Part shown: piece by piece, positions 1 through 53,211 of the stretch | Layout: each line of letters starts with the position of its first letter | Position numbering within the stretch: position 1 is the stretch's first letter | NCBI GenBank assembly: GCA_030428385.1 | Contig: JAUIDY010000030.1 | Coordinates: 1-53,211 of the forward strand | Direction of reading: 5' to 3' | DNA length: 53,211 bases | Source of the DNA: Rhodothermia bacterium | Lineage (GTDB): Bacteria > Bacteroidota > Rhodothermia > Rhodothermales > JAAAOL01 | Position numbers and translations under genes: made by a program | Notes under the pieces: generated by a model | The model's input: only the letters and a program-made list of their open reading frames with translations | The model's database searches: none | What the model was told of the DNA's origin: nothing

Positions 1-367
1 GCGTGGGTTCGGCTCCGGAGACGGATCGGGACCAGGCGCTGATGTTCCGCGACAACGCGGCGGGTGCGTACTTCAACTCGATCATCTTCGACTCGGAGGT
101 GGGCGAAGGCTTTGGTTTGCAGATCGAGAACCTGGACGGCGACGCGGGCGACAGCCAGGCGCAGTTTGATTCGGGCAACCTGGAGTTGACGAACAACATC
201 TGGTACTCGTTCGGCGTGGGCGATGGCGCTCAGGTGATCGTGCGCGACGATGATGGCAATGCGGCGGCGATTTCGGCGTACCTGTCGGCGAACGCGAACT
301 ACTTCGAAGATCCGCTTTTGGGTGGTGTGGATCGCGCCACGGTAGCAGGGGGCGGGCTCGACCCGCG
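1..367 (+). repeat. Copy 1 of a ~365-bp intragenic direct repeat
   Basis: This stretch matches positions 1375-1741 with a constant offset of 1374 bp (458 codons) and no indels. Most differences are at third codon positions. The copy probably begins to the left of the window, since the match is already exact at base 1. Confidence 0.85.
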
Positions 368-2195
368 GCCCAATGCCGGAAGCCCCGCTCTTTCACGCGA
401 CCGCAAGGCCCCCGCCAATGGCTTCTTCGACAATGTCAACTACATCGGTGCGTTCGGCAACAGCCTGTGGCTGAAAGGCTGGACGGCGCTGGATGAAGTA
501 GGCTATCTGCCCAACGTGGGCGTCGAAGCGCGTCCGACCGTGACGGTAACCGACGGCGACATCAACGCCGGAGACAATGTGCTGTGGACCAATGACAATG
601 TGTACGTTCTCGATGGCGCAGTCTTCGTCGAAGCCGGAGCCACGCTGACGATTCAGAGCGGCACAGTAATCAAGGCGGAAGACGGTCAGGGCCTCGACGC
701 CTCGGCGCTGATCATCACCCGCGGCGCACGCATCGTCGCCGAAGGCACCGCCACCGACCCGATCATCTTCACCTCCGTCCAGGACAACCTCTCCGGACCC
801 GACGCGCTCACCTACCAGTCGCGCGGTCTCTGGGGCGGACTCGTCATGCTCGGGCATGCCACGGCCAACTCCATCGTTGACAACGGCGATGGCACGGTCA
901 CCTATGCTGAAATCGAAGGCGTCAACGAACTCGTGGCCGACGGCGACACCCGCGCCGAGTTCGGCGGCACCGACGACAACGACTCGTCCGGCATCCTGCG
1001 CTACGTCTCGATCCGCCATACGGGCATCAACATCGGCTCGTCGGACGGCAACGAGATCCAGGGCCTCACCGTCGGCGGTGTCGGTTCAGGCACCGTGATC
1101 GAGTACGTCGAGAGCTACTCGTCGGCCGACGATGGCTTCGAGTTCTTCGGCGGGACGGTCAACACGAAGTACCTCGTGAGCGCATTCAACGCTGACGATT
1201 CGTTCGACTTTGACCACGGTTTCCGGGGCAACCACCAGTTCTGGTTTGCGATCCAGGCCCCCGACCGCGCCGGTGCGCTGGCCGAGATGGACGGTGCCGA
1301 GAGTGGTCAGAATGGCGAAGACGCGGCGCCGTACACGGATCCTCAGATCTACAACGCGACGCTGATCGGCAACGGCGTGGGTTCGGCTCCGGAGACGGAT
1401 CGGGACCAGGCGCTGATGTTCCGCGACAACGCGGCGGGTGCGTACTTCAACTCGATCATCTTCGACTCGGAGGTCGGCGAGGGTTTTGGTTTGCAGATCG
1501 AGAACCTGGACGGCGATGCAGGCGACAGCCAGGCGCAGTTCGACTCGGGTAATCTGGAGTTGGCGAACAACATCTGGTACTCGTTCGGTGTAGGCGACGG
1601 TGCGGAAGCGATTGTGCGCGACGACGACGGGAATGCGGCGGCGATTTCGGCGTACCTGTCGGCGAACGCGAACTACTTCGAGGATCCGCTTTTGGGTGGT
1701 GTGGATCGCGCCACGGTAGCTGGAGGTGGCCTCGACCCGCGGCCTTTGCCGGGCAGCCCCGCGCTGGCCAACGCGCTCAAAGCCTCGCCGGGCGGTTTCT
1801 TCCAGAATGTCTCCTACATCGGTGCGTTCGGCGAGACCAACTGGCTGAAAGGCTGGACTGCCCTCAGCGATGTCGGCTACCTCGGCGACATCTCGACGGT
1901 GGATGTGGAGCGTGTGGGCGATGAACTGCCTGCCGCCATTGCGCTGTCGCAGAACTACCCGAACCCATTTAACCCCAGCACCACCATCGAATTCCAGGTG
2001 CAGGCCACGCAGAACGTGCGCCTCGCTGTGTTTGACCTGCTGGGCCGGGAAGTGGCACGCCTGGTGGACGGCACACAGCCCGCCGGTACCTACCGCGTCA
2101 CGTTCGACGCCGACAACCTGGCGACGGGCTTGTACCTGTACCAACTCCGCACGGACAGCGGCGTTATCAGCAAAACGATGATGCTGGTGAAATAA
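1..2195 (+). CDS. T9SS-sorted repeat surface protein (5' end outside window)
   Basis: The reading frame is open to the left edge, so the N-terminus and signal peptide are missing; 730 codons are visible. Most of it is an Asp/Gly-rich beta-type sequence with motifs such as GTVIKAEDGQ, ARIVAEGTA and PIIFTS, a pattern seen in secreted Bacteroidota proteins that probably form a right-handed beta-helix. Visible residues 1-125 recur almost unchanged at 459-583, a 458-residue period. The last 90 residues are a classic T9SS type A sorting domain: QNYPNPFNPSTTIEF, then FDLLGREVARLVDG and GLYLYQLRTD, ending in KTMMLVK. The protein is therefore expected to cross the outer membrane through the type IX system and be anchored or released at the surface. 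Its binding function is unknown. A hairpin terminator follows the stop. Confidence 0.85.
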   Translation, partial: VGSAPETDRDQALMFRDNAAGAYFNSIIFDSEVGEGFGLQIENLDGDAGDSQAQFDSGNLELTNNIWYSFGVGDGAQVIVRDDDGNAAAISAYLSANANYFEDPLLGGVDRATVAGGGLDPRPNAGSPALSRDRKAPANGFFDNVNYIGAFGNSLWLKGWTALDEVGYLPNVGVEARPTVTVTDGDINAGDNVLWTNDNVYVLDGAVFVEAGATLTIQSGTVIKAEDGQGLDASALIITRGARIVAEGTATDPIIFTSVQDNLSGPDALTYQSRGLWGGLVMLGHATANSIVDNGDGTVTYAEIEGVNELVADGDTRAEFGGTDDNDSSGILRYVSIRHTGINIGSSDGNEIQGLTVGGVGSGTVIEYVESYSSADDGFEFFGGTVNTKYLVSAFNADDSFDFDHGFRGNHQFWFAIQAPDRAGALAEMDGAESGQNGEDAAPYTDPQIYNATLIGNGVGSAPETDRDQALMFRDNAAGAYFNSIIFDSEVGEGFGLQIENLDGDAGDSQAQFDSGNLELANNIWYSFGVGDGAEAIVRDDDGNAAAISAYLSANANYFEDPLLGGVDRATVAGGGLDPRPLPGSPALANALKASPGGFFQNVSYIGAFGETNWLKGWTALSDVGYLGDISTVDVERVGDELPAAIALSQNYPNPFNPSTTIEFQVQATQNVRLAVFDLLGREVARLVDGTQPAGTYRVTFDADNLATGLYLYQLRTDSGVISKTMMLVK
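1375..1741 (+). repeat. Copy 2 of the ~365-bp intragenic direct repeat
   Basis: Second copy of the segment at 1-367 in the same reading frame. The first ~90 bases are identical to copy 1, and the rest carries scattered, mostly silent changes. After about 1741 the copies diverge: copy 1 leads into a further repeat unit, while copy 2 leads into the last linker and the sorting domain. Confidence 0.85.
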
Positions 2196-2231
2196 GCGAT
2201 TGATCGTCCAAAATCGGCAGCAATTGCTAAA

Positions 2232-2270
2232 AGCGCCGCAGCTTCTTCGGAGGTTGCGGCGCTTTCTGTT
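2232..2270 (+). terminator. Rho-independent terminator after the T9SS protein
   Basis: Nine-base stem AGCGCCGCA (2232-2240) pairs with TGCGGCGCT (2255-2263), followed by a T-rich stretch. It lies 36 bp after the stop codon. Confidence 0.7.
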
Positions 2271-2356
2271 GCTCACGGTTTGCTAATACATGCATCATCG
2301 TCGTGTAACATGTGTGCGATACGTTGGGCAAAATATGGGCTCTTACTGACACTTCC

Positions 2357-3169
2357 ATGACTCCCAATCGCTATCGCACGCTCTGGCTGTCTGATTTTCA
2401 CCTTGGCTCACCAATGTGTCAGGGGGCGCTGCTGCTTGATTTCCTGCGCCACAACGAGGCCGAAAACCTGTACCTTGTGGGCGACATCGTGGACGGGTGG
2501 GCACTGAAGCGGTCGTGGCACTGGCCGCAACTCCACAATGATATTATCCAGAAGCTGCTGCGCAAGGCCCGCAAGGGCACGCGGGTGGTCTATATTCCCG
2601 GCAACCACGACGAGTTCGCCCGCCAGTTTCTCGGCTTGCGATTCGGCGATATCATCGTGCGCAAGCGCGCCATTCACACCACGGCCGATAATCGTCAACT
2701 GCTGATTCTACATGGCGACGAGTTCGACGGGGTCATCAAGTATGCCCTGTGGTTGTCGGTGCTGGGTGCGTGGGCCTACTCCGGCGCGCTCAAGCTAAAC
2801 CGCTGGTACAACCGCCTTCGTCGGGCGCTAGACCTCCCTTATTGGTCGCTTGCTGCCTATTTGAAGCACAAGACCAAAAAGGCCGTTCAGTACATCGCCG
2901 ATTTTGAAAACGCCGTGGCCCGCGAAGCGATTGAGGCCGAAGTAGATGGCATCGTGTGTGGACACATCCACCACGCCGAACTGCGCACGGTGGGGTCCGT
3001 TTTATATGCCAACACCGGCGATTGGGTGGAAAGCTGCACCGCTCTCGCTGAGCACTTCGATGGACGGCTAGAGGTTCTACGCTGGATGGAGGTGGGGCAT
3101 CAAACCGATGAAATTGCACCGCTTGGGACCCGTTTGCCGACGCTGCGTACAAAGACAGAAGCGATTTGA
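2357..3169 (+). CDS. LpxH-like metallophosphoesterase (UDP-2,3-diacylglucosamine diphosphatase family)
   Basis: A 270-residue calcineurin-like phosphoesterase with all the metal-binding motifs: DFHLG (Asp13, His15), GDIVD (Asp43), GNHDE (Asn83, His84), HGDEFD near 117 and GHIHHAE near 200. In the LpxH family these bind two metal ions and cleave UDP-2,3-diacylglucosamine to lipid X and UMP in lipid A synthesis, at the inner face of the inner membrane. This longer variant, with an insert of aromatic residues near 125-165, is the form often annotated simply as LpxH-like, so the exact substrate is not certain. ATG at 2357 is preferred to an upstream GTG-type extension at 2312, because family proteins begin just before the DxH motif. 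It probably shares a pathway with the glycosyltransferase downstream. Confidence 0.85.
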   Translation: MTPNRYRTLWLSDFHLGSPMCQGALLLDFLRHNEAENLYLVGDIVDGWALKRSWHWPQLHNDIIQKLLRKARKGTRVVYIPGNHDEFARQFLGLRFGDIIVRKRAIHTTADNRQLLILHGDEFDGVIKYALWLSVLGAWAYSGALKLNRWYNRLRRALDLPYWSLAAYLKHKTKKAVQYIADFENAVAREAIEAEVDGIVCGHIHHAELRTVGSVLYANTGDWVESCTALAEHFDGRLEVLRWMEVGHQTDEIAPLGTRLPTLRTKTEAI

Positions 3170-3385
3170 ATGGGAAAGGGAGAGACGGGGTGTGGGAGCG
3201 GGGGAGAAGATGTGTTTGACGGGCCGAACCAGGCATCCGAAGCGGGCGCGTCGCTAGCCGGGAAACACCACTGCCTCATGAAAAATGAGGAGGCGAAGCT
3301 GGAAAATGACCCTCCATGACACGCCAGTCGAACGCTGATCGCCGAATCGCAGCACCCCTCGTCATTATTTCACCACCAATTGCCG

Positions 3386-4507
3386 ATGCGTTGCCTGTTT
3401 GTGGTACAAGGAGAAGGACGCGGGCACATGACCCAGGCGCTGGCGCTGCGGGGGATGCTGCGGCGGGCAGGGCATGAGGTGTGTCAGGTGCTGGTGGGGC
3501 GCAGCGCCCGGCGCGAAGTACCTGCCTTTTTTGCGCACAAAATCGACGCGCCGTTGGCGTTTTTTGAAAGCCCCAACTTTGTGTGTGACCAGCGCGACTG
3601 TGCCATCCGCCTCCGCCCGACGCTGGCGCACGCCGTCCGCCGTAGTCCGCACTTGCGGCGTAGCCTTGCTGTGCTGGGTACGCACCTGGCGCAGCATCAG
3701 CCCGATGTGGTGATCAACTTCTTCGAGCCGGTGGTGGGGCTGTATTATGCGTTGCGTCGTCCTGGCATCCCCCTCGTCTGCATCGCGCATCAGTACCTGT
3801 TTCTGCATCCGGCCTATCAGTTTCCCGACCTGCCCGGCTTTTCACGGCCGCAGGCTTCGCAGCGCGGGGCGCTGAAGCTCTTTACCCGCCTTACGGCGTG
3901 GGGCGCGTCGCGTCGGCTGGCCTTGTCCATCACGCCGATGCCGGAGGCCAAGACGCGCTCGCTGGTGGTAGTCCCGCCGTTGCTGCGCGATGAACTGTTT
4001 GAGCAACGCGTGGTGCACGACGACTTTCTACTCGTGTATCTGCTCAACAGCGGTTATGCCCGCCAGATCGAGCAGTGGCACGCCCAGCACCCGGACGTTC
4101 GGCTCCATTGTTTCTGGGACAACCCGGACGCCGCCGAGGTGGAGCGCCGCGATGCCACACTCACGTTTCACCGTCTCCACGATGAAAAATTCCTCACCCT
4201 GATGGCACAGTGCAAGGGATTGGTGACAACGGCGGGATTCGAGTCGGTGTGCGAGGCGATGTACCTGGGCAAACCCGCGCTGATGGTGCCCGTCGGCGGG
4301 CATTTCGAGCAGCACTGCAACGCCCACGACGCCGAGCAAGCAGGCGCTGGCCTTGCCGATACACAGTTCCTCATCGACCGGCTGCTGCATTTTGAGCAAA
4401 ACGACCCGGCGCAGACAGCCCGTTTTGGGACATGGGTCCAGGGGGCCGAGGCCCGCTTCGTGGAAGAGATTGAGGCCGCTGTTGGGGATCGCGTGGTGAG
4501 TCGGTAA
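3386..4507 (+). CDS. Glycosyltransferase, MurG/UGT-like fold (Glyco_trans_1_3 type)
   Basis: A 373-residue cytosolic protein that opens with CLFVVQGEGRGHMTQALAL, the start of MJ1255-type family 1-like glycosyltransferases. The C-terminal Rossmann half carries GLVTTAGFESVCEAMYLGKP and VPVGGHFEQHCNA, the nucleotide-sugar binding region of GT-B enzymes. Such proteins transfer a sugar from a nucleotide donor to a lipid or envelope acceptor; the substrates cannot be read from the sequence. ATG at 3386 is chosen over TTG at 3380. The gene lies 216 bp after the LpxH-like gene on the same strand, which suggests glycolipid or outer-membrane lipid synthesis. It converges on the RND permease gene, with a terminator hairpin between them. 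Confidence 0.8.
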   Translation: MRCLFVVQGEGRGHMTQALALRGMLRRAGHEVCQVLVGRSARREVPAFFAHKIDAPLAFFESPNFVCDQRDCAIRLRPTLAHAVRRSPHLRRSLAVLGTHLAQHQPDVVINFFEPVVGLYYALRRPGIPLVCIAHQYLFLHPAYQFPDLPGFSRPQASQRGALKLFTRLTAWGASRRLALSITPMPEAKTRSLVVVPPLLRDELFEQRVVHDDFLLVYLLNSGYARQIEQWHAQHPDVRLHCFWDNPDAAEVERRDATLTFHRLHDEKFLTLMAQCKGLVTTAGFESVCEAMYLGKPALMVPVGGHFEQHCNAHDAEQAGAGLADTQFLIDRLLHFEQNDPAQTARFGTWVQGAEARFVEEIEAAVGDRVVSR

Positions 4508-4580
4508 TTTTAGATACAGATCAGACATTGTTCCCCAACGTCATGCTTGCATAGGGACTGGCATAAAGCCTCGATACACA

Positions 4581-4620
4581 AACGGCTCCCCAGGATAGAT
4601 CCCGAGGAGCCGCGTTTTAT
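4581..4620. terminator. Bidirectional terminator between convergent genes
   Basis: CGGCTCC (4583-4589) pairs with GGAGCCG (4606-4612). A CGTTTTAT tail follows on the plus strand and TTTGTG on the minus strand, so it can end both the glycosyltransferase and the efflux operon transcripts. Confidence 0.7.
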
Positions 4621-4637
4621 GGTAAAGGCTGTGCGCC

Positions 4638-7600
4638 TTACTTCGTTTCCGGTTTGGAGACAGCGGGCGTTTCCGTCGCGCCGTCGCCGCCTTTGCCATT
4701 GATCACCGCCGCCGGAGTCGTCACCGTCGGGGTGCCGTTGGTCGTTGTTGGGACAACCGCCTGTTCCCCGTTTGCCGACGCGCTCATGGCTTTGCTGAGG
4801 CGGCCCGAGACGGAGTCGAACGTCGAGTACATCACTGGCACGATGACGAGGGTGAGGAAGGTGGCGAAGATGAGCCCGGCGATAATCGTCGTACCCATCG
4901 GCCCCCAGAACTGCGTATTCTCCGAGCCAAACTGTAAATTCGGGCTCCAGTCGGTGAGCAGCCCCACAAAGTCAACGTTGATGCCGAAGGTGAGCGGCAC
5001 AAGGCCAATGACCGTCGTCAGGGCTGTCAACAACACCGGACGCAGACGCGTGGCCCCGCCTTCGATGATGGCATGCTGCTTGTCCATCCCGCGGTCGCGG
5101 AGCTGCATGATGTAGTCCACCAACACGATGTTGTTGTTCACCACAATCCCGGCCAGGCTGATCACGCCGATGAAGGTCATCAGGCCAAAGGCGGTTTGCG
5201 TGAGCATCAGCCCGAGCAGCACGCCGAGGAAGCTCAGTCCCACAGCAATCATGATGATGAACGGCAGGCTCACCTTGTTGAACTGCGCGATCATGATCAT
5301 GATGATCAGCGCCAGCCCGATGCCGAGCGCGATGCCTAGGAAGCCAAAGCTTTCATTCTGCTCTTCGTTCTCGCCCGTGTACGCCAGCGTGTAGCCCGGC
5401 GGCAGGGGGTAGTCGGCGAGGTAGCCTTGTACCTGCCCCAGGATGGCCTGGCTGTTGAAGCCGGGAGCCGCGTCACCGACGACCGTCGCCACACGTTGCA
5501 GGTCGAGCCGTGTCACGGATCCGAGACCGCCTGCTACGTCGAAGTTGGCCACGGCGGTGATTGGGATTTGCTGGCCTTCATCGAAGATGGTCAGGTTTTC
5601 GACGCTTTCCAGCGTGCCGCGGTCGCCTTCCGTCAGGCGGACCATGATGTCGTATTCATCTTCACCCGTGCGGAATTTGCCTGCTTCGGCTCCGTTGATG
5701 GCCGAGCGCACCGACTGCGCAATCATAAACGTGTTGAGCCCAAAGCGCGCCGCCCGCTCGCGGTCGATTTCCACGCGCAGTTCCGGACGCCCCGTGTTCA
5801 GGTTGTCGTTCACATCCACGAGGCCCGGAATGGCTCCCGTCTCGGATGCTTCGGTGAGCATCTCGCGGATCTCGGTGGTGATGCGGGTAATGGTGGCAAA
5901 GTCCGGCCCCGACACCTCGATGTTTACGGGGGCTCCCGTTGGAGGACCGGCGGCGTCTTGCCCGAAGTCCATGTCTACGCCCGGGATGCCCTGCAACTGC
6001 TCGCGGAACTTGCGCATCGTTTCGGAACTCGGCTCCACACGGTCCTCAAAGGCGACGAGGTTCAGGGTGATGCGGCTCCGTTCCGGGCTGGACGCCCCGC
6101 CGCCAAAGTCGGCGTCAGCGCTCACGCCCACGTTGGTCAGGATTTCCTGCACGTTGGCGCGCACCTCGGGGTTGTCGGCAATCAACTGGTCGATGCGGCG
6201 TTGTGCCTCGGCAGCAATGCGGTCGCTCGTTTCGATATTGGTGCCAAGCGGAGCTTCCAGCGTCACCCGTATCTGGTTTGGGTCCGTATTTGGGAAGAAC
6301 TCGACGCCCGTGGGGGCAGACGCAAAGGAGAAGATGACGACGAAAAACACGCCCAGTGTGCTGGTAATTAGGCGGGCGCGGTTGTCGGTGAGCAGCGGCT
6401 TCCGTTGGCCGTTCGCGTTGAAAAACATCCCGGAAAGGCCTGCCACAATAATGAGCAAGGGCAGCGTGAGGAGGCCACCAATGGCGTTCGGGTTCAGCGA
6501 GCCCTTCACCAGGAACAGTAAGCCGATGATGACTACCACCACGATGCCAAAGACGACGCCTGCTTTCACCGTGGTGCGTCCGCCCATGAAGAAGTTCTCG
6601 AACATGTGAAAGATCATGCCCAGCACGCCCACCAAAAGTAGGATCTGGCCGGGGATCAGTAGGATGTAGGAGGCGGCTTCTCCGGCCATGGCTCCGACAA
6701 TGGCACCCGCAATGGCGATGACGGCACCCAGCGAAAGGGCACCGAGCGCAAATGTGTTGCGGAACAGGCTGTCTTTAATACGCAAGAGCAAAAACACCAC
6801 ACCCGCACCAGCAATGAGGATTCCACCCATCATGAGGGCTTGGCCCAGCGGTTCGTCGCCGTGCGGCGGGGCCTCAGGGTTCATGACAGCACCAAGCATC
6901 ATGCCGCCGATAAGCACCAGCACGCCGCTGATAGCCCACGGCTGCCAGTTCGCAAAGACGGAGGCCTTGAGGGAATAGTCGCGCTTGAGCATCCACTCCA
7001 AGAAGTGGCGATATTGCTTTACCAGATTCGGCAGGGTGGTTTGTACAAAGCGGTCGCCGATGGGTTTGAAGACCCGCGTGTGCGCGAAGTACAGCAGCGG
7101 AATGCCCACCGCAAGTACCACAAACGTTTTCCAGTTCGCCACCAGCAACACGACACCCACCACCACGATCAGAAGCGTGGTGATCAGCCGCACAAACCGG
7201 GGCTTGGGGGCGCTCTCTTCGGTTTCCAGCTTAACGAAGATGCCGGTGATAACAGGGTTGATGATGATGGCCACAAACAGCGATGAGGAAAGCGTGACGA
7301 TGAGGGTCAGCGGCATGTAGCTCATGAACTGCCCGATCTGTCCCGGCCAGAACAGCATTGGCGCGAAGGCGGCCACCGTCGTTGCCGTCGAAGCCACCAC
7401 GGCGAGGCCCACCTCGGCGGTGCCCTGTTTGGCCGCCTCTATCTTGGAATAGCCTTCCTCTCGATATCGGTAGATGTTCTCCACAATCACGATGGCGTTG
7501 TCTACCAACATACCGAGCGCGATGATGAAGGAGAACAGCATCACGAAGTTGAGCGTCTGTCCCGCAATCTGGAACAGCATAAACGAGATAAACATCGACA

Positions 7601-8747
7601 GCGGGATGGCGATGCCCACCAAGGTGGCGTTGCGGACGCCCAGGAAGAACAACAGCACGGCGATCACGAAGATGAGGCCGCTGATGATGTTGTTCTCGAG
7701 GTCCTTGACGAGGATGTTGACCTGCTCGCTCTGGTCGCCCGTGATGATGACGTTGGTGCCTGCGGGGAACGCAAAGGCGGCCAGCTTGGCGTTCACCTCA
7801 TCCGACGTTTCGAGAATGTTCGCCCCGGACCGTTTTTTGACGTTCAGGTTCACCACTTGGAGCGTCGCGGTTTCTTCTTCGGGCAGCATGCGGAGCTCGT
7901 CGTCCTCTTCCACCTGAATCACGCGCAGGCGGGCGTAGCTCGATCGGTCTTTGTAACCAAAGATCACGTCGGCCACATCGCGCACGTAGATCGGCTCGCC
8001 GCCTTCGGGGCGGGTCACGACGAGGTTGGCGATTTCCTCTTCCGGGTTGTCAAACTCACCATTCACGCGCACGAGGTAGTTCAGGCGGTCCACGTCCACC
8101 GAGCCACCGGGCAGGTTGGTGTTTTCCTGCTGGATGGCGCTCACGATGTCGTTAAACGAGATGTTGTAGCCCTGCAAGGCGTTGAGGTCTACGTTGATCT
8201 GCACCTCGCGCTCCAGACCACCGATCACGTCCACTTCCAACACGCTGGTGATGGTTTCCAACTCATCGGCCAGATCTTCGCCGACTTCCTTGAGCCGAGC
8301 CAGCGAGTACGGGGCCGACATGTTGATCGACATGATGGGGAACTCTTGCAGGTCGATCTCGCTGACGATGGGTTCTTCCACATCGCTCGGCAGTTCGGCC
8401 TTTGCCACGTCCACCTTGTCGCGCACCTTCTGGAAGGCGTCGTCCATCGACACGTCGGGTGTAAACTCAACAACAATGCTGGACACGCCTTCGGTGCTGG
8501 TCGAGCGGATCTCTTTGATGCCGTTGATGCCCTGGATTTCCTGCTCAATCGGCTGGGTGATCACCGATTCGATGTCGTCGGGGCTGGCACCGGGATAGAC
8601 CGTGGTGACGACGATATTCGGAATCTCAATCGACGGAAAGGATTCCTTGGGAATCGTCACGTAGCTCACCAGACCGCCAAAGGCCAGCAGCAAGGTGAGC
8701 ACCAGCACGGTCGTGCGGTAATTTATGGCTACATTGGTAATCTTCAT
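4638..8747 (-). CDS. RND-family efflux permease with an extra membrane-helix block
   Basis: Inner-membrane proton-driven efflux pump of the HAE-1/AcrB type; it would work with the fusion protein and TolC-like channel encoded upstream. The N-terminus (NYRTTVLVLTLLLAFGG), the porter region (PSIEIPNIVVTTVYPGASPDD), TM2-6 with GMLVDNAIVIVENI, and the C-terminal half (GIVVNNNIVLVDYI, LRPVLLTALTTVIGLVPL) are all intact. At 1369 residues it is about 300 longer than usual. The extra length lies between TM6 (ending near 510) and the start of the second porter half (near 815, GVEFFPNTDPNQIRV), where about eight further hydrophobic segments are visible. The C-terminal tail is Thr/Pro-rich and polar. ATG 8747 follows a good GGAGG Shine-Dalgarno. 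Last gene of the operon, 174 bp after the fusion-protein gene. Confidence 0.92.
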   Translation of the reverse strand: MKITNVAINYRTTVLVLTLLLAFGGLVSYVTIPKESFPSIEIPNIVVTTVYPGASPDDIESVITQPIEQEIQGINGIKEIRSTSTEGVSSIVVEFTPDVSMDDAFQKVRDKVDVAKAELPSDVEEPIVSEIDLQEFPIMSINMSAPYSLARLKEVGEDLADELETITSVLEVDVIGGLEREVQINVDLNALQGYNISFNDIVSAIQQENTNLPGGSVDVDRLNYLVRVNGEFDNPEEEIANLVVTRPEGGEPIYVRDVADVIFGYKDRSSYARLRVIQVEEDDELRMLPEEETATLQVVNLNVKKRSGANILETSDEVNAKLAAFAFPAGTNVIITGDQSEQVNILVKDLENNIISGLIFVIAVLLFFLGVRNATLVGIAIPLSMFISFMLFQIAGQTLNFVMLFSFIIALGMLVDNAIVIVENIYRYREEGYSKIEAAKQGTAEVGLAVVASTATTVAAFAPMLFWPGQIGQFMSYMPLTLIVTLSSSLFVAIIINPVITGIFVKLETEESAPKPRFVRLITTLLIVVVGVVLLVANWKTFVVLAVGIPLLYFAHTRVFKPIGDRFVQTTLPNLVKQYRHFLEWMLKRDYSLKASVFANWQPWAISGVLVLIGGMMLGAVMNPEAPPHGDEPLGQALMMGGILIAGAGVVFLLLRIKDSLFRNTFALGALSLGAVIAIAGAIVGAMAGEAASYILLIPGQILLLVGVLGMIFHMFENFFMGGRTTVKAGVVFGIVVVVIIGLLFLVKGSLNPNAIGGLLTLPLLIIVAGLSGMFFNANGQRKPLLTDNRARLITSTLGVFFVVIFSFASAPTGVEFFPNTDPNQIRVTLEAPLGTNIETSDRIAAEAQRRIDQLIADNPEVRANVQEILTNVGVSADADFGGGASSPERSRITLNLVAFEDRVEPSSETMRKFREQLQGIPGVDMDFGQDAAGPPTGAPVNIEVSGPDFATITRITTEIREMLTEASETGAIPGLVDVNDNLNTGRPELRVEIDRERAARFGLNTFMIAQSVRSAINGAEAGKFRTGEDEYDIMVRLTEGDRGTLESVENLTIFDEGQQIPITAVANFDVAGGLGSVTRLDLQRVATVVGDAAPGFNSQAILGQVQGYLADYPLPPGYTLAYTGENEEQNESFGFLGIALGIGLALIIMIMIAQFNKVSLPFIIMIAVGLSFLGVLLGLMLTQTAFGLMTFIGVISLAGIVVNNNIVLVDYIMQLRDRGMDKQHAIIEGGATRLRPVLLTALTTVIGLVPLTFGINVDFVGLLTDWSPNLQFGSENTQFWGPMGTTIIAGLIFATFLTLVIVPVMYSTFDSVSGRLSKAMSASANGEQAVVPTTTNGTPTVTTPAAVINGKGGDGATETPAVSKPETK

Positions 8748-8789
8748 ACAGTCGCCTCCAAATGAGGGTTAGGCGGGGGAAGTAGTGCG

Positions 8790-8918
8790 TGAAACGTGAA
8801 GGCGCAAAACGTGAGGATGCTGATGCCATCGTCCGCCGTCTTGAGCACGTATGGCCTTTTCGAGCGGTGCAGACGTAAAAGATTTGGCATCATCGATTGG
8901 AGAAAAGTTCACGTTTCA
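8790..8918. repeat. 11-bp inverted repeat spanning the mfp-RND gap
   Basis: TGAAACGTGAA at 8790-8800 is matched by its exact reverse complement at 8908-8918, near the end of the fusion-protein gene. A further AAACGTGA lies at 8807-8814. The arms are 107 bp apart, so a protein site or a long-range RNA pairing are both possible; function unknown. Confidence 0.4.
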
Positions 8919-8921
8919 GAA

Positions 8922-10085
8922 TCATTCGCTTTCAGGTTGTTCAGCGGCGCTTTTCATCGGGATGCCCGCAGCGCCGACGCGGTTGTATTGCTCTACGACG
9001 TTTACGGGGTCGCCGTCGGTGAGGCTGTTCTGGCCCAGGACCACCACTTCTTCCGTGGCTTGCAGGCCGCTTTCGATGAGCAGCTTCCCGGCGTAGCTTG
9101 CGCCGACGTCCACGTTGCGGCGGGTGGCGATGCCGTTGCTGACCACGAAGACGCTGGTGCCATTTTCATCGCGGATGACGGCGGGACGGGGCACCACGAG
9201 GGCGTCGTCGCGGGTCTCGCGGGTCACATGCACCTGCGCCACCATTTCCGGCTTGAGTTCACCGCTGCGGTTGTCCACTTCAATTTCGATGAGGAAGGTG
9301 CGGCTTTGCGGGTTGATGGCAGCACCGGCAAACGACACCCGCCCGGTGCGGGTCTCGGAGCCGTAGGCTTGGAAGTCCATCGCTACCGAGGTGCCAACCT
9401 CAATCTCCCCGGCATAGCGCTCGGGTACACCAGCAACCACTTTCACGCGGCTGGTGCTAACAACACGGGCGACCTGCTGTCCAGGGCTGATCTGCTCACC
9501 AGGCTCGATGAACCGATCTTCCACGACGCCGCTGAATGGCGCACGCACCATCGTGTGGCTGTATTGCTCCTGCGCCTGCGCAAGGAATGCCTCGGCCTGC
9601 CGCAGCCCGGCCATGGCCTGGTTGCGCTGGGCTTTTACGTTCTCGAATTCGAGGGCACTGATGATGGAGTCCTGGTACAGCGGCTCCTGACGGGTGAAGG
9701 TGTCTTCGGCGATTTCGTACGATGCTTTGGCGGCTTCCACCTGGGCTTCGGCCTGCTGCAATGCCGCCGACATCATGCCGGGGTCGATACGGGCAACAAC
9801 GGTGCCCTGGCTGACGCGGGTGCCGCGCTGGGCCACCGTGGTGACCGTGCCCGATGCCTGCGCCGAGAGCACAGCATCATTCAGCGACTCTACGGCGCCG
9901 GTGAGTTCGATCACATCATCGAAGGTGGTGGACTCCATGACCAAGGTCTCGACGCGCACGCGGCGCTGTTCCGGGGCTTCGGCGGAGTCGTCTGAGCCAT
10001 TGGCGTCGCCGCAACCAGCAGCGATCAACGCAACCAGCCCGAGGACAAGGAGGCTTCTCATGGTATGGCGGGTGAATGTATACAT
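8922..10085 (-). CDS. Efflux RND periplasmic adaptor (membrane fusion protein), lipoprotein
   Basis: A 387-residue adaptor that would bridge the RND permease and the TolC-like channel in the periplasm. The N-terminus has a lipoprotein signal, LVALIAAGC, with the lipidated Cys near residue 25. Next come the barrel-sandwich strands (ELTGAVESLNDAVLSAQASG, then GTRVSQGTVVARIDPG), a helical hairpin of about 90 residues (AALQQAEAQVEAAKASYEIA onwards), the second half-lipoyl strand (MVRAPFSGVVEDRFIEPGE) and a beta-barrel (ALVVPRPAVIRDENGTSVFVV). Length and order fit the AcrA/MexA family. An internal ATG at 10061 (MRSLLVLG) gives a more typical signal peptide and may be the true start. The gene begins 26 bp after the TolC-like gene. 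Confidence 0.9.
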   Translation of the reverse strand: MYTFTRHTMRSLLVLGLVALIAAGCGDANGSDDSAEAPEQRRVRVETLVMESTTFDDVIELTGAVESLNDAVLSAQASGTVTTVAQRGTRVSQGTVVARIDPGMMSAALQQAEAQVEAAKASYEIAEDTFTRQEPLYQDSIISALEFENVKAQRNQAMAGLRQAEAFLAQAQEQYSHTMVRAPFSGVVEDRFIEPGEQISPGQQVARVVSTSRVKVVAGVPERYAGEIEVGTSVAMDFQAYGSETRTGRVSFAGAAINPQSRTFLIEIEVDNRSGELKPEMVAQVHVTRETRDDALVVPRPAVIRDENGTSVFVVSNGIATRRNVDVGASYAGKLLIESGLQATEEVVVLGQNSLTDGDPVNVVEQYNRVGAAGIPMKSAAEQPESE

Positions 10086-10111
10086 AACGGTATGGGATGG
10101 GCCGGTGAGGG

Positions 10112-11713
10112 CTAGTTGCTGGTCAGGTTGAAAGAGTCGGGCGTAGCAAGCGGCATGCCCAGGGCCGTTTCGAAGGCGCTGCGGGCCACGAGGTAGTCAT
10201 GCACCGCCTGGATGTAGCCGAGGCGGCTCTGGTCCAGTTGGTCCGAGGCATCGCGCAGTTCAAGTTGGCTTGACACGCCTTCGCGGACGCGGGTGTTGGC
10301 GTATTCGTAGTTCAGTTCGGCGCGCTCCACGTTGCGGTCTTGGCTGCGGATGCGTTCGGCAGCGGTTTGCAGGTTGCGCATCGCCTGTTCCACTTCCAGT
10401 GCGACGGCGTCGCGCAGTTGCAGGTATTCCAACTCGGCGCGTTGCATGGCGATGGTGCGCTGCTGCACCCGTGCCGACGTCTGGAAACCGTTGAACAGGT
10501 TCCACGTCAGCCGCATGCCCACATTGACCGCCGGGTTCCAGTAGTCGGAGCTAAAGAAGCTGTTGGTGCTGGTCGTGAACGTAAACGGATCGTTGGGGTC
10601 CGAGCGCAGGAGCTGCCGGTCGTCGGGCACGCTGCCGGTGTAGTTGAAGTTGGCAAAGGCGCTGAGGCGGGGGTGGTAGTCGGCCTTGCTGATGTCGCGG
10701 TCGATGCGGCGGAGGTCAACCAGCACGCTGGCCTGATCCAGGTCGGGGCGGCGCTGATGCGCCAGCGCCAGCGCATCATCCAGCGAGACCTGCTGATACT
10801 GACCGAGGTCGGGGCGGTCGAGCGTGCCACGCAGTCGCAGCGGTTGTTGCACCGGCATCGCCAGCAACAGCTTCAGGTTGTCGAGGGCGATGGCGGCCTG
10901 GTTCTGGGTTTGCACCAGTTGGGTTTCCTGGTTCGCCAGTTCCACCTCGGTGCTGAGGCGCTGGAACTTGGGCATGGTGCCCTGCGACACACGGCGGCCA
11001 ATTTCGTCGAGCGTTTGCTGCGTGCGCTCCATGCTGAGGGCCACCACGCGGGCTTGCTCGTCGGCAAGCAGCGCCTGATAAAACGCCTGCTTCACCTGCT
11101 GGACGAGCAGTTGCTCCTGCCGGTCCACGCCATGCTCATTGATTTCTTTTAGCTGGCGCGCCCCTTTGATGGAGGAGAACAAGGCCCGGTTATACAACTC
11201 CTGCGAGACGGTGACGCCGTTCTGAAACTGGTTGGGCACATTAAACGGGTTGTCGCTGCCGCCTGTGCTGGCTCCAGCGTTGCGGATACCTTCGGCCTGC
11301 CGGTCGCTGAACTCGCCGAACGAGATGGGCTCGGTGCCGGGATCGGTGTCGGTGCGGGCTTCTTCGTTGTAGGCCAGCCAGCCCACAAAGCCGAGCGCCC
11401 CGAACAAGCCACCGGCTTCACTACCGGCGAACGGGTTGGCGCTCTTGACGTTGCGTGTGTAGCTAGACGACAGGTCCACCTGCGGGAGGGCCTGTCCGCG
11501 CACCTGCCGGATCTGTGCCGAGGCGTCGGCCACGTCGAGGCGGTTCGTCTGGATGGCGTAGTTGTTCACCAGTGCAATCTGGATGGCCTCGTCGAGCGTC
11601 ATGGTGACGGGCTGGTCGAGCGGTGTCGGCTGCGCCTGCGCCATCGCCTCAGCAGGCAAGAGCCAGGCGGTCAGCACGAGCAGGGATATATGGAATAAGC
11701 GGTTCATATGCAT
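10112..11713 (-). CDS. TolC-family outer membrane efflux channel
   Basis: A 533-residue protein of the outer-membrane factor family. A signal peptide (FHISLLVLTAWLLPAEAMAQA) is followed by two related halves: MTLDEAIQIALVNNYAIQTN near the start and SLDDALALAHQRRPDLDQASV near the middle, each the usual first helix of an OEP repeat. Long Gln/Ala-rich helices (QETQLVQTQNQAAIALDNLKLLL, VALEVEQAMRNLQTAAERI) form the periplasmic tunnel. It would be the trimeric exit duct for the RND pump. ATG 11713 (or 11707) is chosen because the upstream extension to 11773 would place 20 polar residues before the signal peptide and overlap the tetR stop. The gene lies 52 bp after tetR. Confidence 0.9.
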   Translation of the reverse strand: MHMNRLFHISLLVLTAWLLPAEAMAQAQPTPLDQPVTMTLDEAIQIALVNNYAIQTNRLDVADASAQIRQVRGQALPQVDLSSSYTRNVKSANPFAGSEAGGLFGALGFVGWLAYNEEARTDTDPGTEPISFGEFSDRQAEGIRNAGASTGGSDNPFNVPNQFQNGVTVSQELYNRALFSSIKGARQLKEINEHGVDRQEQLLVQQVKQAFYQALLADEQARVVALSMERTQQTLDEIGRRVSQGTMPKFQRLSTEVELANQETQLVQTQNQAAIALDNLKLLLAMPVQQPLRLRGTLDRPDLGQYQQVSLDDALALAHQRRPDLDQASVLVDLRRIDRDISKADYHPRLSAFANFNYTGSVPDDRQLLRSDPNDPFTFTTSTNSFFSSDYWNPAVNVGMRLTWNLFNGFQTSARVQQRTIAMQRAELEYLQLRDAVALEVEQAMRNLQTAAERIRSQDRNVERAELNYEYANTRVREGVSSQLELRDASDQLDQSRLGYIQAVHDYLVARSAFETALGMPLATPDSFNLTSN

Positions 11714-11765
11714 AGAGGGTAAGCTGCGTGTGGGGTACAGTCGGGTGAAAGCAGCAATTGGTTCA

Positions 11766-12443
11766 TCAGGCATTGGCCTTCAGGCCATCAAACAGCATGG
11801 TGGTGAGAAACTGGGCCGCCGTCTCAGGCTTGTTCAGCATCGATTCTTCCTCCATATCGTCCGCACAGCCCAGCGTGAGGTGCATCTGCAAACCGCTGAC
11901 GTTGCCCATGATCATGTGGGCGAGGGCGTGGGGCGGCATCGGGCGCACTTCCCCAGCAGCCACGGCGGCTTCCAAAGGGCGGGCCAGGGTGCCCACCAGA
12001 CGTTCGCGCTGCTGCTGGAAATACGCGGCCTTGTCGCGGTCATCGCTGAACGTCATCCGGTAGGCTTCTTTCACAAGGATCATGAACAACTCCTGATGCT
12101 CCATGAAGAAGTTGAAGTTGGCCAGGATGAAGTGATACAGCACCTCGCGGAACGGGCGTCCAGCGGTTGCATCGGCGTCAAAAGACGATTCGACCACCTC
12201 GCAAAGGTCATCGTAGATCTTGTCGAAACAGGCGAAGAGGATGTCTTCCTTGCCGCCTTCGAAGTAGTTGTAGAGGGTGCCTTTGCCAAACTCGGCGCGT
12301 TGTGCAATTTCGTCGAGGGTGGCGTGGGTATACCCCTTCTCGGCGAACACGGCCTTGGCAGCTTGCAGGATCTCCGTGCGGCGCATCTGCCGCTCTCGCT
12401 CACGCCGCGTTAAGGGAGGATTGGCTTCTAGGGTACTCGGCAT
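11766..12443 (-). CDS. TetR/AcrR-family transcriptional regulator of the efflux operon
   Basis: A 225-residue repressor-type protein. The DNA-binding domain lies near residues 20-70, with the helix-turn-helix TLDEIAQRAEFGKGTLYNYF and the usual lead-in ILQAAKAVFAEKGYTHAT. The all-helical C-terminal half would bind a ligand, presumably a pump substrate. It is the first gene of the operon tetR-tolC-mfp-RND, so self-repression is likely. A palindrome of the kind TetR proteins bind sits 24 bp upstream of the ATG. The gene is divergent from lemA. Confidence 0.92.
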   Translation of the reverse strand: MPSTLEANPPLTRRERERQMRRTEILQAAKAVFAEKGYTHATLDEIAQRAEFGKGTLYNYFEGGKEDILFACFDKIYDDLCEVVESSFDADATAGRPFREVLYHFILANFNFFMEHQELFMILVKEAYRMTFSDDRDKAAYFQQQRERLVGTLARPLEAAVAAGEVRPMPPHALAHMIMGNVSGLQMHLTLGCADDMEEESMLNKPETAAQFLTTMLFDGLKANA

Positions 12444-12466
12444 ATAATAATGTCAGATAGGCAAAG

Positions 12467-12480
12467 TGACTGGTCAGTCA
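12467..12480. promoter_or_regulatory. Candidate TetR operator
   Basis: TGACTGGTCAGTCA: two perfect 6-bp arms, TGACTG and CAGTCA, separated by GT. It lies in the 292-bp space between divergent tetR and lemA, 24 bp before the tetR start. Its size and symmetry match known TetR/AcrR sites; binding by this particular protein is inferred. Confidence 0.6.
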
Positions 12481-12735
12481 TGTTGCGACCCGTACGTCAC
12501 CTTCTGACGCAAGATTCATGTGTGCTGTTAAGATGCCGTAAAGATGTATATGTGTGGTCAGGAAAGAAGAGACAAATAGCGGGTTTGTTACTTAATGGCT
12601 CCTTGAAGCCGCGTTGTCTTCTTCCCGACGAATACAGCCGCAGTGGGTTGCGCAACGGGTCACGTCTTTCAAGAAACCACTGCGCCATCGGCTCGTATTC
12701 GAGCAAACTTCTTCTCCCATCAATCGAGACTTTCT

Positions 12736-13335
12736 ATGCGAAGCACAGGAATGATTGTGCTGCTCGTCGCCCTGCTCCTCGTCGGGTTTGCAGGATGTGC
12801 GGGATGCAATACCTATAACAGCCTCGTCACGTCCGACGAAGGCGTCGAAACGGCGTGGGCTAACGTCGAAACGCAGTATCAGCGTCGCGCCGACCTGATT
12901 CCCAACCTCGTGAGCACGGTGCAGGGTGCCGCCGACTTTGAACAGGAGACGCTGGAGTCGGTCACCAACGCCCGGGCTCGCGCTACGTCGATCAACCTGA
13001 CAGGGGCCGACCTCAGTGACCCGGCCAAGATCCAGCAGTATCAGGAGGCTCAGGTGGCGCTCAGCGGGGCGCTGGGGCGGCTGCTGGCCGTCGCCGAAAA
13101 CTATCCAGACCTGACCGCCACGGCGGGCTTTCGTGACCTTCAGGCTCAACTCGAAGGTACCGAGAACCGCATCAACGTGGCCCGCACGCGCTACAACGAA
13201 GCTGTGCAGGGCTATAACACGCAGGTGCGCCGCTTCCCCGGCAACCTCTTCGCGGGCATGTTTGGCTTCGACCGCCGTACGCCCTTTGAGGCCGATCCCG
13301 GCGCGGAGCGGGCTCCTGATGTGAGTTTTGATTAA
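12736..13335 (+). CDS. lemA: LemA family protein
   Basis: A 199-residue membrane-anchored protein. An N-terminal hydrophobic segment ends in LLVGFAGC, which could be a plain signal anchor or a lipobox (Cys21). The LemA signature follows: NTYNSLVTSDEGVETAWANVE and YQRRADLIPNLVSTVQGAA. The rest is a helical bundle ending in ENRINVARTRYNEAVQGYN and RRFPGNLFAGMFGFDRR. LemA proteins are widespread, and their biochemical role is not settled. ATG 12736 is used because the in-frame extension back to 12643 is non-coding in character. A TPM-domain gene follows on the same strand, a pairing often seen with lemA. Confidence 0.93.
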   Translation: MRSTGMIVLLVALLLVGFAGCAGCNTYNSLVTSDEGVETAWANVETQYQRRADLIPNLVSTVQGAADFEQETLESVTNARARATSINLTGADLSDPAKIQQYQEAQVALSGALGRLLAVAENYPDLTATAGFRDLQAQLEGTENRINVARTRYNEAVQGYNTQVRRFPGNLFAGMFGFDRRTPFEADPGAERAPDVSFD

Positions 13336-13533
13336 GAGGCTGTTGAGCGTTGTGGTGTTGGGCTGTACACGGTCCTTTTGAGCATCTTGGCCTTCGGTTG
13401 GCTCGTAGCGCTGCTACACGCGTACCGACAATGAGGCCTTTCCGAAGCGCCTTGTGCTCGCCTGCAAACGCAAAATCTGAACGGCCTCGAAACAGGCGCG
13501 ATTGATCGCAAAGCCATTCTCCCGCGAGGATAC

Positions 13534-14289
13534 ATGATGAAGTACGGACTTGGCTGGGCCGTGGTGCTGTTGCTGCTGGTGCAGGTTGCTACGGCCCAGT
13601 CCATCCGCGTAATTCCTTCGACCAACCAACTGGTGACGGATCAAGGCGACTTGCTTTCGCCTTCGGAAGAGCGTTTGCTGACGGCGAAGCTGCAATCCTA
13701 CGCCGACACCACCTCGACGCAGATCGTGGTGGTTACCCTGCCTGACCTGGGCGGTGCCGACGCCGGACAATATGCCACCGAATTAGGGCAGCAATGGGGC
13801 GTGGGGCAGCAAGGCATGGACAACGGGGCCGTCGTGCTGGTTTCTCGCGATGACCGCAAGGTGTTCATCGCCACCGGCTATGGGCTGGAAGGGGCCATCC
13901 CCGATGCCGTTGCGGCCCGCATCGTGCGCAATGTGCTGGTGCCCAACTTCCGGGAGGGTGACTATTACAACGGCCTGTCCCAAGCCACCGATGCCCTGAT
14001 AGCGGCGGCGGCAGGCGAATTTACCGCCGACAACCTGCCTCCGCGTTTTGAAGACCAGGACGATGGAAGCAATGAGGCCCTTATCTGGATTTTGTTGATC
14101 ATTCTCTACTTTGTGATCTCGTCTGCGCGTCGCGGCGGCGGAGGCGGTACCCGATCTCGCCGTGGCGGTGGCCCGCCCGTGATCATCTGGGGAGGAGGCT
14201 CCGGGGGTGGTGGCTTTAGCGGTGGCGGCGGATTTGGTGGCTTCGGCGGCGGTGGTTTTGGCGGCGGCGGTGCCGGAGGCAGTTGGTAA
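13534..14289 (+). CDS. TPM-domain (YgcG-like) membrane protein with Gly-rich tail
   Basis: 251 residues: a cleavable signal peptide (WAVVLLLLVQVATAQS), a TPM domain at about 30-165 (VTDQGDLLSPSEERLLTAKL, QIVVVTLPDLGG, KVFIATGYGLEGAIPDAVAARI), one membrane helix near 181-196 (ALIWILLIILYFVIS), then an Arg/Gly tail that becomes almost pure Gly/Phe/Ser and ends in GGSW. The TPM domain would therefore lie outside the cytoplasm. This layout is the common one for TPM proteins found next to LemA; a role in envelope or photosystem maintenance has been proposed for relatives, but the function here is unknown. A GAGGA motif lies 6 nt before the start. About 200 bp with no gene separates it from lemA. 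Confidence 0.88.
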   Translation: MMKYGLGWAVVLLLLVQVATAQSIRVIPSTNQLVTDQGDLLSPSEERLLTAKLQSYADTTSTQIVVVTLPDLGGADAGQYATELGQQWGVGQQGMDNGAVVLVSRDDRKVFIATGYGLEGAIPDAVAARIVRNVLVPNFREGDYYNGLSQATDALIAAAAGEFTADNLPPRFEDQDDGSNEALIWILLIILYFVISSARRGGGGGTRSRRGGGPPVIIWGGGSGGGGFSGGGGFGGFGGGGFGGGGAGGSW

Positions 14290-14375
14290 TTGGGCACGCG
14301 GTGATGCATCTTTACGCACCTCCGACCCGTCTCGCCGCGTGACGGAGTTGATTATCCAGATGGCTCCCCGCTGCT

Positions 14376-15182
14376 GTGGAAACACGCACCATACTTCCAT
14401 CGGCCTCGCCAGCAGAAAAACCCTCCACCGAGGGGTGCGCCAATTGTGGGGCCCCTCGCACGGGGCCGTATTGTCAGGCTTGTGGGCAACGGCATGAAGC
14501 ACATCTGGCACCGCTCATCCAACTTCTGAAGGAACTACCGTCGGCGCTGTTTAACCTCGACAACCGGCTGTTTTCGACGCTGCGATGGCTGTTTCTGAAA
14601 CCGGGACACCTCACCAACACCTATCTCGATGGACAGCGGGTGCGATACGTATCACCGGTGCGGTTGTATTTGCTCTTCAGCGTTCTCTACTTTTTTATCG
14701 CGGCGATGGTGGAGACCTCCACATTTTTGTTTATGGACTTCCAAGGCGACGTAGAAAGCGCCGAGATTGCCCGGGTGTTACCGAAGATGATGTTTGTGGT
14801 GGTGCCCGTGTTTGCCTGGTTTCTGCACATGCTGTTCCGCCAGCCGAAGCGGTTGTATGTCGCGCATCTGATCTTTGCGCTGCATATACAAACGGTCTGG
14901 TATGTGTGCTTTGTCGTAAATGTGGTGCTGGAGCCAAGCGCAAACGCGGCGTTGGAAGCCGATGCCTTTCCGTGGCTCCTGCTTCCCGTCGTCGTGCTCA
15001 ACGAAGCGTCGAAGGCGGCAGTGATGGTGTTTTTATTTCTGTCGTTGCGCCGTGTTTACGAGAAGTCGCGGCTCGAGACCCTGGTGAAAATGTTGGTGAT
15101 CCTGTTTGGGTATCTGGTTTTGTTAGGACTCGTCACGATGGTCTATGTGGGGGTCAAGACAGGAAAAGTCCCCCTGTTGTAG
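14376..15182 (+). CDS. DUF3667 zinc-ribbon membrane protein
   Basis: A 268-residue protein with an N-terminal zinc ribbon, CANCG (Cys21, Cys24) and YCQACGQ (Cys33, Cys36). It is followed by LLKELPSALFNLDNRLFSTLRWLFLKPG and about five membrane helices (YLLFSVLYFFIAAMV, VVVPVFAWFLHMLF, HIQTVWYVCFVVNVVL, FPWLLLPVVVL, LVILFGYLVLLGLVTMVYV). This is the DUF3667 architecture, common in Bacteroidota and of unknown function. The start is GTG; no better in-frame ATG exists before the membrane part. It lies 86 bp after the TPM gene and may be cotranscribed with it. Confidence 0.8.
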   Translation: METRTILPSASPAEKPSTEGCANCGAPRTGPYCQACGQRHEAHLAPLIQLLKELPSALFNLDNRLFSTLRWLFLKPGHLTNTYLDGQRVRYVSPVRLYLLFSVLYFFIAAMVETSTFLFMDFQGDVESAEIARVLPKMMFVVVPVFAWFLHMLFRQPKRLYVAHLIFALHIQTVWYVCFVVNVVLEPSANAALEADAFPWLLLPVVVLNEASKAAVMVFLFLSLRRVYEKSRLETLVKMLVILFGYLVLLGLVTMVYVGVKTGKVPLL

Positions 15183-15322
15183 GTTTTTACCGGTGAATAG
15201 TGCGTGGGCTTGTGAAGCAAAAAGTTTGATTCTACATTAAAAAACCCCTACATCTGAGCGTGTTTCTTGATAAGAAGCTAGGTTGCATGCTCAGCTTTTG
15301 TTGTCCCTCCGCCGTAAGGTAT

Positions 15323-18300
15323 ATGTGCTGTGATGTCCCACATAAGATCGGGTTCACTTCTTGGCGAAGGTATATTGCTTTGGCTGTACTTCTGGTTGCC
15401 GTTGTGCAGCCAAGTGCCGGTCAGCCCCGGTCAGTAGCAGAGGAAGGCATTCCTTTTGTCCATCATTTTACGCCGCAAAACTATCCGGCGGGTGGCCAAA
15501 CCTTTTCGTTGGCGCAGGATGGCGAAGGGGTGATGTGGATTGGCACAGGTGGCGGATTGTGGCGCTTCGACGGGGCTCACTGGACGCTAACCCCCGGCAC
15601 CGAGGGAGTGGTCTGCCGCAGCATTGTGCGGCTGGCCTCCAATCGCTTGCTGGTGACGTTGCATAACAGCTTCGGCATCGTTGCGCCTGGTGCGGATGGG
15701 TTGTATCGGTATGAGGCGTTGGATACCGCGCTTACGCCGTCGCAACGCCCGCCCACCCAGCTTCGCCGTATCCGCGTTGTCGGGGGGCATTTTTATGTAG
15801 TGGCTGATCCTGGGTTGTACGTCGGGCGTTTTGATACAAACAGGCCCGTGGAAGATGCTGCGCAGCAATTCCCCGAGGCGTTTGGCCTCTTACACCCCAC
15901 GATTATCGATGCCTTTGCCATGGGCGAGGTGCTGCTGGTTCACGACAGCGAGGCCGGGTTGATGCAAGTGGTGGGCGAGACGATGGTGTCATTCCCGGAT
16001 GGCTCCCGCTATGCCGAGGCCCGCATTGCGTTTGTAGAGCAAGTGAGCGCGGACGCGTGGCTTATTGGATTGCGTGATGGACGGTTGTTACGCTATGACG
16101 GCAGCCAACTATTGCCTTGGGCAACCAACGCGCACGACTTTCTGGCCACTCACATGGTGAACACGGCGGTAGTCCTGCATGATGGCAACATCGCCATTGG
16201 CACGGAGCGAGGAGGGCTGGTGGTGCTGGACCCGGAAGGTCAACTGCTCCACATTTGGGATGCACACACGGTTCTGCAAGATCCGTTTGTTGTCACGCTG
16301 TTGCAGGATCATCAAGGGGGGCTGTGGGTGGGGCAAAACCGGAACCTGAGTCGGCTGGCTTATGCCACGCCAGTGCGGCATTATGCCTATGACCGGGTGA
16401 TGCAAGGGGGCATCAGCGACCTCAGCCGCCATGAGGGGGCCTTGTACCTCACCTCCCCGATCGGACTGTTTCGACTGGATGCTTCCACAAAACCAGGGGA
16501 AGTGCCTTCGTTTACGGCGGTTCCGGGCCTGGAAGGGTATGGGGCGGAACTGGAAGCCGTAGATGCCACGCTGTTTGTAGGCTCGTTCGCCCAACTGTAT
16601 CGGGCATCGCTGCAGGCTGCCGTACCGCTGCCGGGTGTGTCCATCGATGACGGCGTGTATGACATCCAGCGCTCGCGCCGCGATTCAGGACGCGTGTATG
16701 TGACCGTGCCGTCGGGGCGGGTATTGTTGTATCGGCAAACGCAAGGACAATGGGAAGTGGAAAGTGAGTTGGGTGACCTGGGCGTGAGCCCATGGCGGCT
16801 TGCCGAAGACGCCAATGGAGGCTTGTGGGTGGGCACGGTGGCAAGCGGAGTGCTTTATTTCCCTGACCCCACGGACAGGGCCTCCAGGCAGCAGTTCGGC
16901 GCGGCGGAAGGGCTCGTTGACGGGCGCGTGTTTGTACGCCCGCTCGGCGATCGGCTGGTGTTTACAACCGCAGAAGGGCTTCGGCGTTTTGATGCGGAAA
17001 CAAACCGCTTTGTCCCCGAAACCGCATTTGGCGAGACGCTGGCTCGTGCGCAGGTCGACTTTTTTCAGGAAATGCCAGACCGGGAGGTGTGGGCCAAGGT
17101 GCCGCAGGTAGACGCCGCTGAATTCTGGCGGCTGCGGCCCCGGCCTGATGACACCTATGCGCGGGAGCCTGCCCCGATGCTGCATCGCCTGGGACCCTAT
17201 CTCGGAAGTACGTGGAATGTATATCCCGACCCACTCCTACCGGGCACGGTCTGGTTGGCCAGCGCCGAGGGACTCGTGGGGTATAACACCCAGGTCGCCT
17301 TGCCTGCCATCGACGAGGTTCCGACGTTGCTGTCACACCTAACGCTGAATGATTCCCTTCTCATGGGCCGCGAGGAGATGCAGGACTTCCGCGTACCTGC
17401 GGGGCGAAGCACGGTGCGGATTGCGTATGCTACCCCGTCCTATGAAGCGTTCGCGTCGAATGCGTATCAGGTGTGGCTGGACGGGCGCGACGCCGGATGG
17501 TCGGAATGGGGAACCTTGCCGTGGAAAGAATACACCGACCTTTCCCCCGGCGCGTATCGGCTCCGGGTGCGGAGCCGCAATGCCTATGGCGTGGTGGGGC
17601 CCGAGGCCGAGGTGGCCTTTCGCGTGATGCCGCCCTGGTATCGGACAGGATGGATGTATGCCGGGTATGGCCTGGGTATACTCGGCCTCGTGTTTGGACT
17701 CGCTTTTGTGCTCAACCAGCGGCGTACCCGCCAGCTACGCCAGCGCAACCGCGAGCTCGAAGATGCCGTTGCCGAGCGGACCACCGAACTCCAAGCTCAT
17801 CAGGATTTGCTGGCGCAGCAAAACGCCCAGCTTCGGCAACTCGATGAGGCGAAGAGTCAGTTTTTTGCCAATATCTCCCATGAGTTCCGCACCCCGCTTA
17901 CGCTTACCTTTGGTCCCATCGAGGACTTGTTGAAGGGGCGGTATGAGGTCGCCCCGGAAGCCCGCCCGCACCTCGAACGGGCACGGCGCAACGGGCATCG
18001 GCTGCTGCGGCTGATCAACCAACTGCTCGACCTCTCGCGCCTGGATGCCGGGGCCTTGCGGCTGAATGCCCAGCAGCATAACCTGGTGGCGTTTTTAGAA
18101 CAACGCGTTGGAGCGTTTGCCGACATGGCCGCGGTTCGGGGGCTTACCCTGCGCTACGTCCCGGATGTGCCCGAAATCGTTTATGTGTTCGACGCCGAGA
18201 AGCTGGAGACGGTGTTGCTCAATCTGCTCTCCAATGCCTTCAAATTCACACCGCGCGGCGGGTCGGTGGTGGTTTCAGCTCGGCAAGATGCACACGGCGA

Positions 18301-19456
18301 GGCGCTCATCACCGTGCGCGATACGGGTATTGGCATTCCCTCGGCGCACTTGCCCCATTTGTTCGACCGGTTTTATCAGGTCGATGGCTCGACCACGCGG
18401 AAACGCGATGGTTCGGGGATTGGGCTGGCGTTGTCCCGGCAACTCGTTGAATTACACGAAGGGAGCCTGACGGTGGCGAGTACCGTGGGCGAAGGCACCA
18501 CCTTTACCCTCACACTGGGCCTCGTGGCCCCGACCCCGTCATCACAAGGTGACGGCAGCGTCATTCCCGGCGCATCTGCCCCGGTACCTGCGCGTACGCC
18601 CGAGGTTGAGCCTTTTCCGGTGCCGGCCCCCGTGCTCGCTCAGGCTGCCCCTTCTGTGCCTCCTGCCGGTTCCGCCTCGGATGAGTCGGCTGTTATCCTG
18701 GTGGTGGAAGACAACACCGACATGCGTGCCTATATTCGGGCGCATCTGGAGGGGCGCTACCGGGTGGCCGAGGCCGTACATGGGAAGGCCGGGCTCGAAC
18801 AGGCTGTGGCGTTGGTGCCCGACCTGATTCTGAGCGATGTGATGATGCCACACATGGACGGACTAGACCTGCTGCAAGCCATCCGCGAGGACGAACGAAC
18901 CAGCCACATCCCCGTCATCTTGCTCACGGCACGGGCCGATGTAGAAAGCCGGATTGTGGGTCTCTCCACAGGGGCCGACGCCTACCTTGCCAAGCCCTTT
19001 CATGCGGAAGAACTGCAGGCCCACGTTACCGGCCTCATCACCCAGCGCCAGCGGCTGCGCGAACGATACAGCCAGCAGTCGCTTACCCTCACGGTACAAG
19101 AAGCCACCCTGCCCTCGATGGACGCAGCGTTTTTAGAGCGGTTGCAAGGGATCATCAACGAACACCTCGGCACGGTGACGTTTGGCGTGGACGCGCTGGC
19201 TGAAGAAATGGGCTTGAGCCGCCGTCAGTTGTTGCGCAAGGTGAAAGCCCTGCTGGACCAAACGCCCAACCAACTCATTCGGCAATTGCGGATGGAGCGG
19301 GCTGGTCAGCTGCTGGCTGCTGAGATTGCTACCGTAAAAGAGGTGGCCTATCAGGTAGGTTTCCGCAGCGATTCCCAGTTCCGCAAGGCCTTTCATGCGC
19401 ATTTTGGGATGTCTCCGACCGCATATATGACGGCCAATGAAGATAACAGCGGTTGA
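15323..19456 (+). CDS. Hybrid two-component system protein (propeller sensor, histidine kinase, receiver, AraC output)
   Basis: A one-protein signalling system of the Bacteroidota HTCS type, 1377 residues from ATG 15323. Order: signal peptide (YIALAVLLVAVVQPSAGQ); periplasmic propeller repeats to about 690 (MWIGTGGGLWRFDG, GLWVGTVASGVLYF); a Y_Y_Y domain near 690-770; a membrane helix near 772-798; HisKA with FFANISHEFRTPLT (His about 853); HATPase with LNLLSNAFKFTPRGG, VRDTGIGIP and GSGIGLALSR; a receiver with ILSDVMMPHMDG (Asp about 1172) and Lys in AKPF; and a C-terminal AraC domain (VDALAEEMGLSRRQLLRKVK, EVAYQVGFRSDSQFRKAF). It would sense an extracytoplasmic ligand and regulate genes directly. 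In relatives the ligand is often a glycan, but no glycan-utilisation genes are adjacent. GTG 15260 and ATG 15287 are alternative starts; 15323 has a better Shine-Dalgarno-like AAGG and signal peptide. Confidence 0.93.
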   Translation: MCCDVPHKIGFTSWRRYIALAVLLVAVVQPSAGQPRSVAEEGIPFVHHFTPQNYPAGGQTFSLAQDGEGVMWIGTGGGLWRFDGAHWTLTPGTEGVVCRSIVRLASNRLLVTLHNSFGIVAPGADGLYRYEALDTALTPSQRPPTQLRRIRVVGGHFYVVADPGLYVGRFDTNRPVEDAAQQFPEAFGLLHPTIIDAFAMGEVLLVHDSEAGLMQVVGETMVSFPDGSRYAEARIAFVEQVSADAWLIGLRDGRLLRYDGSQLLPWATNAHDFLATHMVNTAVVLHDGNIAIGTERGGLVVLDPEGQLLHIWDAHTVLQDPFVVTLLQDHQGGLWVGQNRNLSRLAYATPVRHYAYDRVMQGGISDLSRHEGALYLTSPIGLFRLDASTKPGEVPSFTAVPGLEGYGAELEAVDATLFVGSFAQLYRASLQAAVPLPGVSIDDGVYDIQRSRRDSGRVYVTVPSGRVLLYRQTQGQWEVESELGDLGVSPWRLAEDANGGLWVGTVASGVLYFPDPTDRASRQQFGAAEGLVDGRVFVRPLGDRLVFTTAEGLRRFDAETNRFVPETAFGETLARAQVDFFQEMPDREVWAKVPQVDAAEFWRLRPRPDDTYAREPAPMLHRLGPYLGSTWNVYPDPLLPGTVWLASAEGLVGYNTQVALPAIDEVPTLLSHLTLNDSLLMGREEMQDFRVPAGRSTVRIAYATPSYEAFASNAYQVWLDGRDAGWSEWGTLPWKEYTDLSPGAYRLRVRSRNAYGVVGPEAEVAFRVMPPWYRTGWMYAGYGLGILGLVFGLAFVLNQRRTRQLRQRNRELEDAVAERTTELQAHQDLLAQQNAQLRQLDEAKSQFFANISHEFRTPLTLTFGPIEDLLKGRYEVAPEARPHLERARRNGHRLLRLINQLLDLSRLDAGALRLNAQQHNLVAFLEQRVGAFADMAAVRGLTLRYVPDVPEIVYVFDAEKLETVLLNLLSNAFKFTPRGGSVVVSARQDAHGEALITVRDTGIGIPSAHLPHLFDRFYQVDGSTTRKRDGSGIGLALSRQLVELHEGSLTVASTVGEGTTFTLTLGLVAPTPSSQGDGSVIPGASAPVPARTPEVEPFPVPAPVLAQAAPSVPPAGSASDESAVILVVEDNTDMRAYIRAHLEGRYRVAEAVHGKAGLEQAVALVPDLILSDVMMPHMDGLDLLQAIREDERTSHIPVILLTARADVESRIVGLSTGADAYLAKPFHAEELQAHVTGLITQRQRLRERYSQQSLTLTVQEATLPSMDAAFLERLQGIINEHLGTVTFGVDALAEEMGLSRRQLLRKVKALLDQTPNQLIRQLRMERAGQLLAAEIATVKEVAYQVGFRSDSQFRKAFHAHFGMSPTAYMTANEDNSG

Positions 19457-19505
19457 TAGGTCTTCCAATCCCCCCAATTTTGTTCTAGGGCTCTACCCGT
19501 AAGCT

Positions 19506-19685
19506 ATGAGTGAAGGTTTTTGGATAGGCATTGGGTTGATTATAGCTGGAATAATTGGTTTTGCCGCAGTCGGCATTGCCAAAATGATTGATGGAACAGA
19601 GAGCATAGATCTGTCCCTTGATCGGGTCACATCCGTTTCTAGTGCTCTAGTCATACTCATAGGGTTATACTTGGTATTCTTTTGA
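19506..19685 (+). CDS. Small two-helix membrane protein
   Basis: A 59-codon ORF, ATG to TGA. The product has two hydrophobic stretches, about residues 6-25 (WIGIGLIIAGIIGFAAVGIA) and 43-59 (SVSSALVILIGLYLVFF), joined by a polar, acidic loop (KMIDGTESIDLSLDRVT). The composition is clearly protein-like, and the segment is more AT-rich than its neighbours. It lies 49 bp after the hybrid sensor gene on the same strand and may be translated from the same message. Family not recognised. Confidence 0.55.
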   Translation: MSEGFWIGIGLIIAGIIGFAAVGIAKMIDGTESIDLSLDRVTSVSSALVILIGLYLVFF

Positions 19686-20461
19686 GTGGATCGAGAACGC
19701 TTTGGTGAGAGAAGCAGGCGCAGCGCAGCCATGCTTCGAAGCGAAGGAAGGAGTGGGTAGAAGCGATTTGGCTTGGATGGGACAAGGCGTTTGGTCCTTT
19801 CCGCTGTGAAAGGACAGAAAACCAACAAGTCCGCAGGTTGATTACAACCTTCTTAACGAGCACCGCACTTCTGGAAGGCCCCGCTGAGGCAACGGCTAGT
19901 GCCAAAGGAGATGTTTGTTCTCTCAGAGACGAAAGAACGAAAGTCCTGCCGCCTCCGAAACGCGCGAACCCCGATCCTACCCCACCTAATCCCGTACCCA
20001 ACGGGCAACTAGCATCATGCTATTCCTCATAGCCTCGGTGATGCCCATTGGCTAAACGCACCGGGGCTCTACCCAACGCGCCTAGGCCACGGAGGCGGCA
20101 TCGGCGCTCGGCACCATCGTCCCCGCAACCGAGTAGGCTCCTCATCTCGGGGCAGCGCCTTGAAACACACGCATCCATCGCAGCACAAGGCGCAGGTACG
20201 GTGTGGAGTCACGCTAGCAAAGAACGGGAGCGAGAGACATCATTTTCTGCGCGGCAGAGCCATGCTACGAGGAAACAGGTCGACGAAAGAGTGCGGAATG
20301 TGCCTTTTTCCCGTTCATGTCCCAAAAACGGCGGAAAATGTCCCCAAACCGCCGCCCATGTCCCTAAAGCGGCGCACCGTGTCCCATGTGCCTTGCCTCG
20401 ACCCTGTAGGTTAAGAAGCGTTCGCTTACATGCTATCCCCCATCCGTTACTTCGTACCCTT
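19686..20461. other. Long stretch without a convincing gene; possible dispersed repeat and motif array
   Basis: Open frames exist on both strands (for example 19657-20001 minus and 20048-20629 plus), but their products are low-complexity, Ser/Arg/Pro-rich and lack domains or signal peptides, so I do not call them. The first half (about 19700-20030) has the look of a decayed or dispersed non-coding repeat. The second half carries regularly spaced ATGTCCC motifs at 20298-20385. The frame from 20462 to 20629 (55 codons) could be a gene remnant but has no recognisable features. Confidence 0.4.
20298..20385 (+). repeat. ATGTCCC direct-repeat array with 20-21 bp spacing
   Basis: ATGTCCC occurs at 20317, 20338 and 20358, GTGTCCC at 20379 and a weaker ATGTGCC at 20298. 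The steps are 19, 21, 20 and 21 bp, close to two helical turns. Between copies the sequence also repeats, roughly AAA then a CGGCG or CCGCCG block. It lies about 290 bp upstream of the PAS-protein gene. It may be a cooperative protein-binding array or a degenerate tandem repeat. Confidence 0.6.
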
Positions 20462-20675
20462 ATGAACACGCCATCGCCGCCAACCGAATCCTCCTCCCCA
20501 GCGCCTCGGGTGCCCCTGACCGAGACCATACGCCATGCGCTGGATGCGTTGTGCGCCGAATTGGGAACCCCCCTTGTGCTTTCCTGGCCGCCTCCGCCCC
20601 CGTCAAGGGGAACAGGCATGCTATCCTGAAAGCATTTGGGCACGGTTTGTCTCCCATGTTTAACGCCCCTTTTTG

Positions 20676-21107
20676 ATGACGTATCCCGCTCCCTACACAA
20701 CTCCTTCTCCCCAGCCCCATACCATCCACCAAGAAGCCATTCCGGCTTTTTGTCTTTACCTGACTACGGATTCGCAACTTCGCATTTTACAGGCGTGTCA
20801 GCAGACGGCCCGGCTGACGGGGTACGACTCGCCCGATTTACAGGGGCTGCATCTGGCCCAACTGTTTGCCGAAGCGGACCGTCCTGATCTATTAAAGCTG
20901 GGGACCCTGGCCACCCTGGGCCTCTTTCAGCAGGCTAGGCTGGCAGTAGGCACCGGGACAGGATGCTACCTCAAGCTACATGTTGTGGCACGCTCCTTCG
21001 GGTGGAATGGGGTACAAGGTATCCGGTGGACGTTGCAATCAGTCCACGATGACAAGATCAACTCCGAAGAGTCAAGGTTTGTAGTGCCCGAAGGCAGCAT
21101 GCGCTGA
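20676..21107 (+). CDS. Small single-domain PAS-like protein
   Basis: 143 residues. A 35-residue Pro/Thr-rich start is followed by a segment with the rhythm of a PAS domain: LYLTTDSQLRILQACQQT, then ARLTGYDSPDLQGLHLAQLF, EADRPDLL, and late strands KLHVVARSF and GIRWTLQSV. In kinases this arrangement (TGYDSPDLQG matching the usual GYS-EEL-G) forms a ligand- or redox-sensing fold; here nothing else is attached, so it may be a free sensor or a partner of another regulator. ATG 20676 is used rather than TTG 20673. A strong terminator 38 bp after the stop separates it from the sigma-factor operon. Confidence 0.6.
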   Translation: MTYPAPYTTPSPQPHTIHQEAIPAFCLYLTTDSQLRILQACQQTARLTGYDSPDLQGLHLAQLFAEADRPDLLKLGTLATLGLFQQARLAVGTGTGCYLKLHVVARSFGWNGVQGIRWTLQSVHDDKINSEESRFVVPEGSMR

Positions 21108-21145
21108 GCACGAGCTTGGCAAAAGTGCAAACCTAGATTCCGGAA

Positions 21146-21194
21146 ACCGTGCGATAGGGCTTGGGGGAGTCACTATCGCACGGTCATTTTTTTG
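21146..21194 (+). terminator. Strong rho-independent terminator
   Basis: A perfect 12-bp stem, ACCGTGCGATAG (21146-21157) with CTATCGCACGGT (21173-21184), followed by CATTTTTTTG. It ends the PAS-protein transcript. Confidence 0.9.
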
Positions 21195-21431
21195 CCGTAT
21201 CGATGAGTCTTCGTCGGCTCCAGCGTCCATTTCAAGGAGCCTCTTGCGGTAAGCGCTTGCATAAGTCTTGGCTTTCTTACTATATCCTAATCTTCCTGCC
21301 GCTTACGCAGGCCTGTACATTCAGGGTTTTGCCCCGTTCTAGGTAGCGGCCTTTATTTCCGCGGTGAGGAAGCCGTCCTGATAGCCCCGGCACGGTGCAT
21401 TTTGTTTGGGTATAGTCACCACGAGGCGTTG
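21195..21431 (+). promoter_or_regulatory. Leader/promoter region of the sigma-factor operon
   Basis: 237 bp between the terminator and the sigma-factor ATG. It must hold the operon promoter, but no convincing TTG/TAnnTTTG pair could be singled out. A 47-codon frame from ATG 21203 contains one hydrophobic stretch (WLSYYILIFLPLTQAC), which might be a small lipoprotein-like peptide; the support is too weak for a gene call. Confidence 0.35.
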
Positions 21432-22229
21432 ATGCATCTCCGCCGCCACGCGTATTCCTGGTTAAACGACGAAGCCCTGCTTGCGCGGTTGTTAAAAAAC
21501 GGTCCTACCGCTGAGGCGGCATGGCATGTATTCCTCGAACGCTACTCGAACCTATTCCTGAAGGTGATCTGGCAGTTTGAGACCGACCAGGATGTGGCGA
21601 TGGAGCGGTATCTGTACGTGTGTTCGAAGCTGGCTGCCAACGACCGTGCGATACTCAAGCGGTTTCGGCCAACGTATGGGAACGCCACACCGAAGTTTTC
21701 CACATGGCTGTATGCCGTGGTGCGAAATCTCTGTGTGGATGCGTACCGGGCTGCACATGGACGCCGTCGGTATCCGCGTGCCATTGCCCGACTGTCTCCA
21801 TTCGATCAGCGGGTCTTTGCCTTGTATTTCTGGCAGGGGTATACGGTAGAAGAAATCGAGCACACCTTGGGTGAGAAGCCTGTGGGGGGTACATCGGTAA
21901 GGGAGGCACTGGACCGCGTGGACGCGCACCTTGTAAATCCAGGTCTTCAGCACCGGCAATCACCTGTGCTGGTACCGTATGAAGAAGGCAAAGGCATGGC
22001 AGAATCTGCACCCCCATCAGGTGTGGAGGACGCGGCCCTGATAGAGCAATGGTTGGCGGTGTTGCCTGCGGAAGAGCGGCTGGTGGTGCAACTCCGGTTC
22101 TGGGAAGACATGACGGGTGCTGAGATTGCCAAGGTGCTGGCCATCGACCCTCCCCAGCGGGTCTACACCATCCTGAAACGGGCCTTAAAACAGCTTCGCC
22201 AGCAGGCTCCCCGCGACGTGGTCCCATAA
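21432..22229 (+). CDS. ECF-like sigma factor with two region-4-like segments
   Basis: A 265-residue sigma-70 family protein. Residues about 26-113 are region 2, with AWHVFLERYSNLFLKVIW and the core-binding/-10 segment KFSTWLYAVVRNLCVDAYRAAHGRRR. Unusually, two stretches then look like region 4: 119-166 (RLSPFDQRVFALYFWQGYTVEEIEHTLG) and 203-257 (WLAVLPAEERLVVQLRFWEDMTGAEIAKVLAI, then RVYTILKRALKQLRQQ). Between them is a linker of about 35 residues. Ordinary ECF factors are 170-200 residues with one region 4. ATG 21432 is preferred to TTG 21402. The gene leads an operon with a zinc-finger anti-sigma gene 56 bp downstream and the CHAT-protease gene after it, so its activity is probably held by that anti-sigma factor. 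Confidence 0.85.
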   Translation: MHLRRHAYSWLNDEALLARLLKNGPTAEAAWHVFLERYSNLFLKVIWQFETDQDVAMERYLYVCSKLAANDRAILKRFRPTYGNATPKFSTWLYAVVRNLCVDAYRAAHGRRRYPRAIARLSPFDQRVFALYFWQGYTVEEIEHTLGEKPVGGTSVREALDRVDAHLVNPGLQHRQSPVLVPYEEGKGMAESAPPSGVEDAALIEQWLAVLPAEERLVVQLRFWEDMTGAEIAKVLAIDPPQRVYTILKRALKQLRQQAPRDVVP

Positions 22230-22285
22230 AATGCCCCGGTCGTGTCCGTGCACTATGCATACATCCACCATCGAGCCTATTCACC

Positions 22286-22939
22286 ATGCACCTGACAGAA
22301 GCAGAGGTTGTCCTGTTCCTTGACGGGAAGGTTGCAGCCCAAGAGCGGCAGCACATCCATGCCCACCTAGCGACGTGTGCATCATGTAGAGCGTTGCTGG
22401 GGGCGGTACACCGGATGCCGGAAGCCCTTGCCCAGCATGATCCCCCGCCAGTGGATGCCGTGACGCTGCGTCGGGCGCAGCAACTGGTCCAGGCGTCCCC
22501 CATGCGGCGCAGGCAGATTTTTGTATTTCCGCGTCCGGTGTTCGGGGTGTTGGCACTGGTGCTGGCAGTGGGCATCGGTTGGGGGGCCTATGAAAGGCAA
22601 CAGCCCGTGCCTGAAGCCGAGCGGTTGCGTAGCACGGAACGCCCGGCTGCCCTGACGATTATAGAACCACTTCCGCAGGCAACCATCGAGACCACGGTGC
22701 CCGTTTTTCGGTGGCAGGCATGGCCGCAGGCATCGGGCTATTGGTTGAAGGTTCATCATGAGGATGGCACCGAACGGTGGCGCGTGCACACCTCAGCAAC
22801 GAGCCTGGCCGTGCCCGATTCCCTGGCCCTGGAGATGGGCGAGCGGTATCTTTGGCATATTGAAGCCACGCTGCCCAATGGTAGCACGGTAAGTTCGGCG
22901 CTGCATTCCTTTATCCTTTCCGACCCTCACGGGGAGTAA
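22286..22939 (+). CDS. Zinc-finger transmembrane anti-sigma factor with an outside sensor domain
   Basis: 217 residues. The N-terminus is a zf-HC2-type anti-sigma domain: LTEAEVVLFLDGKVAAQE, then His27-x3-Cys31-x2-Cys34. A linker with Arg74-Arg76 precedes a single membrane helix at about 85-102 (FGVLALVLAVGIGWGAY). The outside part (115-217) resembles an Fn3/Ig-type beta-sandwich: VPVFRWQAWPQASGYWLKV and GERYLWHIEATLPNGSTVSS. The zinc-finger domain is expected to bind and silence the sigma factor encoded just upstream. The outside domain may take the activating signal or be the target of proteolysis. The stop is only 9 bp from the GTG of the CHAT gene, so the two are almost certainly cotranscribed. 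Confidence 0.82.
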   Translation: MHLTEAEVVLFLDGKVAAQERQHIHAHLATCASCRALLGAVHRMPEALAQHDPPPVDAVTLRRAQQLVQASPMRRRQIFVFPRPVFGVLALVLAVGIGWGAYERQQPVPEAERLRSTERPAALTIIEPLPQATIETTVPVFRWQAWPQASGYWLKVHHEDGTERWRVHTSATSLAVPDSLALEMGERYLWHIEATLPNGSTVSSALHSFILSDPHGE

Positions 22940-22948
22940 ACACCAGCC

Positions 22949-25780
22949 GTGAAACGCCTCCCGCACACTCACACAAGGAGGCTGCTGTTGGCACTGACAG
23001 GTGTTGGCCTTCTGGTGGGTATCGGGTGGTGGTTGCGGCCTTCCTCGTTAACAGAGGCCCAGCGGATCCATTCGGCGCAGCAATACCAGGCCCAGGGTCG
23101 CCTTGCCGAAGCCAGCGGCGTACTTGAACCCTTGATCGCCGATGCGGAGGCGTCACCCGAAGTCCGCCTCCTGTACGGCGAGACACTGCTGGCCCGTGGC
23201 GAACTGCACCTGGCACAACAGGTTTTCTCCGGGTTGCTAGATGCCGATACATCGGTGGTTGCGAGAGCCCGGTATCGTCTTGCCCTGACCCATTTCTACC
23301 AGGGCCACCTCAACACTGCACGGGAAGAGGCGCACGCCTTGGAACAGTGGGGTCGTCTTCATGATGACCCCAATGCTGTGGGGCAGGCCCTGCATGTCCG
23401 GGGGCGTGTGGCCTTCAACGAGGCGCAGTATGACTCTGCCGAGGTGTGGCAGCGCCAAAGCCTCACGCGGGCGCGCGAGGCCAGCGACCGCGCCCTCGAA
23501 GCCGATGCGTTGCGCCAACTGGGCGTGCTGGCCTGGTACCGCGCCCAGCCCGACACGGCACGCACAACCTATTATGAACCCGCCCTAACCCTCTATCGCG
23601 ACCTCGGGGATTATGTGGGTGAAGCCACCACGTTAAGCAACATCGGGCTGCTCCATAGCGAGTGGGGCGACTGGGAGACGCATATCCGTTACCAGCTTCA
23701 GGCGTTTGGCATCCGCAAGCGCATCGGCGACCAGATCGGGCTGGCCGACAGCTATTACTTTTTGTCGAACCTGCCCCACTGGAGCGCCCGGCAGCGGCGG
23801 ACGTTCGCGTATACGTATATGCAAAAAAGCTACGACCTGAGTATACAGACCGGGTATGCCTGGGGGGCGGAGGTGGCAGCCACAGCCTTGCGCAACGCGA
23901 TGGCAGAGGATCCGGCCCTGGTAGAGCAGGTTGCCTACTGGCATGGCGCGGTGTCGCAACGCTCCGTGGAAGGGCGTATTCTGGCGGCTTCGTTTGAAGC
24001 CCATGCGCAAGCGGTGGCAGGCAATCTGGAGGCATCGGCCCAGCAATTTGGTCGCCTCGTGGCGGTGATCGATTCGTTGGGGTATGACATCGGGAAGGCG
24101 GGCTTTTTGGCATGGCAGGGACGCACGCTGTTGGAGATTGGGGCGTTTGAAGCAGCGGAGCAGGCCTTACTTCGGGCGCAGGCACTCACGGCGGGCGCCC
24201 GCGGGCATCGGCAGCAGGTATTTGCCCATCTTGGCTTGGCTCGGCTGTACCTGAAGACCGAACGCCCCGAACAGGCCGAAGCGGTCTTACAGCCCCTGGT
24301 GGCCTATTACGATTCGCTGTACGTGCAGAAAATCGGGGCGGAGAATGCGACGGTGGCGTTTGAGAATGCGGCAGCCTCGGTGCACCGGGTCAGGGCGCAG
24401 CTCTATAGCGTGCTGATGGAGGCCTTGGCCCGCACCAACCCTGCACGGGCGATGGCCGTTATCGAGCGGGAACGGGTGCTGCCGTTCTGGGGAGAGCGGG
24501 AAACGATGACAGCACCCGCCGATGCCGTTGAGGTGCCCGATGCCTTTACGGACCTGCTTGATTTGTTGACCCTGTATGAGACCGACCCCGCCCGTTTCGA
24601 CGAGATAGGGCCGCTGCTGGAGGCGTTGCAGCAAACCTCGGAGGCGCTGCTGGAACAACAAGACCTGCTGACGGCATCTTCGGCATCTGCCATATTGCCA
24701 CCCGTCCCAGCGGTGGCGACGTTGCAGGCCAGCCTGGAGCCCGGCGAGGTGTTGCTGGAATATTTTGTGGGCGTGGAGACGCCTCCGCACGCGCCTTCGC
24801 CGGTGTGGGCCTTCGTCGCCCGGCGTGATACGGTGGCGTTGGTGGCGTTGCCCACGACGGAGCCAGAAGTGAACACGCTGGTGGAGGTGTACCGCAAGGC
24901 GTTGTTGTTGGGAGAAACCATGCCCAACGACAAGCTGTGGCACGGCCCCGCGCATTCGCTTTATCAGAAGTTGCTGGCACCATTGGAGGAAGACGGGCTC
25001 CTTCCGGCCAAGGCCCCGGTGGTCATCGCGCCACACCGCATGTTGCACCTGTTGCCCTTTCACGCTCTGCCTGTGGAGCCGCCGGGGCAAACGTCTTCCT
25101 TTTTGCTGGAACAGCATCGCGTGTCCTACACGCCCTCGGCGGCATCGTTGGTGAGGGCACGCCAGGCCGCGCCCCGGCCGCTGCGCTCCTTGCTGGCGGC
25201 GGCTCCGCAGGAAGCAACGTTGCGCTACACCCAGGCCGAACTCGATGCCATTCCCGGCGACCTTTTTGCCACCGCCACGTTTTTGCACGGCCCCCAAGCC
25301 ACCGCCGAGGCCGTCCGCGATGCCTCCGCACAGGTTGATGCAGTGCATCTGGCTGCCCACGCGAAAATGAACCTGCGCCATCCCCTGTACTCCGAGGTCC
25401 AGTATGCCAACCGGCCCCTGGCTTTGCATGAGATCCTGCGGCAGCGGCTTCAGGCCCGCCTGGTGGTGCTGAGTGCGTGTGAAAGCGGGCGCAGTGTGGG
25501 TGCGTTGGGCCGGGTTCCTTCGGGCGAAGACTTGGTCAGCTTTCCCCGTGCCTTTATGGAGGCGGGGGCGTCGACGGTGGTGGCATCGCTGTGGGTAGTG
25601 GAAGATGAAGCCACCGCTTCGCTCATGGCGCAGTTTTACCACGCCCTATCCGATGCCCCGTCGCTGGCCCATGCCTTGCAGCATGCGCAGCGCCATTTCT
25701 TAAGCGAAGCCCGCCGTACCCGGCACAAGGTGCACCCTTTCTATTGGGCAGGGTTTTATTTAATCGGCGACAACCGCTGA
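22949..25780 (+). CDS. Membrane-anchored TPR-CHAT caspase-like protease
   Basis: 943 residues from GTG. The basic N-terminus and one membrane helix (LLLALTGVGLLVGIGWWL, about 12-29) suggest the rest faces the periplasm. Residues 35-500 are TPR-type helical repeats (ALHVRGRVAFNEAQYDSAEV, ATTLSNIGLLHSEWGDWETH). The C-terminal CHAT domain (about 600-943) has VVIAPHRMLHLLPFHALPVE, the catalytic His804 in VHLAAHAKM, Cys844 in VVLSACESG, and the late motifs FMEAGASTVVASLWVVED and HPFYWAGFYLIGDNR. CHAT proteins are clan CD cysteine peptidases related to separase and caspases. Nine bases separate it from the anti-sigma gene, so the anti-sigma factor or the exported beta-helix protein are the obvious candidate substrates; this is inference. 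Confidence 0.9.
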   Translation: MKRLPHTHTRRLLLALTGVGLLVGIGWWLRPSSLTEAQRIHSAQQYQAQGRLAEASGVLEPLIADAEASPEVRLLYGETLLARGELHLAQQVFSGLLDADTSVVARARYRLALTHFYQGHLNTAREEAHALEQWGRLHDDPNAVGQALHVRGRVAFNEAQYDSAEVWQRQSLTRAREASDRALEADALRQLGVLAWYRAQPDTARTTYYEPALTLYRDLGDYVGEATTLSNIGLLHSEWGDWETHIRYQLQAFGIRKRIGDQIGLADSYYFLSNLPHWSARQRRTFAYTYMQKSYDLSIQTGYAWGAEVAATALRNAMAEDPALVEQVAYWHGAVSQRSVEGRILAASFEAHAQAVAGNLEASAQQFGRLVAVIDSLGYDIGKAGFLAWQGRTLLEIGAFEAAEQALLRAQALTAGARGHRQQVFAHLGLARLYLKTERPEQAEAVLQPLVAYYDSLYVQKIGAENATVAFENAAASVHRVRAQLYSVLMEALARTNPARAMAVIERERVLPFWGERETMTAPADAVEVPDAFTDLLDLLTLYETDPARFDEIGPLLEALQQTSEALLEQQDLLTASSASAILPPVPAVATLQASLEPGEVLLEYFVGVETPPHAPSPVWAFVARRDTVALVALPTTEPEVNTLVEVYRKALLLGETMPNDKLWHGPAHSLYQKLLAPLEEDGLLPAKAPVVIAPHRMLHLLPFHALPVEPPGQTSSFLLEQHRVSYTPSAASLVRARQAAPRPLRSLLAAAPQEATLRYTQAELDAIPGDLFATATFLHGPQATAEAVRDASAQVDAVHLAAHAKMNLRHPLYSEVQYANRPLALHEILRQRLQARLVVLSACESGRSVGALGRVPSGEDLVSFPRAFMEAGASTVVASLWVVEDEATASLMAQFYHALSDAPSLAHALQHAQRHFLSEARRTRHKVHPFYWAGFYLIGDNR

Positions 25781-25910
25781 GTACAAGGCCTCCTGTTATC
25801 AGGGAAGCTGACTATAGCAAATTTTCAGGTCGGTGCAAATCGAGGCGTCCTGTGTCCGTGTCATACCCGTGTGGTATCTGTGTGTTGTTCACGAACTCAG
25901 ACCAGATCGC

Positions 25911-28900
25911 ATGAAAAAAATTGTCTTCCCCCAACAATTTGTTTCCGCAACCTACCTGTGGGCCACCATGGGTAGCATTCTGCTCTTCGCTGCCTTCTCC
26001 ATTGAGGAAAAGCCTTCCCCCGCGTTCATCCCCTCCCACGGGGCAACGTTTGTGGTTAACATTCCCGGCAACCTGCCTGATGCGGATCTGAACGACAACA
26101 TTTGTAACGTAGGTGGAGACACGGGCGGATGTACTTTGCGGGCTGCCATCGAGCAGGCCAATGCGACTCCAGGGGCCGACATGATTACGTTTAGTCTGGG
26201 TGGGGGCATCCCAATCCTCGGTACCGGAGACCTTCCTGAGGTGACGGAGACGGTTACTATTGACGGCGCAACCGGAGGAGCGACACAAGTCCAACTATCC
26301 GGCCTTGTGTTTGGAGTCCCCGCAGGCTCAGGAGACACCGGACTTGTTTTCACAGATGACAACAATATCGTACGTAATCTGATTATTGTTGGCTATTCTA
26401 GCCCCGGCATCATCCTGCGTAACGGTGAGGGAAGCCTCATTGAGAACACCTGGTTGGGACTGGACCAGACAGGGGTTGGGCTTCCCAATTTTGAAGGCTT
26501 GCTCATCGACAATTCCAGCAACAATACCATTGGGGGAGCCGAGGCCAGTAAACGGAATATTATTTCGGGCAACCTACGCAGCGGCATCCTTATCCAAGGT
26601 GCTCAGGCAACGATGAACAAGGTGCTAGGCAACTACATCGGCACGGATGCAAGCGGAAACGGCGTTCCAAACAAACGTATGGGCAGTACAGCCGCCAACG
26701 CAGGAGACGGTATCCTGATTGATAATGCGCCGGGTAATATTATTGGTGGTACAGAGCCAGGGATGGGCAATGTTATCTCCGGCAATGGGGATGCTGTTTT
26801 TAGTGGTAATGGTATCAAAATCCAAGGTCCCGAAGCCACCCAGAACACGGTGCAGGGTAACTACATTGGCACCAACATGGACGGCGATGCAGCGCTAGGG
26901 AATGCAGGTTCTGGCATTTTCGTGGATAACGCACCCAACAACACCATCGGCGGAACGGAAGAAGGGGCGGGTAACCTCATTTCGAGCAACACGGGCCAGG
27001 GCCTTTTTATAGCCGGCCCCGAAGCCACGATGAACACGGTGCAGGGGAACCACATTGGCACCAACAAGGATGGCGACGCAGCCCTGGGTAATTTATTCTC
27101 CGGGGTTGTGATTAGCGGTGCCCCTAACAATACCATCGGCGGAACGGAAGAAGGAGCGGGGAACCTCATTTCGGACAACACCAATGGCATTGTATTCACC
27201 GGTACCGAGGCGACAATGAACAGGGTGGAGGGCAATTACATCGGGACCAACAAAGACGGCAATGCTCCGCTAGGAAATAAAAAGATAGGTGTTCTGATCG
27301 AAGATGCCTCCGAAAATACGATCGGGGGCACCGTGGAGGGGGCCCGCAACATCATCTCCGGCAATCGCGAACAGGGCCTCGTCATTTCAGGGGCTCAATC
27401 TACCCTGAACCAGGTAGCGGGAAACTATATCGGGACCAACAAGGAGGGCAACGGGCGGCTTGAGAATTACGGCTCTGGAATTATGATCGACAATGCGCCC
27501 AACAATACCATTGGTGGAACGGCCGCCGAAGCCCGTAACATCATCTCCGGCAATTATTTTGATGAATTAAATGACCCGCCGGATCAGGGCAATGGCATCT
27601 TCATCACGGGTGTCCAGGCAACGATGAACACGGTGCAGGGGAACCACATTGGCACCAACAAGGATGGCGATGCCCCTCTGGGAAACGATGGCTCCGGCAT
27701 TCTGATCGACAATGCCCCTGCAAACCACATTGGTGGTACCGAACCAGGAATGCGCAACCTGATCTCCGGTAATGGTAATGCCGTCTCGAACGTGGCGAAT
27801 GGTATCACCATCCGTGGTGCCGAGGCGACGATGAACAAGGTGGAAGGTAACTACATTGGCACCGACAGGGACGGACTCGTTAAAATTGCCAATTATCACT
27901 CCGGCGTTTGGATCGAAAATGCACCCAATAACATGATCGGTGGTACTACCGCCGAGGCCCGGAATATCATTTCCGGAAACTTCTTTGAGGGTGAAACCAA
28001 CCAGGGGAATGGTGTCACCATTATGGGTGTCCAAGCCACGATGAATCAGGTCTTGGGCAATTACATTGGCACCAACAAGGATGGTACAGCGGCACTCGGA
28101 AATGGAGAATCTGGGGTGTTAATCAACAATGCGTTCAACAACACCATTGGTGGTGTCGAGGAGGGAGCCCGCAATATTATCTCGGGTAATGTTAAGCATG
28201 GGATCGTCATTTCAGGGACACTGTCCACGGTTAACCAGGTATTCGGCAATTACATCGGTGTTAGCAAGGATGGCAATGTGGCGCTACAGAATGAAGGCTC
28301 CGGGGTTGTAATCGAGAATGCCTCCAATAACACCATCGGCGGGGCCACGGCGACCCAACGCAATATCATCTCTGGCAATGCAGCCGATGGCATCATCATC
28401 CAAGGTGCCCAGGCCGCCATAAATATCATCGAGGGAAACTATATCGGTACGACGGCCACAGGGACAGGCATGTTGGGCAATGGCAGTCATGGTGTATTCA
28501 TCAGCGAGGCTCCCCTGAATAGGATTGGTGGCAGCGGTGCGCTTAATATTATCTCGGGAAATGAGCAGCATGGCGTTTACATCATTGGTGCCAACGAAAA
28601 CATCGTTGGAGGAAACCACATCGGCACCGATGTGAACGGTATGGCGGCGTTTCCCAATGGAGGAAACGGGGTCTTATTGATAGATGCCTCAAACACCTTG
28701 GTGGGGTATGACGACGTTGGGCAGCAAGGAGAGCGAAACCTTATCTCTGGAAACGAACAGGATGGTATCAAGATCGAGCCCCTTTTTGCTGTACCCGCAG
28801 GTAACCTCATCGCCGACAACTTTATTGGAACGACAGGAGATGGCGAAGCGGCGCTCGGCAATAGCAGACATGGCATCTTCATCGAGAGCGCCACAACCAC

Positions 28901-30854
28901 CGTTGTGAAAGAGAATGTGGTTTCCAGCAATGCAGGCACGGGTGTTGTGATCAGCAACGGGGCGGAGCATATCATCTACAACAATCGCATCGGCATTGCC
29001 AAATTCAGCAACATGCCCCTGGGAAATCAGCAGCATGGCGTTGCGCTGGTGAACCCCGACCCTAGCAGCCCCACCACCAACAATACCGTTGAAAAAAACA
29101 CCATTGCCTACAACAACGCCGATGGCGTCTCTATCATCGATATGACGTCGGTGCGGAATGTGATTCGCGAAAACAGCATCACGTCGAACGGGGGCCTCGG
29201 CATCAACCTTCGGGCGGATGGGGTCACAGATAATGATAATGGCGACAGCGACACGGGACCTAACACGCTACAAAACTTCCCCATTCTCACGGCTGCTTCG
29301 GGAAACGACCTTACCATCGAAGGTGCGCTGAATAGCACCCCCAATACACCCGTTCGCATCGAGTTTTTTGCAAACAACTCCTGCGATCCCACCGGGCATG
29401 GGGAGGGGCAGGTTTTTATCGGAAACAGGGATGTCACAACCGATAATAGCGGAGACGCGAACATCTCGGCTACCCTTGCCGGGGTGAGTGTGCCGAATGG
29501 GTATTTCATTACGGCGACGGCGACAAGTGCAGATGAACAAACCACGAACGGTGTTGGCAATACCAGTGAGTTTTCACCTTGTGTACCAATAACCGGGGCA
29601 ACGGGGTGTAGCCTTGTGGTGACCAACACGAATAACGACGGCGCTGGTTCGCTACGCGACGCCATCCTCTGCGCCAACGTGACGCCCAACATCGGCCAAC
29701 CCGACAGCATCACCTTCGATATTCCCCAAACCGGCGTGCCGCTCATCGCGCCCACTTCGGCGCTGCCCACCGTGATCGACCCCGTTATCATCGATGCCAC
29801 TACTCAGCCGGACGCCAACATGGTGCGCGTAGACGGCAACGACGCTGGCAACGACGCCCACGGGCTTCACATCACGGAAGGGGAGAGCACCGTCAAAGGA
29901 CTCGCCCTCACCCGCTTCGCGGGGCATGGCATCTTGCTCGAAACAGAAGGCGAAAACACCATCACGCAGTCTTACCTCGGCACTGATGCCAGCCAAACGC
30001 CCAATCTCGGCAACCTCGGCGATGGCATTCACATCCGTGGCGGCTCCAATGCCAACATTATTGGCGGCACCGAGGCCGAAGCAGGCAACGTTATCTATGG
30101 CAATGCCGGAGCCGGAGTCGCCGTGGCGAACGACGCCATTGGCAATACCATTCGGGGCAACCACATTGCAGCCAATGGCGGGCCGGGCATCGATCTGGCT
30201 GCCGATGGCATCTCCGCCAACGACAGCGGCGACAGCGACACTGGGGCGAACATGCTGCAAAATTTTCCTGTGCTCACGGCGGCCCAAACAGGTAGCCTCC
30301 ACGTCGAGGGCACGCTCGAAAGCACGCCCGACATGGTGTTCGACCTCGACTTTTATGTCAGCGCGGCATGTGGTTCGGCAGCAGAGCGAGTTGGGGAAAC
30401 GTATGTGGGTACGGAAACCTTCACGACCGATGCGCAGGGACAGGCGGTGTTTGCCGTGACTTTCGCCGACGTGATCTTCACCGAAGGCTTTGTGAGTGCC
30501 ACCGCCACTGATCCGGCAGGCAACACCAGTGAACTGAGCGCTTGCCTGCAGATTGATACCAACGTTGCCGTGGATGCACCGGACCGTCCAACAACGGCGC
30601 GGCTGCTTGCTTCGTATCCCAACCCGTTCGCCACCGAGGCGACCATTGCATTCGAATTATCCCACGCGGAGCACGTCACGGTGCGGGTCTTCAACACGCT
30701 GGGGCAGGAGGTAGCCGAACTGGTCGATGGCGTACGCACAGCGGGGCGTCATGCGGTGACATGGCAGGCGGCGGGTATGCCTTCCGGTTTGTATTACTAC
30801 CAGCTAGAAGCCGCCGATTTCCATGCTGTTCGCCAGATGGTGCGGGTCAAGTAG
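25911..30854 (+). CDS. Giant T9SS-secreted beta-helix surface protein
   Basis: 1647 residues from ATG 25911 (MKKIVFPQQF), chosen over 25833 because it gives a signal peptide (LWATMGSILLFAAFS). Near residue 75 there is a CSLREA-like opening, CTLRAAIEQANATPGADMITF, and a second near 1245 (GAGSLRDAILCANVTP). Between them at least 13 units of 55-75 residues repeat the theme NTIGGTEEGARNIISGN, a hydrophobic strand, then GNYIGTNKDGDAALGN. This is a right-handed parallel beta-helix. The last 85 residues are a T9SS sorting domain (ASYPNPFATEATIAFEL, FNTLGQEVAELVDG, GLYYYQLEA). It is expected to sit on or leave the cell surface. It starts 130 bp after the CHAT gene and may be controlled by the sigma factor. 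Its ligand is unknown. Confidence 0.92.
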   Translation: MKKIVFPQQFVSATYLWATMGSILLFAAFSIEEKPSPAFIPSHGATFVVNIPGNLPDADLNDNICNVGGDTGGCTLRAAIEQANATPGADMITFSLGGGIPILGTGDLPEVTETVTIDGATGGATQVQLSGLVFGVPAGSGDTGLVFTDDNNIVRNLIIVGYSSPGIILRNGEGSLIENTWLGLDQTGVGLPNFEGLLIDNSSNNTIGGAEASKRNIISGNLRSGILIQGAQATMNKVLGNYIGTDASGNGVPNKRMGSTAANAGDGILIDNAPGNIIGGTEPGMGNVISGNGDAVFSGNGIKIQGPEATQNTVQGNYIGTNMDGDAALGNAGSGIFVDNAPNNTIGGTEEGAGNLISSNTGQGLFIAGPEATMNTVQGNHIGTNKDGDAALGNLFSGVVISGAPNNTIGGTEEGAGNLISDNTNGIVFTGTEATMNRVEGNYIGTNKDGNAPLGNKKIGVLIEDASENTIGGTVEGARNIISGNREQGLVISGAQSTLNQVAGNYIGTNKEGNGRLENYGSGIMIDNAPNNTIGGTAAEARNIISGNYFDELNDPPDQGNGIFITGVQATMNTVQGNHIGTNKDGDAPLGNDGSGILIDNAPANHIGGTEPGMRNLISGNGNAVSNVANGITIRGAEATMNKVEGNYIGTDRDGLVKIANYHSGVWIENAPNNMIGGTTAEARNIISGNFFEGETNQGNGVTIMGVQATMNQVLGNYIGTNKDGTAALGNGESGVLINNAFNNTIGGVEEGARNIISGNVKHGIVISGTLSTVNQVFGNYIGVSKDGNVALQNEGSGVVIENASNNTIGGATATQRNIISGNAADGIIIQGAQAAINIIEGNYIGTTATGTGMLGNGSHGVFISEAPLNRIGGSGALNIISGNEQHGVYIIGANENIVGGNHIGTDVNGMAAFPNGGNGVLLIDASNTLVGYDDVGQQGERNLISGNEQDGIKIEPLFAVPAGNLIADNFIGTTGDGEAALGNSRHGIFIESATTTVVKENVVSSNAGTGVVISNGAEHIIYNNRIGIAKFSNMPLGNQQHGVALVNPDPSSPTTNNTVEKNTIAYNNADGVSIIDMTSVRNVIRENSITSNGGLGINLRADGVTDNDNGDSDTGPNTLQNFPILTAASGNDLTIEGALNSTPNTPVRIEFFANNSCDPTGHGEGQVFIGNRDVTTDNSGDANISATLAGVSVPNGYFITATATSADEQTTNGVGNTSEFSPCVPITGATGCSLVVTNTNNDGAGSLRDAILCANVTPNIGQPDSITFDIPQTGVPLIAPTSALPTVIDPVIIDATTQPDANMVRVDGNDAGNDAHGLHITEGESTVKGLALTRFAGHGILLETEGENTITQSYLGTDASQTPNLGNLGDGIHIRGGSNANIIGGTEAEAGNVIYGNAGAGVAVANDAIGNTIRGNHIAANGGPGIDLAADGISANDSGDSDTGANMLQNFPVLTAAQTGSLHVEGTLESTPDMVFDLDFYVSAACGSAAERVGETYVGTETFTTDAQGQAVFAVTFADVIFTEGFVSATATDPAGNTSELSACLQIDTNVAVDAPDRPTTARLLASYPNPFATEATIAFELSHAEHVTVRVFNTLGQEVAELVDGVRTAGRHAVTWQAAGMPSGLYYYQLEAADFHAVRQMVRVK
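26520..29035 (+). repeat. Coding tandem repeats of the beta-helix gene
   Basis: About 13 units of roughly 160-230 bp, each encoding an IGG-xxx-ARNIISGN strand set and a GNYIGTNKDG turn. Some units are very close: a 50-base run at 27027-27076 recurs exactly at 27621-27670. Spacing is uneven, so units have been gained, lost and trimmed. Confidence 0.85.
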
Positions 30855-30873
30855 CACGTCGGTTGTGGAGACC

Positions 30874-31458
30874 TTACAGGAAAAGCAGCGGCTCGATTGG
30901 AAAGGCTTCTTCCAGTCCCGGCGGTTGTGGGAAGAAGTCGCGCATAAAGCCCCCCAACTCATCGCGGGTCTCTTTGGAAAGCAAGGTTGTTATTTCATCA
31001 AGAGCCTCGCCCCCGATGAGGCAGGGGACGTGGGACAAGACCAGCAAGTCGCCCACACCCACCGCCATGAGTTGATATTCCGTCAGCGCCGTGGCTGGTG
31101 TGCCTTTGATGAGGCAGTGGGAGACCCAATGGTTTACATCCAGCGGTTGTTGCTCCAGCAAGGTTTGGGCACGCGCAAGAGGATCCACTTGATCGTCAAA
31201 GTAGGCATCGAGGTGTTGACGGGACGCTTCCGAAAAGGTATCCCAGATGGTATCGAAGCAGGCAAGACAAATCGCATATTCGAATACCAGATCGGTGGAG
31301 GCGTAGGGTTGATAGGTGCGGAACGCCTTCTCGATCAGGTAGGGTGTTTGGGTATCGAGCAACGAACACGAACAATGCAGGCATGTGGAGAACGGTTGCC
31401 CGGTCTCTTCTGCATAAAAAATGGGCGGCAAGGGGATGGTTTGTTGCGGGAGGAGCAT
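30874..31458 (-). CDS. Uncharacterised cytosolic protein with paired-Cys (zinc-ribbon-like) motifs
   Basis: 194 residues, no signal peptide or membrane helix. The N-terminal third has CLHCSCSLL (about 26-31) and CLACF (about 63-66), four cysteines placed like a zinc ribbon, around TPYLIEKAFRTYQPYASTDLVFEYAI. The rest is helical and acidic, with a PPGLEEAFPIEPLLFL end. I do not recognise a characterised family, though the LIEKAF and FEYAICLACF region has the feel of a conserved Bacteroidota hypothetical. ATG 31458 is used instead of TTG 31461. The gene is convergent with the beta-helix gene, with 19 bp between the stops. Confidence 0.65.
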   Translation of the reverse strand: MLLPQQTIPLPPIFYAEETGQPFSTCLHCSCSLLDTQTPYLIEKAFRTYQPYASTDLVFEYAICLACFDTIWDTFSEASRQHLDAYFDDQVDPLARAQTLLEQQPLDVNHWVSHCLIKGTPATALTEYQLMAVGVGDLLVLSHVPCLIGGEALDEITTLLSKETRDELGGFMRDFFPQPPGLEEAFPIEPLLFL

Positions 31459-31530
31459 CAAAAGAGAGAGACGTGAAGCAGAGTGGTATGCCTGGCTATG
31501 CGATACCTAAAATACGTGGCAATACGAAGG

Positions 31531-32112
31531 TTATGCTGGGTTTGGGTAGAAATAATGTTTTGCTGTGTCAGTGATGCGGCGCACGTAGGAAGATTTGCCG
31601 AGCGTGTAGGCGGTTCGGTCGTGTGGGTATTGGGCGGCGAGTTCGCGTTTTAGGGCGGCGTAGCGACGGGCTTCTTCGGGAAAGGCTCGCAGGTAGTCGC
31701 GGAAATACAGCCGGTCCCAGAGTTGGGAGTTGGCTTCGACCATGTGGATGTGGTGCGTGCGCTGTCCACGGGTATTGCGTTTAATAAACCATGCATAAAA
31801 TGCCGTTTCGTCACCCGTGGTTGGACGCCAGAAGTATTCGTAGCCCTTGGTTTGCAATGGCAGAACGAAGTGGGTTTTCACCGCATCCAGGTTCGTAACT
31901 TCCACCACCATGTCCACGATGGGTTTGGCCGCAAGACCCGGTACGGCCGTGCTGCCGAAGTGGGCGATACGCCGGATGATGTCGGATGGCGTAAGTGTTC
32001 GCAGAAAGGAAGCTTCTTCTTCAAACAGCCGGGGCCATGCGGGGTCGTAAGGCACCAGGTTTGTCACTTCCCGGTTGGCAGCTTCTATGCGAGCACGCAG
32101 GGCGGTGTCCAT
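31531..32112 (-). CDS. GrpB/UPF0157 family nucleotidyltransferase-like protein
   Basis: 193 residues. The family signature is clear: NLVPYDPAWPRLFEEEASFL, then HFGSTAVPGLAAKPIVDMVVEV, whose GS and D-x-V residues resemble the nucleotidyltransferase fold, and later THHIHMVEANSQLWDRLYFRDYLRAFPEEA and YTLGKSSYVRRI. GrpB-type proteins are about 170-200 residues, so this is full length. Some relatives are linked to dephospho-CoA kinase as a fused domain; the reaction of the free form is not established. The upstream lipoprotein gene ends 2 bp before its start, which suggests cotranscription. Confidence 0.88.
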   Translation of the reverse strand: MDTALRARIEAANREVTNLVPYDPAWPRLFEEEASFLRTLTPSDIIRRIAHFGSTAVPGLAAKPIVDMVVEVTNLDAVKTHFVLPLQTKGYEYFWRPTTGDETAFYAWFIKRNTRGQRTHHIHMVEANSQLWDRLYFRDYLRAFPEEARRYAALKRELAAQYPHDRTAYTLGKSSYVRRITDTAKHYFYPNPA

Positions 32113-32114
32113 GG

Positions 32115-32639
32115 TCAGTTGCTGCGGTAGGGCGCCAGGAATGTGTTGAAGGCAGCAAGCAGGGAGCTGTTCTTAACAAGCCAGGTTTTTTCATGGTCCG
32201 CAACTTCCGTTCTGAGTGCACCGCTCCCCTTCGTGCGCTTGGTGGCATGTTGAGCTACTTCCGTTTCGAGTCGCAGAATCCATCGCCACAGCTTATCCAC
32301 TTGCTCATTCGTCAGGGTGCCGCTTTGCGGAGCGCCGCCGCTGTAGACGCCGCTGGAACTGCGTTCAGGCGTAATGGGCGTGTAGCGGAACTGGACGGCG
32401 TCATCGGTCTCCGCTTGCCAGAAGCGGTAGCGGTTGTTATTGCCATCGTGGTAGGTTAGCTGCCACGGTGCGGCGGGAGGCGTTGCAGACACAGAATCTC
32501 TGTTTGTGGGAAGGGCACAGCCTGTAGCAAGATACAGCAGCAGGAAAATGAGGGTGCAAATAAATAGTTTCAGGAATTGAAACAAATCATTTTCGACCCG
32601 TATAGGGTGTTTTGTTGCCTTGGAACACGTTATGCGCAT
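32115..32639 (-). CDS. Small uncharacterised lipoprotein
   Basis: 174 residues as drawn. A hydrophobic segment ends in a lipobox-like LLYLATGC, but about 20 polar residues come before it. The true start could therefore be later, for example TTG at the Leu of LFQFLKLFICTL. The mature part is short and polar (WQLTYHDGNNNRYRFWQAET, DKLWRWILRLETEVAQHA) and matches no family I know. It lies 2 bp upstream of the grpB-like gene. Its ATG at 32639 sits inside the palindrome ATGCGCAT that also holds the start of the divergent PadR gene. Confidence 0.6.
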   Translation of the reverse strand: MRITCSKATKHPIRVENDLFQFLKLFICTLIFLLLYLATGCALPTNRDSVSATPPAAPWQLTYHDGNNNRYRFWQAETDDAVQFRYTPITPERSSSGVYSGGAPQSGTLTNEQVDKLWRWILRLETEVAQHATKRTKGSGALRTEVADHEKTWLVKNSSLLAAFNTFLAPYRSN

Positions 32640-32961
32640 GAAACTCTTGTCTCGGCCCGAAGAATTTGTACTGCTTGCGGTGTGGCGGCTGCAAGAGCGG
32701 GCCTATAGCTTGCCCATTCGCAAGCAACTCACCGAAAGTACGGGCTATGCCTGGTCGCTGGGTTCGGTATATACGCCGCTGGAACGGTTAGAGAAAAAAG
32801 GGTTGCTCACCTCCTGGTTCACCGAGGCCACGGCCGCGCGCGGCGGTCGCCCGAAGCGCATCTACAAACTCACCCCCAAAGGCCGACAGGCGCTGCTGCA
32901 CACCCGCCGTGTGGAAGAGGCCATGTGGCTCGGTATTACGGGACTTGCTCTAGAAGGTTAA
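32638..32961 (+). CDS. PadR-family transcriptional regulator
   Basis: 107 residues from ATG 32638 (MKLLSRPEEFVLLAVWRLQE), or 109 from ATG 32632. It is a winged helix of the PadR family: LPIRKQLTESTGYAWSLGSV, YTPLERLEKKGLLTSWF, then a wing GGRPKRIYKLTPKGRQAL. PadR repressors usually act as dimers and respond to small molecules. The permease gene starts 3 bp after the stop, so the pair is an operon. PadR genes joined to MacB/FtsX-type permeases with an N-terminal prefix domain are a recurring arrangement in Bacteroidota and Acidobacteria. The start overlaps that of the lipoprotein gene on the other strand. Confidence 0.9.
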   Translation: MKLLSRPEEFVLLAVWRLQERAYSLPIRKQLTESTGYAWSLGSVYTPLERLEKKGLLTSWFTEATAARGGRPKRIYKLTPKGRQALLHTRRVEEAMWLGITGLALEG

Positions 32962-32964
32962 CCC

Positions 32965-35544
32965 ATGTCTCAACAAACTCATCCTCCCCGTTGGGCGGCG
33001 GCCTTGCTGCAATGGCTCGTCGATGATGCCTTGCACACGCCGCGTGGTGACTTCGAAGAATACTTCCATGAAATCGCCCGTGAGGGTGGGGTGCCGCGGG
33101 CCCGCTGGTGGTACCGGGCGCAGGTGGTGCGGATGGTGCCCGGTCGCCTTGTTGCAAAACTAATCTGGAACCTCCTGATGCTGAAAAATCATCTGCTGCT
33201 CGCCTATCGTAACCTGCGCAAAAACAAAGTGGCCGCTGCCATTAACGTCTTTGGGCTGTCTTTTGCGATAGGCTGTACGTTGGTGGCGTACCTGTACGTT
33301 CAAAGCATGATCAACAACGAAGCTTCCCATGAAAATGGGGACACCATCTTTCTGGTGCAGCAGCAAGTCCGGGAGCAGGGCGAACAGAAAGAGGTGGGTT
33401 ATACCCCGATTCCGATGGGACCGACCCTCGCAGCGGAGTTCCCCCAGGTGGTCGGGGCCGTGCGCCTTAAAAATGGAGGGGGAACGGTGGTGCAGGACGG
33501 AAACGAATTCCACGAAAGCATCCGCTTTGTCGATCCGGGCTTCCTTCAGATGTTTACGTTTCCGCTTCAATATGGCGATCCGGAGCAGGCACTAACGCAG
33601 CCGAATACGGTGGTGCTGAGCGAGGGGGCGGCCGCAAAATATTTTGGAGAAGAAAACCCACTGGGGCAAACCTTGCTGCTTAAGCTAGCCGAAGCAGAAG
33701 CGGTGCCTTTTACAGTGACGGGGGTCGCAGCGGCGTATAATCCACGTACCAGCCTTTGGTTTTCGGTGCTGCTCCCGTTTGAGCACCGGCCGAGTCCCAG
33801 CGATACGGATTGGTCGGAGACCACAACGGCCACGTTTATTCAGGTTTCCTCGCCCCGTTCGCTGGCTGACGTGAGCACGCAGATGGCACCCTATGTACAA
33901 CTTCAGAACGAGGCGGCGGGAGAAGAGGCCCCCGTGGTGGAGCAGTTTACCTTTGGCAACCTGTATGAACTAGCACGGCATTCGGATGAGGTGGAGTCTA
34001 CCATCGCCGGGCATATTCCCTGGGCTCCCGTCATCACCCTGTCTGTGATGGCGCTGTTTCTGCTGGTGCTTTCCTGCGTCAATTATATGAACATCGCGTT
34101 GGCTGCGGCCACGCGCCGGTTAAAAGAAATCGGAATCCGGAAAGTCGTGGGGAGCAACCGCGGGCAACTGGTGGTGCAGTTCCTTACTGAAAACGTGGTG
34201 CTGTGTGTGTTTGCTCTCGGCGTGGGATTTGGCGTGGCTTACCTCTTCCTGGTGCCTGCCTTTACCGACATTGCAGGCGGGGCGGTGAATCTCTGGGACA
34301 CGCCGCTTGTGGCCCTGGCGGTCTTTCTGGGCTGCTTGCTTGTAGGAGTGGGGCTTTTCTCGGGGGCGTACCCGGCGTTGTACATTTCCTCGTTTCAACC
34401 CATTTCCATCCTGAGCAACACGCAAAAGCTGGGGCGGCGCAATGTGTTTATGCAGTCGTTGCTCACAGTCCAGTTTGTGTTGGCATTCATCACCATGATT
34501 GTGTGCCTGGGGCTGGTTTTTAATGCGCAGGACGAGCAAAGCCGTGATTGGGGCTACAACCAGGCGCATACGCTGGTCATGCAGTTGCCCAACCCGGCGA
34601 TGTATGACGTAATGCGCAACGAGGTCGCCCAACTGCCGAATATCACCGCCGTAAGTGGCGCACAGGAGCACATCGGTCGGTCGCACACCTGGATCGAACC
34701 CGTCATTGCAGGCGAGTCGATGTGGGCACGGACGTTTGGGGTGGACGCCGCATATCTGGAAACGCTGGGGCTGCGGCTGAAGGAGGGACGGTTTTTTGAC
34801 GCGGAGCAGGTCTCCATAGCCGCTGACGAGGTGGTGATCAACGAGACATTTGCGCAGCGGCAGGGGTGGACGGAGCCGCTGGGGCAGACCCTGCGCATCG
34901 ACAGCACCACCTATGCCGTCATCGGGGTGATGGAAGACTTTCACTATGACGGTTTCACCGATGACATCGCGCCCGTGGTGTTCCAGTTGGCTGATGTCGC
35001 CAGCCATACGTTCTTGGCGTTGCGGGTGGAGGCGGGGGCCGGGACACAAACCGCCGAAGCGGTGGCTGCCATCGGCGCGCGGCTGATGCCCGATGAGACC
35101 GACTGGTATTTCTTCCAGGACACCGTCTTCGACGGCTATTTTCAGGAGACCCAGGGCATTACCGACATTTTTCTTTTCATCGCCGTGCTGGCGCTGCTGA
35201 TTTCATGTATGGGGCTGTTTGGGCTGGCGTCGCAAAACACGGCCAGCCGCCTGAAAGAAGTGAGCATCCGCAAGGTGCTCGGGGCCACGGTGGCTCATGT
35301 GGCGGCGCTGATGAACCGGCGGTACGCGCTGTTGCTGTTGCTGGCCGCGGTTCTCGCTACGCCGCTCAGCTACCTGCTGCTCAACGCCTTGCTCGACTCC
35401 ATCTACGTGTATCGCATGGGCATCGGGGCCGGGCCATTCCTGCTGGCGTACCTGCTGGTATTCCTCACCGGATTGCTCACGATCTCCACACAGCTTCGCT
35501 TCCTTGCCCTTGCCAACCCTGCTGACTTGCTGCGGAATGAATAG
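32965..35544 (+). CDS. MacB/FtsX-type ABC permease with N-terminal prefix domain
   Basis: 859 residues. Residues 1-75 are a soluble permease-prefix region (PPRWAAALLQWLVDDALHTPRGDFEEYF). Two FtsX-like halves follow, each a periplasmic MacB-type domain plus membrane helices: ITLSVMALFLLVLSCVNYMNIALAAATRRLKEIGIRKVVGSN in the first and FIAVLALLISCMGLFGLASQNTASRLKEVSIRKVLGAT in the second, and the C-terminus ends LANPADLLRNE. Proteins of this form couple ATP hydrolysis by a separate ATPase to efflux or envelope work. No ABC ATPase gene lies beside it, so the partner must be elsewhere. It is translated just after padR (3-bp gap). Confidence 0.9.
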   Translation: MSQQTHPPRWAAALLQWLVDDALHTPRGDFEEYFHEIAREGGVPRARWWYRAQVVRMVPGRLVAKLIWNLLMLKNHLLLAYRNLRKNKVAAAINVFGLSFAIGCTLVAYLYVQSMINNEASHENGDTIFLVQQQVREQGEQKEVGYTPIPMGPTLAAEFPQVVGAVRLKNGGGTVVQDGNEFHESIRFVDPGFLQMFTFPLQYGDPEQALTQPNTVVLSEGAAAKYFGEENPLGQTLLLKLAEAEAVPFTVTGVAAAYNPRTSLWFSVLLPFEHRPSPSDTDWSETTTATFIQVSSPRSLADVSTQMAPYVQLQNEAAGEEAPVVEQFTFGNLYELARHSDEVESTIAGHIPWAPVITLSVMALFLLVLSCVNYMNIALAAATRRLKEIGIRKVVGSNRGQLVVQFLTENVVLCVFALGVGFGVAYLFLVPAFTDIAGGAVNLWDTPLVALAVFLGCLLVGVGLFSGAYPALYISSFQPISILSNTQKLGRRNVFMQSLLTVQFVLAFITMIVCLGLVFNAQDEQSRDWGYNQAHTLVMQLPNPAMYDVMRNEVAQLPNITAVSGAQEHIGRSHTWIEPVIAGESMWARTFGVDAAYLETLGLRLKEGRFFDAEQVSIAADEVVINETFAQRQGWTEPLGQTLRIDSTTYAVIGVMEDFHYDGFTDDIAPVVFQLADVASHTFLALRVEAGAGTQTAEAVAAIGARLMPDETDWYFFQDTVFDGYFQETQGITDIFLFIAVLALLISCMGLFGLASQNTASRLKEVSIRKVLGATVAHVAALMNRRYALLLLLAAVLATPLSYLLLNALLDSIYVYRMGIGAGPFLLAYLLVFLTGLLTISTQLRFLALANPADLLRNE

Positions 35545-35563
35545 GTTTTGCAGAATAGGGCAG

Positions 35564-35854
35564 TCAGGCTTTTCCTTTGGGCAGCCGCAGGCGACGCATC
35601 TGCCGGGCGACATGAAAAAAGCGCCACAGGCCAATAAATAGCACCATGCCGCCCAGCAAGAGGGCCACTACCCCTAGTACATTCAGGGTCGGGTTGTCAG
35701 GGAACACCTTCATTAACGTGCCCCCCGCCGCAAAAAGCCCGATGGCCGTGCGGAGATACGCAAGCAAGGTGCGCTCGTTGGCCAGCACGGTACGGTCGCG
35801 TGCGAGATGGTCGCGCAGGGTCATCTGGGAAGGGTCAAGCTCGGCGTAGTACAT
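35564..35854 (-). CDS. DUF202 (YidH-like) small membrane protein
   Basis: 96 residues, full length for the family. The DUF202 signature is at 17-40, DHLARDRTVLANERTLLAYLRTAIGL, followed by membrane helices (IGLFAAGGTLMKVF and LNVLGVVALLLGGMVLFIGLWRFF) and a basic end, RRLRLPKGKA. The function of DUF202 proteins is unknown. It starts 20 bp after the stop of the SGNH hydrolase gene, on the same strand, and converges with the permease gene. Confidence 0.9.
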   Translation of the reverse strand: MYYAELDPSQMTLRDHLARDRTVLANERTLLAYLRTAIGLFAAGGTLMKVFPDNPTLNVLGVVALLLGGMVLFIGLWRFFHVARQMRRLRLPKGKA

Positions 35855-35874
35855 GGTGCTTCAAGGAAAATTAG

Positions 35875-36573
35875 CTATTCGGGGTTGGGCGTGGCATACG
35901 GCGCGAGGTAGGGCTGCACAATCTTGGTCCACAGGTCATAGCCCGTCGGGTTGAGGTGCAGGCCGTCTTCGACGAACAAGGTGGGATCTGGGGTTTGATC
36001 ATCCCCTAGCATGGGCGTCGCCGTGTCGATGTAGTGCAGCAAGGGGTGCTCCGCTGAATAAGCCGCGATCATTTGATTGGCCTTCGCCATCTCCGGCCAC
36101 ATGTCCCACCGGCTCAAGCTGGGTTTGATGGGGATAAAAAAGATGTCGGTTTGAGGATACTGGGCGTGGACGCGTTCCGTAAACGTCTGGTAGTCTGCTA
36201 GCACCTGAGCGGCGCTTTTGTTGCCCGCGATGTCGTTGTCGCCTGCGTAGAAAACGAGCGCACGGGGGGCGTAGGGCTGCACGACGCGGTCAAAATAATG
36301 AAGCACGTCCGAGATGTGTGAGCCGCCAAAGCCTCGGTTGATAACAGGGAGTGTAGGAAACCGTGCCGCGGTGGGCCAGCCGACGATGCTGGAGCTTCCG
36401 ACAAATAGCACCGGCTGCGGAGGTGTGGCGTTCTTTTGGTCCCACGCTTCAAAGGCCGCAATGTCATCCGCAAAACGGAGCGGATCGGGGTTTTCCTGGG
36501 CACCTGCTGGTGTTGAAAGCAGCAGCAAGCCGATGAGAAGCAGAAAGCTGTGCGGTAGCGTAGAGGGCATCAT
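35875..36573 (-). CDS. Secreted SGNH/GDSL hydrolase
   Basis: 232 residues from ATG 36573 (36570 also possible). A signal peptide (FLLLIGLLLLSTPAGAQ) directs export. The four SGNH blocks are present: VLFVGSSSIVGW (nucleophile Ser in block I), NRGFGGSHISDV (Gly of block II), YAGDNDIAGN (Asn of block III) and DGLHLNPTGY (Asp and His of block V). These enzymes are esterases or lipases, often acting on acetylated sugars; the natural ester is not readable from sequence. The DUF202 gene follows 20 bp downstream. Confidence 0.9.
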   Translation of the reverse strand: MMPSTLPHSFLLLIGLLLLSTPAGAQENPDPLRFADDIAAFEAWDQKNATPPQPVLFVGSSSIVGWPTAARFPTLPVINRGFGGSHISDVLHYFDRVVQPYAPRALVFYAGDNDIAGNKSAAQVLADYQTFTERVHAQYPQTDIFFIPIKPSLSRWDMWPEMAKANQMIAAYSAEHPLLHYIDTATPMLGDDQTPDPTLFVEDGLHLNPTGYDLWTKIVQPYLAPYATPNPE

Positions 36574-36707
36574 CACAGATACAGAAAGGGTGGAAGAAGA
36601 GGAGGACGGGCGCTTTTTTTACACAGAGGTCACTAGGTACTTGCTATCGTGCTCAGATTCCGTATGATTACAGGGAGCTTTTCCTTGCGGATTAATCCCA
36701 CACCATC

Positions 36708-36800
36708 ATGAACAAAAAACGCCGCAAAGAGATTTTTGTCGCCCTGGGTATTCTGGCTGTTGTTGCTGTCTTGCTCACCTTGGCAGGAGCACTGAGCTAA
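36708..36800 (+). CDS. Thirty-residue single-helix membrane peptide
   Basis: ATG to TAA, 30 codons. The product has a strongly basic start (MNKKRRKE) and then one continuous hydrophobic helix (IFVALGILAVVAVLLTLAGA), the classic form of bacterial small membrane proteins. No clear Shine-Dalgarno is visible, which is common in this phylum. It stands alone between two minus-strand genes. The family is not recognised. Confidence 0.5.
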   Translation: MNKKRRKEIFVALGILAVVAVLLTLAGALS

Positions 36801-36821
36801 TCACATGCGGGCAAAATAACA

Positions 36822-36860
36822 AAACAAAAGCCCCGGCGCGCAGGCACGCACCGGGGCTTG
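36822..36860 (-). terminator. Terminator of the ECF sigma factor gene
   Basis: AAGCCCCGG (36828-36836) pairs with CCGGGGCTT (36851-36859). Read on the minus strand, the stem is followed by TTGTTTTGTT. It lies 29 bp past the sigma-factor stop codon. Confidence 0.85.
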
Positions 36861-36888
36861 GTAGCTGTTGGTATGTCAGGGCGACGGC

Positions 36889-37572
36889 CTAGAATTCCTC
36901 GGCCTCTTGCAGCAAGAACGGGTACACATCCTTCAGCAAAGACTGGAGCTTCGTCCGGCCCCGGTTGATGCGGCTTTTCACCGTACCCATCGGCAGCCCC
37001 GTGATTTCAGCGATTTCATCATAGGCGAGCTGCTGAATGTCGCGCAGCACCACCACTTCGCGGAAGTCCGGCGGAATCTGGTTCAGGGCGTCCTGGATGT
37101 ATTTGTCTTGCAGCGTGCTTTCGGTATGGCGGTCCGGCGAGAACGACTCGTCGGGGATGGCCAGTTCATACTCCTCGTTGTCGCGGTTGACGGACTGGAT
37201 GGAGTACATGCGCCGCCGCTTGCGTTTGCGGTATTCCGAGCGTGCCAGGTTCCCCGCAATCGTGTAGAGCCACGTCGAGAACTTGGCGATGCGCTGGTAC
37301 GAATGTCGGTTGCGGTATACGCGCAGAAACGTTTCCTGCAGCAGGTCCTCACAGCGCTTGGTATCGCCGAGGAAGCCGTACAGGTAGTGCATCAGCCGCT
37401 CGGAATAACGATCCACAAGGATGTTGAACGCCTCCACCGTACCGGCCTGGAAGTACTCCATGAGATCCTCATCGCTCATCTCCTGGAGGGCATCATACCG
37501 GTGATTGGTGACAGGACGGCGCTGCTTTTCCGTTCTGCGAATAACACGAGATCTATTTGCCACGTTTGGCAC
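36889..37572 (-). CDS. ECF-family RNA polymerase sigma factor
   Basis: 227 residues from GTG 37572 (GTG 37563 is also in frame; the conserved part begins at MSDEDLMEYFQAG, residue 32). Region 2 is at 38-120, with FNILVDRYSERLMHYLYGFLGD, CEDLLQETFLRVYRNR and KFSTWLYTIAGNLARSEYRKRKRRR. A short acidic linker leads to region 4 near 160-220: ALNQIPPDFREVVVLRDIQQLAYDEIAEITGLPMGTVKSRINRGRTKL. This is a conventional RpoE-type factor. No anti-sigma gene is adjacent, so control may be transcriptional; a perfect 9-bp inverted repeat lies about 90 bp upstream of the start. A terminator follows. Confidence 0.92.
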   Translation of the reverse strand: MPNVANRSRVIRRTEKQRRPVTNHRYDALQEMSDEDLMEYFQAGTVEAFNILVDRYSERLMHYLYGFLGDTKRCEDLLQETFLRVYRNRHSYQRIAKFSTWLYTIAGNLARSEYRKRKRRRMYSIQSVNRDNEEYELAIPDESFSPDRHTESTLQDKYIQDALNQIPPDFREVVVLRDIQQLAYDEIAEITGLPMGTVKSRINRGRTKLQSLLKDVYPFLLQEAEEF

Positions 37573-38063
37573 CTGTGTCTTGTATGTGGAATAAGTGGCG
37601 GCTTTTTGCGGATTCGGAAACCGTGGTTTGTATAGGACTCCGCCTCAAGCCTCACGTTTGTTTATCGTACAATAAAGGTACGATAATTTATCAGGAAGTA
37701 CCCACGCGATCGGTAACAATCACGTCGCTTCTAAAAAAGCGCGGGGTTGCCCCATCCTGATGGTGGGACGAGAAGGTAACGATGGCGGTGCTGCAATTCG
37801 TATAGGTGTGCTGCCAAAAAGGCAGGTTTCACCAAAAATTGCTGCATCCGAATCGACCCTCATATGTTTTACTGTACTTTTCATTCCTGCAAGGGGCGTA
37901 CCAAGAACACCAGGAATCGGCCCTGACGCCCCAACAGACGATGAAGAATCAGCGGGTGTTGGTGTGTAGCTTCTGTACGCATCATGTTACGGGGAAAACG
38001 GTGGTAGCACGGGGTCTGTGGGGCGCTTATCTTGGCCTCAACCTGTAACATTCTGCTACACCG
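37573..38063. other. Divergent intergenic region between the ECF sigma gene and the isoaspartyl peptidase gene
   Basis: About 490 bp with no supported gene. The open frames here (for example 37760-37969 plus and 37881-38267 minus) give products without domains. The region must contain two divergent promoters. The only clear element is the inverted repeat at 37662-37686; ATGTTAC near 37983 and GTAACAT near 38046 form a second, widely spaced pair of uncertain meaning. Confidence 0.5.
37662..37686. promoter_or_regulatory. Perfect 9-bp inverted repeat upstream of the ECF sigma gene
   Basis: TTATCGTAC (37662-37670), a 7-base spacer, then GTACGATAA (37678-37686). It is AT-rich compared with its surroundings and has no T tract, so a dimeric-regulator site is more likely than a terminator. 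Confidence 0.55.
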
Positions 38064-39098
38064 ATGCGAAAAATCTGCTCTAGTCTGCTCGTTTTTCTTT
38101 GTTTGGGATGGTGCATGCTGCCCATGTCCAGTGTCATGGCCCAAGACGCGCCCCGCTTCGGGTTGGCGATTCACGGCGGCGCAGGCACGCTGAGCCCCGA
38201 TAACATATCGGAAGAACAGGAAACCGCGTATCGGGCGGCGCTCGAAGAAGCACTCCGCGCAGGACACGCCGTGCTTGCCGACGAAGGCACCAGCCGAGCA
38301 GCCATTATTGCCGCCATTCAGGTGATGGAGGCGTCAGAACTGTTTAATGCGGGGAAAGGCGCGGTCTTTACCTCCGAGGCGACGGTGGAACTTGATGCGT
38401 CGATCATGGACGGCGCGACGCGGCAGGCCGGGGCTGTGGGAGGCGTGAAAACGGTAAAAAGCCCTATCCAACTGGCTGAGGCGGTGATGCTACACTCGCC
38501 GCATGTGATGATGGTGGGGGCCGGGGCCGAGGCGTTTGCGCAGGAGCAAGGGCTGGAGCAGGTGCCGAACGATTATTTCCACACGGAGCGCCGTCGCCGG
38601 GCATTGGAACGGGTACAGCAACGCGAACGCGAGCAACAAACCCAAGGGCATCTTCTCGAACTCAGTGAGGCCGATGACCACAAGTTCGGCACCGTGGGAG
38701 CGGTGGCGCTCGATCAGCAGGGCAACCTCGCGGCGGGCACGTCCACGGGGGGTATGACCAACAAACGCTGGGGCCGCATCGGCGATTCGCCCATCATCGG
38801 GGCTGGCACCTATGCTGACAACGAGACCTGTGCGGTGTCGGCGACCGGGCATGGCGAGTATTTTATCCGTGGCGTGGTCGCCTATGACATCGCGGCGATG
38901 ATGCGCTACACGGGCCTCGGCCTTACCGAATCCGCCAACGCCGTCATCCACGGACGGCTAACAGAAATGGGCGGTACGGGCGGCGTCATCGCGATGGACC
39001 GTGAAGGCAACGTGGCGATGCCCTTCAACACCACCGGCATGTATCGCGGGCAGATCGACGCGGAGGGCAACGTGGAGGTACACATCTTCCGAGACTAG
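38064..39098 (+). CDS. Periplasmic isoaspartyl peptidase / L-asparaginase (Ntn hydrolase)
   Basis: 344 residues with a signal peptide (SSLLVFLCLGWCMLPMSSVMA). The mature part is a complete plant-type asparaginase: FGLAIHGGAGTLS, NAGKGAVFTSEATVELDASIMDG, and the autocleavage site HKFGTVGAVALD, where Thr210 becomes the catalytic N-terminal nucleophile. Later come STGGMTNKRWGRIGDSPIIGAGTYAD and CAVSATGHGEYFIR. The enzyme splits isoaspartyl dipeptides and, in many members, L-asparagine. Its export suggests a nutritional role in peptide breakdown. The flavoprotein gene starts 21 bp after the stop. Confidence 0.95.
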   Translation: MRKICSSLLVFLCLGWCMLPMSSVMAQDAPRFGLAIHGGAGTLSPDNISEEQETAYRAALEEALRAGHAVLADEGTSRAAIIAAIQVMEASELFNAGKGAVFTSEATVELDASIMDGATRQAGAVGGVKTVKSPIQLAEAVMLHSPHVMMVGAGAEAFAQEQGLEQVPNDYFHTERRRRALERVQQREREQQTQGHLLELSEADDHKFGTVGAVALDQQGNLAAGTSTGGMTNKRWGRIGDSPIIGAGTYADNETCAVSATGHGEYFIRGVVAYDIAAMMRYTGLGLTESANAVIHGRLTEMGGTGGVIAMDREGNVAMPFNTTGMYRGQIDAEGNVEVHIFRD

Positions 39099-39119
39099 AC
39101 CGAGGGTTGGCGAAAGCAC

Positions 39120-40262
39120 GTGGCACACGAAACCACCCATACGCTTGTGATTGGGGCGGGGCCTGCCGGGCTAGCCATAGGGGCGTGCCTGACGCAGGCC
39201 GGGGTGCCGTTTCTCGTGCTTGAACAAAGCGATCAACTGGGGACCACCTGGCGGCGGCACTACGACCGGTTGCACCTGCATACTGACAAGGCCCATTCGA
39301 GGCTTCCCTTTCTTGCCTATCCCAAAGACGTTCCTAAATATCCTTCGCGCCAACAACTGATTCAGTACCTGGAAACCTACGCCGCGCATTTTGGGCTGGC
39401 TCCTCGGTACAACCAACGGGTGGTGTCCATCGCACGGACCGAAGGCAGCTGGGAAACGCAGACCGAAGATACCACCTATCATTCCGAGCACGTGGTGGTG
39501 GCAACGGGATATGCCCATGTGCCGGTGGTGCCCACGTGGCCCGGGCAGGCGACGTTTTCCGGTAGGATCATGCATAGTTCGCAGTACAAAAACGGAGCGG
39601 CGTTTCGGGGACAACGGGTGTTGGTAGTTGGGTTTGGTAATTCGGGTGGCGAAATAGCCATCGACTTACAAGAACATGGCGCTTCTCCTTCCCTGTCTGT
39701 CCGAAGTCCGGTCAATGTGATTCCCCGCGAGCTTTTCGGCATCCCGATCCTGGGGTTGGCGATTCTGGCCACCAAACTGCCTGCGCCGCTTGCCGATGCG
39801 CTTACGGCGCCCATCCTGCGCTGGATGTACGGTGACTTGGAAGAACGAGGACTTCGCAAACTGCCCTATGGGCCGCTGACCCAAATCAAGCGGGATGCGC
39901 AGATTCCCCTGATCGACATCGGGACGATGCGCTTGATCAAAGACGGACATCTCACGATTCTTCCCGGTATCGCCCATTTCACCGACGGAGCGGTAGGCTT
40001 TGTAGATGGGCCCCAGGCTCCTTTTGATGCAGTGGTGCTTGCCACCGGCTACCGACCCGGCGTCCAGGCATTTCTAAAAGACGAAGCAGGTGTACTCGAT
40101 GTCGAGGGGACGCCCCATCAAAGCGGGGCCGAGGTGGCACCGGGGCTTTTCTTCTGCGGGTTTTATGTTTCGCCAACCGGCATGCTGCGCGAGATCGCAA
40201 AAGAAGCCCGGCATATCACGGGTATGATCGCGGCGCGGTATCAGCAGGAACGGGGTAATTGA
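39120..40262 (+). CDS. Flavin-containing monooxygenase-like oxidoreductase
   Basis: 380 residues, cytosolic. The FAD-binding Rossmann motif is VIGAGPAGLAIG (Gly12-Gly17), and a second nucleotide motif for NADPH is VLVVGFGNSGGEIA. ATGYAHVPVVPTWPG and the late VVLATGYRPG are typical of YUCCA/FMO-type class B monooxygenases. Such enzymes oxygenate N or S atoms or act on ketones; the substrate is not known. The start is GTG. It lies 21 bp after the isoaspartyl peptidase gene and may share its promoter. Confidence 0.88.
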   Translation: MAHETTHTLVIGAGPAGLAIGACLTQAGVPFLVLEQSDQLGTTWRRHYDRLHLHTDKAHSRLPFLAYPKDVPKYPSRQQLIQYLETYAAHFGLAPRYNQRVVSIARTEGSWETQTEDTTYHSEHVVVATGYAHVPVVPTWPGQATFSGRIMHSSQYKNGAAFRGQRVLVVGFGNSGGEIAIDLQEHGASPSLSVRSPVNVIPRELFGIPILGLAILATKLPAPLADALTAPILRWMYGDLEERGLRKLPYGPLTQIKRDAQIPLIDIGTMRLIKDGHLTILPGIAHFTDGAVGFVDGPQAPFDAVVLATGYRPGVQAFLKDEAGVLDVEGTPHQSGAEVAPGLFFCGFYVSPTGMLREIAKEARHITGMIAARYQQERGN

Positions 40263-40485
40263 GGAAAAAACAGGGCTGGATGAGGCGCTGGGTGTCCACA
40301 AAAAAGGACAAGGCAAGGGATTCGAAAGGGGAGAACTACCCCCCGGAAAAGGGAAAAGCGCCATTTTTGGGGCTGACGTGACGGGATGCGACTTCGGGGC
40401 GGCTACGAATGCACCAGCGGCGCAGGCTTTGCAAGGCTGCTGGCTAGACCGACTGATCTTATTGTACCCTTAGTCCCCTGACATC

Positions 40486-41031
40486 ATGAAACCGCTCTCC
40501 ACACTTGTAATCTTGGCCGTCATGGCCTTTTCCGCTTCCGGCTGCATCATCGAAGACGACGATCCGGTCGGCCCCATCGGCAACGCCGAAATCTTTAGCC
40601 TCAACTTCAACTTCAACCTCCGTCAGGCCCAACTCAACGATGGTGGAACCGTGGCCTCCGAGCAGTATGATGTGCCCGACATCACGGGCTCGGTGGTGGA
40701 CGACGGGACGGTGCTGGTCTACTATCGCTTTGCCGGAACGTGGACGGCGCTGCCGTACACCATCAGCGTAGAAGCCCCGGACGATCCGCCGCGCGTCGAT
40801 TATTCAGCGTCCTTCAGCTACGGCTACGACGACGGTTTCCTGGAAGTCTTCGTTGAATCCTCCACCAGCGACCCGGTGGTGTGGGAAGAACTGGAAAGCT
40901 TCGAGGTCTTTGACGGCGGCACGCAGATGAAAGCCGTCATCATCAACAGCCTGCCCTTCGCGGCCAAACAAGGCTCCCTCGACTTGCGCGACTACGAAGC
41001 CGTCAAAGCCTACTATGGCTTGCAAGACTAA
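40486..41031 (+). CDS. Uncharacterised lipoprotein
   Basis: 181 residues with a lipoprotein signal, VMAFSASGC (Cys20), followed at once by IIEDDDPVGPIG. The acidic residues after the Cys would favour surface or outer-membrane sorting in some species. The mature part is beta-rich (AEIFSLNFNFNLRQ, TVLVYYRFAGTWTALPYTI, ESSTSDPVVWEELESFEVF) and small. No family was recognised. A double-hairpin repeat and then a terminator follow it. Confidence 0.75.
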   Translation: MKPLSTLVILAVMAFSASGCIIEDDDPVGPIGNAEIFSLNFNFNLRQAQLNDGGTVASEQYDVPDITGSVVDDGTVLVYYRFAGTWTALPYTISVEAPDDPPRVDYSASFSYGYDDGFLEVFVESSTSDPVVWEELESFEVFDGGTQMKAVIINSLPFAAKQGSLDLRDYEAVKAYYGLQD

Positions 41032-41067
41032 AACCATTTCTGGGCAAAGGCGGTGCATTGGGAAAGT

Positions 41068-41135
41068 GTCATGCTGAACTTGTTTCAGCATCTCTTTCCA
41101 CCACCGCTGAGATCCCGAAACAAGTTCGGGATGAC
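41068..41135. repeat. REP-like double-hairpin intergenic repeat, copy 1
   Basis: Two 27-base arms (41068-41094 and 41109-41135) that are largely reverse complements (GTCAT...ATCTC against GAGAT...ATGAC). Each arm also holds its own hairpin: GCTGAA/TTCAGC in the left, CCCGAA/TTCGGG in the right. A second copy of the same plan lies at 43833-43912. Confidence 0.8.
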
Positions 41136-41202
41136 ACTTCTTTCAACGTTGTACCCTAGATTTTTCAGAATTGGTATAACGATCTGATGCTTCTGAAAAA
41201 CC

Positions 41203-41236
41203 AAAAGGGCGGCACCCACGTGTCGCCCTTTTTTTG
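41203..41236. terminator. Bidirectional terminator
   Basis: AAGGGCGGCA (41205-41214) pairs with TGTCGCCCTT (41221-41230) with one wobble. It has TTTTT on the plus side and TTGG on the minus side. It lies just past the stop of the T9SS nuclease gene and after the lipoprotein gene. Confidence 0.8.
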
Positions 41237-41243
41237 TTGTCTG

Positions 41244-42449
41244 TTACAGCCGCACGATGCGCTGTGTTCGTACGAAGTCTTCCGCCGAGAGGCGCATCAG
41301 ATAAATACCCGGCGGTAGGTTGCGGGCGTCGAAGAGGGCCTGATGCGTACCGGCCGAGGCAAACCCGTTGGCAGGCATCGCCACCTGACGACCGAGCATG
41401 TCAAACACCTCAATGCGGACGTAGGTGGGTTCAGGAAGCGAATACGTGAGCGTGGTGCTTTGCTCGAAGGGATTCGGGAAAGCGGATTTTACGGTGATGG
41501 TGGTGGGCAATTCTTCCTGCTCGGTGCTCACGCCGGTATCGTCGAAGTAAAAGCGGGCGATGACAGGCAGGTGATCCGAGGTGGTGTTGACGTAGTTGTT
41601 GATGCTGGACGTAAGTTCGATAAACCGATCTCCCGAATCGGCCATGTAGGCGTCGAAAAGCTCGTCGGTGAGCAGGATATGATCCAGTGTGGAGCCCGAC
41701 GTACACGCGCTGCTGCTGCCGCAAAACGTGGCGAGGTTTTGCTGGTCGAGTGGGAGCGTGGTGAAGGCATAGTCCTCAGGATCGTCCAGAAAGTTAACAT
41801 ACGGCGAGGTGCGCCCCGACGAAATCGAGCGCCCCAGTTCGTCGTTGAAATCGCCCAGTACTACCACTGGCGTCGTGCGCAGCAAGAAGTCGAGTTGGTT
41901 TTTGAGCAAGCCAGAGGCCGCCACGCGGCGGTTGTACGAATCGTTATCGCCCGTCGCTTTCATATGGACGGTGATGAAGGTGATCTCTACCGTGGTGTCG
42001 GGCAGGGCGATGCGGGCATCGAGTTGCAGCGGCAGGCGCTGGGCGAACTCGAAGCAGGAACTGGTGAGGATGGGCTGGAGGCGCTGGATGGTGAACAGGT
42101 CTGTTTTCCAGATAAACCCGATGCGTTGCTCGAAGCTGGTGCCGCAGTCATTCTCCGCCCGGACGCCGTCGTAGTTATCGCCGAGCATGTCGAGCAGGGC
42201 GTCGAAGTCTTCCTGGTCGGCAAGTTCCTGCAAAGCCCACAGGTCAATCGCCGACTGCTCGATGACGGCTTTGACGTTGGAAAGCTGCAAGGCGTCATTG
42301 CTGGGACCGTTGCTTGCACCAAACCACTCGATGTTCCACGTTGCCACATCCAGCGTCGCGCCACTTCCCTTCACCGGGATGTTTTGCGCCGCCGCCGAGA
42401 GCGAGGAGACAAGCAGAAGCAAAAAGAAAAAGCCGTAGCGTTGGATCAT
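41244..42449 (-). CDS. T9SS-secreted endonuclease/exonuclease/phosphatase-family protein
   Basis: 401 residues. Signal peptide (FFLLLLVSSLSAAAQN), then an EEP domain at about 30-310 with the family motifs: ATWNIEWFG (Asn), LQELAD (Glu), TVHMKA (His), VVVLGDFNDELG (Asp and Asn), STLDHILL and TSDHLPVIARF (the final Asp-His pair). The last 80 residues are a T9SS sorting domain (SAFPNPFEQSTTLTYSL, FDMLGRQVAMPANG, GIYLMRLSAED). EEP proteins cut DNA, RNA or phosphoesters, so an extracellular nuclease or phosphodiesterase is likely. It is the last gene of the minus-strand secretion block. Confidence 0.93.
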   Translation of the reverse strand: MIQRYGFFFLLLLVSSLSAAAQNIPVKGSGATLDVATWNIEWFGASNGPSNDALQLSNVKAVIEQSAIDLWALQELADQEDFDALLDMLGDNYDGVRAENDCGTSFEQRIGFIWKTDLFTIQRLQPILTSSCFEFAQRLPLQLDARIALPDTTVEITFITVHMKATGDNDSYNRRVAASGLLKNQLDFLLRTTPVVVLGDFNDELGRSISSGRTSPYVNFLDDPEDYAFTTLPLDQQNLATFCGSSSACTSGSTLDHILLTDELFDAYMADSGDRFIELTSSINNYVNTTSDHLPVIARFYFDDTGVSTEQEELPTTITVKSAFPNPFEQSTTLTYSLPEPTYVRIEVFDMLGRQVAMPANGFASAGTHQALFDARNLPPGIYLMRLSAEDFVRTQRIVRL

Positions 42450-42534
42450 GCAGTTTCGATTAATGGTCGATCAGTTCATTGTCGATGGCTACGTTCCGAA
42501 AGTCCCGCTTCCCTGATACTGCTTCCCCTTTCCC

Positions 42535-43809
42535 TTACTCAAAGTCGGTGTTCAGGCGGAAGCGCGAGATGCGGTTATTTCCGGTATCGGCCACAAATAC
42601 CGTTTCATCAAAATACGTAACGCCCATCGGGTCGCGAAATTGTGTCGCACCGTCGCCCGTGCCGCCAAACGACACCACCACAGGCTTGGTGCTGCGGGCA
42701 CCCGGCGGGGCCGCCACGCCTTCGATGCCGCTGCCCGTGAAGACGAACAGGCTGTCTTTATCAGAGTCGACGACATAGATATAGTTGCTTCCGTCGGCGG
42801 CGAAGGCAAGGTCAGTGGGGTTGCCAAACTTAAACTCTTCGTAGAAAAAGCCGTCGCCTGCGTCAGAACCTGCCGAGGAAGCCTGAAGCAGCGGCGTATC
42901 GGGGCGAAACTCGATACCGTCGGGCGTCTCCACGCCGATAATCGAAAGCACGGCGAAGCGCAGGCTGTCGGGCACGACGCCCGGTTCGGTGCCGACGGGG
43001 TACGGCGATTGGGCGACGATAAAGTCGCGGCGGTTGGGGAAGCTGGAGCGCTGCGGCGGGTGGACCTCTGTAATCACATCGGTGGGATAGACAGCGCTAC
43101 GCAGGGTTGGCTGGGTGGGGTGAAGGACGAGGATCGCCTGGTTGTTCACGCCTTCCGGCGTAAACTCCATCACGGTGTTGTGGGGCAAAATGATGGTGCC
43201 CCGGTCGTTGACAGGTCCCCGCCGTGTCACGTAGATGTTGTTGTCGGGTAGCACCGCCACGCCGGTAAAGTCCACCTGTTCGTCGGTGGCAATAGGGTCC
43301 GGGCGGTTGAAGCGGCGGCTGTCATCATCGAACGGGTGCCAGATGATGTCTTCGATGACGGGGGTGCCGGTGGTGAGGCCAGAATAGCGGTACACGACGG
43401 GCAGGTTCCAGAGGCGGCCACTCAGCATGGTGTCGCGCCGGGCGGTAACGTAGACGTGCAGCCGCCGGTCTTGAATTACCGAGGAGGCGTCATTAAGTGG
43501 AAGAAAGTTGGCGGGGCGTCCGGCGAGGTCGAGGATATGCAGGCCGCGTTCGTCAACGACATAAATCAGTTCATCAAAGCCGACGTAGATGTCCTGTGGG
43601 TTTTCGAGCGGTGCGCCATCGCCGCCGCGTGAGAAAAACGGAAACAGCGGCACGTATTCGGCCTCGTTGACGAGCCCCGGTGGCGTACGGCCTTCTTCAA
43701 AGATTTCATCCGTCGTTGCGTCGTCCTTCGAGCCGAAGGCATCGCAGCCACTCCACACGAAGACCGCCAGCAGGCCGAGGAAAAGAATATGTCGAAAACG
43801 ATAGGTCAT
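42535..43809 (-). CDS. NHL-type propeller lipoprotein
   Basis: 424 residues. The lipobox is VFVWSGC (Cys22), then an acidic stretch (GSKDDATTDE). The mature protein has propeller-like blades: PQDIYVGFDELIYVVDERGLHILD, GVAVLPDNNIYVTRRG, NPTDLAFAADGSNYIYVVDSDKDSLFVF, and finally GATQFRDPMGVTYFDETVFVADTGNNRISRF, the typical NHL repeat. It would be an outer-membrane lipoprotein with a binding role. It belongs to the same strand block as the receptor and the PorV-like protein. A double-hairpin repeat separates it from the PorV-like gene. Confidence 0.85.
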   Translation of the reverse strand: MTYRFRHILFLGLLAVFVWSGCDAFGSKDDATTDEIFEEGRTPPGLVNEAEYVPLFPFFSRGGDGAPLENPQDIYVGFDELIYVVDERGLHILDLAGRPANFLPLNDASSVIQDRRLHVYVTARRDTMLSGRLWNLPVVYRYSGLTTGTPVIEDIIWHPFDDDSRRFNRPDPIATDEQVDFTGVAVLPDNNIYVTRRGPVNDRGTIILPHNTVMEFTPEGVNNQAILVLHPTQPTLRSAVYPTDVITEVHPPQRSSFPNRRDFIVAQSPYPVGTEPGVVPDSLRFAVLSIIGVETPDGIEFRPDTPLLQASSAGSDAGDGFFYEEFKFGNPTDLAFAADGSNYIYVVDSDKDSLFVFTGSGIEGVAAPPGARSTKPVVVSFGGTGDGATQFRDPMGVTYFDETVFVADTGNNRISRFRLNTDFE

Positions 43810-43832
43810 GTATGTAATACGTACTTTCCTGC

Positions 43833-43912
43833 GTCATGCCGGGCCTGACCCAGCATCTCGCCGTTTGGCGGGGTTGCTAGCCGGGGAGATCCCGGATCGG
43901 GTCCGGGATGAC
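43833..43912. repeat. REP-like double-hairpin intergenic repeat, copy 2
   Basis: Arms at 43833-43859 and 43886-43912, each 27 bases, with the same GTCAT...ATCTC and GAGAT...ATGAC ends as the copy at 41068. The inner hairpins differ in sequence but still pair: CCCGGA/TCCGGG in the right arm, and GCCGGG/CCCAGC in the left with one mismatch. The loop is 26 bp instead of 14. Confidence 0.8.
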
Positions 43913-43960
43913 AAGCAGAGAGCAATGGTATGTGTCGGTCTAAGGCAGGCACCATGAATC

Positions 43961-45007
43961 TTACAAACGCACGTTCAGCCCCACGCGGTGCACGGTGCCG
44001 AGGCGGTCGAGGCGGTTGAAGCCATAGTCGAAGCGAAGCGCCACGGGCAACGGCAGCATCAGCCCCGCGCCGAAGCTGGGCCAGCTGTATTCCTCCACCG
44101 CAAACCGATAGCCGCCGCGTAAAATCAGCAGTTCATTCCAGGTATATTCCGCGCCGATGTTAAACGTCTCGGCGTTGTCGGCAGGGTTGGAAAGCTGACC
44201 GGAAACCATCAGGTCGTGCTGGGCAGCGTTTTGCAGCATCTGGTACGTGATGCCGAGCAGGAATGTCGTCGGTGGTGTCACCGATTCAAACTCGTCTTCG
44301 ATGAGCACGCCGTCGAGGGTGGTGCGCTCCAGGTCGCCTTCAAAACCGGCATCGCCGCCGAAGTTGCGGATCGCCACGCCCATCTGCGCGCCCTTGGTGC
44401 CGATGCGGTAAAACACGCCGAGGTCAAACACCACCGTGTTGGCGGCAATGCCTGCCACGCTCTCGCGGACGTACTTCGCCGTGACGCCGTAGCTGAATAA
44501 ATCGGTCAGCGTCTGTGAGACAGTGAGGCCTACGCCGAGGTCGGTAAACCGAAACGTGCGCCCGGTGCCGAACGGCGAAAACTCAGTCGTCTCGTCCATC
44601 TCGCCGGAGTTGAGCGCCTGCACGCTGGCCCCCAGCACAAAACCGCCCCGGTTCAACGGGTACGTCACCGCCGCATAGTCGAGGCTTACATCGACGAAAT
44701 ACGCCGTGTGGGTCACGCCCAACTGCATACTTTGCTCTTGCGACGCCAACGCCGGGTTCCAGAACAGCGAACTGGCATCAAACGCGTTGGAGACTGCCGT
44801 CTCGCCCAGCGCTGCGGACCGCGCATCCACGGGAATTTTCAGGAACTGGAAGCCGATGGTCCCGGCCCGGTCGCGCCCGAACGAGGGGAGAACTTGGGCG
44901 TAGAGGGGAGAGGAAAGCGGGAAGAGGAACGTAAAAGCGACAACGAGCAGCGCGAGTGATCGCCACGGCTGTTTCTCCCGATTCCCTTTTCTCAAGCGTA
45001 TCATCAT
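43961..45007 (-). CDS. PorV/PorQ-family outer membrane beta-barrel protein
   Basis: 348 residues with a signal peptide (LALLVVAFTFLFPLSSPLYAQ). The family opening is FLKIPVDARSAALGETAVSN followed by SLFWNPALAS; then come many alternating barrel strands (VSLDYAAVTYPLNRGGFVLG, LSYGVTAKYVRES-type segments, LLILRGGYRFAVEEY), ending in a strand with Arg-Leu. PorV is the shuttle that carries cargo from the T9SS translocon to the attachment complex, and PorQ is a related barrel. This copy may serve the nearby T9SS substrates, or it may be a receptor partner. It is 8 bp after the TonB-receptor gene, so they are in one operon. Confidence 0.88.
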   Translation of the reverse strand: MMIRLRKGNREKQPWRSLALLVVAFTFLFPLSSPLYAQVLPSFGRDRAGTIGFQFLKIPVDARSAALGETAVSNAFDASSLFWNPALASQEQSMQLGVTHTAYFVDVSLDYAAVTYPLNRGGFVLGASVQALNSGEMDETTEFSPFGTGRTFRFTDLGVGLTVSQTLTDLFSYGVTAKYVRESVAGIAANTVVFDLGVFYRIGTKGAQMGVAIRNFGGDAGFEGDLERTTLDGVLIEDEFESVTPPTTFLLGITYQMLQNAAQHDLMVSGQLSNPADNAETFNIGAEYTWNELLILRGGYRFAVEEYSWPSFGAGLMLPLPVALRFDYGFNRLDRLGTVHRVGLNVRL

Positions 45008-45015
45008 ATCATTCC

Positions 45016-47964
45016 TCAGAATCGGTACGACAGCCCGAAGACCATGTGCCGCTGGGGCAGGTACCGGGCAGGGTTGAAGGGAGGAAGGCCGCTCGTTTCG
45101 GGGTCTTCGAAACGGGGGTCGCGGGTGCTCACGGTCACGTCGTAGTCGGGGTCGTTGCGCAGGGTGGTGAAGTCCGTGTTCTCGGCGTCCACGTCGGGGT
45201 AGGCTTTGCCCGTCACGGGGTTGACGATGATGCTGTTGTTCTGGTTAAACAGGTTGGTGATCTCCATCGTCAGCACGAGGTCGTTGCCCGCCAGCGAAAT
45301 CGTTCGTTGCAGGTTCAGGTCGAACCACCACCACGAGGCCCCAATCTCGGAGAAGCGCTTTGTCGGGTCGTTGACGGTTTCATAGACGGGTCGCCAGCAG
45401 CCGGTCCGGTCTGTCACATCCAGGGGACAGGGGTCGTTGCCGGGCGTCAGCGGGTTGTCCTGATAGCCGACGAGTTCAACGGGCGTGTAGCGCTGACCGC
45501 TGCGGAACGTGGAGGAGACATACAGCTTCACGCGGTTCAGGCCCGGAATGCCCATCCACGGACGGTCTTCGTCGTGCGAGAGGGTCACGCTGGCCTTGAG
45601 GTCGAGCGGGCGGTCCCACGCCAGCGGCGTCTCGGTGGTGTTGTCGATGTTGCCCCGGGCGAGGAAGTCGATGAGGGCGTCGTTGTTGGTGGACGAAAGC
45701 CCCGTGGCCCGCGAGAACGAGCCGGAGAACTGTCCCTGGAACCAACTGCCGATGCGCTTGAGATAACTCGCTTCGAGCCCGCGAATCCGGGCGAAGTCGC
45801 CGTTTACGCGGAAGGCACGGGTGGTCTCACGGCCCGTGGCGTCGCGGATGATGACGTCTTCGACGGTGATGAAGTCGAACTTGTCGCGCCAGAACGCGGT
45901 CACGTTCAGCACGTCGTTGGTGGTCAACTGGTTACGCAGGCCCAGTTCATAGCTGATGTCCACTTCCGGGTCGAGGTTGGGGTTGCCGAGGTCGGCGAAG
46001 AACGAGCGGTCCTGGAAGAACGGGTCGAGGCCGGTGTAGACAAACGTCGGGTGCGGCAGCTTGGTCGAGTGCCCGTAGTTGAAGAACAGCACCCGGTTGT
46101 CGGTGACGGGGAACGAGACGCGCACCTTGGGCAGGATGCGAAACTTGGTGCGCAGCCCGAACAACTTCACCGTCGAGTTTTTGTAGTCCTCGCGCACGCC
46201 GTCGAGGATCGGGGCTTCGGGGTTCTCGACGAGGTCATCGACGTACTGCCCCGGAGCCCACCACTCGAAGCGCGCACCCACGTTGGCGATGAGTCCGCGG
46301 TAGCGAATCTGCCCGGTGCCGAACAGCGCACCGCGCCGGGGCTCCACGCGCCAGATGTCGGAGCTTTCGCCGAGGCGTCCGGTGCCTTCGGCGTCATCGC
46401 CGGTGCCGACGGGCGCACCCACCCACGGGCGGATCACGTCGATCCACTGGTAGTCGTTGAGCTTGTGCTCCAGCCCCATGTCGAGGCGGTTGTTCTTCGA
46501 CTGCGAGAACCACGTATAGGTAGCGCGGACGGTGACTTCTTCGGCGTAATGGTCGTGCCAGCGCGTGGCAAGGCCGCCGTTGTTCAAGAGGCCCGGGCCG
46601 GGCAGCACAAACAGCGCGTTCGGGTCGATGGGCTCGCCGTTTTCATCCACGAAGATGTCGCCGGGGTAGGTGACGATGCTTTCGGGATTAAGCTCGGAGT
46701 CCACGTTTTCGGGCCGCCAGCGCCGTCCGTTGGCATCGGCGCGGAGGCGCGTGAACAGGCGGCTCACCTGCACCTCATAAAACGAGCGGTCGTTCAGCAC
46801 ATGCGCCCACTTCAGGTAGGCGATGGTGTTGTCGTGCGTGTAGGTGTTGCCGTTTTCGGGCTGGAGGATAAACGAATACTGAAAGCCCGGCGTCACCACG
46901 GCGTCGTTGCCGGTCACTTGCAGCATCCGGGTGTTCTGGTTGATCGTCAGCGAGCGCTGGAACGAGGCAGTGACCTTCATGCCCTGTCGCAACTGGTACG
47001 TTAGCTTGCTGAGGCCACTCCAGCGGTTGCCATGACGCGGCATCCAGCGGTCGTCATCGATGAGCGAAGAGCGGACGCTGTAGTTTTGCAGTGAATCGGG
47101 GTAGGCGGTGCGGGTGAAACCGTCGGAAAGCTGAGCCTGCCCGGAGACGAAGAAGCGCAGCCGCTCGCGGATAATCGGGCCGCCGAAGTTGAACTCGTAC
47201 AGGTCTTCGTTGAAGTTGGAGGCGCTGCCGTCGTTGAAGCCCAAGTTGTCGCGTTTGTGGGCGAAGAAGCCGCGGAATTGATCGGTGCCTTCCTGCGTTT
47301 GTACCGCCACCACGCCGGAGGTCACATCGCCGTGCTCCGCGCCGAGGCCGCCTGTGGTCACTTCCACCTCGCGGAACGAGTTGGAGCCGATGTCGAGCCC
47401 GAAACCGGTACCGGCCAGCGGGTCTTTCGCCGAGACGCCATCCACAATAAAGCCGGTCTCATCGGCGCGGCCGCCGCGAATATACAGCCCGGTCGGGTCG
47501 CGGACGACGCCTGCCTGGGTGGCCACCACGTCCTGCACGTCGCGCAGCGGGGCCGATTGGATCTGCTCGGCGGAAACCGTGGAGCCACTGGTCGACTGCT
47601 CCACATCCAGCAAGGGCCGTTCGCCCACCACCACTATTTCCTCATCGGTGGAGAGGACGGCTTCGCTCAGTTCCACATCGAGCCGCGTCGTCTGCCCGTC
47701 GGCCACACGGATGCCCGTGAACAGCTTGCTCTCGAAGCCGATGTAGGAGACGAGGATGTTGTATTCGCCTGCCCGCAGGTCTTCGATGACATAGTTGCCG
47801 TCGAAGTCGGTGGCGGCTCCGCGTGCGCTGCCCTGCACAATGAGGTTCACGCCGATGAGCGACTCGCCCGTGTTGGCGTCTGTGACGGTACCGGCAATGC
47901 GGCCCTGTCCCCAGACGGGCATGGCAAGACACATCAGCAGTCCTAGCAGAAGGAGTCGGCGCAT
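45016..47964 (-). CDS. TonB-dependent outer membrane receptor with carboxypeptidase-like N-domain
   Basis: 982 residues. Signal peptide (LLLLGLLMCLAMPVWGQ), then a carboxypeptidase-regulatory-like domain at 22-105 (IAGTVTDANTGESLIGVNL, FDGNYVIEDLRAGEYNI), a plug near 115-235 (SAPLRDVQDVVATQAGVV, LYIRGGRADETGFIVDGV) and a long 22-strand-type barrel that ends VFGLSYRF. It would import a bulky ligand using TonB energy. No SusD-like partner is adjacent; instead, a lipoprotein gene lies 4 bp upstream and the PorV-like gene 8 bp downstream. The Oar-like family is the closest match by layout. Confidence 0.93.
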   Translation of the reverse strand: MRRLLLLGLLMCLAMPVWGQGRIAGTVTDANTGESLIGVNLIVQGSARGAATDFDGNYVIEDLRAGEYNILVSYIGFESKLFTGIRVADGQTTRLDVELSEAVLSTDEEIVVVGERPLLDVEQSTSGSTVSAEQIQSAPLRDVQDVVATQAGVVRDPTGLYIRGGRADETGFIVDGVSAKDPLAGTGFGLDIGSNSFREVEVTTGGLGAEHGDVTSGVVAVQTQEGTDQFRGFFAHKRDNLGFNDGSASNFNEDLYEFNFGGPIIRERLRFFVSGQAQLSDGFTRTAYPDSLQNYSVRSSLIDDDRWMPRHGNRWSGLSKLTYQLRQGMKVTASFQRSLTINQNTRMLQVTGNDAVVTPGFQYSFILQPENGNTYTHDNTIAYLKWAHVLNDRSFYEVQVSRLFTRLRADANGRRWRPENVDSELNPESIVTYPGDIFVDENGEPIDPNALFVLPGPGLLNNGGLATRWHDHYAEEVTVRATYTWFSQSKNNRLDMGLEHKLNDYQWIDVIRPWVGAPVGTGDDAEGTGRLGESSDIWRVEPRRGALFGTGQIRYRGLIANVGARFEWWAPGQYVDDLVENPEAPILDGVREDYKNSTVKLFGLRTKFRILPKVRVSFPVTDNRVLFFNYGHSTKLPHPTFVYTGLDPFFQDRSFFADLGNPNLDPEVDISYELGLRNQLTTNDVLNVTAFWRDKFDFITVEDVIIRDATGRETTRAFRVNGDFARIRGLEASYLKRIGSWFQGQFSGSFSRATGLSSTNNDALIDFLARGNIDNTTETPLAWDRPLDLKASVTLSHDEDRPWMGIPGLNRVKLYVSSTFRSGQRYTPVELVGYQDNPLTPGNDPCPLDVTDRTGCWRPVYETVNDPTKRFSEIGASWWWFDLNLQRTISLAGNDLVLTMEITNLFNQNNSIIVNPVTGKAYPDVDAENTDFTTLRNDPDYDVTVSTRDPRFEDPETSGLPPFNPARYLPQRHMVFGLSYRF

Positions 47965-47968
47965 AGGT

Positions 47969-49591
47969 TTATCGTTTCGGAAATCCGAGGCTTTCGAGCA
48001 TCAGGTGGATGGCGCGTTTGCCCGCGTCAAGGTCACCTTCGGGGCTGGCAAGGAGTTGGGCGCTCGTCTGTTCGTTGATGAGCGGAAGCGCAAACAGGCC
48101 CACTCGGCGGTCAGCGCTAATCGAGGCAATGGTGGCAGGGCCGGTCCAATCGCCCTGTTGGCCTTGCCGCGTCACGTAGCGGTAGTTGGCCCGGTAGAGC
48201 GGGAGGATATTCGCTCCCTCGGCGATGAACGGAAGCGTGTTGATCGAAAACGCCTGGTTCTCCAGCACCGGCAGTGACTCGGCCACGCCCGGCAGGTTTT
48301 GTATGGGTTCAACCCCTGCGCCGATGGGCAGCCGCAGTTGCTCGCGCAAGGTGTCGGGGAAGACGAGCAAATCGCTCAGCGGAAGGAGTAAAATCGCCGG
48401 GTTGCCCGTGTTTTCCTGAATATCGGTGGGCAGGGAAATGGGTGTATGCACCATCAGCTTGCCGCCATTCTCGAAGAACAAATCCGTCACGCCTGCGGCA
48501 AAGGGCAGGTTATTGCTGGTGACGTTGTTGGTGGAAGCCGTGGTGACCCAGTAGATGTATTGGTACAGCGTCAGTTGCTGGCGCAGCGTGGGGTCGGCGT
48601 TGGGTGGAAGCTGGTCCGAGCGGGGCGCGAGGCCCGTGGTGCCCGTGGCAAATGGCGTCGAAATATCCCAGATGTCGACCGCGGTGCCGGGTGGCAGATA
48701 CTCGCGCAGCAGGTTGACATGGTAGTCGGTGAGGTTGCCTGCGACGGACTTACGGTAGTCATTGACATAAAGCACCTCGCCTGCGCTGCGCTTCACATGC
48801 CACGAAAAACGCTGGAGGGTGCTGGTGGTGTCGGTCTGGTCAACGGCGCGGAGGTACAGGACGTTGTCGGCATCGAGTTGCAGGCCGGGCACCGAAAACG
48901 CCGAACTGCGGAAGGCGCGGCCCGTGAACAGCCGGGCATCGGTCACGTCAGCCGCCGGGTCCTGGCCAACGAATGTCACAAACGAGATGTCGGGTGGGAG
49001 TTCGACAAAGTTGAGGCTGTCGTTCAAACTTACCTCAATGCGACTCAGGTTGTCGGGGCCTTCAGGGTCGTCGGCTTCCCACGCGAAGGTGAAGATGGAA
49101 AACGTGGTGTCCGGCGGCTCATCAAACAAGCTAAACCGGATGGTAGGCGGAGCATTCTGGATGGGAAAAACGGTGCGGGCCGGGCTGCCGTCTTTTAACC
49201 CTTCATTGTCGACAGCGCGGACTTCGAAGATCACGTCAGCGGCCCGCTCGCCGCTGGGAATGGGAAGCAGCACAAGGCTGTCATTGCGTACGGTGCTGGT
49301 CCAGCCCTCTTCGGGACCGGCAGGTGGTTGATCCTGGGAATAGAAACGCAACTCATACGCCGCCACAAACCCGTCCACATCGGTGCCGCTCCAGGCGATC
49401 GCCACCGTGCTAGAAAACCGCTCCGCCCCTTCGAGGTTGTCTACCAGCGATGTGTCGCGCACACTCAGCGCCGTCTCGGGCGGCTGGTTTTCATCCGCCG
49501 TGCCTGAGATATCGGTGTCACAGGCGGCAAACATGAGCAGGACGGCTGCTAGAACAGCAAAGCAGACGGATTTATTCCCAATAAAAGGCAT
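47969..49591 (-). CDS. Lipoprotein with Fn3-like domains and a GATase-like C-terminal part
   Basis: 540 residues from ATG 49591, which has a GAGGA motif 7 nt before it and gives a lipobox LLMFAAC (Cys24). Residues about 40-265 hold two or three Fn3/Ig-like units (FVAAYELRFYSQDQPPAGPE, VIFEVRAVDNEGLKDG, NVLYLRAVDQTDT). Residues 275-540 (VLYVNDYRKSVAGNLTDYHV, YQYIYWVTTAS, FFENGGKLMVHTPIS) resemble the class I glutamine-amidotransferase-like fold often found in surface lipoproteins, without an obvious catalytic Cys. The stop is 4 bp before the TonB-receptor ATG, so the products probably work together, the lipoprotein being a likely surface ligand binder. Confidence 0.75.
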   Translation of the reverse strand: MPFIGNKSVCFAVLAAVLLMFAACDTDISGTADENQPPETALSVRDTSLVDNLEGAERFSSTVAIAWSGTDVDGFVAAYELRFYSQDQPPAGPEEGWTSTVRNDSLVLLPIPSGERAADVIFEVRAVDNEGLKDGSPARTVFPIQNAPPTIRFSLFDEPPDTTFSIFTFAWEADDPEGPDNLSRIEVSLNDSLNFVELPPDISFVTFVGQDPAADVTDARLFTGRAFRSSAFSVPGLQLDADNVLYLRAVDQTDTTSTLQRFSWHVKRSAGEVLYVNDYRKSVAGNLTDYHVNLLREYLPPGTAVDIWDISTPFATGTTGLAPRSDQLPPNADPTLRQQLTLYQYIYWVTTASTNNVTSNNLPFAAGVTDLFFENGGKLMVHTPISLPTDIQENTGNPAILLLPLSDLLVFPDTLREQLRLPIGAGVEPIQNLPGVAESLPVLENQAFSINTLPFIAEGANILPLYRANYRYVTRQGQQGDWTGPATIASISADRRVGLFALPLINEQTSAQLLASPEGDLDAGKRAIHLMLESLGFPKR

Positions 49592-49614
49592 ACGGATCCT
49601 CAAAACGAAAGCAG

Positions 49615-49661
49615 GGGAAAGGGAGAACAAGGCTATGGGTTACGCTCATTCTCCCTTTCCC
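49615..49661. repeat. Perfect 13-bp inverted repeat between two secretion genes
   Basis: GGGAAAGGGAGAA (49615-49627) and TTCTCCCTTTCCC (49649-49661) around a 21-base loop. There is no T tract after either arm, so it is not a clear terminator. It may be a stabilising or attenuating mRNA hairpin downstream of the T9SS gene. Confidence 0.7.
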
Positions 49662-49679
49662 ATACTCACAAACGCTCGT

Positions 49680-51863
49680 TTACTTGAGCAACAACATCGA
49701 CCGCGTGAAGGAATGCGTAGCGGTCTCCAGGCGGTAGAGATACAACCCACTCGGCAGGTTGGCCGCCTCGAAGGTGACGTTGTATGCGCCCGTGGGCTGC
49801 GTGCCTTCGACGAGGGTTGCTACTTCGCGGCCCAGCACATCGAACACCGTCAGCTTCACGTCCGACGCGGCGCCCAGTGTATACTGGATCGTGGTGGCCG
49901 GGTTGAACGGATTCGGATAGTTCTGGTCGAGCGCAAAGGTGCCCGGCAGTTCGCCTTCTTCGATATCCGTGCTGATGTCGCCGGGGACGCCCGGGGCCAG
50001 CTTGTAGTCGCCAAACGAGAACCACCAGATGCCCTGGATCACATCCACGACATCGCCATCCGTAAACGTGGTGGTGTTGAAGTCGCTCGACAGATTCGGT
50101 GAGACATCGTCGGCGAGGACTTCATTGTCCGGCGTGCCATCCGAGGAGAAGGCCCATTCGCCAAAGCCGGCGTCGGCTTGCGTGATGGTTACGTTTTCGA
50201 AGCGGAGCAACATGCCCTGGTGTGCCTGCGCCACGGCTTCATCTTGCAAGGCGGTGGTAGGCACCGTCAGGTAGGCATACGGCGTGCCGCCTGTGGACAT
50301 CACGCTCATGGTGACATCGTTAAGCTGGGTCACAACGCCGAATTGCTCACCGATGGTCGCCTCAGTGATTTCAATGACATCGCCGGGGGCAACGGAGGTG
50401 CCTTCGGGAATCACTACAGAAAGGCCAGACCACGGACCCAATTCGGGGTCATCCTGAACCGTTGCCACGCCGCTTCCCAAGATATCCACGGTTTGCACCG
50501 TCGCCGTGATGCTCATGGGCGTCGTGATGCCTTCAAACGGACTGCCATTTTCGCCGCTTTCCTCGGGGGAAGCAGGCTGCTGAATATCTTCGATGCTGTT
50601 GATGCCATCATTCAGGATACGGTAGCTTCCAGACGTAGACTCGAAGGCCGCGCCGTTGATGTCTTCGGCCACGGCTATGTACGCCACAAAGACACCGTCA
50701 CCTTCGGAGGGGATTTCGGCGGTATAGGAGCCGTCGCCCTGCGGCGTTGTCGCTACCGAGACCACGTTGCCTGTGCTGGTGGTATACACCACCGCGACGT
50801 TGGCGATATCGGTCGGGTTAGCGGCTTCAACATTCACCGTGACAGTCACCGGGTCGCTGCCCGGCACAAAGTCAGGGCCTTCCACCGTCACGTTCGTGAT
50901 TGTTGGTTCGGCAAGGATTTCGAGGTCGTCGTCGGTGAAGGGGGAAATCTGCATAAAGGTTCCAGCGGGAGCGCCCACAAATTCAAACGCCTCGAAGGCA
51001 CCCCGGAAGACCACGAAGCCTTCCACGTTGACCAAGGAGCCGGGAGCAGGCGGCTCGAAGGGGGCGCCTGCGTCGCGGGTGTTCCACGGCGGGTTCTCAT
51101 AGACCCCAATGCGGTCGTTGCGGTAGCGTAGTGACAGGTCATCGTTCTGCGTGAACGTTGTCCCGCCGTCGGTCGAGAGGTTCCAGTTGGGCCGGCCGGT
51201 TTCAGCGAGGGTACGGCGCAGGATCGTGGCATTTTCGATGCGCACGTACTGGTTGATCAGGTCGCTGTAGTTGTCCCAGTTGGGCTGGTTCGTGAACTCA
51301 CCTACGTTGGTGTTCAGCGCGTCGGTGCCGTCGATCAGCACCGGGTCGAGGATGCTGTCCGGGAGGCCGTTATCCTGGTAGGAGCCTAGCGGCTCGATGG
51401 ATTCGGGCACGAACTGCGAGGTGGTGCCAAAGTAGCCGAGGCTACCAGTCACGCGGATGACATCGCCCACGAGTACATTCAGCAGGCCCGTGTTTTCATA
51501 GTCGGCGTCGGTAATCTGCATGCCCATGCCTTCCACACCATCGGTGGCCGCCGCGATGTCGCGCACAAACACGTTGATGCGGTTGGGGCCGCCACGGGTG
51601 TCATCGAAGGAGGACAGCCCCGAGTCGTACGGGTCGGACAGCACCACGACGGTGATCTGAACCTGATCGCCCGTGATTTCGGGCATGATCAGCGAGGCAA
51701 CTTCTGCATCGGTCAGGTCAGCGCCTTTCTGATTAAGTTCGGTGAGGTTGGCATCCGGGATTTTGTTGAGGTCGCGTACGGTTACGGCTGTCTGTGCCCA
51801 GGCTGACCCGGCAAAGAGCAGCGCGATAAACGTCGCAAGGATGGTAACACGTTTAGAGATCAT
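49680..51863 (-). CDS. T9SS-secreted protein with OB-like and Ig-like domains
   Basis: 727 residues from ATG 51863 (MISKRVTILATFIALLFAGSAWAQT), a clean signal peptide; the frame extends upstream to 51950 without one. The N-terminal half has DVIRVTGSLGYFGTTSQF and LVNVEGFVVFRGAFEAFEF, short beta segments like OB-fold modules found beside secreted nucleases. The centre has an Ig-like unit (PVTVTVNVEAANPTDIANVAVVY), then a second OB-like part (VAPGDVIEITEATIGEQFGVV). The last 80 residues are a T9SS sorting domain (QNYPNPFNPATTIQYTL, FDVLGREVATLVEG, GLYLYRLETA, ending LLLK). Binding partner unknown. Confidence 0.88.
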   Translation of the reverse strand: MISKRVTILATFIALLFAGSAWAQTAVTVRDLNKIPDANLTELNQKGADLTDAEVASLIMPEITGDQVQITVVVLSDPYDSGLSSFDDTRGGPNRINVFVRDIAAATDGVEGMGMQITDADYENTGLLNVLVGDVIRVTGSLGYFGTTSQFVPESIEPLGSYQDNGLPDSILDPVLIDGTDALNTNVGEFTNQPNWDNYSDLINQYVRIENATILRRTLAETGRPNWNLSTDGGTTFTQNDDLSLRYRNDRIGVYENPPWNTRDAGAPFEPPAPGSLVNVEGFVVFRGAFEAFEFVGAPAGTFMQISPFTDDDLEILAEPTITNVTVEGPDFVPGSDPVTVTVNVEAANPTDIANVAVVYTTSTGNVVSVATTPQGDGSYTAEIPSEGDGVFVAYIAVAEDINGAAFESTSGSYRILNDGINSIEDIQQPASPEESGENGSPFEGITTPMSITATVQTVDILGSGVATVQDDPELGPWSGLSVVIPEGTSVAPGDVIEITEATIGEQFGVVTQLNDVTMSVMSTGGTPYAYLTVPTTALQDEAVAQAHQGMLLRFENVTITQADAGFGEWAFSSDGTPDNEVLADDVSPNLSSDFNTTTFTDGDVVDVIQGIWWFSFGDYKLAPGVPGDISTDIEEGELPGTFALDQNYPNPFNPATTIQYTLGAASDVKLTVFDVLGREVATLVEGTQPTGAYNVTFEAANLPSGLYLYRLETATHSFTRSMLLLK

Positions 51864-51964
51864 GTTGGTTAGTGTGGCTTGTTGAGTGGAGGGTTGGTCA
51901 GTGACTCGATGCACCCCACGCGCCGTCCCCCAACGGCACAGACGCATCAAGGCAGGCTGGTGGT

Positions 51965-53211
51965 TTATTTGATGATGGCAAACTTGCCCTCTTGGACGTC
52001 GCCAGAATCAAGGTCTTTTACGGTGAAGAAATACAAACCGGTGGCAATGTCAAGTCCGTTGCCCGAAAGTACGTCCCACGAGTGCTCGCCGCCCGAAAGC
52101 TGGCGGTCGTCGCCGCCGAAGTCATCGTACCAGCGAATGTCACCCTGGTAGGTGGCGGAATTATGGTCTAACTCGGCGACAATCTCTCCGGCGAGGGTGT
52201 AAATGCGGATTTCGGCGCGGGCGGGCAGGTTGTAGAAGTTAAGCCGCCGTGTGCGGTTGGTGCTGCCATCCCAGGCGGCGCGCACGCGGTACGGGTTCGG
52301 ATAGACGCCCACCTTGCGGTTTTCGGCCGTCGGCGGCGTGCCGGGGAAGACACGCTGGGCGTTCGAGGTGCGGCTCGACTCGAAGGAGGCTAGTCCCGCG
52401 TCGGGATCGCCCTCATCAAACGCCGTCACGGTGAACAAATACTGCCAGCCCGAGAGCAAGCCGTCGGCCTCGAATCGGTACCAGTATTCGGTCGGGTCGT
52501 TCTCGAATGTAACGGCGGCGTCCAGTTCGACTTCATCGAGGCCGTTGTTAAAGCCTGTTCGGTTGCCGGGGCGGTCGTACTGGGCCACCAGCGCGGCGGC
52601 GTCCAGAATCGGCGTGTTCGGGTTGCGATCGTCGCCGGGGTTGCTGCGGTAGATGCGGTAGCCCTCGAAGTCGGCCTCGCCGGAGACCGGGTCGATGGAT
52701 TCTTCAGCGGAGCGGTCCCAGTAGAGTACCGCTGCGCCTTCTTCCAACTCCACCCGCAGGCGCGGCGAGCGTGGCGGCTCGGGAATGAGATAGCGGTCCA
52801 GGACGCCGTTGTTGTTTACGTCTTCATCGGCGTCGAGGCGGCCGTTGTAGTTGTTGTCTTCGCCCGAATAGGTGCGCCGTGCCCATTCGATGTTGTTGAC
52901 CAGCAAGCGGCGGCTTTCAGGCGTGTCGATGGATTTGCCCGTTTGGCCCTGAAACTCATCCGGCTTGAGGGCTGCGACAAACGCAAAGGTCACCTGCAAC
53001 GTGTCGCCGGGCGCGACGAGTGGAAACGGCCCCAGTGGCACCAGCCCAATCCAGTTGCCGCTCGACTGCTGCCCGTCGGTGCGCAGGCGCTCAAACCAGT
53101 CGTCGCGGGCGGCCTCGAAGGCGTCGGGGGTTTCATAGACTTCCGGGTTGGGGAAAGGCGTGGCCATGCGGCGGTATTTCTCGTCGTCGCTCGCCGGGCG
53201 CGACAACTCGT
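51965..53211 (-). CDS. Large secreted protein with T9SS-type C-terminal domain (5' end outside window)
   Basis: The frame is open to the right edge, so only the last 414 codons are seen. They include YNGRLDADEDVNNNGVLDRY (a dockerin-like acidic repeat), a probable Fn3 unit (VLYWDRSAEESIDPVSGEAD, then FEGYRIYRSNPGD and YLFTVTAFDEG) and a C-terminal domain (VGVYPNPYRVRAAWDG, RIYTLAGEIVAELDHN, GLYFFTVKDLDSG, ending FAIIK). This end is the variant of the sorting domain seen in large Bacteroidota surface proteins. It is the first gene of the seven-gene minus-strand block, 101 bp before the next T9SS gene. Confidence 0.82.
   Translation of the reverse strand, partial: ELSRPASDDEKYRRMATPFPNPEVYETPDAFEAARDDWFERLRTDGQQSSGNWIGLVPLGPFPLVAPGDTLQVTFAFVAALKPDEFQGQTGKSIDTPESRRLLVNNIEWARRTYSGEDNNYNGRLDADEDVNNNGVLDRYLIPEPPRSPRLRVELEEGAAVLYWDRSAEESIDPVSGEADFEGYRIYRSNPGDDRNPNTPILDAAALVAQYDRPGNRTGFNNGLDEVELDAAVTFENDPTEYWYRFEADGLLSGWQYLFTVTAFDEGDPDAGLASFESSRTSNAQRVFPGTPPTAENRKVGVYPNPYRVRAAWDGSTNRTRRLNFYNLPARAEIRIYTLAGEIVAELDHNSATYQGDIRWYDDFGGDDRQLSGGEHSWDVLSGNGLDIATGLYFFTVKDLDSGDVQEGKFAIIK

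Follow-up and report, generated by a model that had tools for sequence, protein, structure and literature searches.

AraC, a soluble sugar-binding regulator with two sites, reads the araI1 and araI2 half-sites, a direct repeat about 21 bp apart whose promoter-proximal member overlaps the -35 element. Each araI site consists of two boxes read by two HTH motifs. In class II activation by AraC, the activator site stands at the -35 position.

For HTCS regulators, the motifs of Bacteroides thetaiotaomicron have been predicted, in the accessible sections of the study, as pairs of directly repeated sites with a mean spacing of 21 bp, and these pairs were read as dimers on one helix face (Ravcheev et al. 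2013, PMC3878776). The same sections report that motif similarity follows protein similarity and call HTCS a Bacteroidetes feature (PMC3878776). In the available parts of two other papers, HTCS are stated to bind DNA as dimers (PMC6874557), and binding assays made use of two HTCS promoters (PMC11253607).

A 53,211-nucleotide stretch of DNA from a Rhodothermia bacterium, hereafter the window, carries an array of phased direct repeats between an HTCS gene and the genes downstream, that is, upstream of genes adjoining an HTCS gene. As judged by sequence comparison, this array is very probably a cis-acting, activating operator of the HTCS whose gene directly precedes it.

The array and its setting in the window

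Table 1. Features of the HTCS locus in the window (positions in nucleotides).
Feature	Position	Strand	Basis or remark
HTCS gene: Reg_prop, weak Y_Y_Y, HisKA, HATPase_c, receiver, AraC-type HTH_18	15260..19456	+	Pfam; start codon as in the ORF list
AraC-type DNA-binding domain of the HTCS	19106..19453	+	HTH1 helix LSRRQLLRKV, HTH2 helix RSDSQFRKAFHAHF
Weak motif ATGTGCC	20298..20316	+	Second block absent; probably not a site
Site 1: ATGTCCC + AAAAACGGCG block	20317..20334	+	
Site 2: ATGTCCC + CAAACCGCCG block	20338..20355	+	
Site 3: ATGTCCC + TAAAGCGGCG block	20358..20375	+	
Site 4: GTGTCCC, degenerate second block	20379..20396	+	At the expected -35 position
TAGGTT, putative -10-like hexamer	20407..20412	+	27 bp past the TG of site 4
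Small candidate ORF of 55 aa, first after the putative promoter	20462..20629	+	Divergent member of a small-protein family
PAS-like gene	20676..21107	+	PAS_9 E=6.4e-4, below the Pfam cut-off
Sigma-70 family factor, possibly also in the controlled group	21402..22229	+	Pfam
zf-HC2 putative anti-sigma factor	22286..22939	+	Pfam
TPR-CHAT protein	22949..25780	+	Pfam
Large secreted beta-helix protein with Por_Secre_tail	25833..30854	+	End of the window's cluster

The HTCS of the window combines, within a single chain, a propeller sensor, a histidine kinase, a receiver and an AraC HTH. Reg_prop, HisKA, HATPase_c, Response_reg and HTH_18 score above the Pfam cut-offs and Y_Y_Y below its own. The closest solved chain to the AraC-type domain is 12aw_A, described as a 'hybrid two-component system protein' (E=2.4e-14). 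The array lies 844 bp past the HTCS stop codon, a greater distance than at the other loci presented below.

The initial annotation had described five ATGTCCC-like motifs stepping by 19-21 bp, with a partly conserved spacer, in a stretch upstream of PAS and sigma genes. The steps were measured as 19, 21, 20 and 21 bp, exactly within that range, leaving 21-20-21 between sites 1 and 4. Four of the five motifs are borne out. The weak first one is probably not a site, and it was left out because its second block is missing and four sites are the norm among sister arrays. Conservation of the spacer holds after sites 1, 2 and 3, which are followed by a NAAANCGSCG block, and fails after the weak motif and after site 4, where this block is absent. 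As for the setting, the PAS and sigma genes had been named, and the HTCS regulator directly upstream, the two-block nature of the site and the promoter element had been missed.

Within the window, TGTCCC alone among 6-mers recurs four or more times at intervals of 19-22 bp, and no 6-mer with this behaviour appeared in any of 40 dinucleotide-shuffled versions of the sequence. A blind four-copy score computed on the 1,100 bp located 3' of the HTCS gene reached 23, at steps 21-20-21; no mononucleotide shuffle attained this value (0/300, best shuffle 16). The ATGTCCC word itself is not enriched in the window, with 6 occurrences observed for 7.55 expected, so the unusual feature is the phasing and not the word. 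All three copies of the exact unit TGTCCCNAAANCGSCG in the whole genome lie within the window array. A genome-wide count of units with at most two mismatches revealed no enrichment that would indicate a wider regulon of the window HTCS (140 versus 121 in the reversed control). A coding origin as a 7-residue repeat, which the initial annotation had put forward as a refutation of its reading, was rejected, as steps of 21, 20 and 21 bp are not all multiples of three and shift the reading frame.

Arrays beside sister regulators and look-alike repeats

A genome-wide search for TGTCCC pairs, similar to the one proposed in the initial annotation for ATGTCCC, turned up a second array, on contig C171 (locus L051), with a different second block, ATGGTACA. 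The gene order there matches that of the window, with an HTCS gene followed by the array and then by a PAS-like gene, and the HTCS architecture is Pfam-confirmed in both; these two are the only genes of the set for which the full Pfam domain architecture was established. The HTCS-type set comprises 16 genome matches to the AraC-type domain of the window with at least 41% identity, 8 weaker AraC-type matches being excluded; one member, L107, is represented by only the C-terminal 183 residues on its contig.

Arrays of two to four direct repeats with a spacing of about 21 bp lie between the HTCS stop codon and the next gene for 12 of the 16 genes (the window, L051, L105, L106, L107, L109, L110, L112, L113, L114, L115 and L117), always following the HTCS gene in the same orientation. 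Four units are found in ten of them, three at L117, and two with a doubtful third at L113. Steps of 21-20-21 are shared by the window, L107, L109, L110, L114 and L115, and the other four-site arrays display 22-20-21 (L105), 21-21-21 (L106), 21-22-20 (L112) and 21-19-21 (L051). The boxes differ between loci, with, for example, TGTCCC at the window, L051 and L114, TGGCAC at L105, L107 and L115, TGAGAC at L106, TGGCAG at L110 and TGCTC at L117. No array was found downstream of L104, L108, L111 and L116, of which L104 and L108 carry HTH1 helices identical to those of array-bearing genes.

Nine of the 12 arrays pass the blind four-copy score, eight at 0/100 shuffles and the window at 0/300, the latter being scored in a 1,100-bp region since a 900-bp region cut the array off; those of L109, L112 and L113 fail it and were found by eye or by motif. 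Upstream of the same HTCS genes, one region in 15 passes (L117; Fisher p=0.004 versus downstream), the upstream region of L109 standing at 3/100 shuffles. A score of at least 18 is reached by 7 of 16 HTCS downstream regions versus 5 of 368 control windows taken from other loci of the same genome (Fisher p=3.5e-8), these controls covering both strands, partly overlapping and hence not being independent. One control stretch (L031, G000:C141:91901-94313) has a four-copy score of 36 and probably represents a strong tandem repeat with a period near 21 bp. A unit-pattern scan of the genome contigs gave 10 loci, none of which matched HTCS, IstA or IstB by tblastn. Searches of plasmids yielded nothing informative. 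The earlier proposal of phased protein-binding sites sharing one face of the helix is supported by comparison, as the geometry recurs with different sequences beside sister regulators.

TGTCCC-type repeats also occur in another context. An IS21-family element in the relative G015 (IstB Pfam E=2.4e-69) carries them with a period of about 22 bp at both ends, and for this reason a leftover IS21 end, whose phased direct repeats bind transposase, was the explanation considered first. IstB has no match on contigs C212 and C171, however, and tblastn with IstA and IstB found none in the window or L051. Moreover, transposon ends are not expected after HTCS genes, in one orientation and ahead of a promoter hexamer at fixed distance. 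The IS21 origin, with no istA/istB beside the repeats, is largely refuted and highly unlikely.

Several look-alikes were noted in relatives. L053 and L066 (G015:C10), like L063, belong to the IS21 element, whose TGTCCC-type end repeats of about 22 bp resemble the operator array. The arrays L054, L056, L058-L062 and L065 had neither an HTCS nor an IS21 match in the sequence examined; among them, L065 and L062, from two related genomes (G024, G034), consist of TGTCCCGCTTCGCTCCGGCCA repeats spaced by 21 bp. L057 is a 6-bp repeat, and L068 overlaps L065.

Putative promoter geometry and the genes that follow

A TAnnnT hexamer stands 27 or 28 bp past the TG of the last site in 7 of the 12 arrays of this genome, compared with a mean of 0.10 of 12 at other offsets. 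When the pattern is relaxed to YAnnnT, the count rises to 9 of 12 for a mean of 0.38. L110 has TACGCC at offset 28, and L113 and L117 lack a hexamer at 27/28. With TAnnnT taken as the -10 element, the -35 position would fall on the first box of the last site. In the last unit of the ten four-site arrays, the first box is kept (50 of 59 consensus positions) and the second mostly lost (43 of 97), a loss expected if RNA polymerase shares that stretch. A scan with the sigma-70 consensus found no promoter at the window array.

These observations also bear on whether the array is a plain, decaying tandem repeat without function. Tandem Repeats Finder does list it, with a 21-bp period and 72% matches, and the initial annotation had itself named a degenerate tandem repeat at random places as an outcome that would overturn its reading. 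Such a repeat would not be expected to keep its geometry beside sister genes despite different sequences, nor a fixed distance to the hexamer. Recurrence beside HTCS genes refutes the plain repeat, which is accordingly extremely unlikely.

Many HTCS arrays are followed first by a gene for a small protein, some 55-75 residues long, whose core resembles ARLEIDALWAMLG. Family members are found in the window and at L105, L106, L107, L109, L111, L112, L114 and L119. A search with the nine-sequence alignment, in which the window ORF was included and matches itself by construction, revealed two copies outside the alignment, one after L106 (C86, E=7.9e-6) and one on C167 (E=2e-7), the latter with no HTCS seen nearby. 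Large secreted beta-helix proteins of the CSLRAAIEEAN type are encoded repeatedly 3' of HTCS arrays, at several of the L105-L117 loci. In the window, the TPR-CHAT (caspase-like) gene sits directly 3' of the sigma/anti-sigma pair. The PAS-like gene has three paralogues (G000:C237:12984, C171:24386 and C152:4671), and an HTCS array lies upstream of two of these four genes, those of the window and C171, and of neither of the other two.

Apparent helix-box pairing and comparison with known operators

The sites appear to covary with the DNA-binding domain of their regulator, with weak significance. In Mantel tests on 13 arrays delimited by hand, the similarity of HTH1 correlates with that of box 1 (r=0.41, p=0.015), and the same holds for HTH2 and box 2 (r=0.25, p=0.029; raw p values, four tests), whereas the crossed pairs, HTH1 with box 2 and HTH2 with box 1, are non-significant (r=0.05 and 0.06). 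Among array-bearing genes, the helix SRRQLL goes with TGTCYC in 3 of 3 cases and SRRQLF with TGGCAC in 3 of 3, each helix type also being represented by one array-less gene.

A held-out locus, L119 (genome G006), agrees with this apparent covariation. Found through protein similarity alone, it encodes the domain that, outside the genome of the window, comes closest to the window's DNA-binding domain, and it shares the HTH2 core SQFRKAF with the window. The DNA downstream of the gene carries sites almost matching those of the window, namely TGGCCGAAAAACGGCG, TGTCTGGATTGCGGCG and TGTCCGAAAACCGGCG, spaced 21 and 20 bp, followed by a weak fourth unit and by TATGCT 27-28 bp past the inferred fourth site. 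Domain searches in the order and the phylum yielded 12 HTCS loci outside the genome of the window, and no convincing array adjoins the gene at the 11 others. L121 and L122 reached 0/100 shuffles, but they resemble GC-rich coding and simple-repeat DNA. The arrangement is thus not universal.

A different regulator, for example the sigma factor or the PAS-like protein encoded to the right, might bind the array instead, both genes being within 2 kb and a PAS-like gene also following the C171 array. This is very unlikely, as the HTCS is the gene common to all 12 loci, the two remaining PAS-like paralogues have no array upstream, and site sequence changes in step with the recognition helices of the HTCS. 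The sigma gene probably just lies downstream of the array and is not the reason for its presence. Association with HTCS genes, the fixed hexamer, L119 and the covariation of HTH and boxes together designate the array as the probable operator of the HTCS itself.

As an HTCS operator, the array may work as follows. Each unit of about 18 bp would constitute a single AraC-type site whose two boxes, separated by roughly one helical turn, would be read by HTH1 (TGTCCC) and by HTH2 (the NAAANCGSCG block). With the four units spaced 21-20-21 bp, four DNA-binding domains would come to lie on one face, plausibly as two dimers, and the promoter-proximal unit, about 27 bp before the TAnnnT element, would replace the -35 box. 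Stimulation of the sensor would lead to phosphorylation of the receiver and to filling of the array by the DNA-binding domains. The filled array would then recruit RNA polymerase for rightward transcription of the small ORF and the PAS-like gene, in an operon that possibly takes in the remaining genes of the cluster as far as the one for the secreted beta-helix protein.

A broader reading is put forward tentatively, as somewhat short of probable. The HTCS of this lineage would form a four-site, two-dimer assembly that takes the place of the -35 element and keeps a constant distance to the -10. Their two HTH motifs would constitute a modular code from which the operator is predictable (SRRQLL with TGTCCC, SRRQLF with TGGCAC, SQFRKAF with AAANCGGCG). 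Each regulator would drive a private operon, usually opening with an undescribed small protein family and secreting a beta-helix protein. The dozen-odd sister regulators, each with its own probable four-site operator at a constant distance from the putative promoter element, represent a natural experiment on DNA choice by AraC-type proteins.

Among described systems, the ends of IS21-family elements such as that of G015 likewise carry multiple TGTCCC-like direct repeats, at about 22 bp, but they flank istA/istB, neither of which is present at the window array. Compared with AraC, whose araI sites have a similar layout, the window has a membrane-bound hybrid kinase with four sites. Predictions of HTCS operators have so far come mainly from Bacteroides and describe pairs of sites. 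The accessible sections of the B. thetaiotaomicron study contain no four-site HTCS operator and no fixed promoter distance (PMC3878776), and searches of the open-licence literature found no paper on four-site HTCS operators. Paired 21-bp HTCS repeats were therefore already predicted, whereas the four-site, promoter-locked form appears to be new.

As far as those sections describe them, the predicted B. thetaiotaomicron operators resemble the present arrays in belonging to AraC-type HTCS, in their direct repeats of about 21 bp on one face, in motifs that grow more alike as the regulators do, and in their location near the regulator gene, and they differ in having two sites and in standing upstream of SusC/SusD polysaccharide genes (PMC3878776). 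Here, four sites are usual (10 of 12 arrays, the window included, where a Bacteroides-type operator has two), spaced 21-20-21 and locked 27-28 bp before TAnnnT, which would make the array a variant of the HTCS operator. Unlike in B. thetaiotaomicron, the genes after the arrays are a small ORF together with secreted beta-helix or signalling genes, which suggests that HTCS control reaches these functions, beyond polysaccharide uptake.
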